Source of the DNA: Flavobacterium sp. TAB 87
GTDB taxonomy: Bacteria; Bacteroidota; Bacteroidia; Flavobacteriales; Flavobacteriaceae
DNA length: 64,000 bases
Assembly (NCBI RefSeq): GCF_001529295.1
Contig: NZ_LLWK01000038.1
Location: forward strand, 744,001 to 808,000
Direction of reading: 5' to 3'
Notes under the pieces: generated by a model
Database searches by the model: none
What the model saw: the letters and a program-made list of their open reading frames with translations, nothing else
Told to the model about the DNA's origin: nothing
In this document: piece by piece, positions 1-64,000 of the stretch
Layout of the letters: every line of letters begins with the position of its first letter
Position numbering within the stretch: the stretch's first letter is position 1
Position numbers and translations under genes: made by a program

Positions 1-1950
1 CAAAACGGAATCGCGGTCATTTTAGATGTGGCTTTAAATCATGCTTTTGGTCGCAATCCGATGGTTCGTATGTGGATGAACGATCCTGATGGTGATGGTT
101 TTGGTTCGCCAACAACAGAAAATCCATATTTTAATACTGTAGCAAAACACACGTATAATGTAGGCGAAGATTTCAATCACCAATCTCCTAGAACTCAAAA
201 TTATGTTCAACGTGTAATTAAACAATGGGTTCAAGAATATAAAATTGATGGATTTCGTTGGGATTTAACCAAAGGATTTACGCAAAATTGTACGGCTGCC
301 GATGAAAGTTGCACCAATTCCTATCAGCAAGATAGAGTAGATGTGCTGAAATTGTATGCTGATTATTCTTGGAGTTTAGATCCAACACATTACGCTATTT
401 TCGAACATTTAGGAAGTGCTACCGAAGAACAACAATGGGCAAATTATCGAATTGCCGAGACTCCAAGTAAGGGAGTGATGATGTGGGGGAACATGAATAA
501 TGAGTACGGAAAACTTGCAAAAGGATACGCAGGAAACATTTCAGGAATGACTAATACGAGTCGTGGTTTTACTGCGAATAGACTAATTGGATATCCCGAA
601 AGTCATGACGAAGAACGCTTGATGTATTATGCTAAAAAAGACGGCAATAGTTCCAATGCTTCCCATAACGTCAAAGATCTCAATATTGGTTTGTCTCGAA
701 TGTCAGCAATAGGAGCGGTTTCATTATTGATTCCGGGTCCAAAAATGATTTGGCATTTTGGAGATTTAGGTTGGGATACTTCCATCTTTTCTTGCAATAA
801 CGGCACTGTAAATGATAATTCGGCAGCTTTGCCTGGAGATTGTAAATTAGACACCAAGCCGCAGCCACAATGGACAAATAATTGGTTGGCAGATACCAAT
901 AGAAGCGCTGTTCATAAAAATTGGTCTAATATGATCGCTTTAAAAACAACAGAGCCTGTGTTTTTAGGTACAGCTACCGTTGCAAATAGCAGTTCTTTAC
1001 TGCCTAATATAAAAATTACCAACAACAACTTAGTAGCGACAGCACTAAAAGATGTCTTGGTACTAGCTAATTTTGATGTAACCAATAAAGAAGTAGTTAC
1101 AGGTTTTCCATATGTAGGAACTTGGTACAATTTAATGGATAATAAGGCGCTGATTGTAACCGATTTAAACATGACCGTTGCCATTCCAGCTGGAGGATTT
1201 AGAGTTTTTGGAAACCAGAAAACAAGCTTGGATTTTAGTACGCCCAATTTTTCTTTACCCAAAAATAATTTTACCATTGAATCAAAAGGAGAATCGTGCC
1301 TCAATAAAAACAACGGTTCGATAAGTGTCTCTGCCTTAGAAGCTCACAAGTATACAGCTACACTAAATGGAGCATCTTATTCTTTTGTAAATAATACATT
1401 TTCAGTAGATGGCTTAGCTCCCAATGTCTATTCGCTATGCATTGGTGTCGAAGGCGAATCCTACGAGCAATGCTACACAATCACTATTCAAAAAGGAGCT
1501 ACGATTACTGGAAAGTCTTCTGTTGTTGCCGACAAAGTAGTGATCGAAATTTTTGAGGGTACTGCTCCATTTCAAATTTCAATAAACGGATCAGAGCAGT
1601 TTGAAACTAGTAATTCGTCTTTTCTGGTTGCGGTCGAGAAAGGAGATTTAATAGAGGTAAAAACAGCTAAAGCCTGTGAAGGTGTTTTTTCAAAAAGTAT
1701 AGATACATGGTCAAAAGAAGTAAAGTTATTTCCAAATCCTACCTCTGGAAGTTTTGAAGTTTCGGTTACTACTTCAGAACGAGAAGTGGAAATTGGAATT
1801 TATAATACTGCTGGAACACTTCTTTCAAAAAAAATGTATCCTGTGGCTAATAACAAAATACAGATGAATTTAGATAACCAATCCGCAGGAATCTATTTCG
1901 TTAAAATAGAGTTGGACACTCCGTCAATAGTAAAAATCATAAAAAAGTAG
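1..1950 (+). CDS. Secreted GH13 alpha-amylase with T9SS sorting domain (5' partial)
   Basis: The reading frame is open from base 1, so the start lies outside the window. The first codons already encode GH13 region I (DVALNH). Region II, GFRWDLTKG, places the nucleophile Asp at 262-264. The acid/base Glu in AIFEHLG is at 403-405 and the transition-state Asp in ESHDEE at 607-609, so the catalytic trio is intact. The (beta/alpha)8 barrel ends near base 1200. About 170 residues of beta-rich linker follow, then a type A T9SS C-terminal domain (KLFPNPTSG near 1728, ending IVKIIKK). That tail predicts export across the outer membrane by the type IX system. Family knowledge says such enzymes cut alpha-1,4 glucans. 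The next gene begins 2 bp downstream and is probably co-transcribed. The exact specificity (amylase or neopullulanase) is not decided here. Confidence 0.95.
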   Translation, partial: QNGIAVILDVALNHAFGRNPMVRMWMNDPDGDGFGSPTTENPYFNTVAKHTYNVGEDFNHQSPRTQNYVQRVIKQWVQEYKIDGFRWDLTKGFTQNCTAADESCTNSYQQDRVDVLKLYADYSWSLDPTHYAIFEHLGSATEEQQWANYRIAETPSKGVMMWGNMNNEYGKLAKGYAGNISGMTNTSRGFTANRLIGYPESHDEERLMYYAKKDGNSSNASHNVKDLNIGLSRMSAIGAVSLLIPGPKMIWHFGDLGWDTSIFSCNNGTVNDNSAALPGDCKLDTKPQPQWTNNWLADTNRSAVHKNWSNMIALKTTEPVFLGTATVANSSSLLPNIKITNNNLVATALKDVLVLANFDVTNKEVVTGFPYVGTWYNLMDNKALIVTDLNMTVAIPAGGFRVFGNQKTSLDFSTPNFSLPKNNFTIESKGESCLNKNNGSISVSALEAHKYTATLNGASYSFVNNTFSVDGLAPNVYSLCIGVEGESYEQCYTITIQKGATITGKSSVVADKVVIEIFEGTAPFQISINGSEQFETSNSSFLVAVEKGDLIEVKTAKACEGVFSKSIDTWSKEVKLFPNPTSGSFEVSVTTSEREVEIGIYNTAGTLLSKKMYPVANNKIQMNLDNQSAGIYFVKIELDTPSIVKIIKK

Positions 1951-1952
1951 AA

Positions 1953-2645
1953 ATGAAAAAGTTTTTTTATCTAGCAGGACTTAGTTTGTTTTTAGTGGCT
2001 TGTGGAAAAAACACAGATGATCCCGCGCAGCCCGAATTAAATACTGCGCCGTCTGTGCCCACAATAGTTGCCCCCGCCAATGCGAAGTTGTGTGTTAATA
2101 ATATCGTGTTTTTTCAATGGAATGCGTCGACAGATGCTAATAAAGATGTTATTTCGTATCAAATACAAATTGCAACCGACAATCAGTTTGCGCAAATTGT
2201 GAAGACACAAGAAGCTACTGTTACCGACCAAACTTTTACTTTAGAAAAAAATAAAGCCTATTACTGGCGAGTAAAAGCGACCGACAATAAAAATGCTTCT
2301 AGTGCGTATTCTTCGGTTAGTACGTTTTATACGGAAGGGAATGCCAAGCAGAATCATTTGCCTTTTGCGCCAGAATTACTGCTGCCAGCAGCAAATTCGG
2401 TGGTAAGTTCGGGTACGGTTAACCTAAGTTGGACTGCTTTAGATGCCGACGTTAATGATCGCTTAAGCTATGACGTATATGTAGGGCCGACCAACCCGCC
2501 TACTGCACTAAGTGCTCAAAATAGTGATGCTGCCCAATTCAGTCTTAATGCTGTTGCAGCTACTAATTATTATTGGAAAGTAGTTGTAAAAGACAATAAC
2601 GGTGGCGAAACAATTGGTCAAGTTTGGAATTTTAAAACGAACTAA
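1953..2645 (+). CDS. Lipoprotein with two fibronectin type III-like domains
   Basis: This is a 230-residue protein with a short charged N-terminus, a hydrophobic stretch and the lipobox LVAC (Cys at residue 17), so it should be lipid-anchored. Two FnIII-like repeats follow, at about residues 33-128 and 138-230. Each has the W.A.D.....Y.I...........YYW.V strand pattern. It lies 2 bp after the alpha-amylase stop and is the last gene before a strong terminator at 2697-2725. The context suggests a surface glycan-binding or accessory lipoprotein of a starch-use locus, comparable to SusE/SusF-position proteins. No sequence feature proves glycan binding, so this role is inferred. Confidence 0.8.
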   Translation: MKKFFYLAGLSLFLVACGKNTDDPAQPELNTAPSVPTIVAPANAKLCVNNIVFFQWNASTDANKDVISYQIQIATDNQFAQIVKTQEATVTDQTFTLEKNKAYYWRVKATDNKNASSAYSSVSTFYTEGNAKQNHLPFAPELLLPAANSVVSSGTVNLSWTALDADVNDRLSYDVYVGPTNPPTALSAQNSDAAQFSLNAVAATNYYWKVVVKDNNGGETIGQVWNFKTN

Positions 2646-2696
2646 ATCTTCGTAGTTTGATAGTAAATAGTTAGTGAATTTGTTTTTTTAGAGGAA

Positions 2697-2725
2697 AAAG
2701 CTGCCTTATTTTAGGCAGCTTTTTT
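2697..2725 (+). terminator. Rho-independent terminator after the amylase/lipoprotein pair
   Basis: The inverted repeat AAAGCTGCCT / AGGCAGCTTT has a 6-nt loop (tatttt) and is followed by a T-run. It lies 52 bp after the lipoprotein stop and closes the amylase transcript. Confidence 0.85.
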
Positions 2726-2781
2726 GTGTTTAAAATTCAAAAAGTTTATTGAAATTTGTACAAAAGCTGTACGAACAAATT

Positions 2782-3609
2782 ATGGAACAATTGAAACATG
2801 CGATCAATGAAGATTACCTCAAGAAAGTAGATGCCGATAAAAAAAGTATTTATTGCCACCACGATCTTATGGGAGAATTATTTGTTCCGACTCACCAACA
2901 CCTAAAAGCGCAACTGCTCTATACCGAAGGAGATGTGGTTTTTGTGATTACCGATTCCAAATCTTATTTTTTGCCTGCTCGTCATTTTATATGGCTTCCA
3001 AGTGGTGTAGCGCACAGTATTCATCCTAAATCGGGAAAAGTAATTATGCGAAATTTGTATTTTCCTACCGAAGCAAATGAAGATGTATTTTACCAAATAG
3101 AAGGTATTTATCCCGTTAATGATTTACTACTACAAATGATGCTTTTTACCAATAGATGGAGCGGCGATCTAAAAAAGGGAACCGCAAATTTTGTTATCGC
3201 AAGCGGTATCAAAGCAATTCTTCCGCAACTTTGCCTGCGTAATTTACCTTTAGAGTTGCCAAAAGCCAAAGATGAACGCTTGAGTAAAATTTTAAAATTT
3301 ATCGATAACTCAATAGGAGAGCCTATTTTGTTTACTCGAGTTGCAGAGCAGTTCGGTTATAGCGAACGCTCTTTGTATCGCTTGTTTCAGAACGATTTGG
3401 GCATGTCTTTTATGCAATATTATACCATAAGGAGAATTATTAAAGCAATCGAATTATTGCTAGACAGAAAGCTTTCTATAAAAGAAATTGCCGAAAAAGT
3501 AGGCTACAGTAGTGTGCCGACTTTTAGTAATACTTTTTATAAAATACTACGACAACGCCCCTCTGATTATCTAAATCAAACGGGAATTCTAGAGCAATCA
3601 GTAGATTGA
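2782..3609 (+). CDS. AraC-family transcriptional regulator with N-terminal cupin
   Basis: An open frame begins at a TTG at 2749, but the first ATG at 2782 is the more likely start and gives 275 residues. The N-terminal half is a cupin-like sensor fold (PTHQHLKAQLLY, then LPSGVAHSIHP). The C-terminal ~100 residues carry the two helix-turn-helix units of the AraC/XylS family (VAEQFGYSERSLYRLFQ, then IKEIAEKVGYSSVPTFSNTF). It sits on the same strand 138 bp upstream of a TolC-HlyD-MFS operon. It is therefore the obvious candidate to control that efflux operon in response to a small molecule, but the inducer cannot be read from sequence. Confidence 0.9.
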   Translation: MEQLKHAINEDYLKKVDADKKSIYCHHDLMGELFVPTHQHLKAQLLYTEGDVVFVITDSKSYFLPARHFIWLPSGVAHSIHPKSGKVIMRNLYFPTEANEDVFYQIEGIYPVNDLLLQMMLFTNRWSGDLKKGTANFVIASGIKAILPQLCLRNLPLELPKAKDERLSKILKFIDNSIGEPILFTRVAEQFGYSERSLYRLFQNDLGMSFMQYYTIRRIIKAIELLLDRKLSIKEIAEKVGYSSVPTFSNTFYKILRQRPSDYLNQTGILEQSVD

Positions 3610-3747
3610 TTTCGTCGTAGAGATGACTGTAGAGTAGGACCGATATCGTTTTTTACGAATGTCCGAAATGAATACGATGTTGTCTTTTTAAGATAATCAG
3701 TCAATACAAAAAATGTAAGAACTTTGCATCTCAATTTATTTGATGCA

Positions 3748-5109
3748 ATGATAATACCTAAAAAAAGTACGCTCTTGACAGATCCATTTTTTAAAAAAAT
3801 GCTTCTTGTCCTTGTTTTATTTGGCCTAAATTCTTTAAAAGCGCAGCAAAATAATTTCTTATCACTTCGAGAAGCGTTGCAGATCGCCAAAGAAAATAAT
3901 CTATCCATTCTGAAATCACAATTAGATATACATCTTTTAGAGGAAAATGTAAAAGAAAGTAAAGAACTCCGTTTGCCCGATGTTGAAATTAGTGGCGGGT
4001 ATTCTCGTATTTCAAATTTGACTCAATTTAAAAGTAGTTTTATGAAAGAAAAGGAAGTTGTACACACCATTCCTGAAATGTATGATCTTAAAACCGACTT
4101 TAGAATGCCTCTTTATGCTGGTAATAAAATTAATAATGCGATTGAAATTGCCAAACAACAGGTTGAAATTGCTGGAATTACTAAAGAGAAAGTCGAAAAT
4201 GATGTTCAGCTACTGGTTATTTCGACCTATTTAGAAATTTATAAATTGAGGGAACTTCAGAAAATTATCGAGGAAAACATCAAAGAAGAACAAAATCGGC
4301 TGAAAGAAGTGCACTCCCTACAAAAGCACGGAACCGTTACCAAAAATGAGGTGCTACGTGCAGAATTACAGCTGACCGATCGTGAATTGACCGCATTAAA
4401 CAATTCGAAGAATATTCAAATTTTACTGCACGATTTTAAAACCTTATTGCAATTGCCCGAAGAACAAGAAATTAGTGTTGACAGCAGTGCAATTATAAAC
4501 GAAAATAAAGTTGATCCGTACGATTTGTATTTGAGCCGCGCTTTGAATAACGAAGACATTCGAATTGCGAATCAACAAGTGAATATTAGAAAAACAGAAA
4601 TGAATTTGATTAAAGGGAATTATTATCCGAGCATTAATTTTTTTGGAAATTATGCTCTAAAATATCCCAATTATATGTTTTTTCCGCCAGAACCATATTT
4701 GTATAGTTTAGGTCAAATTGGTATAGAAGCTCGTTTTGATCTTTCGGAACTGTATAAAAATAAGACTAAAATGCACATAGCGGATACAAAATTAGAATGG
4801 CAAAAAATGGAAACTAAAATTGTAAAAGATAAAGTACAAGATGAGTTGTATAAAAACCACGTGCATTATCAAGAAGCTATAGAGACGTTTAAGGTGGTTG
4901 ATAAATCGTTAGAGTTAGCAGAGGAGAATTACCGCATCGTCAAAGTAAAATACCTCAATCAGTTGGTTTTAATAACCGAAATGGTCGATGCAGACAATTC
5001 ATTATTGCAAGCCAGATACAGTAAAATTGCCACTCGAATCGATGCAGCAATGAAGCATTATAAATTGCTCCATACCGCAGGTTTATTAAAAGAAGAATTT
5101 AAATTATAA
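3748..5109 (+). CDS. TolC-family outer membrane efflux protein
   Basis: The protein has 453 residues if started at the ATG at 3748. An upstream TTG (3724) and an internal ATG (3799) are alternatives; 3748 keeps the basic KK in front of the hydrophobic signal core (MLLVLVLFGL) that ends near LKAQ. The mature protein shows the long alternating coiled-coil pattern of TolC (LREALQIAKENNLSILK; ENVKESKELRLPDVEISGG) and two OEP repeats. It should form the outer-membrane duct of a tripartite pump. The membrane-fusion gene starts 21 bp downstream, and the operon continues into an inner-membrane MFS carrier. Confidence 0.92.
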   Translation: MIIPKKSTLLTDPFFKKMLLVLVLFGLNSLKAQQNNFLSLREALQIAKENNLSILKSQLDIHLLEENVKESKELRLPDVEISGGYSRISNLTQFKSSFMKEKEVVHTIPEMYDLKTDFRMPLYAGNKINNAIEIAKQQVEIAGITKEKVENDVQLLVISTYLEIYKLRELQKIIEENIKEEQNRLKEVHSLQKHGTVTKNEVLRAELQLTDRELTALNNSKNIQILLHDFKTLLQLPEEQEISVDSSAIINENKVDPYDLYLSRALNNEDIRIANQQVNIRKTEMNLIKGNYYPSINFFGNYALKYPNYMFFPPEPYLYSLGQIGIEARFDLSELYKNKTKMHIADTKLEWQKMETKIVKDKVQDELYKNHVHYQEAIETFKVVDKSLELAEENYRIVKVKYLNQLVLITEMVDADNSLLQARYSKIATRIDAAMKHYKLLHTAGLLKEEFKL

Positions 5110-5130
5110 TAAAAACACGAGATACATCCA

Positions 5131-6177
5131 ATGACAAATAAAAGTAATAAAACAAATCATATTTTTCACGTTTTTGTAAAATTAATCGCGCTACTGCTCA
5201 TAGCAAGCGGAATTATTTTGGGGATTTGGTTTTATATTTTTAATGCCAATCACGAAGAAACCAACGACGCCCAAATTGAGCAATATGTAACCCCAATTAT
5301 GTCCAGAATTACGGGTTATGTACAAGAAGTTCGTTACGAAGAAAATCAATTTATACATCAGGGAGATACGTTGTTAGTGATCGACAATCGCGAATATAAA
5401 GCTAAGTTAGAGGTGGCTTTGGCCGATGTAAATTTAGCGAAACAAAATACGATCGTAGCCCAAAAAAATGTGGCGACCACAGCGGGTAGTACTGCAATTG
5501 GTGAGTCACAGTTAAAAGCGGCTCAAACTAATCTTTTTAAAACGAAGTTGGAGTTTCAGCGTTACACAGCTTTGTTGGCCGAAGATGCGGCAACAGAGCA
5601 ACAAGTAGAAAAAGTAAATGCCGATTATGAAGCAGCTCAAGCACACTATCAAGAGATGAAAGACCGAATTCGATTGGCTAATTTGAGCACATCGCAAGCA
5701 GCTGCGAATGTGCCTTCCGTACAAACATTAATTCAGGCAAAGCAAGCGGTCGCAGATCATGCCGCACTCTTTTTCTCGTACACAATAATAACAGCTCCGT
5801 ATGACGGTTGGGTTGGTAAAAGAACGATTCAACGCGGACAGTTAATTAAAGAAGGGCAAACTGTAGTGTCTATAGTAAGCAAAGAGAAATGGATTACAGC
5901 TAATTTTAAAGAAACGCAATTGCAATATTTGAAGGTGGGACAAGAAGTAAATGTGGAAGTCGACGCAATGAGTGGAGTTAGTTATGTCGGAACCATCAGT
6001 AGTATTTCACCTGCTAGTGGTGCACGTTTTTCGCTACTTCCGCCAGATAATGCGACAGGTAATTTTGTAAAAATTGAACAGCGAATTCCAGTAAAAATTA
6101 AACTTAAAGAAATGAATAAGCAGTCCGATTTTTTGAGAGCAGGCATGAACGTAAAAGTCATCGCAGAAGATCGTTAG
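5131..6177 (+). CDS. HlyD/EmrA-like membrane-fusion protein
   Basis: This 348-residue protein has one N-terminal membrane span at about residues 12-36. A lipoyl-like hairpin half follows (NDAQIEQYVTPIMSRITGYV, residues 45-64), then an alpha-helical hairpin rich in Ala and Gln at about 95-200. The second lipoyl half (TAPYDGWVGKRTIQRGQ) and a beta-barrel complete it. The order matches EmrA-type adaptors that bridge an MFS pump to TolC. It lies between the TolC homologue (21 bp gap) and the MFS gene (1 bp gap), so the three parts of one pump are encoded together. Confidence 0.93.
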   Translation: MTNKSNKTNHIFHVFVKLIALLLIASGIILGIWFYIFNANHEETNDAQIEQYVTPIMSRITGYVQEVRYEENQFIHQGDTLLVIDNREYKAKLEVALADVNLAKQNTIVAQKNVATTAGSTAIGESQLKAAQTNLFKTKLEFQRYTALLAEDAATEQQVEKVNADYEAAQAHYQEMKDRIRLANLSTSQAAANVPSVQTLIQAKQAVADHAALFFSYTIITAPYDGWVGKRTIQRGQLIKEGQTVVSIVSKEKWITANFKETQLQYLKVGQEVNVEVDAMSGVSYVGTISSISPASGARFSLLPPDNATGNFVKIEQRIPVKIKLKEMNKQSDFLRAGMNVKVIAEDR

Positions 6178-6178
6178 T

Positions 6179-7762
6179 ATGAATAATCAAAGTGTTTTTA
6201 AATCATGGGTTCCCAATTGGGCGATTATTGTAATTTTATTTGTTTGCTTGCTGCAATCGATGATTTTATTAGGAGTATATACGTCGAACGTGGCGTATGC
6301 AGCCAGTTTTTTAGACATAGAGCCCGAAGATCTGCAATTTGCAATGTCTGTAACTTACGGCACGCTATTAGCCACGATTTTGATAGAAAACAGATTCTCT
6401 AGTTTCTTTCCTGCAAAAAATTACTTGATGGCGATTTATTCGCTAATTGCGATCACGATTATTTCATCTTCTTACACTCATAATTTTGCTTTATTTCTTT
6501 TATTACGAATGATCGAAGGGATGTTAATGGCGTTACCCGCACTTACCATTCGACAGTTATTAATCGAGCGTTTTCATAGCAAAAATGCTATTGTAATTGG
6601 CTTTTCATTTTACTACGGTTCTTTGTTATTATCTACGCCTTTCATAATGAATATTGGGGTTTGGTTTCTGGATAATTACGATTGGAAATATATGTTGTAT
6701 GTTTCGGGTATGTTGCAAGTTCTGAATGTTTTTTTAATTCTGATAACATTTAGAGGGCATCGAATTACAAAGAAAATTCCATTGTATCAAATCGATTGGG
6801 TCAGTTATGTTTTGGTATTGACTGCTATTTTATCTGGCGCGTATTTTTTTGTATATGCCGAAAAGCTGTACTGGTTCGACTCGTCACAATTGGTTTTTAG
6901 TTTGATACTTTCGCTCCTCACTGCAGGTTTATTTGTTTTTAAAGAACTGTCGGTGAAAAGACCAAGTTTTAATTTTGAAGTTTTTAGGTACGCCAATTTG
7001 CGAATTGGTTTTTTACTTTTTTTTCTGTTTTATATCTGTAGAGCAACACTCAGTTTGTGTCATACGGCAATGTTTTCGATCTGGAACTGGGATCCGTCAA
7101 GAGTAGCAGCGGTACAATATCTCAACGGATTTGGAAACGTGATCGGACTTGTTTTGGCAGCTCTTTTTTTAATAAAGTCCGTGCCAACAAAATATATTTT
7201 TATAATGGGATTTTCACTTTTAGCACTTTTTCATTTTTGGTTTAGTTTTCTTTTTGTGCCAGATGTTGCTTTGTCAGATATTGTACTCCCTTATGTAATT
7301 CAAGGTGTTGGCGTCGGGTTATTGTTTGTCCCTTTGGTGTTTTTTACCACATCAACTGTTCCTCAAAAGTTAATTCCTTCTTCGGGAATTGCTGCTGTTT
7401 CCGCTCGTTTTTGGGGAAGCACCATCGGATTTTGTATTATGCAAAATGCAGTAGTTTTTTTGCAGAAGAAGCATTTTTTAAAATTCAGTCAATTTGTAAC
7501 TGCAAGTAGCATTAAAACTCAAGAAGCATTAGCAAAATCGGCTCAAGGTTTTATCGCTAAAGGATTTTCTGATGATGATGCTCATACGCTAGCTTTAAAA
7601 AAAATTTTGAACGCCGTGAACAAACAGTCAATTTTACTGAGTGATATGGAGATTTATACAGCAGTCGGTTATGGCTTAGTGCTTTTAATTGTTTTTATTT
7701 TCTTCAATCAACATTTAAAACAAAGCTTTAACTTCTTTAAAAAGAAACTCTGGATTGGTTAA
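6179..7762 (+). CDS. EmrB-like MFS transporter (DHA2 type)
   Basis: This 527-residue, very hydrophobic protein has a hydropathy pattern consistent with about 14 membrane spans. It begins at ATG 6179, directly after the TAG of the adaptor gene, which suggests translational coupling. Its position after TolC and EmrA homologues identifies it as the inner-membrane engine of a proton-driven tripartite drug or metabolite efflux pump. It is divergent from E. coli EmrB: I see no perfect copy of the classical MFS motif A, so the family assignment leans partly on context. Its last 48 bases overlap the 3' end of a convergent small gene on the other strand, which is unusual. Confidence 0.87.
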   Translation: MNNQSVFKSWVPNWAIIVILFVCLLQSMILLGVYTSNVAYAASFLDIEPEDLQFAMSVTYGTLLATILIENRFSSFFPAKNYLMAIYSLIAITIISSSYTHNFALFLLLRMIEGMLMALPALTIRQLLIERFHSKNAIVIGFSFYYGSLLLSTPFIMNIGVWFLDNYDWKYMLYVSGMLQVLNVFLILITFRGHRITKKIPLYQIDWVSYVLVLTAILSGAYFFVYAEKLYWFDSSQLVFSLILSLLTAGLFVFKELSVKRPSFNFEVFRYANLRIGFLLFFLFYICRATLSLCHTAMFSIWNWDPSRVAAVQYLNGFGNVIGLVLAALFLIKSVPTKYIFIMGFSLLALFHFWFSFLFVPDVALSDIVLPYVIQGVGVGLLFVPLVFFTTSTVPQKLIPSSGIAAVSARFWGSTIGFCIMQNAVVFLQKKHFLKFSQFVTASSIKTQEALAKSAQGFIAKGFSDDDAHTLALKKILNAVNKQSILLSDMEIYTAVGYGLVLLIVFIFFNQHLKQSFNFFKKKLWIG

Positions 7763-8008
7763 AATAGAGTCCTTCGCTCCTTTATAGATTTTCACTATCC
7801 TAATCTCTTTAATGGCGAAGTAACCAAAAACACCTAATCTGGATACTATAAGTGGCGTAAGAATAAATAATATAATGATTCCGAAAACCAAATCTTCTTG
7901 CTTATGAGAGAAGAATTTTGGCAAACCAAATTCGAATACACAAAAATAAGAGGCAGCAGCAGCTAATACCAACCAAAGGATTCCTAATATTCTTTTGACT
8001 TTAGTCAT
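7715..8008 (-). CDS. Small membrane protein, DUF6814-like, with extended C-terminus
   Basis: The frame encodes 97 residues starting at ATG 8006-8008. Residues 1-68 form two hydrophobic segments separated by a short loop (RILGILWLVLAAAASYF; VFGIIILFILTPLIV) and end in GVFGYFAIKE. This resembles the ~65-75 residue DUF6814 proteins that follow MFS carriers in Bacteroidetes. In members I remember, the protein stops just after this point. Here about 29 further residues run on to 7715 and overlap the 3' end of the convergent efflux MFS gene. A lost native stop, caused by rearrangement, is the simplest reading. It sits directly downstream of a decayed MFS gene, its likely former partner. The family name is from memory and should be checked. 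Confidence 0.6.
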   Translation of the reverse strand: MTKVKRILGILWLVLAAAASYFCVFEFGLPKFFSHKQEDLVFGIIILFILTPLIVSRLGVFGYFAIKEIRIVKIYKGAKDSILTNPEFLFKEVKALF

Positions 8009-8029
8009 GTTTACTACTTTTAAAAGTGG

Positions 8030-8600
8030 TTAATCGTTGGTCTTTTTAGTATTATCAATGTAAATCATTCCGATGACAAAACAAATAGAAGCAATTGTGA
8101 TTGAATACCAAAGCCCATTGGTCTGAAGCATTTATTGTAATTTCGGTACGACCGTCTCATTTCATTTTCTGACTAGAAGTTTCTGTAATTCTTTTGTATA
8201 TGGCAACTGTTTGATCAGTATAAATAATAGTAGTAGCGTAGCTTTGTTTGTTATCTATATTATTTGCTGAGGTAGCAAGAGTACATAATTCTGTTTTGTT
8301 GACCAAGTTTGTGGTTTCGTACTGTTTTGTTAAATAGGACGATATAGTAAAACGGCCAAGAGCATCCCGCTCATCATGAGGTACTTTCTTCCAATTTTAT
8401 CGCTTACTCAACCAAATAGCACGAAAAGAGGAGTGCCGAGTAACAACACAATTCCTAGTAATTCACCAAATAGTCGTACAACAAATCCGGCAGCAAAAGT
8501 GGTCAAAGTAGATAAAAAGCAGTAAAAGTAGGGAAAGAGTGCTCGTATTTTTCAATTCACTTTTTTCGTGTCTAATTGTTTACTGAAAAGCATAGTTGTA
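8030..8600 (-). pseudogene. Remnant of an MHS-type MFS transporter with large internal deletions
   Basis: Reading the minus strand gives three recognisable pieces of one MFS carrier. Near 8461-8503 is TFAAGFVVRLFGE, like the TFAAGFxVRPFG of metabolite:H+ symporters. At 8350-8437 is TPLFVLFG-stop-VSDKIGRKYLMM, a segment from the middle of such proteins; the stop TGA (8408-8410) stands where a Trp codon is expected. At 8030-8122 is NGLWYSITIASICFVIGMIYI plus a polar tail and TAA, a typical C-terminus. Between them lies a periplasmic-loop-like stretch in another frame, with its own TGA. About 170 codons remain of an expected ~500-550, so most spans are gone. The DUF6814-like gene immediately downstream fits the usual MFS-DUF6814 pair. 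Confidence 0.72.
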
Positions 8601-8657
8601 GAGCGGAAAATTTTAGTAGAAGAGAATGTATGTTTTTTACAAACTGTATAAAAACAA

Positions 8658-8683
8658 AAAACCCACTCGTTTGAGTGGGTTTT
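8658..8683 (-). terminator. Terminator of the tRNA-Phe transcript
   Basis: The inverted repeat AAACCCACTC / GAGTGGGTTT lies directly after the tRNA on the minus strand. It is followed in that direction by a T-rich tract (8648-8660 on the plus strand is A-rich). Confidence 0.82.
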
Positions 8684-8684
8684 G

Positions 8685-8757
8685 TGGTACCTCCAGGGTT
8701 CGAACCAGGGACACATGGATTTTCAGTCCATTGCTCTACCAACTGAGCTAAGGTACC
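8685..8757 (-). tRNA. tRNA-Phe (anticodon GAA)
   Basis: The 73-nt minus-strand sequence folds as a full cloverleaf. The acceptor arms are GGTACCT and AGGTACC with discriminator A, the D-arm is GCTC...GAGC, the anticodon arm is TGGAC/CTGAAAA/TCCA-like with anticodon GAA, and the T-arm has GGTTCGAACC. The CCA end is not encoded, because the acceptor is followed by CAAAA. It lies alone, with its own terminator, upstream of the divergently oriented coaX. Confidence 0.97.
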
Positions 8758-8829
8758 GTGCTTGTTGCGGGTGCAAATATAGGATGTTTTTTAGTTTATC
8801 CAAAACAATTTTTAAAAAAAATCTATTTG

Positions 8830-8837
8830 TACCTTTG
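8830..8837 (+). promoter_or_regulatory. Bacteroidetes -7 box for coaX
   Basis: TACCTTTG matches TAnnTTTG exactly and lies 19 bp before the coaX ATG. I see no clear TTG -33 element at the usual distance. Confidence 0.5.
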
Positions 8838-8856
8838 CCAAAGCAAATATTTAAAT

Positions 8857-9591
8857 ATGATTTTAGCAATTGATGTGGGTAATACCCGAATTAAAGCAGC
8901 TGTTTTTGAGGATACTAGTCTTTTAGAAGTTTTTGTTTTTGACGCGATTGAGCTCGAAAAAAAAATTGAAAATATTTTAAAAAAATTTCGAAAGACTACA
9001 GTTTTGATGGTTGCTTCGGTTGGGAAAATAGAAAAACACGCTTTTTTGGCTTTCGAAAAACAACTCACCGTTCATTTTATCACACATAAGGATATTTTCC
9101 CCTTTCAAAACAAATACGAAACACCTACCACATTAGGAATTGATCGAATGGTATTGGCTGCTGGAGCTACTTTGTTATATCCAAAGCAAAATAGATTAGT
9201 GATCGATGCAGGTACTTGCGTGACCTACGATTTTATAGATGCGGAAGATAATTATCTAGGCGGCGCCATTGCGCCAGGTTTGCGACTGCGTTATGAAGCG
9301 CTACACAATTACACGGCAAGATTACCATTGTTGCACCTTGAAGAACCACAAAGTTTTATAGGAAATTCAACCAATCAATCGATTCATTCCGGAATAGTGA
9401 ACGGATTTATCTATGAGATAGATGGTTTTGTAGTCGAATATGCCACTTCTTTTTTAAATTTTATAATAATTTTAACGGGTGGAGATTCAGATTTTTTGGC
9501 TAAACGATTAAAAAATACCATATTTGCCAATTCAAATTTCCTTTTAGAAAGTTTGAATCAATTATATCTATACAAAATCAACAATGATTAA
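8857..9591 (+). CDS. coaX: Type III pantothenate kinase
   Basis: The true start is ATG 8857; the frame upstream overlaps the tRNA and is not coding. The 244-residue protein begins MILAIDVGNTRIKAA, the phosphate-binding DxGNT motif of the ASKHA fold. It continues with GIDRMVLAAGA and DAGTCVTYDFID, the GxDR and D-A-G-T motifs of CoaX, then GGAIAPGL and a C-terminal TGGD. It phosphorylates pantothenate with ATP in the first step of coenzyme A synthesis and is cytosolic. The next gene overlaps its stop by 8 bp, so coaX heads a co-transcribed envelope gene set. Confidence 0.97.
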   Translation: MILAIDVGNTRIKAAVFEDTSLLEVFVFDAIELEKKIENILKKFRKTTVLMVASVGKIEKHAFLAFEKQLTVHFITHKDIFPFQNKYETPTTLGIDRMVLAAGATLLYPKQNRLVIDAGTCVTYDFIDAEDNYLGGAIAPGLRLRYEALHNYTARLPLLHLEEPQSFIGNSTNQSIHSGIVNGFIYEIDGFVVEYATSFLNFIIILTGGDSDFLAKRLKNTIFANSNFLLESLNQLYLYKINND

Positions 9592-10828
9592 AAAAATTCT
9601 TATAGGCACTTTTTTGCTCGTGTCTCTTGTTTCTTTTGCTCAAGAAGGAACTTCTTCCCCTTATTCTTATTTTGGTATTGGTGATATTCGGTTCAAAGGA
9701 TCATTAGAAACACGCTCGATGGCTGGAGTAGGAGTAGAAATGGATAGTATTCACTTAAATATTCAGAATCCAGCGAGCTATTCTGCTTTAAAGTTAACCA
9801 CTTTTGGGGTGGGAGCCTCTTATTCAAGTACGACACTAAAAACAGATAAAGAAAGCGTGGGCACAAATCGATCTACTTTCGATTATTTAGCTGTTGGTGT
9901 TCCAATGGGTAAATTCGGAATGGCGTTTGGTTTGATTCCATATTCTTCAGTGGGATACCGCATCGAATCGATATCGAACGATCCAACAATCGCAAGTAAA
10001 AGAAACGATGGTTCTGGAGGATTAAGTAAAGTATTTTTAGGCCTTGGTTATATGATAAAACCGGGATTCTCTATAGGAGCTGATATTCAATATGGTTTTG
10101 GTAAAATAGAGTCGACTAGTTTAGAATTTATTCCGACTGTTCCAGTTGGAACGCGACAAAAAAATCGATCGGAATTATCTGGAGTTAATTTTAATGTGGG
10201 CGCCATGTACGAAACAAAAATTAACACCAAATTAAATTTGTACGGAAGCGCTAGTTACGGATTCGCTGCAAATCTTAATTCTGACAATATGCGTCAAATT
10301 TCAACTTTTGACTCTAATAACTTTATATTAGATAGTTTGCCTACAATGCGCTCGAAAGTCGGACTTAAAATTCCAGGAAAAATAAGTCTTGGTGCAGGTA
10401 TTGGTGAAAAAAGAAAATGGTTAATAGGTACGCAACTTACTTTTCAAGGAGCTTCAGATTTTGATGACAACTTGGGAACTGCGCCGTCTACAGATGTGAT
10501 TTATAAAAGCTATGCTAAATATGCCGTTGGAGGATATTATATTCCAAACTACAATTCATTTTCAAGCTATTTTGAAAGGATTGTTTACCGTGGAGGATTT
10601 AGATATGAGAAATCTGGATTAATTATTAATTCGGAAGATATTAACGATATCGCTCTTACCGTTGGAGCTGGATTTCCTATTACTGGAGTGTTCTCTAACG
10701 TTAATTTAGGATTAGAAGTAGGTAAAAAAGGAACTACTAACTCTGGATTGATACAAGAAAATTATTTTAATGTAAGTATCGGTTTTTCACTTAACGACAA
10801 GTGGTTTAGAAAGAGTAAATTTGATTAA
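9584..10828 (+). CDS. FadL-like outer-membrane beta-barrel protein
   Basis: This 414-residue protein has a signal peptide (MIKKILIGTFLLVSLVSFAQ). It then has SSPYSYFGIGDI and AGVGVEMDSIHLNIQNPAS, an N-terminal plug-like segment of the type seen in FadL/OmpP1 and PorV-like proteins (GMGGA...NPA). The rest alternates Gly/aromatic-rich strands such as GLGYMIKPGFSIGADIQYGF. The ATG overlaps the coaX stop by 8 bp. The protein should sit in the outer membrane. Whether it moves hydrophobic substrates or is a secretion accessory cannot be told from sequence. Its steady company with coaX and lptC suggests a conserved envelope role. Confidence 0.78.
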   Translation: MIKKILIGTFLLVSLVSFAQEGTSSPYSYFGIGDIRFKGSLETRSMAGVGVEMDSIHLNIQNPASYSALKLTTFGVGASYSSTTLKTDKESVGTNRSTFDYLAVGVPMGKFGMAFGLIPYSSVGYRIESISNDPTIASKRNDGSGGLSKVFLGLGYMIKPGFSIGADIQYGFGKIESTSLEFIPTVPVGTRQKNRSELSGVNFNVGAMYETKINTKLNLYGSASYGFAANLNSDNMRQISTFDSNNFILDSLPTMRSKVGLKIPGKISLGAGIGEKRKWLIGTQLTFQGASDFDDNLGTAPSTDVIYKSYAKYAVGGYYIPNYNSFSSYFERIVYRGGFRYEKSGLIINSEDINDIALTVGAGFPITGVFSNVNLGLEVGKKGTTNSGLIQENYFNVSIGFSLNDKWFRKSKFD

Positions 10829-10873
10829 TTCATTTTCTAAATTGGCGTGAATTTAAATGTGTTACATTTACAA

Positions 10874-11431
10874 ATGATTCAACTAAAAAATATCAGAATA
10901 CCTACACTTGTCACAGCTCTTGCTGTGACACTGTTTTTTGGTTGCGAGAGTAATTTTAAAGATGTTCAGAAAATAAACTACAGTGAGTTTGTACCTGCAA
11001 GTGACGCGGATACAGTCGATGTAAAATATACTGATTCTGGTCGAATTACAGGCGTTCTTAAAAGCCCTAAAATGCTAGATTATGCTACCGTAGCTTTTCC
11101 GTTTACCGATTTTCCAAAAGGTATTGATGTTACTTTGTATGATAAAAAAGGAAAACGTACCTTTATTGTCGCTAATTATGCTGTTTCTTACAAACAAACC
11201 GGCATAATTGATTTGCAAGGAAACGTAAGAATTAGTTCTGAAGCAGGGCAAAAATTAGAAACCGAACAGCTGTTTTTTGATCAAAAAAACGAATGGTTTT
11301 ACACCGAAAGAAAATTTAAATTGACTGATAATACGAAAGGTGTTTCGTATGGTCAAGGAATAGATTTTAGTAAAGATTTTAAAATTATTAATTCGCAACG
11401 CGTCAGTGGCGAGTTAGAAACAAAAGAGTAA
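10874..11431 (+). CDS. lptC: LPS-export protein LptC (lipoprotein-like)
   Basis: ATG 10874 is chosen over the upstream GTG at 10847. It gives 185 residues with a hydrophobic N-terminus ending LFFGC, so it may be lipidated rather than simply membrane-anchored. The rest has the LptC/OstA-like beta-jellyroll pattern (SGRITGVLKSPKMLDY; IVANYAVSYKQTGIIDLQG; LETEQLFFDQKNEWFYTE). LptC receives LPS from the LptBFG ABC transporter and passes it to LptA. No other lpt gene is in the window, but the FadL-like barrel upstream and the CorC homologue downstream form a conserved-looking cluster. Confidence 0.85.
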   Translation: MIQLKNIRIPTLVTALAVTLFFGCESNFKDVQKINYSEFVPASDADTVDVKYTDSGRITGVLKSPKMLDYATVAFPFTDFPKGIDVTLYDKKGKRTFIVANYAVSYKQTGIIDLQGNVRISSEAGQKLETEQLFFDQKNEWFYTERKFKLTDNTKGVSYGQGIDFSKDFKIINSQRVSGELETKE

Positions 11432-11435
11432 TATT

Positions 11436-11630
11436 ATGCGCTATTTAAAATATACAACGTATGTTTATTTGTTTTTTGGGGTTTTTTTCCTCTACGATGG
11501 TTTTGTAAAAGTATCGCATGAAGATACAACGTACTGGCTTAGTTTTGCTATTGCAGTAGTAGCCATTTCGATGTTCTTCTTTAGAAAAAGATTTGCCAAG
11601 AAAATGGAAGATCGCAACAAAAAACCATAA
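11436..11630 (+). CDS. Small two-span membrane protein
   Basis: A 64-residue protein starts 4 bp after lptC and ends 4 bp before the CorC-type gene, which strongly supports it as a real operon member. It has two hydrophobic segments (about residues 7-23 and 32-48) and a basic C-terminal tail (RKRFAKKMEDRNKK) expected in the cytoplasm. I do not recognise a family. Its position suggests a role linked to either the envelope or the CBS-domain transporter. Confidence 0.75.
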   Translation: MRYLKYTTYVYLFFGVFFLYDGFVKVSHEDTTYWLSFAIAVVAISMFFFRKRFAKKMEDRNKKP

Positions 11631-11634
11631 ATAA

Positions 11635-12894
11635 ATGGAAATTAGTATTATCGTACTATGTTTGTTTTTTTCTGCTTTTTTCTCAGGAATGGAAATTGCT
11701 TTTATTTCTTCAAATAAAATCTATTTAGAAATTGAGAAAAAACAAGACAATTTCCTGTCCAAAATATTAACCAGACTTACAGCAAAACCATCCAAGTTTA
11801 TTGCTGCGATGCTTATTGGTAATAACGTGGCGCTCGTTATTTACGGGTTTTTTATGGGGGATTTAATTTTAAAATGGATCGTTTCTTCCGGATATGAGTT
11901 TTCAGAATTTACAGCTTTACTAATTCAAACCGTAATATCTACGTTTGTCGTCTTGTTAACAGCCGAATTTTTTCCGAAAGTCTTTTTTCAGATTTATGCC
12001 AATAGTTTAATTAAGATTTTTGCTATTCCTGCTTACATTTTTTACCGTCTTTTTTACTATCTCTCCACATTTTTTATTTGGGTTTCTGATTTTTTTCTGA
12101 GAAAATTTTTCAAAACTGAAGGAGATCAAGTGCAGTTGTATTTTTCGAAAGTAGAATTAGGCAATTACATTACCGAACAAATGAGTTCTGTTGAAGACAA
12201 CGAAGAGGTTGATTCTGAAATTCAAATTTTTCAAAATGCATTGGAGTTTTCAGGTGTAAAGGCAAGAGATATTATGACGCCTCGTACCGAGATTTCTGCG
12301 GTTGATATATCAGACTCTGTATCTGAACTTAGAGAAATCTTTGTAGAAACAGGCTATTCTAAAATATTGATCTGCAATGAAAGTTTAGATGATATTGTGG
12401 GCTACGTACACTCTTTTGACTTATTTAAAAAACCCAAGACGATTCAATCTATCTTAATGTCGGCAGAATTTGTTCCTGAAACAATTTTTATAAAAGATGT
12501 ACTTAATATATTGATTAAGAAACGTAAAAGTGTTGCTATCGTTTTAGATGAGTATGGTGGAACGTCGGGAATAATAACGGTAGAAGATATTGTAGAAGAG
12601 CTTTTTGGAGAAATTGAAGACGAACATGATTCTGACGAGGAATTAATCGAGAAAGAAATTAAAGAGGGCGAATATCTATTTTCAGCTCGATTGGATGTGG
12701 AGTATTTAAATGAAACGTACAAACTAGATATTCCAGAAGAAGATTCATACGGTACTTTAGGAGGGTTTATTGTGGATCACACCAAAGAAATTCCGCAAAT
12801 AGGTGAAGAAATTACAATAGGAAATTATCACTTTATCATAGAAGAAGCCATAAATAAGCGTGTCGAATTGGTTCGAATGACAATAAAAGAGTGA
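11635..12894 (+). CDS. CNNM/CorC-type hemolysin-family protein (DUF21-CBS-CBS-CorC)
   Basis: This 419-residue protein opens with a DUF21/CNNM membrane domain (FFSAFFSGMEIAFISSNK, with further spans to about residue 150). A CBS pair covers about residues 205-320 and includes the hallmark RDIMTPRTEI and VVLDEYGGTSGIITVEDIVEE-like strings. It ends with a CorC_HlyC domain (YGTLGGFIVDH). Relatives take part in Mg2+/Co2+ homeostasis; the older name hemolysin is misleading. It follows the small membrane gene by 4 bp. Confidence 0.95.
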   Translation: MEISIIVLCLFFSAFFSGMEIAFISSNKIYLEIEKKQDNFLSKILTRLTAKPSKFIAAMLIGNNVALVIYGFFMGDLILKWIVSSGYEFSEFTALLIQTVISTFVVLLTAEFFPKVFFQIYANSLIKIFAIPAYIFYRLFYYLSTFFIWVSDFFLRKFFKTEGDQVQLYFSKVELGNYITEQMSSVEDNEEVDSEIQIFQNALEFSGVKARDIMTPRTEISAVDISDSVSELREIFVETGYSKILICNESLDDIVGYVHSFDLFKKPKTIQSILMSAEFVPETIFIKDVLNILIKKRKSVAIVLDEYGGTSGIITVEDIVEELFGEIEDEHDSDEELIEKEIKEGEYLFSARLDVEYLNETYKLDIPEEDSYGTLGGFIVDHTKEIPQIGEEITIGNYHFIIEEAINKRVELVRMTIKE

Positions 12895-13002
12895 TTATTT
12901 TTAGAAAATAGAAAAATCTTTTAAAATAAAACAGTACTTGTATTATTATTAAGTAGATAATTGTATTTTCGCAAACTGAATATCAAATTAACAACAATAA
13001 AA

Positions 13003-15099
13003 ATGGCAGTTTTAGAAAAAATTAGACAGCGTTCCGCTTTATTGATAGGGGTTATTGCAGTTGCATTATTTGCTTTTATCATTCAAGATCTTATTGGTAA
13101 CGGAACATTAAGTCAAAGTTCAAAAGATGTAGGAAGTATCAATGATAAAGATATTTCATTTGAAGATTTTAGAGTAAAAGTAACGAATGTTGAAAAAAGT
13201 GGACAAGGAATTACGTCTACTGAAGCTGCAAACAGAGTTTGGGACCAAGAAGTTTCGGTTGCTTTATTAACTTCAGAATTTGATAAATTAGGTTTACAAG
13301 TTGGCGAAAAACACTTACTAGAAGTTTTAAAAACAGATCAAAATATTGGTGGAAACCCGATGTTTTTAAATGCTGCTGGAATGTTTGATGTAAATAAATT
13401 CAAAGAATTCTTTAAAAGCAATCCAGAGCAAGCGCAGTTTTTAAAAGATAGAGAAGCAGATGCTGAATTGAATGCAAAGTTCCAAATGTACAATACATTG
13501 GTAAAAGCAGGATTATACACTACAGTTGCTGAAGGTAAAATGCAATATGAAATGGAAGCTGGAAAAGCTAACTTTTCTTATGTTGCTGGTTTGTTTTCGT
13601 CTATAAAAGATAGTGATGTCAAAATTAGCGATGCTGATATTACTTCATACATGAAAAAAAACGAGAAAAAATTTAAAGCAGATGAATCTCGTGAAGTAGA
13701 ATATGTAGCAATTGAAGATAAACCTTCGACAGAAGATGTGTCAGATATTAAAGCAAAATTAAATTCTTTATTGAGCGGAAGTGTTGTTTACAACCAAGCT
13801 ACTGGTAAAAATGATACTTTAGCTGGTTTTAGAACTACAAAAAACATGTCTGAATTTGTGAACTCTAATTCAGATGTTCCTTACGATTCAACTTACATTG
13901 CTAAAAACAGTTTGCCAGCTGTAGATGCAGATAAATTATTCAATTTAGCTCCAGGAGAAATTTACGGACCTTATGTTTTTGGAAACTACATGTGTATTTC
14001 TAAATCATTAGGTAAAAAAAGTGGTGTGAATGTAAAAGCAAGTCATATTTTGATTAGCTATGAAGGTACTCAAGTTCCAAACCAAAAAGAAAAAAGAAGT
14101 AAAGAGGAAGCAAAAGCAAAAGCAGAAGAAGTTCTATCTCAAGTAAAAGCAAATCCAGACAGTTTTTTAATGTTAGCATTTACTGCATCTGATGATTCTT
14201 CGGCACAACAAGGTGGTGATTTAGGTTATTTCGGACCAAACCAAATGGTAAAGCCATTTAATGATTTTGTATTTAATAATTCGATTGGAAGCATTGGTTT
14301 AGTAGAAACGCCTTTTGGTTTTCATATCATTAAAGTAACAGACAAACAAGACGGAATTCGCTTGGCAACTGTTGCTCAAAAAGTACAAGCTTCTGAAAGC
14401 ACGTCGGACAGAATATTTACACAAGCAACTAAATTTGAAATGGCTGCTGCTGATAAAGATTTTAACGCGACTGCAAAAGAAATGAAATTAACTGTTGCTG
14501 CTCCAGTAACTTTAAAACCAATGGACGAGCGTTTTGGACCTATTGGAAATCAAAGAACGTTAGTGAGATGGGCTTTTGATAAAGAAACAAGCACTGGTGA
14601 TGTAAAACGTTTTGAAGTAGCAAACGTAGGTCACGTTATTGCTAAATTGAAAAAAGTAAATAAAGAAGGTTTAATGCCTGTAGATCAAGCACGACCTTTT
14701 GTAGAGCCAATTTTAATTAAAGAGAAAAAAGCAGAAATGCTTAAAGCTAAAATGAAAGGAACTTCTATGGACGCTGTTGCTAAAGCGGCGGGAACTACAG
14801 TCTTACAAGCTACAGATGTTACTTTGGCAAATCCAATGTTGACTGGTGTAGGTTTTGAGCCTAAAGTAGTGGGAACTGCTTTTGCTTTGGCAGCAAACAA
14901 AATGTCTACTCCAATTGAAGGTACAACAGGGGTTTATGTAGTGCAAACAAAAAGTGTTGTTAAAGCACCTGCTTTAAAAGACCACGCTTCGTACGTAGCT
15001 TCTTTAAATTCGCAAAATGCTTCACAAGCGGGTAGAGTTCTTCCTGCATTGAAAGACAATGCGAAGATAAAAGATAACAGAAGTCAGTTTAATTACTAA
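13003..15099 (+). CDS. Membrane-anchored peptidylprolyl isomerase (PpiD/SurA-like)
   Basis: The frame opens at 12961, but the ATG at 13003 starts a standard MAVLEKIRQRSALLIG anchor and gives 698 residues. One membrane span (about residues 10-31) is followed by a SurA_N-type chaperone region. A parvulin (PPIC) domain lies near residues 345-450, with KASHILISYEG, DLGYFGPNQMV and ETPFGFHIIKV. A second, weaker foldase-like half completes the protein. It should help folding of proteins leaving the Sec channel in the periplasm. It stands alone between an intergenic promoter region and a strong terminator. Confidence 0.93.
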   Translation: MAVLEKIRQRSALLIGVIAVALFAFIIQDLIGNGTLSQSSKDVGSINDKDISFEDFRVKVTNVEKSGQGITSTEAANRVWDQEVSVALLTSEFDKLGLQVGEKHLLEVLKTDQNIGGNPMFLNAAGMFDVNKFKEFFKSNPEQAQFLKDREADAELNAKFQMYNTLVKAGLYTTVAEGKMQYEMEAGKANFSYVAGLFSSIKDSDVKISDADITSYMKKNEKKFKADESREVEYVAIEDKPSTEDVSDIKAKLNSLLSGSVVYNQATGKNDTLAGFRTTKNMSEFVNSNSDVPYDSTYIAKNSLPAVDADKLFNLAPGEIYGPYVFGNYMCISKSLGKKSGVNVKASHILISYEGTQVPNQKEKRSKEEAKAKAEEVLSQVKANPDSFLMLAFTASDDSSAQQGGDLGYFGPNQMVKPFNDFVFNNSIGSIGLVETPFGFHIIKVTDKQDGIRLATVAQKVQASESTSDRIFTQATKFEMAAADKDFNATAKEMKLTVAAPVTLKPMDERFGPIGNQRTLVRWAFDKETSTGDVKRFEVANVGHVIAKLKKVNKEGLMPVDQARPFVEPILIKEKKAEMLKAKMKGTSMDAVAKAAGTTVLQATDVTLANPMLTGVGFEPKVVGTAFALAANKMSTPIEGTTGVYVVQTKSVVKAPALKDHASYVASLNSQNASQAGRVLPALKDNAKIKDNRSQFNY

Positions 15100-15122
15100 G
15101 ATTCTCTGAAATTATAAAAGGT

Positions 15123-15160
15123 AAAAAAAGCCGAAACATATATTTGTTTCGGCTTTTTTT
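15123..15160. terminator. Bidirectional terminator between ppiD-like gene and GHMP kinase
   Basis: The 16-bp inverted repeat AAAAAAAGCCGAAACA / TGTTTCGGCTTTTTTT has a 6-nt loop. A's on one side and T's on the other let it serve both convergent genes, ending at 15099 and 15179. Confidence 0.9.
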
Positions 15161-15178
15161 ATTGAATAAATTTTTTGG

Positions 15179-16096
15179 TTATAAAAGTATCATTTCGTCG
15201 TAAGCCAAAACGGTATCGTAACCTTTGTCTGTAAAATATTGTTTTGGATTTTCTTTTGAGATAGCCATGACAAAATCGCCTCCCCATGCACCTAGGCTTT
15301 TAATTACCCCATCAAAATCAGAGAAAAAATGTTCTTTGACTGTGTGCAGTTCTAAAACATTACTCATAAAAATCTCGTGCTGCTGCAGGGTCTTAGCGAA
15401 ATCTTTTGCGGTCTCGGCAGTTAAGGTTTTTTCGGTGAGGTTGTTTATGGTGGCTATATTATGTGCTAAATTGTTGCTTTTGTGGTTGTAGTATGCGCTG
15501 ATGGCAGCTTTGCTACTTTGCTTTTTATTGAGGTAGATAAAGTGAATGTTAGCTGTAAAATCAGGTTCAAAACTGACGGTTGTAACTTTTGGTTCTCCAT
15601 CGATTAATTGATAAGTTATGGGCTTGTCGTTTTGCGCGCAAGCAATATCGTATCCACTGCCTCCAAAGCTATTTTTAAGCAGCGTAAACGCGTCAATTTT
15701 GGCCCATTGCGCTATGTTGTTTAATAGAGTGGAAGATGTGCCTAATCCCCATTTTCTAGGAAACGTAAGATGGGTTTCGACTTGATAGCCTTTTGCTGTT
15801 TTTATAAAATTTGGATCAAGTAAATACGCTTCGTGCAAAATGTTGATCAGCGTACTTTCGATGGTTTCTATTTCTGGTTTTTTGTTTGCTATGATGGCGT
15901 CAAAGGAAAAATTATTTTCGAACCAGATTGAACCGTCAAAATCGTAGCTTTTCCATTGAATTTGTTGATTTTCTCCAGGTGAAACCACTAAATTTTGTCC
16001 GGTTTTGGTGGGTAATGCCAAAGCAATTGCACCGTCTAAAACTAAGTATTCACCTGTAATTAGGAGTTTTCCGTTACTGTAATAAGTTTGTTGCAT
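15179..16096 (-). CDS. GYDIA-family GHMP kinase
   Basis: The frame extends to 16153 but crosses a palindromic repeat; the ATG at 16094-16096 (MQQTYYSNGKLLITGEYLVL) is the proper start and gives 305 residues. GHMP kinase features are the N-terminal GKLLITGEYLVLDGA, the phosphate loop GLGTSSTLL and the family-naming SGYDIACAQ. It lies directly downstream of HMG-CoA reductase on the same strand, so a mevalonate or phosphomevalonate kinase role in isoprenoid synthesis is likely. The exact substrate is not shown by the sequence. Confidence 0.88.
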   Translation of the reverse strand: MQQTYYSNGKLLITGEYLVLDGAIALALPTKTGQNLVVSPGENQQIQWKSYDFDGSIWFENNFSFDAIIANKKPEIETIESTLINILHEAYLLDPNFIKTAKGYQVETHLTFPRKWGLGTSSTLLNNIAQWAKIDAFTLLKNSFGGSGYDIACAQNDKPITYQLIDGEPKVTTVSFEPDFTANIHFIYLNKKQSSKAAISAYYNHKSNNLAHNIATINNLTEKTLTAETAKDFAKTLQQHEIFMSNVLELHTVKEHFFSDFDGVIKSLGAWGGDFVMAISKENPKQYFTDKGYDTVLAYDEMILL

Positions 16097-16107
16097 GTCG
16101 GTTTTTT

Positions 16108-16180
16108 TAGCCCCGGTAGCAGCGGCATCCTTTTGTGGCGGTGTTCGCCACAAAAGATACAGCGGATGACGGGATTAGCT
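16108..16180. repeat. Flavobacterium-type palindromic intergenic repeat
   Basis: This 73-bp unit starts TAGCCCCGGTAGCAGCGGCAT and ends AGCGGATGACGGGATTAGCT. In its centre is a perfect 11-bp inverted repeat, CTTTTGTGGCG (16130-16140) and CGCCACAAAAG (16146-16156), with a 5-nt loop. The flanks are conserved-looking and GC-richer than the surroundings. I recall near-identical elements scattered between genes in Flavobacterium genomes. It fills the space between the HMG-CoA reductase stop and the GHMP kinase start and would be transcribed as a hairpin. No second copy was noticed in this window. Confidence 0.75.
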
Positions 16181-16181
16181 A

Positions 16182-17507
16182 CTACAAAATAGTAGTTCGA
16201 ATTTCTTGAATATAATTAACAACGGCGCTATGAGAAACCGTGTGTTTTTTGAAGTGTTTTTGGATCAGAGCGCGTTCGTCGTCGGTTGCTTCAAATTGAT
16301 TGATGATGTTATTTAGGTGCATTTTCATGTGGCCTTCTTGTATACCAGTGGTTGTTAAGGAGCGTAAAGCAGCAAAATTTTGTGCTAAACCAGCTACGGC
16401 AACCACTTGCATTAATTCTGCTGCAGATGGTTTTTCGAGCATTTCTAAACTAAATTTCACGAGCGGGTGCAAGGAAGTTAATCCGCCAACTGTACCTAAA
16501 GCCAATGGAATGTCTAGCCAAAAAGTAAAAATATCGTTCTCGATTGTGGCATGTGATAAGCTAGAATATGATCCACTTCTGGCTGCGTAAGCATGTACGC
16601 CAGCTTCTACAGCTCGGAAATCATTTCCGGTAGCAAGTACGACCGCATCGACACCATTCATAATTCCTTTGTTGTGCGTCACCGCTCTAAATGGTTCTAT
16701 CTCGGCAATTTGAACGGCTTGAACAAATCGTTTGGCAAACTCGTGTGGATTTGTAATGTGTTTTTCTTCGAGTTCTGCGACGGGGCAAGACACTTCGGCT
16801 CTAACGATACAATTAGGAACGTAATTAGACAAAATACTCATAATTACCTCGACTCTTTCGTCGTTTTCTCTAAGCAGTTCGTATTGGTGCGCGTTTTCAG
16901 TAAGCGTCTTAGCAAATTGCTCCAAGCACGAATTGATAAAATTTGCACCCATGCTGTCCTTGGTGTCAAAAGTAGCATGCAATTGATAATAATTCGGGAG
17001 CGATTCGGTTTTGTCTTTAAGAACAATATCCAAAATTCCGCCACCGCGCTGTTGCATGTTTTTGGTTAAAGCCTGCGTATCCTCAAAGAATTTGGCTTTG
17101 GTTTGTGCAAAAAACAGATCTAAGTGCGACGCATCTCCACTATATAAAAAATGAACTTGTCCTATTTTTTCGGTGTTGAGAACCGTTGCTTTGAAACCGC
17201 CACGAGTTGCCCAAAATTTTGCCGACTTGGATGCTGCTGCCACAACCGAACTTTCTTCGATTGCCATCGGAATTGTTTTGTATTGCCCATTAATTAGGAA
17301 ATTTGGAGCAATACCAAGCGGTAAATAGAAATTGGTAATGGTGTTTTCGATAAACTCGTCATGCAGTTTTTGGGTTTTCTCGTCAGAATTCCAGTATTTT
17401 TGAAGTAAACGTATGGCTTCGTTTGGAGAGGAAAAGTACTGATTGGCGATCCAATCTATTTTTTCTTGTTTGGATAATTTTGAAAATCCAGCAACAGCGT
17501 TGTTCAT
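16182..17507 (-). CDS. mvaA: Hydroxymethylglutaryl-CoA reductase (class II type)
   Basis: The start is ATG 17505-17507; the codon labelled M two positions upstream is TTG. The protein has 441 residues. Motifs are EESSVVAAASKSAKFW, VLATGNDFRAVEAG, GTVGG and QEGHMKMH, the last with the catalytic His. The length and lack of a membrane domain fit the class II enzymes often labelled degradative. In Flavobacteria it is expected to work in the mevalonate pathway, reducing HMG-CoA to mevalonate. The adjacent GHMP kinase gene downstream supports that. Confidence 0.95.
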   Translation of the reverse strand: MNNAVAGFSKLSKQEKIDWIANQYFSSPNEAIRLLQKYWNSDEKTQKLHDEFIENTITNFYLPLGIAPNFLINGQYKTIPMAIEESSVVAAASKSAKFWATRGGFKATVLNTEKIGQVHFLYSGDASHLDLFFAQTKAKFFEDTQALTKNMQQRGGGILDIVLKDKTESLPNYYQLHATFDTKDSMGANFINSCLEQFAKTLTENAHQYELLRENDERVEVIMSILSNYVPNCIVRAEVSCPVAELEEKHITNPHEFAKRFVQAVQIAEIEPFRAVTHNKGIMNGVDAVVLATGNDFRAVEAGVHAYAARSGSYSSLSHATIENDIFTFWLDIPLALGTVGGLTSLHPLVKFSLEMLEKPSAAELMQVVAVAGLAQNFAALRSLTTTGIQEGHMKMHLNNIINQFEATDDERALIQKHFKKHTVSHSAVVNYIQEIRTTIL

Positions 17508-17536
17508 TATCAATTGATTAAATTCGTAGTGAGTTG

Positions 17537-17544
17537 CAAAGATA
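17537..17544 (-). promoter_or_regulatory. -7 box for the HMG-CoA reductase operon
   Basis: CAAAGATA on the plus strand reads TATCTTTG on the minus strand, an exact TAnnTTTG, 29 bp before the ATG. Confidence 0.5.
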
Positions 17545-17709
17545 GAGTTTTACAACTTTTAATGCAGCCTTGTTTGTAATCTTATCCCTAAGTTCGTTTC
17601 GCTCCAATAATGTTTAGTTTATTTTTCCTTAACATTTAACACACAAAATATGCTATATGTGTTTTTTTTTCATTAAAATTGGGCTCTTTTTTAGATTTAA
17701 ATCAAAAGT

Positions 17710-19878
17710 ATGAATTTACACAAATTTACTGCAGTTCTTTTATTTATAAGTTGTTCAATTTTTGCACAGCAACAAATTACAGTTGAAAGTCTTTACAATG
17801 GTACTTTTCGCACCAAAGGAATGGACGCGTTGCAAGCCATGAAAAATACGAATCAATATACCGTATTGGATTTTGACAGGGCTAGTCGTAGTATGAAAAT
17901 TGATTTGTATGATTATGCAACTTTAAAAAAAGTATCTACTTTAATTGATACCAAAGAACATTCGGATTTACCGATGATTGATAGTTATACTTTTGATACC
18001 AACGAAAAATCGATTTTATTAGCGTGCAAAACCACTCAAATTTTTCGTCATTCGTTCACGGCCGATTATTATTTGTTTGAAATTGCCTCTAAAAAACTAA
18101 CTAAATTATTTGATTTCCAGGTTCAAGAGCCTACTTTCTCTCCAGATGGAACGAAGATAGCCTACGCCAAAGACAACAATTTGTTTTTATACGATATCGC
18201 TTCTAAAAATAGTAAGCAATTAACTACGGATGGTAAAAAGAATGCTGTAATTAATGGTATTACGGATTGGGTTTACGAAGAAGAATTTGCTTTTGTTCGC
18301 GCGTTTGATTGGAGTAAAGACAGTAAAAAATTAGCGTACATTCGTTTTGATGAAACGCAAGTTCCTGAATTTTCGATGTCAATTTTTGAGAAGGATTTGT
18401 ATCCAACCATTCAAACCTTCAAGTATCCAAAAGCAGGAGAGAAAAACTCTGAAGTTTCTTTGCATATCGTAGATGTTGCAGCAAATACCACTAAAAATGT
18501 TGATTTAGGAAAGTACAATGATTTTTATATCGCAAGAATACAGTGGACCAATGAGGCTAATGTGTTATCGGCCCAAGTTTTAAACCGCCACCAAAATAAT
18601 TTAGATTTACTTTTTATCGATGGTATTTCGGCAGCACCGAAAGTGGTTTTGAATGAAAAAGATAAAGCGTATGTTGATGTAACCGATAACTTGACATTTT
18701 TAAAAGACAATAGTTTTATTTGGACTAGCGAAAAAGACGGATTCAACCATATATATGTATATGACAAAAACGGGAAACTTAAAAATCAAGTAACCAAAGG
18801 AAACTGGGAAGTAACAGGCTACTATGGTTTTGACGAAAAATCGAAAACGGTATTTTACCAATCGACAGAAAATGGGTCGATTAATAGAAGTGTGTATAAA
18901 ATTGGTTTAGATGGATCTAAAAAAGTAGCATTGTCTAACGAAATTGGAACAAATAATGCCACCTTCAGTCCGAATTTTGACTACTATATCAACACTTTTT
19001 CTACTGCTTCACAACCTACAATTTATACTTTAAATAATGCTAAAGCTGGTAAAGTGGTTCAAGTAATTGAAGACAATAAAGCGCTAGCTGAAAAATTGAA
19101 AGCGTATAATTTACCGCAAAAAGAGTTTTTTGTCTTAAAAACTGAAAAAGAACAGGAGTTAAATGCTTGGATTTTGAAACCAAAAGATTTTGATCCAAAT
19201 AAAAAATATCCTGTTTTTATGCATCAGTATTCTGGTCCAGGATCACAACAGGTAGCAAATCAATGGATCGGTTCTAACGATTATTGGTTTGCGATGCTCA
19301 CGCAACAAGGCTATATTGTGGCTTGTGTAGATGGTCGTGGTACTGGATTTAAAGGTGCTGAATTTAAAAAAGTGACGCAACTGCAATTAGGGAAATACGA
19401 AGTAGAGGATCAAATTGATGCAGCGAAAGTTTTGGGCAATTACAGTTATGTAGATAAAACTAGAATTGGAATTTTTGGCTGGAGTTATGGTGGTTTTATG
19501 GCATCAAACTGTATTTTTCAAGGAAACGAGGTGTTTAAAATGGCAATTGCTGTGGCACCCGTAACCAATTGGAGATTTTATGATAGCGTTTATACGGAGA
19601 GATACATGACCACACCGCAAGAAAATGCAACAGGATATGATCAAAATTCGCCAATTAACCACGTAGATAAACTAAAAGGTAAATTTTTACTTATTCATGG
19701 TTCTGCCGATGATAACGTGCATGTGCAAAATACAATGCAAATGATGGAAGCATTAATTCAAGCTAATAAACAGTTTGAGTCGCAAATTTATCCAGACAAC
19801 GATCATGGTATTTACGGTGGGAAAACGCGAGTGCAGCTTTACACGAAAATGACTAACTTTATAAAAGATAATTTATAA
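17710..19878 (+). CDS. S9 family (DPP IV-type) prolyl dipeptidyl peptidase
   Basis: This 722-residue protein has a signal peptide ending near SIFAQQ. A DPP-IV-type beta-propeller covers about residues 30-480 and includes the double-Glu loop WVYEEEFAF, which binds the substrate N-terminus. The alpha/beta hydrolase domain has Ser592 in GWSYGGF, Asp667 in GSADDNVH and His699 in DNDHGIYGG. These three match the DPP IV triad in spacing as well as sequence. The enzyme should release Xaa-Pro-type dipeptides from peptides in the periplasm or outside. The next gene, a peptide transporter, overlaps its stop by one base, tying cleavage to uptake. Confidence 0.95.
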   Translation: MNLHKFTAVLLFISCSIFAQQQITVESLYNGTFRTKGMDALQAMKNTNQYTVLDFDRASRSMKIDLYDYATLKKVSTLIDTKEHSDLPMIDSYTFDTNEKSILLACKTTQIFRHSFTADYYLFEIASKKLTKLFDFQVQEPTFSPDGTKIAYAKDNNLFLYDIASKNSKQLTTDGKKNAVINGITDWVYEEEFAFVRAFDWSKDSKKLAYIRFDETQVPEFSMSIFEKDLYPTIQTFKYPKAGEKNSEVSLHIVDVAANTTKNVDLGKYNDFYIARIQWTNEANVLSAQVLNRHQNNLDLLFIDGISAAPKVVLNEKDKAYVDVTDNLTFLKDNSFIWTSEKDGFNHIYVYDKNGKLKNQVTKGNWEVTGYYGFDEKSKTVFYQSTENGSINRSVYKIGLDGSKKVALSNEIGTNNATFSPNFDYYINTFSTASQPTIYTLNNAKAGKVVQVIEDNKALAEKLKAYNLPQKEFFVLKTEKEQELNAWILKPKDFDPNKKYPVFMHQYSGPGSQQVANQWIGSNDYWFAMLTQQGYIVACVDGRGTGFKGAEFKKVTQLQLGKYEVEDQIDAAKVLGNYSYVDKTRIGIFGWSYGGFMASNCIFQGNEVFKMAIAVAPVTNWRFYDSVYTERYMTTPQENATGYDQNSPINHVDKLKGKFLLIHGSADDNVHVQNTMQMMEALIQANKQFESQIYPDNDHGIYGGKTRVQLYTKMTNFIKDNL

Positions 19879-21389
19879 TGAGTCAGATGAATACCGCAAA
19901 ATTAAGCTTAGAAGAAATTCAAAATTTTGAAGGAAAGTATCCAAAACAGCTTTGGTATTTGTTTTTAGTAGAAATGTGGGAACGTTTCTGTTTCTACGGA
20001 ATGCGTGGTGTTTTGACCATTTTTATGGCTGATCAGCTATTAGGTCTTTCGCTTTCTGATAAAGAAGCAAATTTAAAATACGGTGCAATTCAGGCTTTTG
20101 TCTACGCTTTTACTTTTATTGGAGGAATTTTTGCAGATAAGATTTTAGGTTTTAAAAAGTCCTTATTTTTTGGTGGAATTGTTATGATTGCGGGAAATTT
20201 AATTATCGCTTTTTCTCCCCAAGATTTATTTTACTTAGGAATCGCATTAACCATTATAGGGACTGGTTTTTTTAAACCTAACATTTCTTCGATGGTCGGT
20301 GAATTGTACAAAGAGGGAGACAGCCGACGTGATGCTGGTTTTGGTCTTTTTTATTCGGGTATAAATATCGGTGCACTTTTAGGAGGTGCTGTTTGTGTGT
20401 ATTTGGGTACTAGTGCAGATTACGGATGGAGTTACGCTTTTATGGCGGCAGCAATAGTTATGGTTTTTGGGTTGATTACTTTTATGATTACCAAAAATTC
20501 TTTAGGACCTATAGGCGATTCGCCACTTGTAGACTCGACTCCATCTAAACGAACTACTAAAGAAATAGCCGTTTATATTGGTGCTTTGTTAAGCATTCCG
20601 TTAATTTATATCATGATTAAGAATACTGATTATACCGATTATTTCATGTACACAATCGGACCATTAGCGGTATTGTATTTTTTATATGAAACGTTTAAGG
20701 AAAAGGACAATGCTGCCAAAAAGAAATTATACGCAGCCTTTATTTTTATACTTTTCTCGGTTATTTTTTGGGCCTTCTTTGAGCAAAGTGGTGGTTCTTT
20801 AGCCTTATTTGCCAAATATAATTTATCGGATGAACTGTTGTTCTTTAATATAAACCCGAATATCGTTAACAATACTTCAAATTCATTATTTGTAATTATT
20901 TTTAGCCCAATTGTTGGTTTACTTTGGTTGGGAATGGCCAAGCGAAAAATTGAACCGAATACAGTGATTAAATTTGGAATCGGATTTTTAATTTTAGCAG
21001 CAGCTTTTTATGTGTTTTACTACACCCGATTTTTTGCAAACGTCGAAGGAATAACTTCTTTAAATGTATTTACAGTAGCGTATTTGGTAGTTACTTTTGC
21101 CGAATTATGTCTTTCGCCAATCGGACTTTCGATTATGACAAAATTGTCACCGAAACGTTTGTCAGGAATGATGATGGGAATGTGGTTCTTAGCTAGTGCT
21201 TACGGACAATATGCTGCAGGATTATTGGGTGCGGGAATGTCTTCACCAGATGAAAACGCTTCTGTGCATGAAAAATTAATTGGTTTTACCGATGGCTACT
21301 ATCAATTGGCAATTTATGCGTTAATTGCGGGAGTTATACTAATTGTAATTTCTCCGTTGATTAAAAAATTAATGCAAGAAGTAAAATAG
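19878..21389 (+). CDS. POT family di/tripeptide:proton symporter 1
   Basis: The 503-residue integral membrane protein starts within the TAATG junction of the peptidase gene, indicating translational coupling. The POT signature is present: EMWERFCFYGMRGVL near residue 35, with the E-x-x-E-R-F proton/substrate motif core. PTR2 motif 2 is present as GTGFFKPNISSMVGELY. It should import di- and tripeptides, including those made by the peptidase. It is the first of three tandem paralogues. Confidence 0.94.
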   Translation: MSQMNTAKLSLEEIQNFEGKYPKQLWYLFLVEMWERFCFYGMRGVLTIFMADQLLGLSLSDKEANLKYGAIQAFVYAFTFIGGIFADKILGFKKSLFFGGIVMIAGNLIIAFSPQDLFYLGIALTIIGTGFFKPNISSMVGELYKEGDSRRDAGFGLFYSGINIGALLGGAVCVYLGTSADYGWSYAFMAAAIVMVFGLITFMITKNSLGPIGDSPLVDSTPSKRTTKEIAVYIGALLSIPLIYIMIKNTDYTDYFMYTIGPLAVLYFLYETFKEKDNAAKKKLYAAFIFILFSVIFWAFFEQSGGSLALFAKYNLSDELLFFNINPNIVNNTSNSLFVIIFSPIVGLLWLGMAKRKIEPNTVIKFGIGFLILAAAFYVFYYTRFFANVEGITSLNVFTVAYLVVTFAELCLSPIGLSIMTKLSPKRLSGMMMGMWFLASAYGQYAAGLLGAGMSSPDENASVHEKLIGFTDGYYQLAIYALIAGVILIVISPLIKKLMQEVK

Positions 21390-21495
21390 TACAGTAGATC
21401 TAAAAAAAATGCTTTTCATTTTTTGAAATGTGCTTCTTTTGAATATTGTACAGTACTCACTTTTTTAAAGATAACTTATAACTTAAACCTATATA

Positions 21496-23079
21496 ATGAT
21501 GGTATCAAAGCAGGATGAATTATTACTAAAACATTTAGAGAACAGAGGCGTTGATCAGGCGTTGGTTATGGATCACCCCGCTTCGTTATTTGTATTGTTT
21601 TTCACAGAAATGTGGGAGCGCTTTTCATATTACGGAATGCGTGCTTTATTAACAGTTTTTCTAGTAAGTGAACTTATCAATGGTGGATGGGCTTGGACAA
21701 ATGAAGAAGCTCTAAAATTATACGGTGTATATACAGGGCTGGTTTATTTGACTCCCTTATTAGGAGGAATGATAGCCGATCGATTTACTGGCTATAGAAA
21801 AGCAATCTTGATTGGAGCTTTGGTGATGACTTTAGGTCATATTTCTATGGCGCTAGAAGGTTTTGGATCTAGTTTTTTTTATATAGGATTGCTCTTTATG
21901 ATTTTGGGTAACGGTATGTTTAAGCCAAATATTTCATCAATGGTGGGTCAGTTGTATCCAGATACTAGTTCGAAAAAAGATTCAGGCTATACTATTTTTT
22001 ATATGGGAATCAATGCAGGAGCATTTTTAGGAATGTTATTGTGTGGTTATATTGGTGAGAAAATCGGATGGCATTACGGATTTGGATTAGCAGGTGTATT
22101 TATGTTTTTCGGAATGTTACAGTTCTTCTTTGCGCAAAAAATATTCGGTGTAATTGGACAAGATGTAAATATTGCGAAAAAATCAGAATTAGCTGCTGAA
22201 GAAAGTGCGGAAGTTGCAAATGAGCCACACGTTGTTAGAGATCGATTAATCGTTGTTTCGGTTTTAATGATTGCAAGTATATTTTTCTTCTTTGCCTTTG
22301 AGCAAGCGGGAGGTTCGATGACTTTGTTTGCAAAAGATTATACGCAAAGAGCTTTAACAGGAGATTCGGCTGTATTTTTTAAATGGGTAGATGCTATTTT
22401 AACCATTTTTCCAATAGCGATTGTAACTTATGTTCTAGTTGGTTTGGCCAAGAAAATTTATGCGAAATATCCATTAACTATAATTTTTACCAGCATCTCT
22501 TTTGTAATAATCTGGGGATTAGGAATTTGGAAAGTTAACCGTGAGTTTTCTCTAGAAACTACGGAGGTTACTGTTTCTTGGTTTCAAATTTTAAATTCAT
22601 TCTTCATCATTACGTTAGCTTCTTCTTTTAGTAAAATATGGGAGAAAGTATGGAATCCTTCGGGACCCGTTAAATTTGCAATGGGACTTATTTTTGTTGC
22701 GGTTGGTTTTTTTGCACTTTCCTACGGAAGTATGAGTATACCGCAAGGAGCAAAAACGGCGAGTGTTAGTATGATTTGGCTAGTTTTAGCATACTTCTTT
22801 CATACTGTGGGAGAATTGTGTTTGTCACCGGTAGGATTGTCTTATGTTAGTAAATTATCTCCTAAGAAATTTGTTGGCCTGTTGTTCGGACTTTGGTTTA
22901 CTGCTTCGGCAATTGCTAATTTTATTGCAGGATTTACAGGAGCATATATAGATAAAATTTCAGCAATGTATTCTATGTCTACTTTCTTTATCATTATCGC
23001 TGCCATACCGTTGTTCGCCGCATTAATGTTGTTGCTGTTCAATAGGAAATTAGTAAAAATGATGCACGGTATTAAATAA
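21496..23079 (+). CDS. POT family peptide:proton symporter 2
   Basis: This 527-residue paralogue has EMWERFSYYGMRALL and GNGMFKPNISSMVGQLYP. A longer polar loop (about residues 220-250, AAEESAEVANEPH) separates the two six-span halves. The start is ATG 21496; ATG 21499 is equally possible. It follows a 106-bp gap after the first transporter and ends 17 bp before the third. It is closer in sequence to the third (shared HPASLFVLFFTEMWERF-like start and AKTASVSMIWL) than to the first. Confidence 0.94.
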   Translation: MMVSKQDELLLKHLENRGVDQALVMDHPASLFVLFFTEMWERFSYYGMRALLTVFLVSELINGGWAWTNEEALKLYGVYTGLVYLTPLLGGMIADRFTGYRKAILIGALVMTLGHISMALEGFGSSFFYIGLLFMILGNGMFKPNISSMVGQLYPDTSSKKDSGYTIFYMGINAGAFLGMLLCGYIGEKIGWHYGFGLAGVFMFFGMLQFFFAQKIFGVIGQDVNIAKKSELAAEESAEVANEPHVVRDRLIVVSVLMIASIFFFFAFEQAGGSMTLFAKDYTQRALTGDSAVFFKWVDAILTIFPIAIVTYVLVGLAKKIYAKYPLTIIFTSISFVIIWGLGIWKVNREFSLETTEVTVSWFQILNSFFIITLASSFSKIWEKVWNPSGPVKFAMGLIFVAVGFFALSYGSMSIPQGAKTASVSMIWLVLAYFFHTVGELCLSPVGLSYVSKLSPKKFVGLLFGLWFTASAIANFIAGFTGAYIDKISAMYSMSTFFIIIAAIPLFAALMLLLFNRKLVKMMHGIK

Positions 23080-23096
23080 AAAGAAACAACTATTTT

Positions 23097-24902
23097 ATGA
23101 ATCAAAATTCAACGGATCAATTTTTTGAAAATCCTGTTTTAGGTCACCCTTCGGGTTTATTTGTTTTGTTTTTTACAGAAATGTGGGAGCGTTTTTCATT
23201 TTACGGAATGCGCTCATTGCTGATCTTATTTTTAACCACCTCTTTTGTAGACGGTGGTTGGGCATGGACACGTGAAAACGCATCTGCCTTATTCGGGTCT
23301 TATGTGGGCTTGGTCTATTTATCAACTATGTTGGGCGGGTATTTTGCCGACAAAATAATCGGGTTCAGATGGGCTGTTGTTGTCGGAGCGGTGTTAATGA
23401 CATTAGGGCACGCATCAATGGCGTTAGAGTCAGAGTTTTCGATTTACTTGGGATTGGTTTTGTTGGTTTTTGGAAATGGTTTTTTTAAGCCAAACATGAC
23501 CTCAATTATATCTGAAATGTACAAAGATCGACCAGAGAAGAAAGATGGAGCTTATACTTTGTTTTACATGGGTGTAAATGCGGGTGCTTTCTTCGGAATC
23601 TTACTTTGTGGCTATTTAGGTGAGAAAGTGGGTTGGAGTTATGGTTTTGGATTAGCAGGAATATTTATGTTTTTCGGAATGTTACAATTTTGGTTGTCGC
23701 AAAGTATTTTTGGCGATATCGGTTTGAAACCAAGTAAAGAAAGTATTGCGAAAGCAGAAGCTTTGGATACCGATAAACGAAATCCGTTTGCACCTTGGCA
23801 GTTGGTTGTTATAGGTTTGTCAGCCACTTTAGGACTTTTGTGGATTTTGAACGATCCGGCATCAAAAATATCTGGTGGTAAAATAAATGTATTTAGTTTC
23901 TTAGGCGAAAATGGAAATTCAATTGCAATTGTAACTGCACTGCTTTTATTCATCATATTATTGGTATATCGTTTTACGCAGTATTCCACAATAACGCGTC
24001 AAAAATTAATGGCGGTTACGTTTTTTGCTTTTCTAACTATTTTCTTTTGGGCAATATTTGAACAATCTCCAAACAGTTTAACGATTTTCGCGAGTGATTA
24101 TACTAATCGTGTCCTGGAAGGAAGTTGGAGTTTAACGTTCTTAGTCATTAATTCGTTAATCACTATTTTGCCACTTGCAATTATAACTTATGTATTATTG
24201 TCGTTGTTTCAAAAAACATTCAAAAATTACGCAGTAGCGAATCTTATATTAAGCACAAGCTTTATCATTGTTTGGGCCATCGCAATTTGGATGTTAGCCC
24301 GCGATTATTACACTGCAGGTTATCTTACGCTATCAGATGACACCTTACAAATGCTTAAAATTGAAAAAGTTACCACGGCCTTGACTGAAGTTCCCGCTAC
24401 GTGGTTTTCTACTTTAAATTCATTGTTCATTATAACTTTAGCCCCTTTATTTTCTAAATGGTGGGAAAGTAAATACAACCCTTCTGCGAATATGAAATTC
24501 GGAATCGGTATGGGATTATTAGCGCTTGGAATGGCTTGCATTGCTTTTGGAGCCAATGGAATCGAAGCTGGAGCAAAGACCGCTTCTGTTAGTATGATCT
24601 GGCTGATTTTAGTATACTTATTCCATACGATGGGCGAATTGTGTATTTCTCCTGTTGGATTGTCTTACGTAAGTAAGCTAGTTCCAGCACGTATGATTGC
24701 ATTTATGTTTGGAGTTTGGTATTTAGCCGTAGCTATTGGTATGAAAGGTGCTGGTATGTTTGGAGAGAATATTGACAAGATCGCTAATGAGCACGGTTTG
24801 AGTTATTTCTTTTGGATGTTAACGATAATATCGCTAGCCGTAGGTTTGTTCTCGATCGTGATGAGCCCTGTTATTAAAAAGTTAATGCACGGTGTACGCT
24901 AA
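23097..24902 (+). CDS. POT family peptide:proton symporter 3
   Basis: This is the longest of the three, at 601 residues. It shares the EMWERFSFYGMRSLL motif, GNGFFKPNMTSIISEMY and the C-terminal SVSMIWL...HTMGELCISPVGLSYV string with paralogue 2. The extra length lies in the middle: additional hydrophobic segments near residues 240-300 and a loop near 400-430. Both insertions suggest different substrate preference or partners. It is co-directional with the other two and 17 bp after the second, so recent tandem duplication and divergence is likely. Confidence 0.94.
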   Translation: MNQNSTDQFFENPVLGHPSGLFVLFFTEMWERFSFYGMRSLLILFLTTSFVDGGWAWTRENASALFGSYVGLVYLSTMLGGYFADKIIGFRWAVVVGAVLMTLGHASMALESEFSIYLGLVLLVFGNGFFKPNMTSIISEMYKDRPEKKDGAYTLFYMGVNAGAFFGILLCGYLGEKVGWSYGFGLAGIFMFFGMLQFWLSQSIFGDIGLKPSKESIAKAEALDTDKRNPFAPWQLVVIGLSATLGLLWILNDPASKISGGKINVFSFLGENGNSIAIVTALLLFIILLVYRFTQYSTITRQKLMAVTFFAFLTIFFWAIFEQSPNSLTIFASDYTNRVLEGSWSLTFLVINSLITILPLAIITYVLLSLFQKTFKNYAVANLILSTSFIIVWAIAIWMLARDYYTAGYLTLSDDTLQMLKIEKVTTALTEVPATWFSTLNSLFIITLAPLFSKWWESKYNPSANMKFGIGMGLLALGMACIAFGANGIEAGAKTASVSMIWLILVYLFHTMGELCISPVGLSYVSKLVPARMIAFMFGVWYLAVAIGMKGAGMFGENIDKIANEHGLSYFFWMLTIISLAVGLFSIVMSPVIKKLMHGVR

Positions 24903-24911
24903 AAAAAATAG

Positions 24912-24919
24912 TATTTTTG
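24912..24919 (+). promoter_or_regulatory. -7 box before the thioredoxin-fold gene
   Basis: TATTTTTG fits TAnnTTTG exactly, 20 bp before the ATG at 24940. No good -33 TTG is visible because the upstream gene ends just before it. Confidence 0.45.
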
Positions 24920-24939
24920 TAGCCTAAAATAAATTTTTA

Positions 24940-25401
24940 ATGAAAAAGATAGTAATGATGCTCTTTGTGGTCTTTGGATCACTATCGATGCAAGCACAAA
25001 ATTTGAATTGGCATACTGATGTTAAAGAGGCAATCGCTGTAAGTAATAAAGTAAAGAAGCCTTTACTTCTTTTTTTTACTGGAAGTGATTGGTGCGGATG
25101 GTGTATTCGTTTGCAAAAAGAAGTTTTAACAACGCCAGAGTTTGCAAAGTGGGCAAGTGAAAATGTAGTGTTGGTAGAATTAGATTATCCAAGACGTTCC
25201 AATCAATCTCCAGAAGTGAAGAATCAGAACAATGAATTACAGCAAGCCTTTGGTATACAAGGTTTTCCAACCGTATATTTTGCAAGTGCAGAAAGTATTG
25301 GTGGTAGAATAAATTTTAAAGGTCTTGGTAGTACTGGCTATGTAGCTGGTGGTCCAGCACCGTGGCTTCAAGCAGCCAATAGTATTCTTAGTCACAAATA
25401 G
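24940..25401 (+). CDS. Periplasmic thioredoxin-family protein with CGWC site
   Basis: This 153-residue protein has a signal peptide (to about residue 19, SMQAQ). A thioredoxin-like fold of the DUF255/thioredoxin_7 type follows, with redox site WCGWC at residues 51-55 and a cis-Pro region GIQGFPTVYF. It should act in periplasmic disulfide exchange. A hairpin terminator follows. A second, shorter paralogue lacking the cysteines lies 206 bp downstream. Confidence 0.92.
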   Translation: MKKIVMMLFVVFGSLSMQAQNLNWHTDVKEAIAVSNKVKKPLLLFFTGSDWCGWCIRLQKEVLTTPEFAKWASENVVLVELDYPRRSNQSPEVKNQNNELQQAFGIQGFPTVYFASAESIGGRINFKGLGSTGYVAGGPAPWLQAANSILSHK

Positions 25402-25421
25402 CATTTATTTTTAACTAATAG

Positions 25422-25456
25422 AAGTCCTTAATGATAACGTCATTAAGGACTTTTGT
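25422..25456 (+). terminator. Terminator after the CGWC thioredoxin-like gene
   Basis: The 13-bp inverted repeat AAGTCCTTAATGA / TCATTAAGGACTT has loop TAACG and a short T-run. It lies 20 bp after the stop. Confidence 0.82.
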
Positions 25457-25607
25457 CGTTTAGTTATGCTATTTTATTGCGTATCTTTTCTCTTAATTTA
25501 TTTTTAACCGCTATTTGTATATAAAATAATCAATAAAAAAACATATAATAAAAAAATTATGTTAAATTGGCTTTTTAAATACCAGCAACGCCTCAAATAT
25601 AGATACT

Positions 25608-26057
25608 ATGAGAAGAACTTTACTATTTTTATTATTACTCGTATTTTCAAATATAAACGGTCAAATACTTGAGTGGAAAACAAGTTTGACTGATGCTATA
25701 GAAATTAGTAATAAAACGCGCAAACCGATGCTAATCTTGTTTACAGCCAATAATATGGACGGAGATTTGCAAGCCGAAGTTTTTAAAACGTATGATTTCA
25801 ACGATTGGTATAAAAAGAATGTCGTTTTGGTTCGACTAGACTTGTCTGATTCCAGCTTATTGCCAGAGGTAAAAGACAGCAATTTAAAGATTAAAAATGC
25901 TTTTGGTGTGCAGGACTTACCGGTGGTTTGCTATGCTAAAGCTAATATTCGGAACAATCGAACCACGTTTCAACTTTTAGGAAAAGTGGCTTACGATCGT
26001 TCAGGGGTTAAAAACTGGATTAGAAAATCCAATGATGCAATTAATGAAGTAGAATAA
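25608..26057 (+). CDS. Thioredoxin-fold paralogue without CxxC
   Basis: This 149-residue protein has a signal peptide (to about residue 18, NINGQ). It aligns by eye with the preceding gene: LEWKTSLTDAIEISNKTRKPM matches NWHTDVKEAIAVSNKVKKP in pattern, and GVQDLPVVCYA matches GIQGFPTVYFA. Where the first protein has WCGWC, this one reads NMDGDL, so it has no redox cysteine pair. It may be a chaperone-like or binding derivative of a disulfide protein. It has its own upstream gap and a terminator that lies inside the convergent comEC. Confidence 0.8.
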   Translation: MRRTLLFLLLLVFSNINGQILEWKTSLTDAIEISNKTRKPMLILFTANNMDGDLQAEVFKTYDFNDWYKKNVVLVRLDLSDSSLLPEVKDSNLKIKNAFGVQDLPVVCYAKANIRNNRTTFQLLGKVAYDRSGVKNWIRKSNDAINEVE

Positions 26058-26063
26058 GTTTTT

Positions 26064-28082
26064 TTAGTGAATATTGTAGTATCCCATTTCATACGTTGTA
26101 TGAAATGGGATTTTTTTAGCAGCACAGGTTTGTCTCCAACTATCCACAATATATTTTGAATTGCTTGCGTCAGCTATGACTAATTTTGCTGATGTAGCTT
26201 TAAGTAAACGCTCTAAATTTACTTTTGGCGATTCGCGAAGTACTACGATGTCAGATGCAATTGTGTCGATAAAAAAACTAGAGCTATCAATTATTTGTAT
26301 TTTATGATTGTTGAAGAAAAGAAAATTAGGCATTTGTTTAATGGTGATCTTAGCCGTGTTTTTTGTTAGATAGGGCTTGGTGTCCCAATCTCTATTTGAT
26401 GTTTCAGTCTTGTTTAGAGATTGAAAAATTGTAATTTGATTGCCTTTCTTTAAGCTCATGATCGTTTTTTTAGGGCTGTTAAATACGATCATTTCTGATT
26501 CACTTTCTGTTTTTATTTTTTCATAAATTAAAACTAGCTGCAGTGAGACAAGAGCAATACCCATAACTATTAGATGGGGGTAATTGGCTTTTTTAAGATA
26601 AAATACAAAAGTAACAATCAGAAGAAACGCACTTAACATTAGAATGCTTGAAAAAGAAATGTCTTGGATCACAAAATGCTTAAAGGAGGCGATTTGTGCG
26701 ATGAATTTATTCAAATATATAATTAAGTAATGCAGTATTTTGCAAGGTAGGAAAGAAGGAATTCCGATTAAAGCTAAAATAATTGTAATAATTCCAACAT
26801 ACATAATTATAGATACTAACGGAATTACAACCAAATTAGTAATAAAAAATAGTCCTGGAAATTGATGAAAGTAGTAGAGGCAAAGTGGTAATGTTCCTAA
26901 TTGTGCCGCTAGAGATACGGTTAGTAAATCATATACTTTCGAAAAAAAATAATGTTGTGGTCTGTATTTTTTAAATAAAGGCTGCATCCAAACAATAAAG
27001 AATACGGCACTATAACTCAACTGAAAACCAACATCAAATAAACTGTTAGAATCGAATAGAAGAATTAAAAATGCCGAAAGTAATAAAGTGTGATACGTAT
27101 TGCTAGGTCGTTTTAAGTAATCTGAAATCGCAAATGCAGAGAACATTAACGTGGCTCTAACTATAGAGGGAGAAAGCCCTGTTAGAATAGCGTAGAAAGA
27201 CAAACAAACTAATGTTAATAATAATTTTGCAAAGTTGTTCCGTTTGGAATTAGGGATCCGACTCAAGAAGAAATTAATAAATAATAATACAAATCCAACA
27301 TGCAGGCCAGAAACAGCTAGTAAATGTGTGGCTCCAGCAAATTGATAATTTGTAATTGTCTCTGCATTTATATCTTGTCTTTGACCTAGGAGTAAAGCAA
27401 TGGCGACGTTTAATTCATCATTATTTAAGCCATTTACTTTTAAATTTTCAATTATTCTCGATCGTATCTTGTCACAGTAATACCAAATATCTTTTCGGTA
27501 GGAATTTGAATTTAGTACAGAACTGGGACTGCAATAGACTTGAGCATAAATTTGCTTGGTGTTTAAGTACTGCGCATAATTAAACTGAAACGGATTTTTA
27601 GGTGTTGCAATTGGTACGAGTTTCTCCTTTGTTGCTACTAGTAACCCAGTTTTAAATTGTTTGTCGCTAACGTCTTTTTTGACATTTAGGATAATTTTGC
27701 CCGTGTAGTTTTTATTGTCAATGCTTTGTATTGTGCCGATGTATCGGTGATGAAATGAATTTGATTTTAATTTTTCTCTAATTACAACTTGCAGATAGAC
27801 AGCTTCCTTAAAGGCTTTAAGGTAGTTCGTATAGTTTGTTTGTTGTTTGCTTTGTGTCTGCAAGTTGTAGACAACAGATCCTGCTGAAAAAGCAGTGAAG
27901 CAAGTGAGTACGCCAAATAGTATCGTTAGCTTGTGCAGATAATTTAAGAAAGCAAGAATAACGGTAAGCAAAAACAAAAAAAGAATGTTTTTGTCAGTAT
28001 CTAAAAATACTTCAAACGAAAATAAAATGCCTAAAATAAAGCAAATTATAAGTTTAGTTAAAGGAAATTGTAGCAGTTTCAT
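26064..28082 (-). CDS. comEC: ComEC/Rec2-family DNA-uptake channel
   Basis: This 672-residue protein starts at ATG 28080-28082. An N-terminal DUF4131-type membrane/OB region is followed by the Competence domain, with the signature GATHLLAVSGLHVGFV (near residues 250-265) and many spans. The C-terminal ~170 residues show no HxHxDH metallo-beta-lactamase motif, so the nuclease-like domain of longer ComEC proteins is absent or degenerate. In known systems ComEC passes one DNA strand across the inner membrane. It converges with the thioredoxin-like gene, whose terminator lies within comEC's last codons. It shares strand with the NlpC/P60 and lpxB genes. Confidence 0.93.
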   Translation of the reverse strand: MKLLQFPLTKLIICFILGILFSFEVFLDTDKNILFLFLLTVILAFLNYLHKLTILFGVLTCFTAFSAGSVVYNLQTQSKQQTNYTNYLKAFKEAVYLQVVIREKLKSNSFHHRYIGTIQSIDNKNYTGKIILNVKKDVSDKQFKTGLLVATKEKLVPIATPKNPFQFNYAQYLNTKQIYAQVYCSPSSVLNSNSYRKDIWYYCDKIRSRIIENLKVNGLNNDELNVAIALLLGQRQDINAETITNYQFAGATHLLAVSGLHVGFVLLFINFFLSRIPNSKRNNFAKLLLTLVCLSFYAILTGLSPSIVRATLMFSAFAISDYLKRPSNTYHTLLLSAFLILLFDSNSLFDVGFQLSYSAVFFIVWMQPLFKKYRPQHYFFSKVYDLLTVSLAAQLGTLPLCLYYFHQFPGLFFITNLVVIPLVSIIMYVGIITIILALIGIPSFLPCKILHYLIIYLNKFIAQIASFKHFVIQDISFSSILMLSAFLLIVTFVFYLKKANYPHLIVMGIALVSLQLVLIYEKIKTESESEMIVFNSPKKTIMSLKKGNQITIFQSLNKTETSNRDWDTKPYLTKNTAKITIKQMPNFLFFNNHKIQIIDSSSFFIDTIASDIVVLRESPKVNLERLLKATSAKLVIADASNSKYIVDSWRQTCAAKKIPFHTTYEMGYYNIH
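26081..26118 (+). terminator. Terminator of the plus-strand thioredoxin-like gene, inside comEC
   Basis: A perfect 14-bp inverted repeat, ATCCCATTTCATAC (26081-26094) and GTATGAAATGGGAT (26098-26111), has a 3-nt loop and is followed by seven T's. It is a plus-strand terminator 23 bp after the gene ending at 26057. It lies wholly within the last coding residues of the minus-strand comEC. On the minus strand it lacks a T-run. Confidence 0.85.
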
Positions 28083-28118
28083 CGCTGCTAAAATAATAAA
28101 ATTTAGTAAGAAATACGC

Positions 28119-28598
28119 TTAATTTATTACTCGATTAATCTGCGCGAAACTATTTTTATAATAATTTTGTTTTGTTGAAGAAATAATAACTCCTTTAGAG
28201 GTTGAGGAGTGTATGAATTTTATTTCTTCTGCAGTGACTTCTGTAATTAAACCCACATGATTTATCTTGGAACTGTTGTTTGTTTTAAAAAAGATCAAGT
28301 CTCCTTTTTGCGCTTTTTTTATCGAAATAATAGTTCCGATTTTTGATTGTTCGTAAGAGCTTCGCGGTAATGATATCGATTTTGTTTGAAAAGTGTTGTA
28401 AACCAATCCAGAGCAATCAAAACCCGCTTTAGTGGTTCCTGCGTATTTATATTTGGCTCCCAAATTATTCGAAGCTGTGTTAACTAAATCAGTAGTAACT
28501 TTATATGTATCGAAAGTACTACTTGTTGCTGTTGGTGCAGTCGATTTACAAGCAGTAAAGAGCGCAAGAGCGATTACTATTAGTGTGATTTTCTTCAA
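28119..28598 (-). CDS. NlpC/P60 (C40) peptidoglycan endopeptidase lipoprotein, TTG start
   Basis: This 159-residue protein has a basic start (KKITLIVIALALF) and lipobox TAC (Cys at residue 17). The NlpC/P60 catalytic Cys lies in AGFDCSGLVYNTF and the His in KINHVGLI, so it should cut peptide stems of peptidoglycan outside the inner membrane. The only codon that fits the signal peptide is TTG at 28596-28598, four bases after the lpxB stop (TAA-tctt-TTG). Translation is probably coupled to lpxB. Confidence 0.92.
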   Translation of the reverse strand: MKKITLIVIALALFTACKSTAPTATSSTFDTYKVTTDLVNTASNNLGAKYKYAGTTKAGFDCSGLVYNTFQTKSISLPRSSYEQSKIGTIISIKKAQKGDLIFFKTNNSSKINHVGLITEVTAEEIKFIHSSTSKGVIISSTKQNYYKNSFAQINRVIN

Positions 28599-28602
28599 AA
28601 GA

Positions 28603-29718
28603 TTAATTTTTTAATGCTTCTACAATTAAATGTGCCGTTTTTTCGCTAGCACCTAAACCACCTAATTTCGACTCTAGTTCATCGTATTTTGTTAACACTT
28701 TTGCTCTGTAAGTTGGCTCTAGTATTTTATTTAATTCTTCTTTAATGCGTTTGGTAGAGCAGTCGTCTTGTATCAATTCAGTTACAATTGGTTCATCCAT
28801 AATTAAGTTAACCAACGAAATGTATTTTAACGTAATTATGCGTTTGGCAATTTGATACGAAATTGCGTTGGCTTTGTAACAGACTACTTCTGGGATTTTG
28901 AATAGTGCAGTTTCTAAGGTTGCCGTTCCAGAAGTTACCAAAGCAGCAGTTGAACTGCGCAATAAATCGTACGTCTTGTTGGAAACAAACGTAATGTTTT
29001 TATGATCAATGAATTGTTCGTAAAACTGATAATCTTGACTAGGAGCACCAGCAATTACAAACTGATATTCTTTAAAATCAGGAACAACACTAAGCATTAC
29101 TTGCAACATTTTTGTAATTTCTTGCTTGCGACTTCCTGGTAAAATGGCAATGATCGGTTTATCAGATAAATTATTTTCTTCTTTAAATTTTTTTTCATCA
29201 AATGCCGATTGATTATGTATCGCATCAATCAAGGGATGGCCTACAAATTCTACTGGAAAATTATGCTTCTTTTCGTAAAAGTCTTTTTCGAATGGCAAGA
29301 TTACAAACATCTTGTCGATATCTCTCTTAATTGCTGTAATTCTGTTTTCTTTCCAAGCCCAAATTTGTGGCGAAATATAATAGTATGTTTTGTATCCTAA
29401 ACGTTTTGCCCACTTTGCAATTCGCATATTGAATCCCGGGTAATCAATAAAAATTAATACATCAGGCTTGAATTTTAAAATATCTTTTTTGCAAAAGCCA
29501 ATATTACTTAAAATAGTTTTTAAATTAAATACTACTTCAGCGAAACCCATAAAAGCTAGGTCACGGTAATGTTTTACCAAATTTCCGCCTGCTTTTTGCA
29601 TTAAATCACCGCCCCAAAAATGAATTTCAGCGGTCGGATCTTCTTTATACAAAGCCTTCATTAAATTAGATCCGTGCAAATCGCCCGAAGCTTCTCCAGC
29701 AATAATGTAGTATTTCAT
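28603..29718 (-). CDS. lpxB: Lipid-A-disaccharide synthase
   Basis: The 371 residues match LpxB in length and motifs. The N-terminal MKYYIIAGEASGDLHGSNLM is the sugar-nucleotide site. YPGFNMRIAKWAK, YISPQIWAWKENR, GHPLIDAI and ILPGSRKQEI follow. The enzyme joins UDP-diacylglucosamine and lipid X to make the lipid A disaccharide at the inner face of the inner membrane. It is transcribed with the NlpC/P60 lipoprotein gene downstream. A -7 box (TATATTTG) lies at 29756-29763. Confidence 0.97.
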   Translation of the reverse strand: MKYYIIAGEASGDLHGSNLMKALYKEDPTAEIHFWGGDLMQKAGGNLVKHYRDLAFMGFAEVVFNLKTILSNIGFCKKDILKFKPDVLIFIDYPGFNMRIAKWAKRLGYKTYYYISPQIWAWKENRITAIKRDIDKMFVILPFEKDFYEKKHNFPVEFVGHPLIDAIHNQSAFDEKKFKEENNLSDKPIIAILPGSRKQEITKMLQVMLSVVPDFKEYQFVIAGAPSQDYQFYEQFIDHKNITFVSNKTYDLLRSSTAALVTSGTATLETALFKIPEVVCYKANAISYQIAKRIITLKYISLVNLIMDEPIVTELIQDDCSTKRIKEELNKILEPTYRAKVLTKYDELESKLGGLGASEKTAHLIVEALKN

Positions 29719-29755
29719 TTTTTGAGAATTAAAAGTGAAGCTCCAAAGAGTTTTA

Positions 29756-29763
29756 CAAATATA
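29756..29763 (-). promoter_or_regulatory. -7 box for lpxB
   Basis: Plus-strand CAAATATA reads TATATTTG on the minus strand, an exact TAnnTTTG, 37 bp before the lpxB ATG. Confidence 0.45.
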
Positions 29764-29766
29764 AAA

Positions 29767-30039
29767 TTAAATAATCAAAGTGAAAAAAGTGAGTAACAGC
29801 ACTGCAGCAATAACTCCTTTTGCCATGCTTTCTTTGTTCTTTTTTAGCAAAAAAGCAAAGAGAATTAAATCGAGAATTGTGCCCAATGTAATTACTTTTC
29901 CTAAATGGTTATTGCTTTTTATAGCAAGATAACTTTCTCTAAAAGGTATATCGGTAAAAAGAGTAATAAATAATATGGTTCCAATAAGTGCCATTGCAAT
30001 TCCGCTAAAAAGTCCGATAATAAAATCTTTTTTATTCAT
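29767..30039 (-). CDS. Small three-span membrane protein after surE
   Basis: This 90-residue protein's ATG overlaps the surE stop by 8 bp, which supports a real gene. It has hydrophobic segments at about residues 8-28, 48-64 and 73-90 and a KKNKES loop. It is not assigned to a family. The coupling to surE is the only functional hint. Confidence 0.75.
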   Translation of the reverse strand: MNKKDFIIGLFSGIAMALIGTILFITLFTDIPFRESYLAIKSNNHLGKVITLGTILDLILFAFLLKKNKESMAKGVIAAVLLLTFFTLII

Positions 30040-30811
30040 TCCAGTTCCAAGTGTTAAGTTGTTGTTTAAAATGATGTGCAGTTAAGTCGAATTGAACGGG
30101 TACGATAGAAATGTAGCCGTGTTTTAAAGCCCATTCGTCAGTATCTTCGCCTTGATCTTGATTGACAAATTCACCCGAAAGCCAGTAATAATCCTTACCC
30201 GAAGGCGTTTGTCTTTTGTCAAATTTCTCCACCCAAAGTGCATTGGCCTGTCGGCATATTTTTATTCCTTTTATTTCTTTTTTAGCAAGTTTAGGAAAGT
30301 TTACATTTAATACAACACCATTTGCTAAGCCATTTGCCAGCGTTTCTAAAGTAATTTTTTTAATGAATGATTTTATTTCTTCAAAATTGGCATTCCAATC
30401 ATAATCCAGTAAAGAAAATCCTATGGCAGGAATTCCTTCGATTCCAGCTTCAACTGCAGCACTCATTGTTCCCGAATAAATTACGTTTATCGAGGAATTT
30501 GAACCGTGATTCACTCCTGAAACACATAAATCTGGTTTTCTTTTAAGTATTTCATTTACTGCTAATTTTACACAATCGACAGGTGTTCCAGAACAACTGT
30601 ATTCAGGAATTTCGGCATCATCTTTCGAAATTTTGTTTAAATACAAAGTATTGTTTATGGTAATTGCGTGACCCATTGCACTTTGCGCTTTGTCTGGGGC
30701 AACTACGACAACCTCTCCAATTTCACTCATTACTTCAATTAAAGCGCGGACGCCTGGTGCCGAAATTCCGTCGTCATTAGTTACTAATATCAGTGGCTTT
30801 TTATGCTTCAT
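30032..30811 (-). CDS. surE: 5'/3'-nucleotidase SurE
   Basis: At 259 residues it has the usual SurE length. The N-terminal LILVTNDDGISAPG holds the metal-binding Asp pair, and SGVNHGSNSSINVIYSGT the conserved Asn/Ser metal and phosphate site. SurE removes phosphate from nucleoside 5'- or 3'-monophosphates. An exact TAnnTTTG box lies upstream at 30861-30868, and the downstream small membrane gene overlaps it. Confidence 0.97.
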   Translation of the reverse strand: MKHKKPLILVTNDDGISAPGVRALIEVMSEIGEVVVVAPDKAQSAMGHAITINNTLYLNKISKDDAEIPEYSCSGTPVDCVKLAVNEILKRKPDLCVSGVNHGSNSSINVIYSGTMSAAVEAGIEGIPAIGFSLLDYDWNANFEEIKSFIKKITLETLANGLANGVVLNVNFPKLAKKEIKGIKICRQANALWVEKFDKRQTPSGKDYYWLSGEFVNQDQGEDTDEWALKHGYISIVPVQFDLTAHHFKQQLNTWNWNE

Positions 30812-30860
30812 TTGTATATTTTTGTAATTTCTTATTTAAGACGTAAAACAGGTCATTCTG

Positions 30861-30868
30861 CAAATGTA
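30861..30868 (-). promoter_or_regulatory. -7 box for surE
   Basis: Plus-strand CAAATGTA reads TACATTTG on the minus strand and lies 49 bp before the surE ATG. Confidence 0.45.
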
Positions 30869-31028
30869 CAGACACCATTTCTTTATATTTACTTAAAAGT
30901 AATATATTTTTAAAGTGTTCGTACAAGACGTTTTTGATAGAGAAACATTTGTCTATCTTTAACAAAAAATTGTGGCGTGCTTTTTTTTAACACGTCGTTT
31001 TTAATGTAAATTAGACTAAAAATTTTTG

Positions 31029-33218
31029 ATGAATGCTTTAATTGAGTTTATGAAAAGAAATTATAAAATTATCTTAGCTGTTGTTTTGCTTTCGGCGACT
31101 TTGTTCGCGTTCAAAATGAACACAAAAGATACGATTGATGGTGAAGGAGGGGATAGCGATAAAGTATTGATGGAGCTGTTGGCCTTTGTCATCGAAAAAG
31201 GACATTATAGCCCAGCGCCTATAAATGATGCTTTTTCAAAAGGAGTTTATAAAGATTATATTGAAGGGCTAGATCCTTCCAAACGTTTCTTTTTACAGTC
31301 TGATATTGATGAATTTTCGCAATTTGAATTGTTGCTGGATGATCAGTTTTTGAATAAAGACCTTACTTTTTTTAACTTAACCTACACGCGTTTGCAACGC
31401 CGTATGGAAGAAAGTAAGAAACGATACAAAGCAGTATTAGCGACCCCTTTCGATTATAAAACAAGCGAAAGTTTCAATACTGATTATGAGCATACTCCGT
31501 ATGCGAAAACGAGCGCCGAACTGAATGAAAAGTGGAGAAAGCAAGTTAAATTATCGACACTTTCTTCGTTAGTTACTAAAGAGAAAATTGAAGAAGATAA
31601 AAAAGCAAAAGACGCTACGTATCAAGTAAAATCATTTGCAGTCTTAGAGAAAGAAACTAGAGATAATTCTTTAAAATCTTTAGATGAATATTTTGACTTT
31701 ATTGACGATTTGAATCGTAAAGATTGGTTTTCAGTGTATGTAAATTCAATTATGTCTCGTTTTGATCCACATACTAGTTATTTAGCTCCAGAAGATAAAG
31801 AGCGTTTTGATGTAAATATTAGCGGTAAATTAGAAGGAATTGGTGCACGTTTGCAAAAGAAAAACGATTATACCGAAATTTCAGAATTGATTTCTGGCGG
31901 ACCAGCGTGGAGAGGAAAACAATTGCAAGCCGGAGATTTAATATTAAAAGTAGCTCAAGGCAACGCCGAAGCTGTTGATGTAGTTGGTATGCGCTTGGAC
32001 GATGTGGTAAAGAAGATCAAAGGTCATAAAGGAACTGAAGTTAAACTAACTGTTAAAAAGGTAGATGGAACGATTGAGGTAATTTCAATAATTCGTGATA
32101 TTGTTGAAATTGAGGAGACCTATGCGAAATCAAGTATCGTGACTAAGGATGGTTTGAAATACGGTGTTATTTACTTGCCTAAATTTTATATAGATTTTGA
32201 AAATAAAGACAGCCGTGATGCCGGAAAAGATATTGCGTTGGAAGTGGAGCGCTTGAAAGCAGAAAACGTAAGTGGAATAATTTTGGACGTTCGTGATGAT
32301 GGTGGAGGCTCGCTATCGACTGTAGTTGATATTGCTGGATTATTTATCGAGCAAGGTCCTATCGTGCAAATTAAATCGGCTGGACGTAAAAAAGAAGTGC
32401 TATACGACAAGGACAAAAGAATTGAATGGGCTGGACCTTTAGTAATTATGGTCAATGGTTTTTCTGCGTCTGCATCGGAAATTTTAGCCGCTGCAATTCA
32501 AGATTATCGTCGAGGTATTATTTTAGGAAGTAAGCAAACGTACGGAAAAGGAACAGTTCAAAACGTAATCGATTTGAATCAGTTTGTGCGTAGTAATGAT
32601 ATTGGAGATTTGGGTGCTTTAAAAACGACTACCCAAAAGTTTTATAGAATTAATGGTGGTTCAACACAACTAGAAGGAGTGCACAGTGATATTGTTGTTC
32701 CAGATCGTTATGCCTATTTAAAGATGGGTGAACGTGATATTGACAATGCAATGCCGTGGGATAAAATTGATCCTGCCGAATATACATTATGGGGAAAAGC
32801 GAATAACTTTAATCAAGCCATTGCAAATAGTAGATTGAGAATTGCCGCTAATCCGCAGTTTAGATTAGTGGAAGAAAATGCACGTTGGATTGACACTAGG
32901 AGCAAAGAGAATTCTTATAGTTTAAATATAGATGATTTTAAACGCACACAAAGTGAGTTAGAAACAGAAGCTAAAAAGTACAAACCAATTTCTGAGTATA
33001 AGAATAATCTTGTTTTTGCTTCCTTACCTTATGAAATTGCAGAAATTAAAAAGGACAGTTCATTAAGAGAAAAACGGGAAGCTTGGCATGAAGCATTGTC
33101 TAAGGATATTTACGTAGAGGAAGCGTTGAATGTTTTAGATGACTTGCAAGCAAAAGGATTGACTGGAAAGACATTATCTATTAAGTCAAAAAAAGATAAA
33201 TTAGTAAATAAATCATAA
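31029..33218 (+). CDS. Carboxy-terminal processing (tail-specific) protease, S41A
   Basis: The codon marked as start at 31026 is TTG; ATG 31029 gives 729 residues with a signal anchor (KIILAVVLLSATLFAF). The order is Tsp N-terminal helical domain, PDZ domain (about residues 255-340, ISGGPAWRGKQLQAGDLIL) and S41 core. The catalytic Ser lies in GFSASASEI and the Lys 25 residues later in TYGKGTVQ, matching Tsp/Prc spacing. It degrades or trims periplasmic proteins from the C-terminus. It is transcribed alone and ends in a strong hairpin. Confidence 0.96.
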   Translation: MNALIEFMKRNYKIILAVVLLSATLFAFKMNTKDTIDGEGGDSDKVLMELLAFVIEKGHYSPAPINDAFSKGVYKDYIEGLDPSKRFFLQSDIDEFSQFELLLDDQFLNKDLTFFNLTYTRLQRRMEESKKRYKAVLATPFDYKTSESFNTDYEHTPYAKTSAELNEKWRKQVKLSTLSSLVTKEKIEEDKKAKDATYQVKSFAVLEKETRDNSLKSLDEYFDFIDDLNRKDWFSVYVNSIMSRFDPHTSYLAPEDKERFDVNISGKLEGIGARLQKKNDYTEISELISGGPAWRGKQLQAGDLILKVAQGNAEAVDVVGMRLDDVVKKIKGHKGTEVKLTVKKVDGTIEVISIIRDIVEIEETYAKSSIVTKDGLKYGVIYLPKFYIDFENKDSRDAGKDIALEVERLKAENVSGIILDVRDDGGGSLSTVVDIAGLFIEQGPIVQIKSAGRKKEVLYDKDKRIEWAGPLVIMVNGFSASASEILAAAIQDYRRGIILGSKQTYGKGTVQNVIDLNQFVRSNDIGDLGALKTTTQKFYRINGGSTQLEGVHSDIVVPDRYAYLKMGERDIDNAMPWDKIDPAEYTLWGKANNFNQAIANSRLRIAANPQFRLVEENARWIDTRSKENSYSLNIDDFKRTQSELETEAKKYKPISEYKNNLVFASLPYEIAEIKKDSSLREKREAWHEALSKDIYVEEALNVLDDLQAKGLTGKTLSIKSKKDKLVNKS

Positions 33219-33237
33219 CTTAAATTTTGATTTTTTT

Positions 33238-33275
33238 AAAGCTCCAAAAGTTTAGTACTTTTGGAGCTTTTTATT
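33238..33275 (+). terminator. Terminator after the tail-specific protease
   Basis: The 13-bp inverted repeat AAAGCTCCAAAAG / CTTTTGGAGCTTT has a 7-nt loop (tttagta), with further T's. Confidence 0.88.
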
Positions 33276-33293
33276 TTTAATAAATGATGTAGT

Positions 33294-34115
33294 ATGAAAT
33301 CGATGTCTATTTTATTTGGGTTTGCGTTTAGTCTATTACTTTTTATGGCTTGCAGGGAGAGTTCTGAAGTGCAACAGAATGTTTGGAAAGAATCTGTTTT
33401 TCAGGAGAAAGGGCAGTCAAATACTGCTTCTAAAAAGGATTTAGACTTTATACCGACTTCTACAACGAATCAAATTGTAAAACACACCTATTACACGTTG
33501 TCTTACAATGAAAAGCATGAGCAGGCAGAGTGGGTCTTTTATAATTTAAAGAAAGAGTATTTGAAGAGTAATAATTTTAAACGACCGTATTTTATTCAAG
33601 ATCCCAAAGTCACTACTGCGTCTGCAGATTGGCGTAATTATAAAAATTCGGGCTATGACAAAGGACATCTGTGTCCTGCTGGTGATATGGATTTTGATCA
33701 GCAGGCGTATGAAGATACTTTTTTCACTTCAAATATTTCGCCGCAAAATCATGAATTCAATAGTGGAATTTGGAATAGATTAGAACAAAAAACTAGGTAT
33801 TGGGCCGCGCAATTTGAGGGCTTGTATGTGGTCACTGGAGGTGTGCTAAAGGATTATAGTAAGACTATAGGTTCAGAAAAAGTGGTTGTTCCAAATTCTT
33901 TTTACAAGATTTTGTTTCATCATTCTGGAGGACATTATAAAATGATTGCTTTCTTAATTCCAAATAAAAAGTCAGATAGACCACTTTACGATTATGTGAT
34001 CGCTGTTGATGAATTAGAAACAATAACAGGTATCGATTTCTTCCACAATTTGGAAGATGCTATCGAAAATAAATTAGAGAAAAGAGCTGATTATGAATCG
34101 TGGATTAAAAATTAA
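33294..34115 (+). CDS. NUC1-family DNA/RNA non-specific endonuclease lipoprotein
   Basis: This 273-residue protein has a lipobox (LFMAC, Cys at residue 20). The nuclease domain carries the ββα-metal motif YDKGHLCPAGDM, where the usual DRGH reads DKGH, and TSNISPQNHEFNSGIWNRLE with the metal-binding Asn. It should degrade DNA and RNA outside the inner membrane, probably for nutrient or phosphate scavenging. It ends one base before rodA on the opposite strand. I see no immunity gene, so a toxin role is unlikely. Confidence 0.93.
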   Translation: MKSMSILFGFAFSLLLFMACRESSEVQQNVWKESVFQEKGQSNTASKKDLDFIPTSTTNQIVKHTYYTLSYNEKHEQAEWVFYNLKKEYLKSNNFKRPYFIQDPKVTTASADWRNYKNSGYDKGHLCPAGDMDFDQQAYEDTFFTSNISPQNHEFNSGIWNRLEQKTRYWAAQFEGLYVVTGGVLKDYSKTIGSEKVVVPNSFYKILFHHSGGHYKMIAFLIPNKKSDRPLYDYVIAVDELETITGIDFFHNLEDAIENKLEKRADYESWIKN

Positions 34116-34116
34116 T

Positions 34117-35352
34117 CTACCACTCATTTACTTTGTTGGCATCCATTTTTAAGAAGATAAACAGCAAGATAGTAAAGCCCCACAATCCCGATCCACCATA
34201 AGAAAAGAAGGGAAGTGGTACTCCAATTGTTGGAAAGACGCCTATAACCATCGCAATATTAACAAAGAAGTGCGTAAACAATATTCCTGCAACACAGTAA
34301 CCGTAAACGCGGCTAAATTTGGTTTTCTGACGCTCTGCTAAATAGATAACGCGCAAAAATAATCCAACAAATAAAGCTATCACAACAAAAGAGCCGAGAA
34401 AACCCCATTCTTCTCCAACCGTTGTAAAAATGTAGTCGGTATGTTGTTCGGGTACAAATCCGCCTTTAGTTTGTGTTCCTTCAAGAAATCCCTTTCCCAT
34501 CCAGCCGCCAGAACCAATTGCAATTTCAGATTGATTGGTATTGTAACCGACACCTTTTAGATCGACAGTTTTTCCGAGTAAAATATTGAAACGGTCGCGG
34601 TGGTGTTGTTTAAAAATATTGTCAAAAACATAATCTACTGAAAGTATAAATCCGGTAATTAACGTAAAAATTATAGCACTGGCCAAGATATTACGATCGA
34701 CCAATCTGCTTTTAAAATAAACAGCTACTATTACCAATAAGGCTATTAATATAACGTATTCAGGCTCTAATACTAATGTTAAAACAAATAGTAAAACGGC
34801 AATAAATCCAGTCCATACGTACCAGGAAGGGAGTCCTTCTCTAAAAAGGACAATTATAAAAATACTGTAAATAAGTGCACTTCCAGGATCGGGCTGCGGT
34901 AATATTAAAAGCACCGGAAGAAATACAATAGCTAATGCTTGAATTTGCCTGTTGACGTCTTTTAAATTGATTTGCGAGTCACTAAGATACTTTGCTAACG
35001 CCAAAGCTGTTGCTGCCTTTGCGAACTCAGAAGGCTGTAAGGTAAAGCTTCCTATGGCATACCAACAACGCTGTCCAGCAATTGTTTTTCCGAAGGCGAA
35101 TAAACCGAGTAAAGAGAGTAAAGAAATAGAGTAAATAATACTTGCATATTTTTCGTAAAATTTTCCATCAACAAACAGAACGATAAAAATCAACGGAATG
35201 GTTAATACAATAAATATAAGTTGCTTTTCGTAAGTGCCATCAGTAGACGATAGGGAAGAAGAATAAATATTCAACCAGCCCAAGCTCACTAAAAAAATGT
35301 AGATGATTACACTTATCCAATCAATATTATTTTTTACGCTTTGATTTTTCAT
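34117..35352 (-). CDS. rodA: Rod-shape SEDS glycosyltransferase RodA
   Basis: This 411-residue polytopic protein of the SEDS family carries GYNTNQSEIAIGSGGWMGKG and FFSYGGSGL, both diagnostic of RodA/FtsW. It polymerises glycan strands of side-wall peptidoglycan together with PBP2. It is the last gene of a minus-strand mreB-mreC-mreD-mrdA-rodA set and starts 17 bp after mrdA. Confidence 0.96.
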   Translation of the reverse strand: MKNQSVKNNIDWISVIIYIFLVSLGWLNIYSSSLSSTDGTYEKQLIFIVLTIPLIFIVLFVDGKFYEKYASIIYSISLLSLLGLFAFGKTIAGQRCWYAIGSFTLQPSEFAKAATALALAKYLSDSQINLKDVNRQIQALAIVFLPVLLILPQPDPGSALIYSIFIIVLFREGLPSWYVWTGFIAVLLFVLTLVLEPEYVILIALLVIVAVYFKSRLVDRNILASAIIFTLITGFILSVDYVFDNIFKQHHRDRFNILLGKTVDLKGVGYNTNQSEIAIGSGGWMGKGFLEGTQTKGGFVPEQHTDYIFTTVGEEWGFLGSFVVIALFVGLFLRVIYLAERQKTKFSRVYGYCVAGILFTHFFVNIAMVIGVFPTIGVPLPFFSYGGSGLWGFTILLFIFLKMDANKVNEW

Positions 35353-35369
35353 TTAAAATGAATGCAATT

Positions 35370-37322
35370 TTAGTTTTGTTTCGTTGTGTCAACCTTTACT
35401 TGTTTCTGTACAGGTGGTGTGGTTGCTATTATTTTTGCTTGTAATCTTGGGTCTTTTGGTGTGCTTTCTACTGCACTTCCTGCTTCCATCCCACCCAAAA
35501 TGGCATATCTTGGCTTTAAATTGCTATTTAATATGCGCGTTTCTAAGTCTGTTCTCGTAATTCTCTTACGCAAATACTGTTCAATCATTAAGCTCGCAAT
35601 TGGTCCCGCGATTGCTGCTCCGTATCCCCCATTTTCTACCATAACCGCAATTGCTATTTTAGGATTGTCTTTTGGTGCAAACGCAACAAATATAGAGTGG
35701 TCTTCTAACTGAGTTCTCTTGCCATTAATTTTTGCGAAATTTTCTGCTGTTCCTGTTTTTCCACAAATTTCAATACCAGAAACTTTTAAAGACCTTCCTG
35801 TTCCAAAATTGAACACATCATACAAACCTTGAATTACCGGTGGAAAATATTTTTTATCAATGGACGTTTCGTGTCTTGTTGTATATTTCTTGTCTATTTT
35901 TTCACCTTCAATTTTTTTGATGATATGAGGTGTATAATAATGCCCTTGGTTAGCAATTGTTGCCATCATATTAGCTAATTGAATCGGAGTCATTAGTACT
36001 TCACCTTGTCCAATTGAATTGGAAACGATGGTCGTACTTCTCCAGCCTCCGCTAGGGTAGATTTTATCATATGTTTTTGAAGTCGGAATATTTCCTCTTT
36101 TACCGGTTGGTAAGTCGTAGCCCATAAAAGTGCCAAGTCCAAAACTCTTCAAGTGATTGGACCAAACATCCACTGCTTTTCCTGGATTTTTGTACTTGTT
36201 AATTGTCAGCATATACGTCTGTGCAAAGTACGTATTGCAAGAATTATAGATACCATTATTTAGCTGCTGGCTTGCAGGATGACTGTGGCATTTCATAAAA
36301 CGACCTCTACCATAACTGAAACCATGATGACACACAAAAGTCGTTTTCTCATCAATAACTCCTTCTTGCAAGCCAATCAGTCCCGTTAAAATTTTAAATG
36401 GAGATCCTGGAGGATATTCTGCTAGCAGACCTCTGTCGTACAACGGTTTTGCAATTGAGTCGTGGTATAATAAGGTATAGTTTTTAGAACGTTGGCGTCC
36501 TACTAAAATACCCGGATCATACGAAGGCGCTGTTACCAAAGCAAGTATTTCTCCTGTTTTAGGTTCAATTGCGACAATTCCACCGCGTTTGTTAATCATT
36601 AATTGTTCGCCATAGCGTTGCAGTTCAGCATCTATAGACAAGTTAATGTCTTCTCCTTGTACGGCAATCGTATCATATTTGCCCTCTTTGTAGGAACCGA
36701 TTTCTCGATTGTATTTATCTTTTTGAATGTATTTTACTCCTTTTACACCTCGTAGAACTTCTTCGTAACTTTCCTCAACACCTTGACGACCAATTAAATC
36801 ACCGCTATTGTAATATGGATTTTTTTTGAGTTGGCTTTCGTTTACTTGGGTGATGGATCCAAAAATATTCGCGCCATAGTCTACTTCGTAATCACGTAAC
36901 GAACGCTTTTGAACATAGAAACCTTCAAATTTTCGAATTTTCTCTTGAAAAGCAGCAAATTCTGATTTGTTTAATTGTGAAACAAAAACACTAGGTAATC
37001 GTGGACTGTAAATTTTAGCTTTGGCTACCTTTTTAATAAAATCTTCTTTGGTAACGTTGAGTAGTTGGCAAAACTCCAAAGTGTCTAGATTTTTAATTTC
37101 TCTAGGAACAACCATGATGTCATAAGAAGGTTGGTTGGCAACTAAAAGCTTACCAAAACGATCGTACATGTATCCTCTTTCCGGATAGTCATATTTGATT
37201 TTTATTGCGTTGTTTTCCGATTTTAATTTAAAAGAATCATCAATGACCTGTAAAAAGAATATGCGCGTTAGAAGCACGACAGCTGCTAAAATTATTAAGG
37301 CTGGCAGCAAAACTTTTCTCAT
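35370..37322 (-). CDS. mrdA: Penicillin-binding protein 2
   Basis: This 650-residue bitopic protein has an N-terminal membrane anchor (LLPALIILAAVVLLTRIFFL) and a PBP dimer domain. In the transpeptidase domain the SxxK motif reads SPFK within YPPGSPFK, the SxN motif SCN, and the KTG motif lies in CGKTGTAENF. It cross-links side-wall peptidoglycan alongside RodA. The start overlaps mreD by 4 bp. A Pro/Lys/Thr-rich tail follows the catalytic domain. Confidence 0.96.
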   Translation of the reverse strand: MRKVLLPALIILAAVVLLTRIFFLQVIDDSFKLKSENNAIKIKYDYPERGYMYDRFGKLLVANQPSYDIMVVPREIKNLDTLEFCQLLNVTKEDFIKKVAKAKIYSPRLPSVFVSQLNKSEFAAFQEKIRKFEGFYVQKRSLRDYEVDYGANIFGSITQVNESQLKKNPYYNSGDLIGRQGVEESYEEVLRGVKGVKYIQKDKYNREIGSYKEGKYDTIAVQGEDINLSIDAELQRYGEQLMINKRGGIVAIEPKTGEILALVTAPSYDPGILVGRQRSKNYTLLYHDSIAKPLYDRGLLAEYPPGSPFKILTGLIGLQEGVIDEKTTFVCHHGFSYGRGRFMKCHSHPASQQLNNGIYNSCNTYFAQTYMLTINKYKNPGKAVDVWSNHLKSFGLGTFMGYDLPTGKRGNIPTSKTYDKIYPSGGWRSTTIVSNSIGQGEVLMTPIQLANMMATIANQGHYYTPHIIKKIEGEKIDKKYTTRHETSIDKKYFPPVIQGLYDVFNFGTGRSLKVSGIEICGKTGTAENFAKINGKRTQLEDHSIFVAFAPKDNPKIAIAVMVENGGYGAAIAGPIASLMIEQYLRKRITRTDLETRILNSNLKPRYAILGGMEAGSAVESTPKDPRLQAKIIATTPPVQKQVKVDTTKQN

Positions 37323-37825
37323 CTTTTATTGGGCTTGATTAAATAAATTAAAATAATACAAATTAGTATTGTAAATACGGTACTTGCTAAGGTACGAAGT
37401 AAGACATCCAAAACGAAATTAAATTGAAAGGCTTCAATTATAAACAATGTAAAATGATGAATAATTACCGATACTAAAATAAACGAAAATCGCTCTGGTG
37501 TTAGGTTGTCATTGATTCTAATAGTCTGATATTCGTAGCTTAAGCCGAAGGCAAATTTAAAAATATAAGGTCTGAAATAAGCGAGCATTAAACACGCTGT
37601 TGCATGAATTCCACCTGAATTTGAGAATAAGTCCATTACTATTCCTAATAAAAAACTACTGATTAGTAAGCCAGATTTGTTTCCGTTCACGGGATACAAC
37701 ATAATGAACAAAATATACGGATACGGTGTAATGTAACCTAAAAAGTTCATGTTGTTGAATATGACTACTTGTATTGCCAGTAGCAATAAGAATCGAAAAA
37801 CATTCATTAACAAAGCACTATTCAT
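37319..37825 (-). CDS. mreD: Rod-shape protein MreD
   Basis: This 168-residue, highly hydrophobic protein has about five spans, and its position is diagnostic: it overlaps mreC by 8 bp and mrdA by 4 bp. MreD sequences are poorly conserved; PYPYILFIMLYPV and GIVMDLFSNSGGIHA are recognisable MreD-type segments. It connects the cytoskeletal MreB-MreC assembly to the wall synthases. Confidence 0.93.
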   Translation of the reverse strand: MNSALLMNVFRFLLLLAIQVVIFNNMNFLGYITPYPYILFIMLYPVNGNKSGLLISSFLLGIVMDLFSNSGGIHATACLMLAYFRPYIFKFAFGLSYEYQTIRINDNLTPERFSFILVSVIIHHFTLFIIEAFQFNFVLDVLLRTLASTVFTILICIILIYLIKPNKR

Positions 37826-38642
37826 CTTTTCCTTTGTTTTCTAAATTAATAAGTTCTTCGCGGTCTTTACTCTTAATTACGTACACGTGCCCTAGATTAG
37901 TCATGTCATTAAATAAGCGAATCTTCAACGTGTAATAGTTTGTTTTTTTATCGATGTATACCTTATCAATGGTTCCAATGTTGATGTTCTCTGGGAAAAT
38001 CACCGATTGTCCACCCGTAACAATTGTGTCGCCTTTTCTTACTGAAGCCAGACGTGGGACATCAGTCAATTGAACAAAACCAGTACTCTTTCCGTCCCAA
38101 CTTAGAGAGCCAAAATGATTGGATTTCTTAATTTTTGCGTTGATTCTCGATTTCATGTTCAAGATACTTATAACAGTAGAATATCGAGGTGAAGTATCGT
38201 CAATAATTCCAATAATACCTTGGCTATTGATAACACCCATGTCGGGTTTGATGCCTTGTTTAGTACCTGCATTTAACGTAATAAAGTTTTCATGCACATT
38301 GTACGAATTGTGAATTACCTTAGTCACAATAATATCAGATGGATTGACCCCTTTTATAGAATCAAGATTTGGAATTTTAAGAGTGTCTTCAATATTGAAA
38401 ACTAAACTCTTCAATCGCGCATTTTCTAATGCTAATTGTTCGTTTTGGGTACGTAAGTTTAAATATTCATTAACGTCACTAATTTTTTCATAAACATTTC
38501 CTGTAAAAAAATTAGCAGAAGTAATTACTCTACTTTTATGGAAAGCATGTGATTGAATAGTTAGCGCTAGCGATAATCCCAAAAGCAGCAAAAACAGTAT
38601 TCGGTAACTGTTTCTTATAAAGAAATTAAAAATTTGCTGCAT
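37818..38642 (-). CDS. mreC: Rod-shape protein MreC
   Basis: The 274 residues comprise a cytoplasmic N-terminus, one span (YRILFLLLLGLSLALTI), a coiled coil (near residues 60-80, LRTQNEQLALENARLK) and the periplasmic beta domain (NAGTKQGIKPDMGVINSQG; GDTIVTGGQSVIFPENI). It organises PBP2 in the periplasm. It follows mreB by 84 bp. Confidence 0.95.
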   Translation of the reverse strand: MQQIFNFFIRNSYRILFLLLLGLSLALTIQSHAFHKSRVITSANFFTGNVYEKISDVNEYLNLRTQNEQLALENARLKSLVFNIEDTLKIPNLDSIKGVNPSDIIVTKVIHNSYNVHENFITLNAGTKQGIKPDMGVINSQGIIGIIDDTSPRYSTVISILNMKSRINAKIKKSNHFGSLSWDGKSTGFVQLTDVPRLASVRKGDTIVTGGQSVIFPENINIGTIDKVYIDKKTNYYTLKIRLFNDMTNLGHVYVIKSKDREELINLENKGKDE

Positions 38643-38726
38643 TTTTTTTATTTAAAATTATATAATTCAATTACTAAATCCCAATTTTGAGATAGTTAAA
38701 ATCGGGATCTAGTTTTTCTGAATTTG

Positions 38727-39755
38727 TTATTTTATAAGAATACTTTTAAATTTTGCAATGTTTTTTAATGCCATTCCAGTTCCACGAACTACCGCTCTTA
38801 AAGGATCTTCTGCTATGTAAACCGGAAGATCTGTTTTTTGAGAAATACGTTTGTCTAAGCCTCTTAGCATTGATCCACCACCAGCAAGATAAATACCAGT
38901 ATTGTAAATATCAGCTGCTAATTCTGGAGGGGTTTGAGATAAAGTTTCCATTACGGCATCTTCTATACGTTGAATTGATTTGTCCAATGCTTTAGCGATT
39001 TCGCGGTAAGAAACTTCTACTTGTTTTGGTTTACCTGTAAGTAAGTCACGTCCTTGAACAGACATGTCTTCTGGAGCAGATTCTAAGTCTTCAATGGCAG
39101 CTCCAATTTGAATTTTTATTTTTTCTGCAGTACTTTCACCAACAAAAAGGTTGTGTTGCGTACGCATATAATATACAATATCATTAGTGAAAACGTCACC
39201 AGCAATTTTCACCGATTTATCGCATACAATTCCGCCTAACGCAATTACTGCAATTTCGGTTGTTCCACCACCAATATCTACAATCATGTTTCCTTTAGGT
39301 TGCATAATATCGATACCAATACCAATTGCCGCAGCCATTGGTTCGTGAATTAAATATACTTCTTTGCCGTTTACACGTTCACACGATTCTTTTACCGCGC
39401 GCATTTCAACCTCTGTAATTCCAGAAGGAATACAAACAATCATACGTAAGGCAGGTGTGAACATTTTTTTCTTTAATGCAGGAATACTTTTAATGAACAT
39501 ATTGATCATTTTTTCAGAAGCATCAAAGTCAGCAATTACACCGTCTTTTAAAGGCCTTATGGTCTTGATGTTTTCATGAGTTTTACCTTGCATCATGTTG
39601 GCTTCCTTACCAACGGCAATGATTTTACCTGAGATCCTGTCTCGGGCAACAATCGATGGGCTATCAATAACAACTTTATCATTGTGAATGATTAAAGTGT
39701 TTGCGGTACCAAGGTCTATCGCAATATCCTCGGTCATGAAATCAAAAAATCCCAT
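38727..39755 (-). CDS. mreB: Actin-like cytoskeletal protein MreB
   Basis: The 342 residues open with the phosphate-1 motif DLGTANTLI. The phosphate-2 motif DIGGGTTEIAVIALGG and adenosine motif GGGSMLRG follow. It polymerises on the inner membrane and directs side-wall growth, so the cell is likely rod shaped. It is first in the mre-mrd cluster, 56 bp after purH on the same strand. A -7 box is at 39797-39804. Confidence 0.98.
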   Translation of the reverse strand: MGFFDFMTEDIAIDLGTANTLIIHNDKVVIDSPSIVARDRISGKIIAVGKEANMMQGKTHENIKTIRPLKDGVIADFDASEKMINMFIKSIPALKKKMFTPALRMIVCIPSGITEVEMRAVKESCERVNGKEVYLIHEPMAAAIGIGIDIMQPKGNMIVDIGGGTTEIAVIALGGIVCDKSVKIAGDVFTNDIVYYMRTQHNLFVGESTAEKIKIQIGAAIEDLESAPEDMSVQGRDLLTGKPKQVEVSYREIAKALDKSIQRIEDAVMETLSQTPPELAADIYNTGIYLAGGGSMLRGLDKRISQKTDLPVYIAEDPLRAVVRGTGMALKNIAKFKSILIK

Positions 39756-39796
39756 AAGTTTTTTAGGGGTTTAAAAAGTTATAAATTAGTAACGAA

Positions 39797-39804
39797 CAAA
39801 GTTA
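39797..39804 (-). promoter_or_regulatory. -7 box for mreB
   Basis: Plus-strand CAAAGTTA reads TAACTTTG on the minus strand. It lies between the purH stop and the mreB start, 41 bp from the ATG. Confidence 0.45.
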
Positions 39805-39810
39805 AACAAA

Positions 39811-41337
39811 TTAATGTTTAAAATGACGCGTACCTGTAAATACCATTGCCAAATTATTTTCGTTGCAATAATCAATGCTTAACTGGTCTTTAATCGATCC
39901 GCCAGGCTGAATTACTGCCGTTATTCCTGCGTTTTTTGCTAACTCTACACAGTCAGGAAAAGGGAAAAAGGCATCACTTGCCATAGAGGCTCCTGTCAAA
40001 TCAAAATTGAAGGCTTTTGCCTTTTGAACTGCTTGCAGTAATGCATCAACTCTTGAGGTTTGACCTGTTCCCGATGAAATTAAAGTGCCGTTTTTAGCAA
40101 ATACAATGGTATTGGATTTGGTGTTTTTACAGATTTTTGAAGCAAATATTAAATCTTCTACTTCTTGTTCGGTAGGCGCTTTAGTGGTAACGGTTTTTAA
40201 GTCGGCTTTATTGTCGGTTATATTATTTCTTTCCTGAATTAACAATCCGTTAAGACACGTACGAACTTGTTTATTTGGTAATTCAACATTGTTCTGAATC
40301 AGGATAATTCTATTTTTCTTTTCTTCTAAAATAACAAGTGCTTCGTCATCGTAAGAAGGAGCAATTACTACTTCGCAAAATAATTTATTAATTTCTTGTG
40401 CTGTAGCAACGTCAATTTGTGTGTTTGCAATTAAAACGCCGCCAAAAGCTGAAGTTGGATCGCAAGCCAGAGCGGCCACATATGCATCGCTAATCTTTTC
40501 TCTTGAAGCTAAACCGCAAGCATTATTGTGTTTTAAAATAGCGAAAGTGGGTCCGTCGTTTTTAAACTCATTAATTAAATTTACAGCTGCATCAACATCC
40601 AATAAGTTGTTGTATGATAATTCTTTTCCGTGTACTTTGTTAAACATTTTGTCAAATTCTCCAAAGAAAAATCCTTTTTGATGTGGGTTTTCTCCGTATC
40701 GAAGGGTTTGACCATCAGCAATACTTTCTTTGTAAAATGTTTCGTCTGTATTAAAATAATTAAAAATAGCGCCATCATAATGTGATGAAACGTGAAATGC
40801 TTTAGTCGCTAATAATTTTCTGTTTTCTAAAGTAGTGGTTCCTTTTTGCTCGGTAATTAAATCCAACAGCAAACCGTACTCGTTCATCGAAGCAACAATT
40901 ACAGTGTCTTTGAAATTTTTGGCAGCAGCACGAATCAATGAAATTCCACCAATGTCAATTTTTTCTATAATATCTTCTTCACTTGCACCTGAAGCAACTG
41001 TTTTTTCAAAAGGATACAAATCAACAATCACTAAATCTAGCTGAGGAATATCAAATTCCTTCATTTGTTGCACATCACTTTCGTTGTCTTGACGATTCAA
41101 AATTCCGCCAAAAACTTTTGGATGTAATGTTTTTACTCTTCCACCTAAAATAGAAGGATAAGAGGTTACATCTTCAACAGGAACTACGGGAATTCCTAAA
41201 TTTTTGATAAAATCTTCAGTACCTCCAGTCGAGTAAATGGTCACATTTTGTTCGTGTAATTTTTTAACGATTGGTTCAAGTCCATCTTTCGAAAAGACTG
41301 AAATTAAGGCAGATTGAATAGTTTTTGTTGTGCTCAT
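39811..41337 (-). CDS. purH: Bifunctional AICAR transformylase / IMP cyclohydrolase
   Basis: The 508 residues are full length for PurH. The N-terminal MGS-like cyclohydrolase domain has STGGT and GGRVKTLHPKVFGGIL. The C-terminal AICARFT domain has LRYGENPHQKG, LKHNNACG and SDAFFPFPD. It carries out the last two steps of IMP synthesis. It precedes mreB on the same strand, but a -7 box between them suggests separate promoters. Confidence 0.98.
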   Translation of the reverse strand: MSTTKTIQSALISVFSKDGLEPIVKKLHEQNVTIYSTGGTEDFIKNLGIPVVPVEDVTSYPSILGGRVKTLHPKVFGGILNRQDNESDVQQMKEFDIPQLDLVIVDLYPFEKTVASGASEEDIIEKIDIGGISLIRAAAKNFKDTVIVASMNEYGLLLDLITEQKGTTTLENRKLLATKAFHVSSHYDGAIFNYFNTDETFYKESIADGQTLRYGENPHQKGFFFGEFDKMFNKVHGKELSYNNLLDVDAAVNLINEFKNDGPTFAILKHNNACGLASREKISDAYVAALACDPTSAFGGVLIANTQIDVATAQEINKLFCEVVIAPSYDDEALVILEEKKNRIILIQNNVELPNKQVRTCLNGLLIQERNNITDNKADLKTVTTKAPTEQEVEDLIFASKICKNTKSNTIVFAKNGTLISSGTGQTSRVDALLQAVQKAKAFNFDLTGASMASDAFFPFPDCVELAKNAGITAVIQPGGSIKDQLSIDYCNENNLAMVFTGTRHFKH

Positions 41338-41359
41338 GTGTAGTTAAAATTATAAAATG

Positions 41360-41367
41360 CAAAAGTA
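41360..41367 (-). promoter_or_regulatory. -7 box for purH
   Basis: Plus-strand CAAAAGTA reads TACTTTTG on the minus strand. A TTG (plus-strand CAA at 41391-41393) stands 23 bp farther upstream and could be the -33 element. Confidence 0.5.
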
Positions 41368-41502
41368 GTTTTTTTTTAATTATATCAGACAAGGAATTTA
41401 TGTAACATTTTCATAAAAAAAGGTACTTATTAGTAGCCCTGTTTTTATTAGGTTTTTTATCAAAATTTGTTGAATTTTACTTCAACCTAAACACGCATAC
41501 TT

Positions 41503-42753
41503 ATGTTACTTTACCTTCGCTTGTTAAAAGAAAGTTTTGGGTTTGCCATAAATGCCTTACGAAATAATAAATTAAGGACTTTGCTTTCTTTGTTAGGAGT
41601 AACGATTGGTATATTTTCGATCATCGCCGTATTAGCTGCAGTAGATTCTTTAGATCGAAAAATTTCTAAAGATTTAAGTAATTTAGATAAAAACACGATT
41701 TACTTAATGAAGTTTTCATTTGGTCCCTCTGAAATCCCACAATGGAAAAGAGAACAATTCCCGAATGTAAAATACGATGAATACACCGCTTTAAAAAATT
41801 CTTTGACTAATACAGATGCTGTGTGCTACCAGCTTTTTGTAGCCAGAGAAAGCATTAAGTACGACTCTAAGACAGTTGCTGCCGTAAAGGTTATGCCCGC
41901 TTCTTATGAATTTATAAATGTGCAAGGACTGGAATTTGATGAAGGTCGTTTTTACAACGAGTCTGAATCTAACTCTGGAGCCGCGGTAGTTGTTTTAGGA
42001 CACGATATAGCCGAAGGACTTTTTGGTACTGCAAACCCAATTGGCAAAAACGTTCGTTTGTATGGCCAACGTTTTACAGTAATTGGAACTATTAAAAAAG
42101 AAGGTGCAGGCTTATTTGGTGATAGTAATGATACGTCCATTTATATTCCGGTAAATTTTATGCGCCGTATGTACGGAGATAATAATGATGCCCTGACACC
42201 TGTAATTGTTTTAAAACCGACTAAGAGCGTGGACATGGAAGCCTATAAGGCAGAAGTTGCCTATAAGTTGAGGGCGATTCGTGGGATGAAAGCAGGGGAG
42301 ATGGATAATTTCTTCATCAATGTTTTTTCTGGATTTACCGATTTCATTGACGGCATTATCGGTCAGATGAATGTAGTAGGCTGGATTATTAGTGGATTTT
42401 CGCTCTTGGTAGGTGGATTTGGAATCGCTAATATCATGTTCGTTTCGGTAAAAGAACGAACAAACTTAATTGGAATTCAGAAATCGTTAGGAGCTAAGAA
42501 CAGGTTCATTTTGTTTCAATTTTTGTTCGAGGCGATTATCCTTTCTGTAATTGGTGGTTTAATTGGTTTATTGTTGGTTTGGATCATTGCATTTATCTTA
42601 TCTAATGCATTTGATTTTGATTTTGTGCTTGGTATGGGTAATGTTTTATTAGGAACTGGTCTTGCTGCGCTGATAGGTTTAATATCGGGTATCTTACCTG
42701 CAATTTCAGCAGCAAAATTAGATCCAGTAGAAGCAATTAGAACAGGAATGTAA
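41503..42753 (+). CDS. ABC transporter permease, MacB/FtsX type
   Basis: This 416-residue protein begins with a cytoplasmic stretch and a span (SLLGVTIGIFSIIAVLAAV). A MacB_PCD periplasmic domain covers about residues 65-275. An FtsX domain with three spans follows, ending with the usual PAISAAKLDPVEAIRTGM. No ATPase or adaptor gene is adjacent, so its partner must be elsewhere. Relatives work in lipoprotein release, antimicrobial peptide efflux or mechanotransmission; the sequence does not choose between these. Confidence 0.92.
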   Translation: MLLYLRLLKESFGFAINALRNNKLRTLLSLLGVTIGIFSIIAVLAAVDSLDRKISKDLSNLDKNTIYLMKFSFGPSEIPQWKREQFPNVKYDEYTALKNSLTNTDAVCYQLFVARESIKYDSKTVAAVKVMPASYEFINVQGLEFDEGRFYNESESNSGAAVVVLGHDIAEGLFGTANPIGKNVRLYGQRFTVIGTIKKEGAGLFGDSNDTSIYIPVNFMRRMYGDNNDALTPVIVLKPTKSVDMEAYKAEVAYKLRAIRGMKAGEMDNFFINVFSGFTDFIDGIIGQMNVVGWIISGFSLLVGGFGIANIMFVSVKERTNLIGIQKSLGAKNRFILFQFLFEAIILSVIGGLIGLLLVWIIAFILSNAFDFDFVLGMGNVLLGTGLAALIGLISGILPAISAAKLDPVEAIRTGM

Positions 42754-42784
42754 TAATCGTAAGATTTTAAAATCTAAGCAATAA

Positions 42785-42818
42785 AAAAAGGCGCAAATTG
42801 TAAAATTTGCGCCTTTTT
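42785..42818. terminator. Bidirectional terminator between ABC permease and accD
   Basis: The inverted repeat AAAAAGGCGCAAATT / AATTTGCGCCTTTTT has a 4-nt loop (gtaa). A- and T-runs on the two sides serve both convergent genes. Confidence 0.92.
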
Positions 42819-42836
42819 AATTTTGGATATTTTGAA

Positions 42837-43691
42837 TTATCTAATTTCGTTATTCTGAATCAAATCAATATATAAATTGATTTTGTCTTTTAACTCTTTT
42901 CGTGGTGTTATAAAGTCAAGGAAACCGTGCTCTAACAAAAATTCAGCAGTTTGAAAACCTTCTGGTAAATCTTTTCCAGTAGTATCACGAACCACGCGTG
43001 GTCCAGCAAAACCAATTAATGCGCCTGGCTCAGAGATATTAATATCTCCTAACATCGCGTAAGAGGCAGTTGTTCCGCCCGTTGTTGGATCAGTACATAA
43101 AGAGATGTAAGGTAATTTTGCCTCAGCCAACTGTACTAGTTTTACAGATGTTTTAGCCAATTGCATCAGCGAGTAAGCAGCTTCCATCATGCGCGCGCCA
43201 CCAGATTTAGAAATCATGATAAAAGGCGTTTTGTTTTTGATAGCGTGGTCAATTCCTCTTGCGATTTTTTCACCAACAACCGCTCCCATAGATCCACCAA
43301 TAAAGGCGAAGTCCATACAGCAAATAACAACTTCTTTTCCTTTTGATTTTCCGACTCCAGTACGAACTGCGTCTTTAAGTTGTGTTTTCTCCATAACGTC
43401 TTTCAAACGCTCTGCATATTTTTTTGTATCAACAAATTGCAGAGGGTCTTTTGAAGTCATGTTTTTATCTAATTCAACAAATTCGTTGTTGTCAAATAAA
43501 ATCTCAAAGTAGGTTGCGCTTCCAATTCTAACATGAAAATCATCTTCTGGACTTACAAATAAGTTGCGAGCCAATTCATCAGCATCGATAATTTTTCCTG
43601 TCGGAGATTTGTACCACAATCCTTTCGGCACGTCCATTTTGTCTTCTGTCGCGGTCGTAATCCCTTTTTGTTGTCTTTTAAACCAAGCCAT
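42837..43691 (-). CDS. accD: Acetyl-CoA carboxylase carboxyltransferase beta subunit, zinc ribbon lost
   Basis: This 284-residue protein shows the AccD crotonase fold: [31 protein letters not shown] and [13 protein letters not shown], ending in GFLDFITPR. Normal AccD starts with a Cys4 zinc ribbon (CxxC...CxxC). Here the corresponding stretch reads [10 protein letters not shown] and [12 protein letters not shown], so all four cysteines are replaced (Ser, Gly, Ser, Asp by eye). The rest is intact, and I recall similar cysteine-free AccD in other flavobacteria. It transfers CO2 from biotin to acetyl-CoA together with AccA. Confidence 0.95.
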
Positions 43692-43737
43692 TTGTCAAGT
43701 ATTCAGTGTTCAGTAATCAAATATTCGGTTTAGCGTT

Positions 43738-43783
43738 CAGTTTTTTAAGATGTGATTGTTGGTAATCAAGCCTTAAAAAACTG
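43738..43783. repeat. Imperfect inverted repeat between accD and fbaA
   Basis: CAGTTTTTTAAG (43738-43749) pairs with CTTAAAAAACTG (43772-43783). An inner TGATT/AATCA pair makes a long stem. It lacks a T-run in either direction, so it is a weak terminator candidate. Short TTCAG direct repeats precede it (43700-43740). Confidence 0.4.
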
Positions 43784-43800
43784 AAAACAAAACACTTTTT

Positions 43801-44868
43801 TTATAATGTATTTACATTGTTCAAGTCAGCAAAAGCTTGCTCTAATCTTGTGTTGAATGTAACTTCGCTTTCACGAATCCATTTTCTTGGATCGTAATAT
43901 TTTTTGTTAGGAATGTCTGATCCGTCTGGATTACCAATTTGTGTTTTTAAGTAATCGATATTTTTAACCATGTAGTCACGAATACCTTCTGTGTATGCAA
44001 ATTGCAAGTCAGTGTCAATATTCATTTTGATTACTCCGTATCCAATCGCTTCTCTAATTTCTTCTAAAGTTGAACCAGAACCTCCGTGAAACACAAAATC
44101 AACTGGGTTAGCTTCGGTGTTGAATTTCTTTTGAACGAAATCTTGAGAATTTTTCAAGATTTTTGGAGTCAATTTTACATTACCTGGTTTGTAAACACCG
44201 TGAACGTTTCCAAAAGCAGCAGCAATTGTAAACTTCGGACTTACTTTAGATAATTCTTCGTAAGCGTATGCTACTTCTTCTGGTTGTGTGTATAATTTAG
44301 AGCTGTCAACATCAGAGTTGTCTACACCATCTTCTTCGCCACCAGTAATTCCTAATTCGATTTCTAATGTCATTCCCATTTTGCTCATACGAGCTAAATA
44401 CTCTTTACAGATTTCGATGTTTTCTTCAATTGGCTCTTCAGATAAGTCAATCATATGAGAACTGAATAATGGCTTTCCTGTTTCAGCAAAATGTTTTTCA
44501 GATGCATCTAACAAACCATCAATCCAAGGCAATAATTTTTTTGCGCAGTGATCAGTATGTAAAATTACAGTCGCGCCGTAAGCTTCTGCCAATGCGTGAA
44601 TGTGTTTTGCTCCAGCGATTCCACCAGCGATAGCTGATTTTTCTCCAGCATTAGAGAGACCTTTACCTGCATTAAATTGTGCTCCTCCGTTAGAAAATTG
44701 AATAATAACGGGTGCATTTAATTTAGCAGCAGTTTCTAAAACACCATTTATAGTACTTGAACCGGTAACATTTACTGCAGGAAGTGCAAAGCCTTTTTCT
44801 TTTGCATAGTTAAAAATCTCTTGTACTTGATCTCCTGTCGCTACTCCGGGTTTAATGTTGTGTGCCAT
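43801..44868 (-). CDS. fbaA: Class II fructose-bisphosphate aldolase
   Basis: This 355-residue protein of the class IIA type has the zinc ligands visible in ILHTDHCAKKLLPW, GNVHGVYKPG and FVFHGGSGST. The catalytic region FSSHMIDLSEEPIEEN is also present. It splits fructose-1,6-bisphosphate in glycolysis and condenses the trioses in gluconeogenesis. It is transcribed on its own, with TATTTTTG at 44911-44918 upstream and accD downstream on the same strand. Confidence 0.97.
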   Translation of the reverse strand: MAHNIKPGVATGDQVQEIFNYAKEKGFALPAVNVTGSSTINGVLETAAKLNAPVIIQFSNGGAQFNAGKGLSNAGEKSAIAGGIAGAKHIHALAEAYGATVILHTDHCAKKLLPWIDGLLDASEKHFAETGKPLFSSHMIDLSEEPIEENIEICKEYLARMSKMGMTLEIELGITGGEEDGVDNSDVDSSKLYTQPEEVAYAYEELSKVSPKFTIAAAFGNVHGVYKPGNVKLTPKILKNSQDFVQKKFNTEANPVDFVFHGGSGSTLEEIREAIGYGVIKMNIDTDLQFAYTEGIRDYMVKNIDYLKTQIGNPDGSDIPNKKYYDPRKWIRESEVTFNTRLEQAFADLNNVNTL

Positions 44869-44910
44869 TGTAATTCTTTTTTAGTTTTTAGTTTTTTAGT
44901 GTCAAGATTG

Positions 44911-44918
44911 CAAAAATA
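44911..44918 (-). promoter_or_regulatory. -7 box for fbaA
   Basis: Plus-strand CAAAAATA reads TATTTTTG on the minus strand and lies 42 bp before the fbaA ATG. Confidence 0.45.
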
Positions 44919-44932
44919 AGAATTAATTAGCA

Positions 44933-47488
44933 TTAGAACGGATAATTTATTCCAAAATTTAAAACCGAGCTTCCTAAGTTGAAATCTTTTAGCCATCTTC
45001 TTCCCGTTTCATTTGCAGGATTATAGACTTTAAAGCCTAAGTCAAGGCGAATTACAAAGAAGTTTAAATCATATCGAAAACCGTATCCTGTGCCAAGTGC
45101 TAATTCTTTTAAATCTTTTAAACTATCAAATTTCGCATCTGGATCTGTAACTATGTCAGCGATATTCCAAATATTTCCAGCATCTACAAATAAAGCTCCT
45201 TTTAAATCCCCTAAAACTTTAAAACGATATTCGGCACTTAACGATATTTTCATATTAGCTTCGTTAAAATCATTTAAGGCGTTCGTGCTTCCTGGCCCTA
45301 ACGAGTACGGTTGCCAACCTCTATTATCGTTTGATCCGCCGGCGTAATAACTGCGAGAAAAGGGAATGTAATTTGCGTTTCCAAACGGAATAGCGATTCC
45401 GAAGAAGCTCCTTACCGCTAATACATTTTCTCGTGAAAAATCCCAGTGTTTGATGTAGTCAAATTCGGTTTTTATGTATTCTGAATATTCAAGATTGAAA
45501 ATTTGATAATTGCCATTTTCGTTTCTCTTTAAATTTCCGACGTCAGAAATTAAAGAAAGTAACGTTCCCGCTGATTCTATTTTAGCTTTAAATACGTAGA
45601 AATTATTGTCTAGTAAGTTTCGCTTGGTCGTTGTTGTAAACGTGTAGCTTGTCGCAAAAATAAAATCATTTTCTGTTAAACGCATTCTGCGCTCTTCAAT
45701 GCTTTCGACAGTTTGATGGGCTTTATCGGTTGATCGCAACGCAGTTCTATCTGCCAAAACATCATCAATAAAGGCTTGTGTGCCAGTGTTTATTATTAAA
45801 TTTTGATCTCCATCTATGTTCGAAATATCGGTGTTGTATAACTTTCCAATTTCATTTAAAGACTTATATGACGAATTGTAAACATTAAAATAATTGCTTG
45901 GATTTAGATTTCGAACGTATTGCGAGTTAAACAAGTCAAAGCGTGCTGTATTATTTCTTTTTGGAGTCCAATTGTAGGTAAAAGCAGTGCTGAAGTTTTC
46001 TTTGTCCAAACCGATATTGTTCTGTTTAGAAAAGCCTATCGATGCTGCAGTCGACGGAATCATACTTTTAGGTATGATTTTCTCCGTTCCAAAGGGGAGT
46101 AATATTCTTGGAAAATTTAAACTCATGTCCACTCCATACTCAGAGGCATTGAAAAATATATTTCTGGGGTTTGCAAAATCTTTTGAGGAACCAATATTTC
46201 CTCTAGCAGAGATTTGTAGTGTTTCTGCACCGTTAAATACATTTCGGATCGTTTGAGTGATCGTCATTCCTATTCCGAAATCCTGAATGTTAGAGTGTGT
46301 AAAATCCAAAGAACTTCCAAAACTGAATTTCTTTCGTGGCGTCAAATAAATTTTCGCAATGAGTGAACGTCGTGTCGAATCTCGTTTATCTACTTCATAT
46401 TGCACCGATGGATAATTAAAAATCTTCAAATTATTAAAATACCGAGAGGTCAAAATGGTATTATTGTCTGCAAAGTAATCTCCTTTATTAATAAAAACGG
46501 CATCAGCAATAGCGCGCGGTTTGTATTTTAATTTTTCATAACTGTATAAATGTACATTGTTGTAGGTCGCACTATCTCTAATAACTCCTTTTGCTTTTGC
46601 AGCAGTATAATCAGTATAGACATGAACGTCACTTATTTTATATAATTTAAAAGGCTCTGTTCTAGTTGAATCTCCATCTTGATACGAGTAATCATTAATG
46701 ATCATATTTATGTCTAACTTTTTGCCTTTTTCGATCGTATCTATGTCAAAAGAAATGTAATTGGGCTGAAAGTTATAGGCGCCGTGATTTCTAAAATAGG
46801 TTGTGATTCTGTTTTTTTCTTCTTCAAAATCGGTCGTCTTGTACTGTTTTCCAGGAACTAATAAACTAGTTCTTCTGGTCGTTTTAAGTAATGAGTCTAA
46901 TGCAGGTGTTGTTATGGTAGCGCGAACAGAATCTATAATGTAAGCGCTTCCTGTATTTATTTTATAATCTATTCTGGCTTTTTTTCGTCCAGTGCTATCA
47001 ATGTCATAATCTGTTTTAACATCAAAAAAGCCTTCGTTAAAATAATAGTATCGCAAGCGAAGCATTGATTTCTGTATCTTGGTCGTGTCAATAATTACAG
47101 GAGCTTCTCCAGTGCTTTTTAAGAAATCGTTGATGCCAGAATATAAAAAAGATTTGCCTAAACGATCTACTTGTTTAGCTGAATATATTTTGGATAAACG
47201 CTCATACCGACCTGGATTTTGGTCAAATTTTGCCTGAAAAGTAGAGTCAGGATTTAGGTTTGCTAAATTGTACAGATTCAGCCTTAATCGAAAACCTAAG
47301 AGCTTTCCATTTGGCTTTTGATACAATTGATTGTACGCATTTTCATCCTTTACTGATTTATCATTTACAAAAATTGAGTTTTTGGTCAGTAAATTTTTGT
47401 TTTCAGGAACTCGTTTTACACTATCACAGGCAGATATAATAATCCCTATTAAGATAAATAAAGCTATTTTTGTGGTAATATTTTTCAA
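44933..47488 (-). CDS. TamL-like BamA/TamA-family outer-membrane lipoprotein barrel
   Basis: This 851-residue protein starts with a lipoprotein signal (lipobox IISAC, Cys near residue 21), unlike BamA. POTRA-like repeats fill about residues 30-370. A 16-strand-type barrel with the surface motif GGSNDNRGW (the BamA RGF-like loop) and the strand PYSLGPGS follows. It ends in a Phe-terminated strand, FGINYPF. Lipid-anchored TamA relatives called TamL occur in Bacteroidetes and help outer-membrane assembly. No tamB lies next to it here. It diverges from the RNA methyltransferase gene across 37 bp. Confidence 0.9.
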   Translation of the reverse strand: MKNITTKIALFILIGIIISACDSVKRVPENKNLLTKNSIFVNDKSVKDENAYNQLYQKPNGKLLGFRLRLNLYNLANLNPDSTFQAKFDQNPGRYERLSKIYSAKQVDRLGKSFLYSGINDFLKSTGEAPVIIDTTKIQKSMLRLRYYYFNEGFFDVKTDYDIDSTGRKKARIDYKINTGSAYIIDSVRATITTPALDSLLKTTRRTSLLVPGKQYKTTDFEEEKNRITTYFRNHGAYNFQPNYISFDIDTIEKGKKLDINMIINDYSYQDGDSTRTEPFKLYKISDVHVYTDYTAAKAKGVIRDSATYNNVHLYSYEKLKYKPRAIADAVFINKGDYFADNNTILTSRYFNNLKIFNYPSVQYEVDKRDSTRRSLIAKIYLTPRKKFSFGSSLDFTHSNIQDFGIGMTITQTIRNVFNGAETLQISARGNIGSSKDFANPRNIFFNASEYGVDMSLNFPRILLPFGTEKIIPKSMIPSTAASIGFSKQNNIGLDKENFSTAFTYNWTPKRNNTARFDLFNSQYVRNLNPSNYFNVYNSSYKSLNEIGKLYNTDISNIDGDQNLIINTGTQAFIDDVLADRTALRSTDKAHQTVESIEERRMRLTENDFIFATSYTFTTTTKRNLLDNNFYVFKAKIESAGTLLSLISDVGNLKRNENGNYQIFNLEYSEYIKTEFDYIKHWDFSRENVLAVRSFFGIAIPFGNANYIPFSRSYYAGGSNDNRGWQPYSLGPGSTNALNDFNEANMKISLSAEYRFKVLGDLKGALFVDAGNIWNIADIVTDPDAKFDSLKDLKELALGTGYGFRYDLNFFVIRLDLGFKVYNPANETGRRWLKDFNLGSSVLNFGINYPF

Positions 47489-47508
47489 GTGATTTACTAA
47501 ATTTAATT

Positions 47509-47516
47509 CAAAAGTA
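47509..47516 (-). promoter_or_regulatory. -7 box for the tamL-like gene
   Basis: Plus-strand CAAAAGTA reads TACTTTTG on the minus strand, 20 bp before the ATG. It lies in the 37-bp space shared with the divergent methyltransferase gene. Confidence 0.45.
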
Positions 47517-47525
47517 CATTATTTT

Positions 47526-48254
47526 ATGGTTAGTAAAAACCAAATAAAACTTATATCGAGTTTACATCAAAAAAAATACCGGTTTGCCAATCAATTATTT
47601 TTTGCTGAAGGCGTAAAAGTAATTCAAGAGCTTTTGGACTCTGATCTTGAGCTCGAACATCTGTTCACTACTCAAAACGATTTTGAAACGGTTTCATTGC
47701 ATAAGAGGTCAGAAATATCAGAGAGTGATCTAAAAAAAATCAGCGCGCTAACGACACCTAATTCTTGCTTGGCCGTTTTTAAAATTCCTGTCGAAAAATC
47801 TTTGACGCAATCGGGACTAATTGTCGCGCTAGACGACGTTCGCGATCCGGGAAATTTAGGAACAATTTTGCGTTTGTGCGATTGGTTTGGTATCGAGCAA
47901 CTAGTGTGCTCGGTTGGAACAGTAGATTTGTATAATCCGAAAGTGGTACAAGCTACAATGGGCTCTATTGCTAGGGTTAATGTAGTGTACACTGATTTAG
48001 GGAAATTTATTTCAGAAAGTAAATTGCCTGTTTATGGTACATTTATGGATGGGGAATCAGTCTATAATTCAAAATTACCTTCAGAAGGAATTATTGTTAT
48101 GGGAAATGAAGCGAATGGAATCTCTGGTTCGATTGAAAGTAAGGTGTCGAAGCGAATTACAATTCCTCGTTTTGGTGACCTTCAAAAGACAGAAAGTTTA
48201 AATGTTGCTACCGCGACAGCTGTCATTTTAAGTGAATTTAAAAGGAATTCATAA
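47526..48254 (+). CDS. SpoU/TrmH-family RNA 2'-O-methyltransferase
   Basis: This 242-residue protein has an N-terminal substrate-binding domain (QLFFAEGVKVIQELL). The SPOUT fold carries the motifs DDVRDPGNLGTILRLCDWFG, VVMGNEANGIS-like IVMGNEANGI and RFGDLQKTESLNVATATAV. These SAM-binding trefoil-knot motifs are intact. It methylates a ribose in rRNA or tRNA; the target cannot be read from the sequence. Confidence 0.94.
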   Translation: MVSKNQIKLISSLHQKKYRFANQLFFAEGVKVIQELLDSDLELEHLFTTQNDFETVSLHKRSEISESDLKKISALTTPNSCLAVFKIPVEKSLTQSGLIVALDDVRDPGNLGTILRLCDWFGIEQLVCSVGTVDLYNPKVVQATMGSIARVNVVYTDLGKFISESKLPVYGTFMDGESVYNSKLPSEGIIVMGNEANGISGSIESKVSKRITIPRFGDLQKTESLNVATATAVILSEFKRNS

Positions 48255-48273
48255 ATTTAGAATTCCTTTTAAA
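48237..48273. terminator. Likely bidirectional terminator between methyltransferase and porT
   Basis: The 14-bp inverted repeat TTTAAAAGGAATTC / GAATTCCTTTTAAA has a 9-nt loop that contains the methyltransferase stop codon. The T-run is short, so termination may be partial. Confidence 0.55.
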
Positions 48274-48283
48274 GTAAAATATT

Positions 48284-48997
48284 TTAATGAAAAGTGAAAT
48301 TAACCAGTAACGCTCTTGATTTCATAGAATCTATGTTCCCTGTCCAAGGACTATTTGGGTTGTTGTCGCGAATAAGCTCGTCTCCAATTCCGAATTGACC
48401 TCTAACAGAAGGAGAGAAGATGAAGTATTCCGTAAAAATATCAATTCCAAATCCGATCTCATAATTGAATGTCCACGGCTTAACTCTAAATTTTTGATCG
48501 TAATTATCGTCTATAGACTTGTTATTAGCCGATAAATTTAAAGTTGTTGATGCTCCTCCTAACAAATAGGGACGAACATTTCCAGCACGCAAAGCAGAAA
48601 ATTTTAGTAAAAGCGGAAAATTAATATACGTACTACTTACTTCTCTTAAATAATCTAACTCTTTATCAAATCCTGGATAATATAAATCACGTTTGGTGTA
48701 GTACAATCCGGGTTCAAAACGGAGATTAAAGTATTCGTGTAAACGTAAATCGGCTACTACTCCAACATTAAATCCAATAGTTTTTTTTACCTGAATATCT
48801 GTACCTTCTGGCACGAAATTCTTGTAATCAAATTTTAAATCGTAGCTGTTAAATCCTAAATAATAACCAAAATAGAGCCGTTGCTTTTGCCACGTTTCTA
48901 AATTGATAATAGGATCCTTGCTAAAAATGCTTTTAGTAAATTGAGAATTTGCATGAATGGCAAACAGAAGCAGGAAAACAACAATTAATTTTCTCAT
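48284..48997 (-). CDS. porT: Type IX secretion / gliding protein PorT
   Basis: ATG 48995-48997 starts 237 residues with a signal peptide (KLIVVFLLLFAIHANSQ). An eight-strand-type outer-membrane beta-barrel follows, with LRFEPGLYYTKRDLYY, YINFPLLLKFSALR and a C-terminal LLVNFTFH. This pattern and the place right after ubiE fit PorT (SprT) of Flavobacterium, a T9SS component needed for protein secretion and gliding. The start lies 1 bp after the ubiE stop. The GH13 enzyme at the start of the window would be a client of this system. Confidence 0.88.
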   Translation of the reverse strand: MRKLIVVFLLLFAIHANSQFTKSIFSKDPIINLETWQKQRLYFGYYLGFNSYDLKFDYKNFVPEGTDIQVKKTIGFNVGVVADLRLHEYFNLRFEPGLYYTKRDLYYPGFDKELDYLREVSSTYINFPLLLKFSALRAGNVRPYLLGGASTTLNLSANNKSIDDNYDQKFRVKPWTFNYEIGFGIDIFTEYFIFSPSVRGQFGIGDELIRDNNPNSPWTGNIDSMKSRALLVNFTFH

Positions 48998-48998
48998 A

Positions 48999-49730
48999 TT
49001 ATTTTTTAGAAGCTGAATATATAGTAGCCACACCAAAAGTTTGCGGCATAGCTACAACATCTATAAACCCAATTTTTCTCAAAATATTGTTAAAGGCTTC
49101 TCCAAAAGGAAATGCAGCTGCAGATTCAGATAAATAACCATAAGCACTATTGTCTTTGGAAAACAATTTACCGATTAGGGGCAATATATTTTTAGAGTAA
49201 AAAGTATAGCCTTGTTTATAAGGTGCTTTTGTTGGCACTGAAGTTTCTAGTATCACAAAAACACCACCCGGTTTTAAGACACGAAGTATTTCCGAAAGTC
49301 CAGTTTCTAAATTCTCAAAGTTTCGCACACCAAAAGCAACCGTAATAGCATCAAAAGTACTGTCATCAAAAGGTATTTTTTCTGAATCGGCTAAAACCAT
49401 TTCAATACGTTTAGAAAGATCTTTAGCATTAATTTTCATTTCGCCAACCTTTAACATTCCTGCCGAAATGTCCAATCCAATAATTTTTTCGGCTTTGGTC
49501 TCAGCCATCAATATCGCTAAGTCGCCAGTTCCTGTAGCAATGTCAAGTATTGTTTTGGGTGCTTTATCAGCGACAATTTTTAAGACTTTTTTACGCCATT
49601 TCACATCGATACCAAACGAGATAACACGATTTAAATTATCGTAATCACCCGAAATGTTATCAAACATTTGCGCTACTTGTTCTTTTTTGCCTAGAGCCGA
49701 ATCTTTATATGGAGTTATTTTCTGAGTCAT
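48999..49730 (-). CDS. ubiE: Demethylmenaquinone methyltransferase (UbiE/MenG)
   Basis: The 243 residues have UbiE motifs [20 protein letters not shown] (start region), [12 protein letters not shown] for SAM binding, and [16 protein letters not shown]. The enzyme makes menaquinone from demethylmenaquinone; flavobacteria respire with menaquinone-6, so a ubiquinone role is unlikely. It is co-transcribed with porT, which starts one base after its stop. An exact TATATTTG box lies at 49745-49752. Confidence 0.97.
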
Positions 49731-49744
49731 TTTTTTTGTTTGTA

Positions 49745-49752
49745 CAAATATA
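49745..49752 (-). promoter_or_regulatory. -7 box for ubiE-porT
   Basis: Plus-strand CAAATATA reads TATATTTG on the minus strand and lies 14 bp before the ubiE ATG. It is the only good box for the pair. Confidence 0.5.
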
Positions 49753-49960
49753 ACACAAACCCGATAAACAGTAGTGTTGTTTTTTAAATTCTGCGTTTCT
49801 TGTATTTTATGTTTTTTTGATTGTTTTTTAAATTATTTTGGTTTAAAAGATGCAGTATGTTTTGGTTTTTAATGATTTTATTAAATATCACTAAAAGTGG
49901 GTATTGTGCGATGCGTAGAAATTTATGAATTTAGCCAATGTAAAATAGTATTATTTTTCA

Positions 49961-50278
49961 ATGACCAATAGAGAATCAATGACCGACATCAAATGGATAG
50001 TGCTTGCGCTTGTTATCTCGTTTGTTCTAGTAAGCTGTTTTGAGGGTGTTGTTTTTGAGGGCAACACTATGTTTAAAGCGCAAAATACGTTCTTAGGATT
50101 AAATTTGTTTTTGGAAATTTTAATTTTCTTTGTCTTTAGTACCTTCGTGGTATTTGGTATTAAAGGCTTTTTTGAGATGTACTCTCAGAAACTATCAAAT
50201 ATTATTATATTCATTTCTGGTGTACTTTTAATATTTGTAATTTTTATTTTATGTTATCAAATACTCTTTCTAGAGTAG
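49961..50278 (+). CDS. Hypothetical three-span membrane protein
   Basis: The 105 residues start at ATG 49961; an in-frame ATG at 49979 is also possible. Three hydrophobic segments are visible (about residues 11-28, 47-68 and 83-103), separated by short loops. The segment LVISFVLVSC looks like a lipobox but lies too far from the N-terminus for certainty. No family is recognised. It stands alone between ubiE and a bidirectional terminator. Confidence 0.6.
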   Translation: MTNRESMTDIKWIVLALVISFVLVSCFEGVVFEGNTMFKAQNTFLGLNLFLEILIFFVFSTFVVFGIKGFFEMYSQKLSNIIIFISGVLLIFVIFILCYQILFLE

Positions 50279-50296
50279 GTTATAACTTTAAAGGTC

Positions 50297-50327
50297 AAAA
50301 AAAACATCCCAATCGGGATGTTTTTTT
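50297..50327. terminator. Bidirectional terminator between the three-span protein and folA
   Basis: The stem AAAAAAACATCCC / GGGATGTTTTTTT has loop AATC. Poly-A on the left and poly-T on the right serve both convergent genes. Confidence 0.9.
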
Positions 50328-50330
50328 ATT

Positions 50331-50813
50331 TTATAGCTTATCGTAAGTTTCGTAAGTGTAATCGTAGGCATGTCGTTCATCTTTAGCATTGAACTCCGAT
50401 TCAATTAATTTCCATTCTTCAGGTTGTATTGTCGGAAAAAAAGCATCTCCTTCAAATTCTCCGTGAACCCTTGTAATTTCGAGGCAGTTCGCAAATGGTA
50501 ACGCAAGTTTATAAATTTCCCCTCCACCAATTATGTAACTATCTTGATCATTAGGGCAAAGTTGCAACGCTTTTTCGATACTGTCAACAATTAAACAACC
50601 CTCTGCTTGATAGTCTAATTGTCTGGTAATTATTATATGAGTTCGATTAGGCAATGGTTTTGGGAAACTCTCAAAGGTTTTTCTTCCCATTACAATATGA
50701 TGACCTGTTGTTAGTTTTTTAAACCGCTGAAAGTCGTTAGGTAAATGCCAAACTAATTCATTGTTTTTCCCTAAAGTGTTATTTTCGGCTACAGCCGCAA
50801 TCATAATAATCAT
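50331..50813 (-). CDS. folA: Dihydrofolate reductase
   Basis: The 160 residues have DHFR motifs: MIAAVAENNTLGKNNELVWH, HHIVMGRKTFESF, RTHIIITRQ and YIIGGGEIYKLAL. It reduces dihydrofolate to tetrahydrofolate. Its pairing with thyA, two genes upstream on the same strand, makes sense, because thymidylate synthase produces the dihydrofolate that it recycles. It starts 2 bp after the 2TM-domain gene. Confidence 0.97.
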   Translation of the reverse strand: MIIMIAAVAENNTLGKNNELVWHLPNDFQRFKKLTTGHHIVMGRKTFESFPKPLPNRTHIIITRQLDYQAEGCLIVDSIEKALQLCPNDQDSYIIGGGEIYKLALPFANCLEITRVHGEFEGDAFFPTIQPEEWKLIESEFNAKDERHAYDYTYETYDKL

Positions 50814-50815
50814 AA

Positions 50816-51166
50816 TTATAAGGTATGTGTGTCCGTTTCTTCGACAAGATCGTTTTGTAATTGCGTGATTCGCTTTTGCTGTAGCGATACTAAGCGCTCA
50901 ATTTGAGCTTTTTCCCAATTTTTATTCATAAAGCGATCAGTGATGTATACTTTGATAAAGTGTAAGATGAAAATAAAGAACCAACATGTTATTGCCCAAA
51001 CAGCCCAATTTGTAGTAGTGCTAATGTCTAGAAATCGGTTGGCGACGAACATAAATAAACTTCCAAGTAAAAAGAGGACGAAGTGAAAGTAAAGGTTTTT
51101 TTTCTGCTTAATTCTTTTTCTAGCGTATTCGTATTGTTCAAATTGTTCGTGCACTTCTTTTTCCAT
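50816..51166 (-). CDS. 2TM-domain protein
   Basis: The 116 residues have a charged N-terminus, two spans (about residues 25-42 and 50-70) and a coiled, Gln-rich C-terminal helix (KAQIERLVSLQQKRITQLQ). This fits the 2TM-domain family of Bacteroidetes. The fixed YEYARKRIKQKKN before the first span is a family hallmark. Function unknown. It lies between thyA and folA. Confidence 0.82.
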   Translation of the reverse strand: MEKEVHEQFEQYEYARKRIKQKKNLYFHFVLFLLGSLFMFVANRFLDISTTTNWAVWAITCWFFIFILHFIKVYITDRFMNKNWEKAQIERLVSLQQKRITQLQNDLVEETDTHTL

Positions 51167-51483
51167 GTTATTTGAATTAGATTATAAAGTTAAAATTTAT
51201 TTTGAATTCATCATACAGCGCTGCTTATAATTTATTTTGAAAACGATTTCGATTATTGGAATCGCAATATGTAGGTTGACTTTCAACAGGTAATTTAAAG
51301 TTTACAATTGTGTAAATCTCTTAGTAAGACGATGAATCAAGTGTTCGGGCGTTTGTCGAATCGGATAGGAATTACCTTCACTTTTGAAAATTATTAGAAT
51401 TTCTTTACTAGAAGCTAGCAAAAATTTTGTTTAAGTAAAGTTTTATTTTAGACCTAAAAAAATCCGCAATTGCGGATTCTATT
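51167..51483. other. 317-bp intergenic region without a supported gene
   Basis: AT-rich spacer. I see only the thyA terminator at its right end and a 21-codon frame (51332-51397) with no support. The upstream control region of the 2TM/folA pair should be in its left part, but no clear TAnnTTTG box was found there. Confidence 0.6.
51455..51480 (-). terminator. Terminator of thyA
   Basis: The perfect palindrome AATCCGCAATTGCGGATT (51461-51478) can fold into a 7-bp stem. On the minus strand it is followed by seven T's, just after the thyA stop. Confidence 0.82.
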
Positions 51484-52335
51484 TTATACAGCTACGCTGC
51501 CTTTAATACCAGCATGCGGTTCATAATCTAGTAAAGTGAAATCATCGAAAGTGAAATCGAATATGTTTTTTATTTCTGAGTTCAAAATCATTTTTGGTAA
51601 TGCTTTCGGTTCACGAGAAAGCTGCAACTCTAATTGTTCGACATGATTGTTATAAATGTGCGCATCTCCAAAAGTATGAATAAATTCTCCAAGTTCTAAA
51701 TCGCAAACTTGAGCGATCATCATGGTAAAAAGAGCATAAGAAGCGATGTTAAAAGGAACTCCTAAAAAAATATCTGCCGAACGTTGGTACAATTGGCAAG
51801 ATAATTTGCCTTTTGTTTCACCTTTAGTTTGATCGGGACTTGCAACATAAAATTGAAAAAAAGCATGACAAGGTGGAAGTGCTGCTTTATTATCGGCTAC
51901 GTTTTCTTCAAATGATTTCTTTGTATCTGGCAGAACCGAAGGGTTCCACGCCGAAACTAACATTCGTCTGCTGTTTGGGTTCGACTTTAATTCTGTGATT
52001 AATTCTGCAATTTGGTCAATTTCTTCGCTGTTCCAATTGCGCCATTGGTGTCCGTAAACGGGTCCAAGATCGCCGTTAGAGTCTGCCCAAGCATCCCATA
52101 TTTTTACCCCGTTTTCTTGAAGGTATTTAATATTGGTGTCGCCTTTTAAAAACCAAAGTAATTCGTAAATGATTGATTTTAAATGTAGTTTTTTGGTTGT
52201 AACCATCGGAAAACCCTCGTTTAGATCGAAACGCATTTGGTAACCAAAAACACTTTTTGTTCCTGTTCCTGTGCGGTCTCCTTTTTGGCAACCATTTTCT
52301 AATACATGTTGAACCAAATCTAAATACTGCTTCAT
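51484..52335 (-). CDS. thyA: Thymidylate synthase
   Basis: The 283 residues carry the folate/dUMP site ([18 protein letters not shown]), the catalytic Cys in [12 protein letters not shown] and the C-terminal [12 protein letters not shown]. It methylates dUMP to dTMP and turns methylene-THF into DHF, recycled by the nearby FolA. Compared with the 264-residue E. coli enzyme, extra residues lie on both sides of the catalytic strand ([13 protein letters not shown], and [11 protein letters not shown] before KLSC). Both look like surface loops. It follows the bifunctional nuclease gene by 31 bp. Confidence 0.97.
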
Positions 52336-52366
52336 TTTTTGGATTTTATATAATAAAAAATAGGTT

Positions 52367-52996
52367 TTATTCTCTTTTAGAAATTTCGTCTCTTATTTTG
52401 GCTGCTTTTTCGTAATCTTCATTTTCAACTGCTTGCTCTAATAATTCGTTAAGTTCTGAAGTCGTGTGCGAGCTGTACTGATCACCAGATTTATTGCTTT
52501 CTTCGTTGTTCCCAAAAGTGTCAGGATTTGAAAGTACATCGTCTAAGTCTTGCGAACCTTGATGTGGATCTGAAATCGGATTCGACTTTAAATAAATTCC
52601 AGCTTTGTCTAAAATATTTTTATAAGTAAAAATTGGAGCTGCAAAACGTAATGCTAAAGCGATAGCATCAGAGGTTCGAGCGTCTATAATTTCTTCAATT
52701 TTATCTCTTTCGCAAATTAAACTGGAGTAGAAAACGCCATCAACCAATTTGTGAATTATCACTTGTTTGACTACGATGTCAAATCGTTCAGCAAAATTTT
52801 TAAACAAGTCGTGCGTTAAGGGGCGAGGAGGTTTTATTTCTTTTTCTAACGCAATGGCAATCGATTGAGCTTCAAAAGCACCAATAACTATCGGTAATTT
52901 TCGTTCGCCATCAACCTCATTCAATATCAAGGCATAAGCGCCATTTTGAGTTTGACTGTATGAAATTCCTTTTATAGATAATTTGACTAAGCTCAT
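52367..52996 (-). CDS. Bifunctional nuclease-domain protein with UVR motif
   Basis: This 209-residue protein has a BFN/DUF151 domain at about residues 5-135 ([39 protein letters not shown]). A linker is followed by a C-terminal UVR-type helix pair ([20 protein letters not shown]). BFN relatives have been reported to have RNase and DNase activity; UVR motifs bind partner proteins in UvrB and Clp-type systems. It is transcribed upstream of thyA, possibly together, without a clear functional link. Confidence 0.9.
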
Positions 52997-53086
52997 AAGA
53001 TGCAGAAGTAAAAGGTTTTATAACCTTATTTTAAATGTTGTTTTGTGTGTAATTTGAAGGTGCAATTTTAATCAAAAATTAAGAAA

Positions 53087-53135
53087 TAAAAAAGCTGCCT
53101 AAAAGCAAAGATACGATTATCTAGTTTTAGGCAGC
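53087..53135 (-). terminator. Terminator of etfA
   Basis: GCTGCCTAAAA (53094-53104) pairs with TTTTAGGCAGC (53125-53135), with a nested AGATA/TATCT stem in the loop. On the minus strand the stem ends in six T's. Confidence 0.82.
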
Positions 53136-53170
53136 AATTTTCTTGAGGATCAATTTTTAGATTTCTAAAG

Positions 53171-54139
53171 CTACGATTGTTGCGCTTTAAAAGCTTTTAA
53201 TTTTTCGATTAATTGAGGTACAATTTCGAACGCATCACCTACAACTCCGTAGTCTGCCACTTTAAAGAATGGAGCTTCTGGATCATTATTGATAACAACT
53301 TTTACTTTAGATGAGTTGATTCCGGCAATGTGCTGAATTGCTCCTGAAATTCCGATGGCGATGTATAAATTGGTTGCAACTGGTTTTCCTGTTTGTCCAA
53401 CGTGCTCTCCGTGAGGTCTCCAGCCTAAGTCAGAAACGGGTTTAGAACAAGCTGTCGCTGCTCCAAGTACAGAAGCCAACTCTTCGATCATTCCCCAGTT
53501 TTCTGGACCTTTTAGTCCACGACCACCAGACACAACGATGTCTGCATCAGCAATCGAAACTTTTCCAGACACTTTTTCTACCGATTCAACTTTAACGCCA
53601 AAATCGTTGTCTCCGATTGTTGGGTTAAAATCTTGCTCCGTTAAAGTAGAAGCGCTTTCGTGAATTCCGTAGGTGTTTTTTGCTAAAGCCAATACTTTTA
53701 CATCCGTATTGATTTCTGTAATAGTAAAAGCTTTGTTTGAAAAAGCAGTTCTTTTAACCTGAAAAGGCGAAGTACTTACCGGAAGGCCTACAACGTTTGA
53801 TGCGTATCCAGCCTCTAAAGCAACTGCTAAAAGAGAAGATAAATAAATACTATCTGTTGTTGATGATAATAAAATTAATTTAGATGATTCTTGTTGTGCC
53901 GCCTGTTTGATTACATCAGCGTAAGCTTTTGCAGTAAAGCCCGAAAGTTTATCGTTGGCTACTTTTAGCACTTTATCTACTCCGTATTTGGCCAATTCGC
54001 TAACATCCGAAGTGTTGATTGTTACTGCCGTTACTGTTGTACCTAATGATTCGGCTACCTTTTTTGCGTAGGATGCCAACTCAAAAGCTACTTTTTTAAA
54101 TTTTCCTTCTGCAGATTCTGCATATATTAATATTGACAT
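53171..54139 (-). CDS. etfA: Electron transfer flavoprotein alpha subunit
   Basis: The 322 residues form two halves. The N-terminal domain is adenine-nucleotide-alpha-hydrolase-like. The C-terminal FAD-binding domain has GGRGLKGPENW, CSKPVSDLGWRPHGE and YIAIGISGAIQHIAG, the ETF-alpha signature. With EtfB it carries electrons from acyl-CoA dehydrogenases to the respiratory chain. It is 74 bp downstream of etfB. Confidence 0.98.
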   Translation of the reverse strand: MSILIYAESAEGKFKKVAFELASYAKKVAESLGTTVTAVTINTSDVSELAKYGVDKVLKVANDKLSGFTAKAYADVIKQAAQQESSKLILLSSTTDSIYLSSLLAVALEAGYASNVVGLPVSTSPFQVKRTAFSNKAFTITEINTDVKVLALAKNTYGIHESASTLTEQDFNPTIGDNDFGVKVESVEKVSGKVSIADADIVVSGGRGLKGPENWGMIEELASVLGAATACSKPVSDLGWRPHGEHVGQTGKPVATNLYIAIGISGAIQHIAGINSSKVKVVINNDPEAPFFKVADYGVVGDAFEIVPQLIEKLKAFKAQQS

Positions 54140-54213
54140 GAGATTTGTGATTTTAGATTAAAGAATTTTGGTTTCAAATTTTAAATCGAAACACTAAAAA
54201 CTAAATGAGATTA

Positions 54214-54960
54214 CTAGATTACCTTCGCTTCGTTATGTAATAAACTGACTAATTCATCCAAATTATCTGGAGAAACTAGTTTCACAGCCGATTTTGCAGC
54301 AGGCTTTTCAAATTTAACTGCTTTGGTATTTGTCGAAGCATCAATTGGTTCAACAATAGTCAACGCTTTAGAGCGAGCAGTCATAATTCCTCTCATATTC
54401 GGAATACGTAAATCTTTTTCTTCAACTAATCCTTTTTGACCACCGATAATTAACGGGAGTGAAGTGCTTACTGTCTCTTTTCCGCCATCAATTTCACGAA
54501 CGGCCGTTACGTTTGTTCCTTCAACCGTTACACTTGTACACGAGTTTAAGAAGTTATAACTTAAAATTCCGGCAATCATTCCAGGAACCATTCCCCCATT
54601 ATAATCTAAAGATTCTTTTCCAGCAATTACTAAATCGTAATTTCCGTTTTTAATAACTTCTGCTAATTGTTTTGCAACAAAGAAACCATCAGTTGGTGTT
54701 GCGTTGACACGAATCGCTTCGTTTGCACCAATTGCCAATGCTTTTCTTAAGGTCGGCTCCGTATCTGGTCCGCCAACATTTACAACAGTAACCGTTGCTC
54801 CTTGTTTTTCTTGAAACCAAATTGCTCTTGTTAAACCAAACTCATCATTTGGGTTAATCACGTACTGTACTCCGTTGGTATCAAATTCAGAATCACCATT
54901 TGTAAAGTTAATTTTTGAAGTAGTATCAGGCACATGGCTGATGCAAACTAATATTTTCAT
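54214..54960 (-). CDS. etfB: Electron transfer flavoprotein beta subunit
   Basis: The 248 residues begin MKILVCISHVPDT and include NPNDEFGLTRAI, TVVNVGGPDTEPTLRKALA and VIAGKESLDYNGGMVPGMIA, the AMP-binding core of ETF-beta. It forms the heterodimer with EtfA. Its -7 box TAAATTTG is at 54995-55002. Confidence 0.98.
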   Translation of the reverse strand: MKILVCISHVPDTTSKINFTNGDSEFDTNGVQYVINPNDEFGLTRAIWFQEKQGATVTVVNVGGPDTEPTLRKALAIGANEAIRVNATPTDGFFVAKQLAEVIKNGNYDLVIAGKESLDYNGGMVPGMIAGILSYNFLNSCTSVTVEGTNVTAVREIDGGKETVSTSLPLIIGGQKGLVEEKDLRIPNMRGIMTARSKALTIVEPIDASTNTKAVKFEKPAAKSAVKLVSPDNLDELVSLLHNEAKVI

Positions 54961-54994
54961 AAGTATATTTTTTATAAATTTTGATATCGTTTTA

Positions 54995-55002
54995 CAAATT
55001 TA
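54995..55002 (-). promoter_or_regulatory. -7 box for etfBA
   Basis: Plus-strand CAAATTTA reads TAAATTTG on the minus strand, 34 bp before the etfB ATG. Confidence 0.45.
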
Positions 55003-55068
55003 AAGCTTTAATTTGAATATTTTACTATGCACGCATAATATTTTAGTAAAACTATTTCGATTTCGTTA

Positions 55069-57714
55069 TCAGAGTTTAATTTTAGCAGAGACCATGTAAT
55101 ATCCTGCTAATGTTTGCGATGTTTTCTCTTGATTGTAGTTGGCGAATCTCAAAATTTTGATTTCTTCGTTGTTCTTAATGTTGAAAATATTATTGCCGAA
55201 AGCACTTAATTCAATTTTTGATTTTGGAATTTTGTATCTGATTTTTGGACTAAAATTATAAATCGTATTTTGAGCAGTGGTCGATTTAAAATTTTCAACA
55301 CTAAAGGCACTAGTAAAGGACAGTTGTTGTGTTAGCTGTATGTTGGTGTTGAAATTTGGGCTTAGTACCGTAAGTAAGTTTTTAGAGAAATTGTCGGTAT
55401 AGATTTCTTTAGAATATTGTATGCCGGTTTCAAATTGTATATTTTTATTCTTTAACCTTGATACCAATGCGATAAATCCAGTAGCTGTTTCCGAATGTAG
55501 AGAATTTTTTAAATTCTCGTAGAAAATGTGTTTTACATTGGCCGAATATGAAATGCTGCCTTTTACTGAAAAGGGAAAATTTGTAAATTGTTTTTCTGAA
55601 AACACAAACGAATCAAAGTAGTTTTCGTACGGTGTAATTTTATAAAGGATTAAATTCGAGTTTTGAGACGCAAACGAATTAGTAGTGATTGGATTTTTAG
55701 AACGTAAGAAAGAGACTCTTGATAAAATATTAAATTTTCTTTTAAAATTATTATAATAATACTCAGCAGTAGCTTGGCTGCTTTTATTGATAGTATTATA
55801 TCTAACATCATCATTTCCGTATTGAGTTCTGTAATCAGTACTAATTTGATTTTGAATGGTGTTTTCTGATGCAACCAACTTGGTGTTTAATGCATAATTG
55901 AATTTGATGTAATGCTGTTTGCTAAAATTAGTTTTCAGTGTAAAACTGGGTGTAAATAATGATTTATTCGTCTCGTTGTAACGTGTCTGAAGTTTAAGTG
56001 AAGTATGCGCTAGTGAAGTAGTAAATTTTGTTTTTGAAGTTAGATTAAATTGAGAGACAAGACCTATCGTGTGGATGCGGTTTTATATATATTCACTATT
56101 GTTAAAAGAGCTAAAGTTGGTCTCGAAGCTGTCAAATTGATCTTTTTTTTGAGTCAGTTCTGTAAGTAAAGTAAATGGTAGTTTATGGATGTTAAAATCA
56201 TAAGAGGCATTTAAACTTATAGTCTTTTTTATCGATTGGGTATTTTGATTGATTTGATAAGTGCCTGACGGAAAATTTAAGTTTAAAAAAGGTTGATTCG
56301 CTGTGATTTGTAAGTCATTTAATTTGTTGCTTATATCTTGAGCTGCTCTAATTTTTATGTTTTTATTGTTTTTCAAGGATGTTGTGTATTCTAAACTATG
56401 GCTGAAGTTAAAATCAACAGCGTGGTTTTCTGATTCATTTGAACTGTTAGTATTCGAAAGAAATAGTAGGTTGTTTTTCTTAAAGCTTGACACTGAAGAA
56501 CTATAATTTACTATGGATTTTTCGTTGCTTTTATAAGTTGCATCAATCGCAGTTGTGTTAAAAAATGATTTCTCAGAGTCTTTTCTAGTTTCTCTATTTA
56601 AAAAACTGCTAGTGCTAGTATAGAATTCTTCTTTAATTAGTTGTTCTTCTATTTGTGTGCTAGTGTTGAAAAGAGAAAATGCATTGACTTGAACTTTTTG
56701 GGACGAAAAATATTTTAAATTTAAGCCAGTAAAGTAAGAGTCTCTGTTCTTGACATTATTTCCCAATGTTAAAAAACGAGGTAAATCTTCATTTCTCGAA
56801 AATGTAACTTCGCCAGCGTTGAGGTCATTTTTTTTATTAACGAAAGTTTGATAGTCATTTACAGTAATCGATAGTTCGCCAGTAGTATTAGAATCACTAA
56901 TAAGACTGATAAATATTTTTTTTCCAAAATTAAACAGTGTTGCATGTAAATTAAATTTGTTTTCACCAACACCAGCTAACAAATTTCCTGTTACTCTGTT
57001 TTTATACTGTTCTTTAATTGAAACATTAATGGCTGTTATTCCTGATTCTTCATTCTTTTTAATTTTTTTAAAATCAGTATAATTTTTAATAATCGCAATA
57101 TTTTTTACCATTTCAGCATTAATATTATCTGTCGCTTTTTTATGTTGGTCGGTAAAAAATTCTTGATCATCTATTAATAATCGGTCCACTGTTTTTCCGT
57201 GCACTTTTATTTTTCCTTGATTGTCAACATTTAGTCCCGGTAATTTATTTAAAATATCTTTAAGGTTTTCTTCGGTACCATTCATGAATTTTTCGATGCG
57301 ATAGTGTAAAGTATCTCCAACTTCAGTCATCCCAGAACTTTCTTTTTCAATAAAAATCTCTTTTAATTCTATAGAAGACTCTTCTAAAATAATGTTTTTT
57401 AAATCGAGTAACGAGCTGGTTATATTAATTTCTTTTATACTAGTTTTAAATCCTAAAGCGGTAATTCTAAGGTGATAATTTCCTTTCTTATTTATATTTA
57501 GGTTAAAAACACCTTCGTTGTTTGATTGTCCAAAAGCAATAGTTTGTTCGTCTTTATTTAATTTTATCTGTACGCTGGCATTACTAACTGTCTTGTTTGT
57601 TTGAGATACAATTTTTCCTGTCACCATATTTTGTGAATAAATACCACTTGAAAGGAACAAAAAAAAGCAGATGAACTGCTTTTCTATATTTTTTCTAGTT
57701 TTTAAAATCTTCAT
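55069..57714 (-). pseudogene. TonB-receptor-like outer-membrane barrel interrupted by one in-frame stop
   Basis: The minus strand encodes one continuous frame of about 880 codons broken only by TAA at 56083-56085, within NSEYI-stop-NRIHTIG. The first part (543 residues) has a signal peptide ending near IYSQ and a carboxypeptidase-like regulatory domain (VTGKIVSQTNKTVSNASVQI). A plug-like region with LPGLNVDNQGKIKVHG and early strands follow. The second part (55069-56082, same frame) supplies the last strands, ending AGYYMVSAKIKL. The stop lies in a TA-rich tract, so a recent point mutation or a base-calling error are both possible. The gene starts in the TAATG junction of the GLPGLI gene. Barrels of this family (OMP_b-brl_3-like) are common partners of GLPGLI proteins. 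Confidence 0.85.
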
Positions 57715-58400
57715 TACCGATTTTTTTGAGCAGAAAACTCTTTATAGCTTAAATCTGCTGCATTGTTTTTAGGTTCCTCTATGGATGTATTCTCTTTAGA
57801 TACTTTCAATTTTTCAAATGTTTCAATGACGCTGTCATCTAACTCTATTTGCATGATAAAACCAGGTAAACCTGAATAATGCGTCGGTCCTCCATCTATT
57901 GGAATATCTTCGCAATACCATGCAATAACTTTTTGGTTACTGTTAAAATAGGTGTTTGTAGTGGTTGCTTTTTTGCAGTTGTATCCGCTGATTATTTGGT
58001 TTTCAGATTCTAATTTCCAATTAAATTTTGGTAAAGGCTCTTTTATAGTAACGTCGTTGCTCTCTTTTGTATACAGTACTTTGTATATTTTACTTTCTTC
58101 GTTTTTAAAATAAGTGACAGAAGACGCTGTTTTGTAGGTTCTTGTTGTCTGAAAAGCATGGTCATCTTTGTGTATGGAGGCGGTATCTACAGTGGTTCTT
58201 TCATCAGAAATCAATTTTTGAATTGACTTCTTATTTGAATACAGATAACTATAGATTTTTGGCTTTTTAGCTCTTTCCGACAGTTCTGTATGGTCTCCAA
58301 CTCCTTTTAATGATTTAGAAATTAGAATGGCTTTAAGCGTTTGAGAGTAGCAAAAAGAAGTTAGTAGAAATGCAATTAATAATAGTAGATTTTTTTTCAT
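57714..58400 (-). CDS. GLPGLI-family secreted protein
   Basis: This 228-residue protein has a signal peptide (LLLLIAFLLTSFCYSQ). Near residue 180 is SGLPGFIMQIEL, the naming motif of the GLPGLI family with Leu replaced by Phe. The typical SGYNCKKATTTN and VIAWYCEDIPIDGGP regions, with the paired Cys, precede it. It overlaps the start of the barrel gene by one base, so the two are translated together. The family's function is not established; the outer-membrane partner implies a periplasmic or surface role in uptake or sensing. Confidence 0.92.
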   Translation of the reverse strand: MKKNLLLLIAFLLTSFCYSQTLKAILISKSLKGVGDHTELSERAKKPKIYSYLYSNKKSIQKLISDERTTVDTASIHKDDHAFQTTRTYKTASSVTYFKNEESKIYKVLYTKESNDVTIKEPLPKFNWKLESENQIISGYNCKKATTTNTYFNSNQKVIAWYCEDIPIDGGPTHYSGLPGFIMQIELDDSVIETFEKLKVSKENTSIEEPKNNAADLSYKEFSAQKNR

Positions 58401-58834
58401 TGGATTTTAAAATCGTTGATTAAGTATAAGTGCTGTCAAGTAGAATTCTAAGTGTTCAAGAATTAAAAATCGAACCTAGACAAAATTGTGTATTTCTGGA
58501 ATTTGCTGTCCCTATTTTATAAACTATTTTCACTTTGCTGATTGTATTAATTAGAGGAATGATAGTCCCTACGATTACTTGTAATTTTTAGGGGTTAAAT
58601 AAATAGAAATAAAATGAACTTTGCAAGAATTTACTGCAGAAGATTACTGTGGCTTTTGAAAGATAATTGGGTTAATTATTTGCTTTGTTGCCAGCTAAGA
58701 TGCATTTTTGTGAAATCTGTTGGAATTGCCACATCAAAGGCATCGAATATGTATATTTTAAACTAACATTATGCTTTTTAATGAGATAAAATAATTAATT
58801 TTGCAGTTCGAAAATTACATCAACAATAATAAAT
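58401..58834. other. 434-bp divergent intergenic region
   Basis: This region separates the GLPGLI gene from pdhB and should hold both promoters. The only clear element is the pdhB -7 box at 58796. A 50-codon frame at 58614-58766 follows an A-rich stretch but is not supported further. Confidence 0.55.
58796..58803 (+). promoter_or_regulatory. -7 box for pdhB
   Basis: TAATTTTG matches TAnnTTTG exactly and lies 31 bp before the pdhB ATG. The -33 element is not clear. Confidence 0.5.
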
Positions 58835-59812
58835 ATGAGAACAATACAATTTAGAGAGGCCATTTGCGAAGCGATGAGTGAAGAAATGCGTCGCGATGAA
58901 TCCATATATTTAATGGGAGAAGAAGTTGCTGAGTATAATGGAGCTTACAAAGCATCAAAAGGAATGCTTGATGAGTTTGGTGCAAAAAGAGTAATCGACA
59001 CACCAATCGCAGAGTTAGGTTTTACGGGTATTGCAGTAGGTTCTGCTATGAACGGTTGCCGTCCTATTGTAGAGTACATGACGTTCAACTTCTGTTTAGT
59101 AGGTATTGATCAAATTATTAATAATGCAGCAAAAATGCGTCAAATGACAGGTGGGCAATTTAATGTGCCAATCGTTTTTCGTGGACCAACTGCTTCGGCA
59201 GGACAATTGGGAGCAACGCATTCACAAGCTTTAGAAAACTGGTTTGCAAATACACCAGGTCTTAAAGTGATCGTTCCTTCTACTCCTTATGATGCAAAAG
59301 GATTATTAAAAGCAGCTATTCGCGATCACGATCCGGTTATTTTTATGGAATCGGAGCAAATGTATGGTGACAAAGGAGAAGTTCCTGACGGAGAATACGT
59401 ATTGCCTATTGGCGTGGCTGATATTAAAAGAGAAGGTACGGATGTAACAATTGTTTCTTTCGGAAAAATTATAAAAGAAGCTTATATTGCTGCTGATGAA
59501 TTGGCTAAAGAAGGGATCTCTTGTGAGATTATTGACTTAAGAACCGTTCGTCCAATGGATAAAGATGCGATTATCAAATCGGTTAAAAAGACAAATCGAT
59601 TGGTTATTCTAGAAGAAGCTTGGCCGTTTGCTAGTATTTCTTCTGAAATCACATACTTAGTTCAAGAGCAAGCATTCGACTTTTTAGATGCGCCAATACA
59701 ACGTATTACAACTGCAGATACACCAGCGCCTTATTCACCAGTTTTGTTAAAAGAATGGTTGCCAAATTCTGGTGACGTGATCAAAGCAGTGAAAAAAGTA
59801 TTGTACAAATAA
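58835..59812 (+). CDS. pdhB: Pyruvate dehydrogenase E1 component beta subunit
   Basis: The 325 residues are typical E1-beta: MGEEVAEYNGAYKASKGM with the thiamine-contacting Glu, DTPIAELGFTGIAVGSAMNG, THSQALENWFANTPG and the transketolase C-terminal LEEAWPFASI. It works with an E1-alpha subunit, which is not in this window, to decarboxylate pyruvate and load the acetyl group onto lipoyl-E2. E1-alpha and E2 must be encoded elsewhere. Confidence 0.97.
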   Translation: MRTIQFREAICEAMSEEMRRDESIYLMGEEVAEYNGAYKASKGMLDEFGAKRVIDTPIAELGFTGIAVGSAMNGCRPIVEYMTFNFCLVGIDQIINNAAKMRQMTGGQFNVPIVFRGPTASAGQLGATHSQALENWFANTPGLKVIVPSTPYDAKGLLKAAIRDHDPVIFMESEQMYGDKGEVPDGEYVLPIGVADIKREGTDVTIVSFGKIIKEAYIAADELAKEGISCEIIDLRTVRPMDKDAIIKSVKKTNRLVILEEAWPFASISSEITYLVQEQAFDFLDAPIQRITTADTPAPYSPVLLKEWLPNSGDVIKAVKKVLYK

Positions 59813-59831
59813 TAAAAACAGCATACTACTT

Positions 59832-59870
59832 AAGCTTCATCATTTAGTTATATTTGATGAAGCTTTTTTT
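59832..59870 (+). terminator. Terminator after pdhB
   Basis: The 11-bp inverted repeat AAGCTTCATCA / TGATGAAGCTT has a 12-nt loop and a run of T's. It ends only 7 bp before the next ATG, so the DUF5686 gene either depends on read-through or has a promoter inside this stretch. Confidence 0.85.
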
Positions 59871-59877
59871 GTAAATT

Positions 59878-62382
59878 ATGAAAAAATCAATTTTTATCTG
59901 CGTTAATTTTCTCGTTGCTTTTGCAAGTTGCGTTTTTGCACAAACTAAAGTGAGCGGAGTTGTTTTTGATGCGTCTAACTCGCTACCGATTCCGTATGCG
60001 AACGTTGTTTTTCAGGGTTCTAAAATTGGAACAGTCTCAAATGAAGACGGTCGTTTTTATTTAGAAACAGAGCAAGATTTTGATGCACTTATTGTTAGTT
60101 CGGTTGGATTTTCAGATAAAATACTGTCTTTAGATAAAGCGGTGAGCTACAACTTGAAAATTTTTCTAAAAGAACCGCAGGCGTTAAGCGAGGTAATGAT
60201 TTTTACCGGAAAAACGTCCAAAAAAGACAATCCTGCGCTCGAAATCCTAAGAAAGATTTGGGCTCATAAACGTAAAAATGGGTTGTACCTTTTCAATCAA
60301 TACCAAATGGAAAAGTACGAAAAAGTCGAATTTGACATGAACACTATTGATAGTGCATCCATGAAAAATAAGCTTTTTAAAGGAATGGAGTTTATCTTTA
60401 ATCACGTAGACACTTCTAGCGTTACGGGTAAGACTTATTTACCAATTTTTATAAATGAATCATTGTACGATGTTTACGGCGATAATACGCTTAAAAAAAC
60501 AAAAGAAAATTTAAAAGCAAGTAAAACGTCTGGTTTTGAAGGAAATCAGCAAATTTTAGCGTTTGTAAAAGACTTGTATTCTGATTATAATATATACGAC
60601 AACCATCTTAAGTTTTTCGATAAAAGTTTTACTAGTCCATTATCGACTACAGGAATTGATGTGTACAATTATATTTTACGCGACAGTACTTTTATAGGTA
60701 ACAAATGGTGCTACAATATTGTTTTTTATCCGAGAAGAAAAAATGAACTGACTTTTAAAGGTGATTTCTGGGTAAATGACACCACTTTTGCCATCAAAAA
60801 AATTAATATGGCCGTAACGAAAAGTGCTAATATTAACTGGGTAAAAGACATTTATATTGAACAAGAATTTGACGTAGAGAACGATTCAGTGTTTTTGCTA
60901 ACGCGAGATTATATGATGTCTGATTTTGCTTTGAATAAAAAAGAAGAATCAAAAGGAATGTATGGTAAACGTACCACGCTTTTTAGAGATCATCAATTTA
61001 ATGTAGAGAAACCATCTGAGTTTTATAAAGAAAAAGTAAACTATATCGACAACGAAGTTTACAATAAATCTGAAGAGTTTTGGACGGAGAATCGTTTTGA
61101 GAAATTAAACAAAGACGAGCAAGGTATTTATAAAATGTTGGATACGTTACAAACGGTCAAAAAGTTCAATCAATTGTATAGTCTCTTTACTATTTTAGGT
61201 AGTGGTTATGTAGCATTTCCTAATATTGATTTCGGACCTATTCTTTCGACAATTGGGTATAATGAAGTCGAAGGGTTTCGTTTGCGAGTTGGTGGTCGAA
61301 CGTATTTTGGACGGAATGACTTATGGCGTCTTCAAGCGTACACCGCGTACGGATTTACAGATAACAAATTTAAATACGGCGTTTCTGGAAAATGGATGGT
61401 TGACACCAAAAACCGAATTATTCTATCGGCAGGAAATCGTCGCGATGTAGAACAAATTGGAGCTAGTTTAACGTCAACGAGTGATGTTTTGGGTCGAAGT
61501 GTCGCATCTTCTTCTTTGTTTACAGTTGGCGGAAATGGTAAATTAACCAACATCAATTTGTCCAGTGTCGCCGCAGAAATAGAGCCAGCTAAGAACTTAA
61601 CTGTTGCCTTAGCATTTTCGTATAGAACTTTAGCATCGGCATCGAAAACGTTTAGTTTAGATTATTATACCGCATTGCCAAACACTTTAAATCCCGCAGG
61701 TGTAGTAGAAAGTAATGTGAAACAATCGGAGGCGAGCATAGAAATCGAATTCACTCCAAAGAGAAAAACGATTGGTTACGGTGTAGAACGAAGTGATGTT
61801 GATAGTCCATACAGTCGCTTTTTTGTAAATTACAGCCACGGTTTTAAAGGTGTTTTAGACAGTGATTTTATGTACGATAAAATTCAGTTATTCTATAAAC
61901 AACCGATAATTATTGGACCTTTAGGTCGATCTGATATCATTTTAGAAACTGGTAAGACGTTTGGAACTATTCCTTTGGGTTTACTGAGTATTATTCCAGG
62001 AAATCAAAGCTATTTTACCATTAAAAACACGTTTAATAATTTAAGTTATTATGAGTTTGTATCTGATGAATATGCCACTTTAAAATGGGAGCACAATTTT
62101 GGAGGCAGACTTTTTGGAAGAATCCCGATGATGCGTAAATTGAATTGGCGCGAAATTATTGGTGTTAAATCGGTTTACGGACACATATCAGAAAACAATA
62201 GAGCGATCAATGCTTCTGGTTTAGTGTACAAAGCACCAGAAGATGTATATTGGGAGTACAGCGCTGGAATAGGGAATATTTTTAAAGTATTCCGTCTGGA
62301 TTTTTCTTGGAGAGGAAATTATCGAGATATGCCAGATGCAAATAAATTTGCATTAATAGGCTCTTTCGGTTTTTATTTTTAA
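59878..62382 (+). CDS. DUF5686 outer-membrane protein with carboxypeptidase-like regulatory domain
   Basis: This 834-residue protein has a signal peptide (FLVAFASCVFAQ). A CarboxypepD_reg-like beta-sandwich covers about residues 22-105 (VSGVVFDASNSLPIPYANVV; GTVSNEDGRFYLET). The long DUF5686 region follows, ending in a predicted barrel whose last strand is KFALIGSFGFYF with a C-terminal Phe. Such proteins are frequent in Bacteroidetes and are thought to be outer-membrane proteins of unknown role. The start lies only 7 bp beyond a strong terminator. Confidence 0.93.
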   Translation: MKKSIFICVNFLVAFASCVFAQTKVSGVVFDASNSLPIPYANVVFQGSKIGTVSNEDGRFYLETEQDFDALIVSSVGFSDKILSLDKAVSYNLKIFLKEPQALSEVMIFTGKTSKKDNPALEILRKIWAHKRKNGLYLFNQYQMEKYEKVEFDMNTIDSASMKNKLFKGMEFIFNHVDTSSVTGKTYLPIFINESLYDVYGDNTLKKTKENLKASKTSGFEGNQQILAFVKDLYSDYNIYDNHLKFFDKSFTSPLSTTGIDVYNYILRDSTFIGNKWCYNIVFYPRRKNELTFKGDFWVNDTTFAIKKINMAVTKSANINWVKDIYIEQEFDVENDSVFLLTRDYMMSDFALNKKEESKGMYGKRTTLFRDHQFNVEKPSEFYKEKVNYIDNEVYNKSEEFWTENRFEKLNKDEQGIYKMLDTLQTVKKFNQLYSLFTILGSGYVAFPNIDFGPILSTIGYNEVEGFRLRVGGRTYFGRNDLWRLQAYTAYGFTDNKFKYGVSGKWMVDTKNRIILSAGNRRDVEQIGASLTSTSDVLGRSVASSSLFTVGGNGKLTNINLSSVAAEIEPAKNLTVALAFSYRTLASASKTFSLDYYTALPNTLNPAGVVESNVKQSEASIEIEFTPKRKTIGYGVERSDVDSPYSRFFVNYSHGFKGVLDSDFMYDKIQLFYKQPIIIGPLGRSDIILETGKTFGTIPLGLLSIIPGNQSYFTIKNTFNNLSYYEFVSDEYATLKWEHNFGGRLFGRIPMMRKLNWREIIGVKSVYGHISENNRAINASGLVYKAPEDVYWEYSAGIGNIFKVFRLDFSWRGNYRDMPDANKFALIGSFGFYF

Positions 62383-62461
62383 GAAAAAGGCTCAAAATCA
62401 AATATTGTTGCCACTCAAGCGATCTCATTGAGCATTAATACAGATATAACTGTAAAAAGCT

Positions 62462-62492
62462 TTTGAGAAAGAGGATTCTTTGCCTATTTTTG
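62462..62492 (+). promoter_or_regulatory. Complete Bacteroidetes-type promoter for ppa
   Basis: TTTG at 62462-62465, a 19-bp spacer and TATTTTTG at 62485-62492 form the best -33/-7 pair in the window. The ppa ATG lies 32 bp downstream. Confidence 0.7.
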
Positions 62493-62524
62493 CAACCGAA
62501 ATTAAAAGACTAATAAAAAATAAA

Positions 62525-63055
62525 ATGACCGCAGACAAAATAACTACTTTCGATGTTTTAATCGAAATACCAAGAGGAAGCAGAAATAAATACGAGTACG
62601 ATTTTGAAATCAAAAGAATGCGTTTTGATAGAATGTTGTTTTCGTCGATGATGTATCCTGCAGATTACGGATTTATTCCTGAAACTCTAGCATTGGATGG
62701 AGATCCATTAGATGTACTCGTTTTGGTAACCGAACCAACTTTTCCTGGTTGTGTTATGGAAGTGAAGCCAATCGGTGTTTTTCATATGGCAGATGATAAA
62801 GGACCAGATGAAAAAATTATTTGTGTACCGATGTCAGATCCAATCTGGAATTCATTAAATGACTTGTCTGATATGAATCCGCATTTGGTTAAAGAAATCG
62901 AGCATTTCTTCCAAGTGTATAAAGATCTTGAGAACAAAAAAGTTGATGTTGGTGGCTGGGGAGACGTAAAAGAGGCATACTCTATTATTGCAGAATGTAC
63001 CGAGCGTTTTAATGCAATTCCAAATAAACCAGAAGGATTATTTAGTATTAAATAA
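62525..63055 (+). CDS. ppa: Soluble inorganic pyrophosphatase (family I)
   Basis: The frame opens at 62480 within the promoter; ATG 62525 gives 176 residues. Catalytic features are IEIPRGSRNKYEYD, YPADYGFIPETLA and the metal-binding DGDPLDVLVL, followed by MADDKGPDEKIICVP. The enzyme hydrolyses pyrophosphate to drive biosynthetic reactions. It is followed by a terminator and then by the membrane pyrophosphatase gene, so both pyrophosphate users stand side by side. Confidence 0.98.
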   Translation: MTADKITTFDVLIEIPRGSRNKYEYDFEIKRMRFDRMLFSSMMYPADYGFIPETLALDGDPLDVLVLVTEPTFPGCVMEVKPIGVFHMADDKGPDEKIICVPMSDPIWNSLNDLSDMNPHLVKEIEHFFQVYKDLENKKVDVGGWGDVKEAYSIIAECTERFNAIPNKPEGLFSIK

Positions 63056-63075
63056 AGGCATATTAAAATTTTATA

Positions 63076-63111
63076 AAAAAAGCAACACTCCGTTAAGAGT
63101 GTTGCTTTTTT
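63076..63111 (+). terminator. Terminator after ppa
   Basis: The 15-bp inverted repeat AAAAAAGCAACACTC / GAGTGTTGCTTTTTT has loop CGTTAA, 20 bp after the ppa stop. Confidence 0.9.
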
Positions 63112-63160
63112 GTTTAAATTCGTTTAGTAACAGACTATTAACCAAAACCAAAAACCAATT

Positions 63161-64000
63161 ATGAATGCATTTATGATTTATTTGCCAATAGTTATGGCCA
63201 TTTTAGGATTACTTTTTATGGGAATAAAAAGGAGTTGGGTGTTAAAGCAAGATCCTGGAGATGGTAAAATGAAAACCATTTCTGATCATATTTACGAGGG
63301 AGCACTCGCTTTCTTAAAAGCAGAATATAAATTATTAGCCATATTTGTCGTTTTAGCTAGTATTGTTTTAGCTGGAATTACTTTCATTCCAGGAGTTCAA
63401 ACCCATTTACTTATTGTCATCGCTTTTGTTTTTGGAGCTTTTTTCTCCGCCTTGGCAGGAAATATGGGAATGAAGATTGCAACCAAAACCAATGTTAGAA
63501 CTACACAAGCGGCAAGAACAAGTTTGCCACAAGCTTTAAAAGTTTCGTTTGGTGGAGGAACCGTTATGGGACTAGGAGTTGCCGGTTTAGCCGTTTTAGG
63601 TTTAACCGGTTTTTTTATTCTTTTCTTTCAAATTTTTATGGATGGCGCTTGGACTTCTACTGATGACATGACCAAGGTTTTAGAAACATTAGCAGGATTT
63701 TCTTTAGGTGCGGAGTCTATTGCTCTTTTTGCCAGAGTAGGAGGCGGAATTTACACCAAAGCTGCTGATGTGGGAGCCGATTTAGTTGGAAAAATCGAAG
63801 CTGGTATTCCAGAAGATGATCCAAGAAATCCCGCTACAATTGCGGATAATGTAGGTGACAATGTAGGTGATGTAGCCGGAATGGGAGCCGACTTGTTTGG
63901 TTCGTATGTTGCAACCGTTTTGGCTGCAATGGTTTTAGGAAATTACGTCATCAAGGACATGGGCGGTAATTTACAAGATGCTTTTGGCGGAATTGGTCCT
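63161..64000 (+). CDS. hppA: Membrane-bound ion-translocating pyrophosphatase (3' partial)
   Basis: The frame starts at ATG 63161 and runs in frame off the window end (280 codons seen of an expected ~700-800). After two N-terminal spans come the conserved [13 protein letters not shown] and a set of further spans. The pyrophosphate-binding acidic motifs follow: [38 protein letters not shown] and [12 protein letters not shown]. The enzyme couples PPi hydrolysis to Na+ or H+ transport. The residues that set K+ dependence and ion choice lie beyond the window. Confidence 0.97.

Follow-up and report, generated by a model that had tools for sequence, protein, structure and literature searches.

One described system that the locus considered here recalls, in its intact form, is the CrbS/R acetate system of Pseudomonas, in which a small DUF485 protein always shares an operon with ActP, the acetate carrier (PMC5715377). 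The likeness to the DUF485-ActP arrangement of the Gammaproteobacteria is that some pairs of a metabolite:H+ symporter (MHS) gene and a DUF6814 gene also have near them genes coding for a histidine kinase and a response regulator and for acyl-CoA ligase-like proteins; the differences are that the carrier there is of the SSS type and here an MFS carrier, and that the small protein belongs to a different family, the comparison being one of analogy and not of membership.

For the carrier itself, the closest family is TIGR00883 (2A0106 metabolite/H+ symporter), the best NCBIfam model for the intact orthologue of F. agrisoli (locus L022; 369 bits, E 3e-110), which also exceeds the Pfam cut-offs for Sugar_tr (116.7 bits, cut-off 22.3) and MFS_1 (104.1 bits, cut-off 33.4). 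We call the carrier "MHS-type" because L022 remains under the curated TIGR00883 cut-off (443.45 bits) even though TIGR00883 is by far its best model. The orthologues differ from that family in a long variable loop (~aa 325-400) as well as in this sub-cut-off score, and the copy studied here is broken, with the SDKIGRK loop still retained in the remnant. By sequence, the solved structures nearest to the intact carrier are phosphate transporters (7sp5, E 1.2e-12). The small partner belongs to DUF6814 (PF20664), and full-text searches of a literature collection found no paper naming either DUF6814 or PF20664.

As a case study we considered a window of 64,000 nucleotides of Flavobacterium sp. TAB 87, the window being the whole stretch of DNA that was analysed. 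One segment of its minus strand is very probably a decayed MHS-type carrier gene whose partner in a former two-gene unit, DUF6814, would now be eroding in its turn, and the intact pair would probably be a carboxylate importer. The DUF6814 copy of the window exceeds the PF20664 gathering score, as the preliminary description had supposed in calling this gene DUF6814-like, yet it has no G-[E/D]-Y ending and carries a foreign tail.

Remains of the carrier gene

Translation of the minus strand at about 8030-8600, and tblastn searches using as queries 96 MHS proteins of at least 480 aa taken from related loci, gave frames with scraps of one MHS-type MFS carrier, which fall into four collinear pieces (Table 1; reference numbering is that of L022). 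The best match in 200 dinucleotide shuffles of 8027-8660 reached 26.9 bits (80 of the 200 had any match at E<=1), so that the pieces stand far above the chance level. By DNA comparison, pieces 1, 2 and 4 likewise agree with intact orthologues, as does the beginning of piece 3; between piece 1 and F. agrisoli the identity is 85.7% over 56 nt. Piece 3 is weak (~32-37% identity), and the loop that it represents is also variable among intact copies. The preliminary description, which had proposed such a translation and protein search and had named an absence of MFS hits as the result that would speak against it, was right about the identity of the carrier; it had counted three co-linear pieces and missed the fourth, the variable loop that follows "YRPIY".

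Table 1. Coordinates in the window of the carrier remnant, its partner gene and the syntenic anchors.
Feature	Position	Strand	Basis
DUF6814 gene, 97 aa as read	7715..8008	-	PF20664 76.4 bits, cut-off 25
Aberrant DUF6814 tail, 30 aa, after the frame slip	7715..7807	-	comparison with lengths and terminal motif of relatives
Carrier gene remnant (MHS-type MFS), full extent	8030..8593	-	tblastn, DNA matches to intact orthologues, synteny
Piece 4, aa 470-498 of L022 and ancestral stop codon	8030..8119	-	tblastn 52 bits at 8119-8033; DNA match
Piece 3, variable loop aa 325-400 of L022, other frame	8103..8327	-	tblastn 45 bits
Piece 2, aa 279-324 of L022	8327..8464	-	tblastn 76 bits; DNA match
Piece 1, aa 51-69 of L022 (FLSTLTTFAAGFVVRLFG)	8462..8518	-	tblastn 46 bits
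Probable vestige of the gene start	8533..8593	-	by eye from DNA comparison; no significant alignment
tRNA-Phe (GAA), upstream syntenic anchor	8685..8757	-	tRNA scan/Rfam
coaX-like gene, syntenic anchor	8857..9591	+	located in synteny comparison
Porin-like gene, neighbour in the window	9584-10828		synteny comparison

Intact relatives of this gene measure ~1494 nt plus the stop (~498 aa). In the remnant, a deletion of 210 codons, a figure that holds against each of the four relatives compared, has fused pieces 1 and 2 in frame, and a second deletion, estimated at ~220 nt, joins piece 3 to piece 4 with a change of frame. The sequence TTGGTAT is present on both sides of this second deletion in locus L063, which would fit a deletion between short repeats. 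The N-terminus is largely gone as well, most of codons ~12-46 being missing by eye in the DNA comparison; the two large missing segments noted previously are thus real but incomplete as an account of the loss. Three internal stops were found, of which the first (8408-8410) is a TGA at the Trp position of FGWLSDKIG in piece 2, exactly the replacement read earlier, and the others lie at 8330-8332 (piece 2) and 8157-8159 (piece 3). Together with the frame shifts into pieces 3 and 4, they confirm that stops and a change of frame separate or interrupt the pieces, and the last stop, at 8030-8032, occupies the position where intact genes end.

It had also been proposed that deletion came before point decay. 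The one junction that agrees with this is that between pieces 1 and 2, which keeps the frame; chance alone would keep it in a third of cases, and the order of the two processes is not readable from it. In piece 2, the differences from L022 comprise 19 synonymous and 10 nonsynonymous changes. Homologous pieces in the ancestral order, with disrupting deletions, stops and frameshifts, thus occupy the site where relatives carry the intact orthologue, and to judge from the sequence the remnant is ordinary pseudogene decay. Upstream, the strings TGTTAAAAAA and TATTCGTAAA, present in 74 and 58 of 80 relatives respectively, are both absent between 8009 and 8760; as L022, the nearest orthologue by sequence, has neither string and L063 is without one of them, their absence argues only weakly that a promoter has been lost.

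Intact pairs in related genomes

A search of genome contigs with the small protein recovered 80 loci (by title, two from Sphingobacterium, one from [Flexibacter] and the rest from Flavobacterium or Flavobacteriaceae), and in all 80 an MHS match covering at least 495 of the 498 query residues precedes DUF6814, with a gap of under 80 nt between them. On the other side, the porin-like gene and coaX are both present, in opposite orientation, in 63 of the 80, and of the 26 of these 80 loci scanned for tRNAs 18 have tRNA-Phe, so that the usual arrangement is porin-like gene, coaX, tRNA-Phe, MHS, DUF6814. We take the gene next to the tRNA in the window to be coaX-like (type III pantothenate kinase). 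Intact MHS-DUF6814 pairs occupy this same site in named Flavobacterium species, which is the result that the preliminary description had expected of a syntenic comparison. Locus L063 carries two tRNA-Phe genes upstream of its intact MHS gene.

Among 199 Flavobacterium genomes, PF20664 was found over its cut-off in 101 (a weak match of 21.5 bits in G176, below the cut-off, was dropped) and an MHS orthologue, counted as a member of the high-scoring group with at least 65% identity and no internal stop, likewise in 101. Both genes are present in 99 genomes, and in each of these DUF6814 follows on the same strand, no more than 1500 nt downstream. MHS alone was seen in G151 and G184, which were left out of account since in each the match runs up to a contig end. 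DUF6814 without an intact MHS gene occurs in two of the 101 genomes, that of the window and G119, and in neither is an uninterrupted MHS gene found immediately upstream of it. The wreck of G119 (locus L135, 2490-2720) stands at the same tRNA-Phe site and consists of ~35 codons from the start of MHS that run in frame into the end of DUF6814; it has a stop at a conserved Trp, and its deletion differs from that of the window. In a sample of the phylum, PF20664 exceeded the cut-off in 112 of 395 genomes, and MHS lies beside DUF6814 in all of the 30 best-scoring of these 112 loci, 22 of the 30 being outside the genus. The MHS-DUF6814 pairing is near-obligate, backed by two separate natural losses, and the view of DUF6814 as the usual partner of the carrier, proposed from the single locus, holds in 99 of the 101 genus genomes as well as in those 30 best loci.

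On its other side, the DUF6814 gene of the window abuts an araC-tolC-emrA-emrB-like efflux block (2782-7762), in which the emrB stop lies 19 nt from the presumed old stop of DUF6814; EmrA and EmrB were identified by NCBIfam with scores below the cut-offs, and the other two genes are presumably araC and tolC. DUF6814 and emrB are convergent and 53-75 kb apart in eight relatives (G008, G065, G072, G098, G106, G119, G125 and G126), and ~30 kb apart in G131, which has another arrangement. The distance in the eight relatives led us to suspect a ~60-kb deletion between the two genes, which was rejected, as 32 of the 45 intervening ORFs of G008 are matched in the window or in the 60 kb to its left (two of the 32, o11 and o44, are weak and probably paralogous matches). 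Since these ORFs are retained, it is more likely that the efflux block was inserted or moved here, and it probably came to lie between DUF6814 and the amylase-like gene. Positions 1-1230 of the window and ~17 kb to the left hold this amylase-like gene and a starch-use-type cluster conserved with G008, the genes of which are presumably susC/D-like, lacI-like, a carrier and phosphorylase-like. Further out, at ~684000-705000 of G000:C38 (~39-60 kb left of the window), a block is inverted relative to G008.

Damage to the partner gene and rival explanations

The DUF6814 gene of the window is itself damaged, a finding that is new beyond the preliminary description. Codons 1-66 follow the family and the frame then slips near 7807; the neighbouring frame of the tail holds the remains of the normal ending and a presumed old stop at 7782-7784, and the foreign tail lies antisense to the 3' end of the convergent emrB-like gene, which it overlaps by 48 nt (7715-7762). 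DUF6814 proteins in 98 related loci, some of them from the same genome, have 71-83 aa, and the terminal G-[E/D]-Y motif, which is an observation of the present analysis outside the Pfam definition of PF20664, is found in all 98 by a loose pattern and is absent in the window copy. When 84 loci were compared directly (from this comparison and the pN/pS set, 14 of the 98 were left out for having no QEDLVF or QDDLVF string at the expected place), the ending was GEY in 78, GDY in five and NEY in one. In an alignment in which identical proteins were merged, leaving 79 others (L007 and L010 were omitted without good reason), two of the 25 strongly conserved columns are altered in the window, and seven of the 79 have more such changes; Gly57, invariant in the 79, is altered in the window.

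Over codons 1-66, pN/pS is 0.157 against L022, with synonymous sites near saturation, and has a median of 0.216; the median pN of the window copy is above that of 78 of the 84 relatives, which could mean either that constraint is relaxed or that the lineage has diverged. As the surviving carrier pieces and the DUF6814 core look constrained, either the decay is young relative to the divergence or DUF6814 still does something. Taken together, the frame slip, the conserved columns, the core pN/pS and the median pN lead us to read the gene as recently orphaned and starting its decay, not as long dead.

That the carrier is dead and DUF6814 still functional, with its new C-terminal tail and with another carrier or in another role, would agree with the open frame, with both hydrophobic segments of the family (~4-29 and 37-66) being still present, with 23 of the 25 strongly conserved core columns being kept, and with the low pN/pS, both to the nearest relative and as a median. 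We consider it unlikely, since an ending kept in all related loci has been lost and Gly57 altered, since the two genus genomes in which DUF6814 stands without MHS are both wrecks, and since a search of the window's genome, which has a single DUF6814, with an MHS query gave three matches that are all fragments of the wreck and no other orthologue. The earlier proposal that the small gene has probably lost its job thus gains from its 3' frame slip and from the search for another carrier, while the constraint seen in codons 1-66 speaks for caution, so that the loss of function is no more than probable.

Two other readings concern the remnant. A compact sequence conserved as a functional RNA or as a new short gene, which the preliminary description had named as the case against it, is highly improbable: stops interrupt the pieces, no supporting evidence was found, Rfam at the gathering threshold matched the tRNA and no other family, on which the RNA reading was rejected, and a DNA search of 398 genus genomes (152 matching) showed, among the matches listed, only the window's own genome crossing the deletion junctions beyond a few bases, the other listed matches beginning at these junctions or close to them. 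That the gene is intact and was wrongly sequenced or assembled might be thought of, as the wreck is known from a single genome with no close relative found among the genomes compared; the chance of this is practically negligible, because base-calling errors do not account for the loss of the start, two large deletions, several stops and damage to the partner all in one place, the locus lies in a 1.01-Mb contig of an assembly that is 99.98% complete, and G119 has another wreck at the same site.

With pseudogene decay of the carrier as the preferred explanation, the ancestral unit would have consisted of the MHS-type MFS carrier and DUF6814, a protein with two hydrophobic segments. The carrier was destroyed through the two large internal deletions, the N-terminal loss, the stops and the frame changes seen in the remnant, and DUF6814, left without it, would be eroding from its 3' end, where the frame slip is visible and the loss of function presumed.

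Probable role of the intact pair

Gene neighbourhoods in a minority of loci point to what the intact pair may do. An acetate-CoA ligase-like gene lies nearby in at least four and a protein with a membrane part and a kinase in at least ten of the 98 loci, and an amylase-like match in at least 70, all three being lower bounds because the flanks are ~1.5 kb or less in L003-L020. Most related loci, like that of the window, adjoin the amylase-like gene (directly after DUF6814 in G008) and not acs; an acs-like gene is found elsewhere in the window's genome (85%). In locus L190, which has an intact pair, the genes run DUF6814, a 64-aa protein, a 901-aa protein, a response regulator and, by eye, an acyl-CoA ligase-like protein, the 901-aa protein having HisKA and HATPase_c domains (Pfam). 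An SLC5-like reading of the membrane part of this last protein was discarded, as Pfam gave no transporter domain at E<=0.001, and a search of the window's genome with the kinase membrane part, run without a positive control, gave no match and carries no weight here.

From these neighbourhoods, the probable substrate taken up by the intact pair is a small carboxylate, for example acetate or propionate, and the pairing suggests that DUF6814 would be a small accessory subunit of the MHS carrier. For the wider proposal, that throughout the Bacteroidota an MHS-type carboxylate carrier would have DUF6814 as its obligate small subunit, a counterpart of DUF485 with ActP in another carrier superfamily, we regard the balance as even; it rests on the observation that the only two sampled genus genomes with a carrier-less DUF6814 are separately decaying loci, the small gene being lost in both.

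A pseudogene of this kind is in itself routine, and its value is that of a natural experiment on the dependence between a carrier and its partner. As the small protein decays after the death of the carrier in two wrecks, and the two genes are paired in nearly all genomes of the genus that have DUF6814, this protein is probably without a job apart from the MHS carrier, and the pairing gives the DUF6814 family a direct, testable role.
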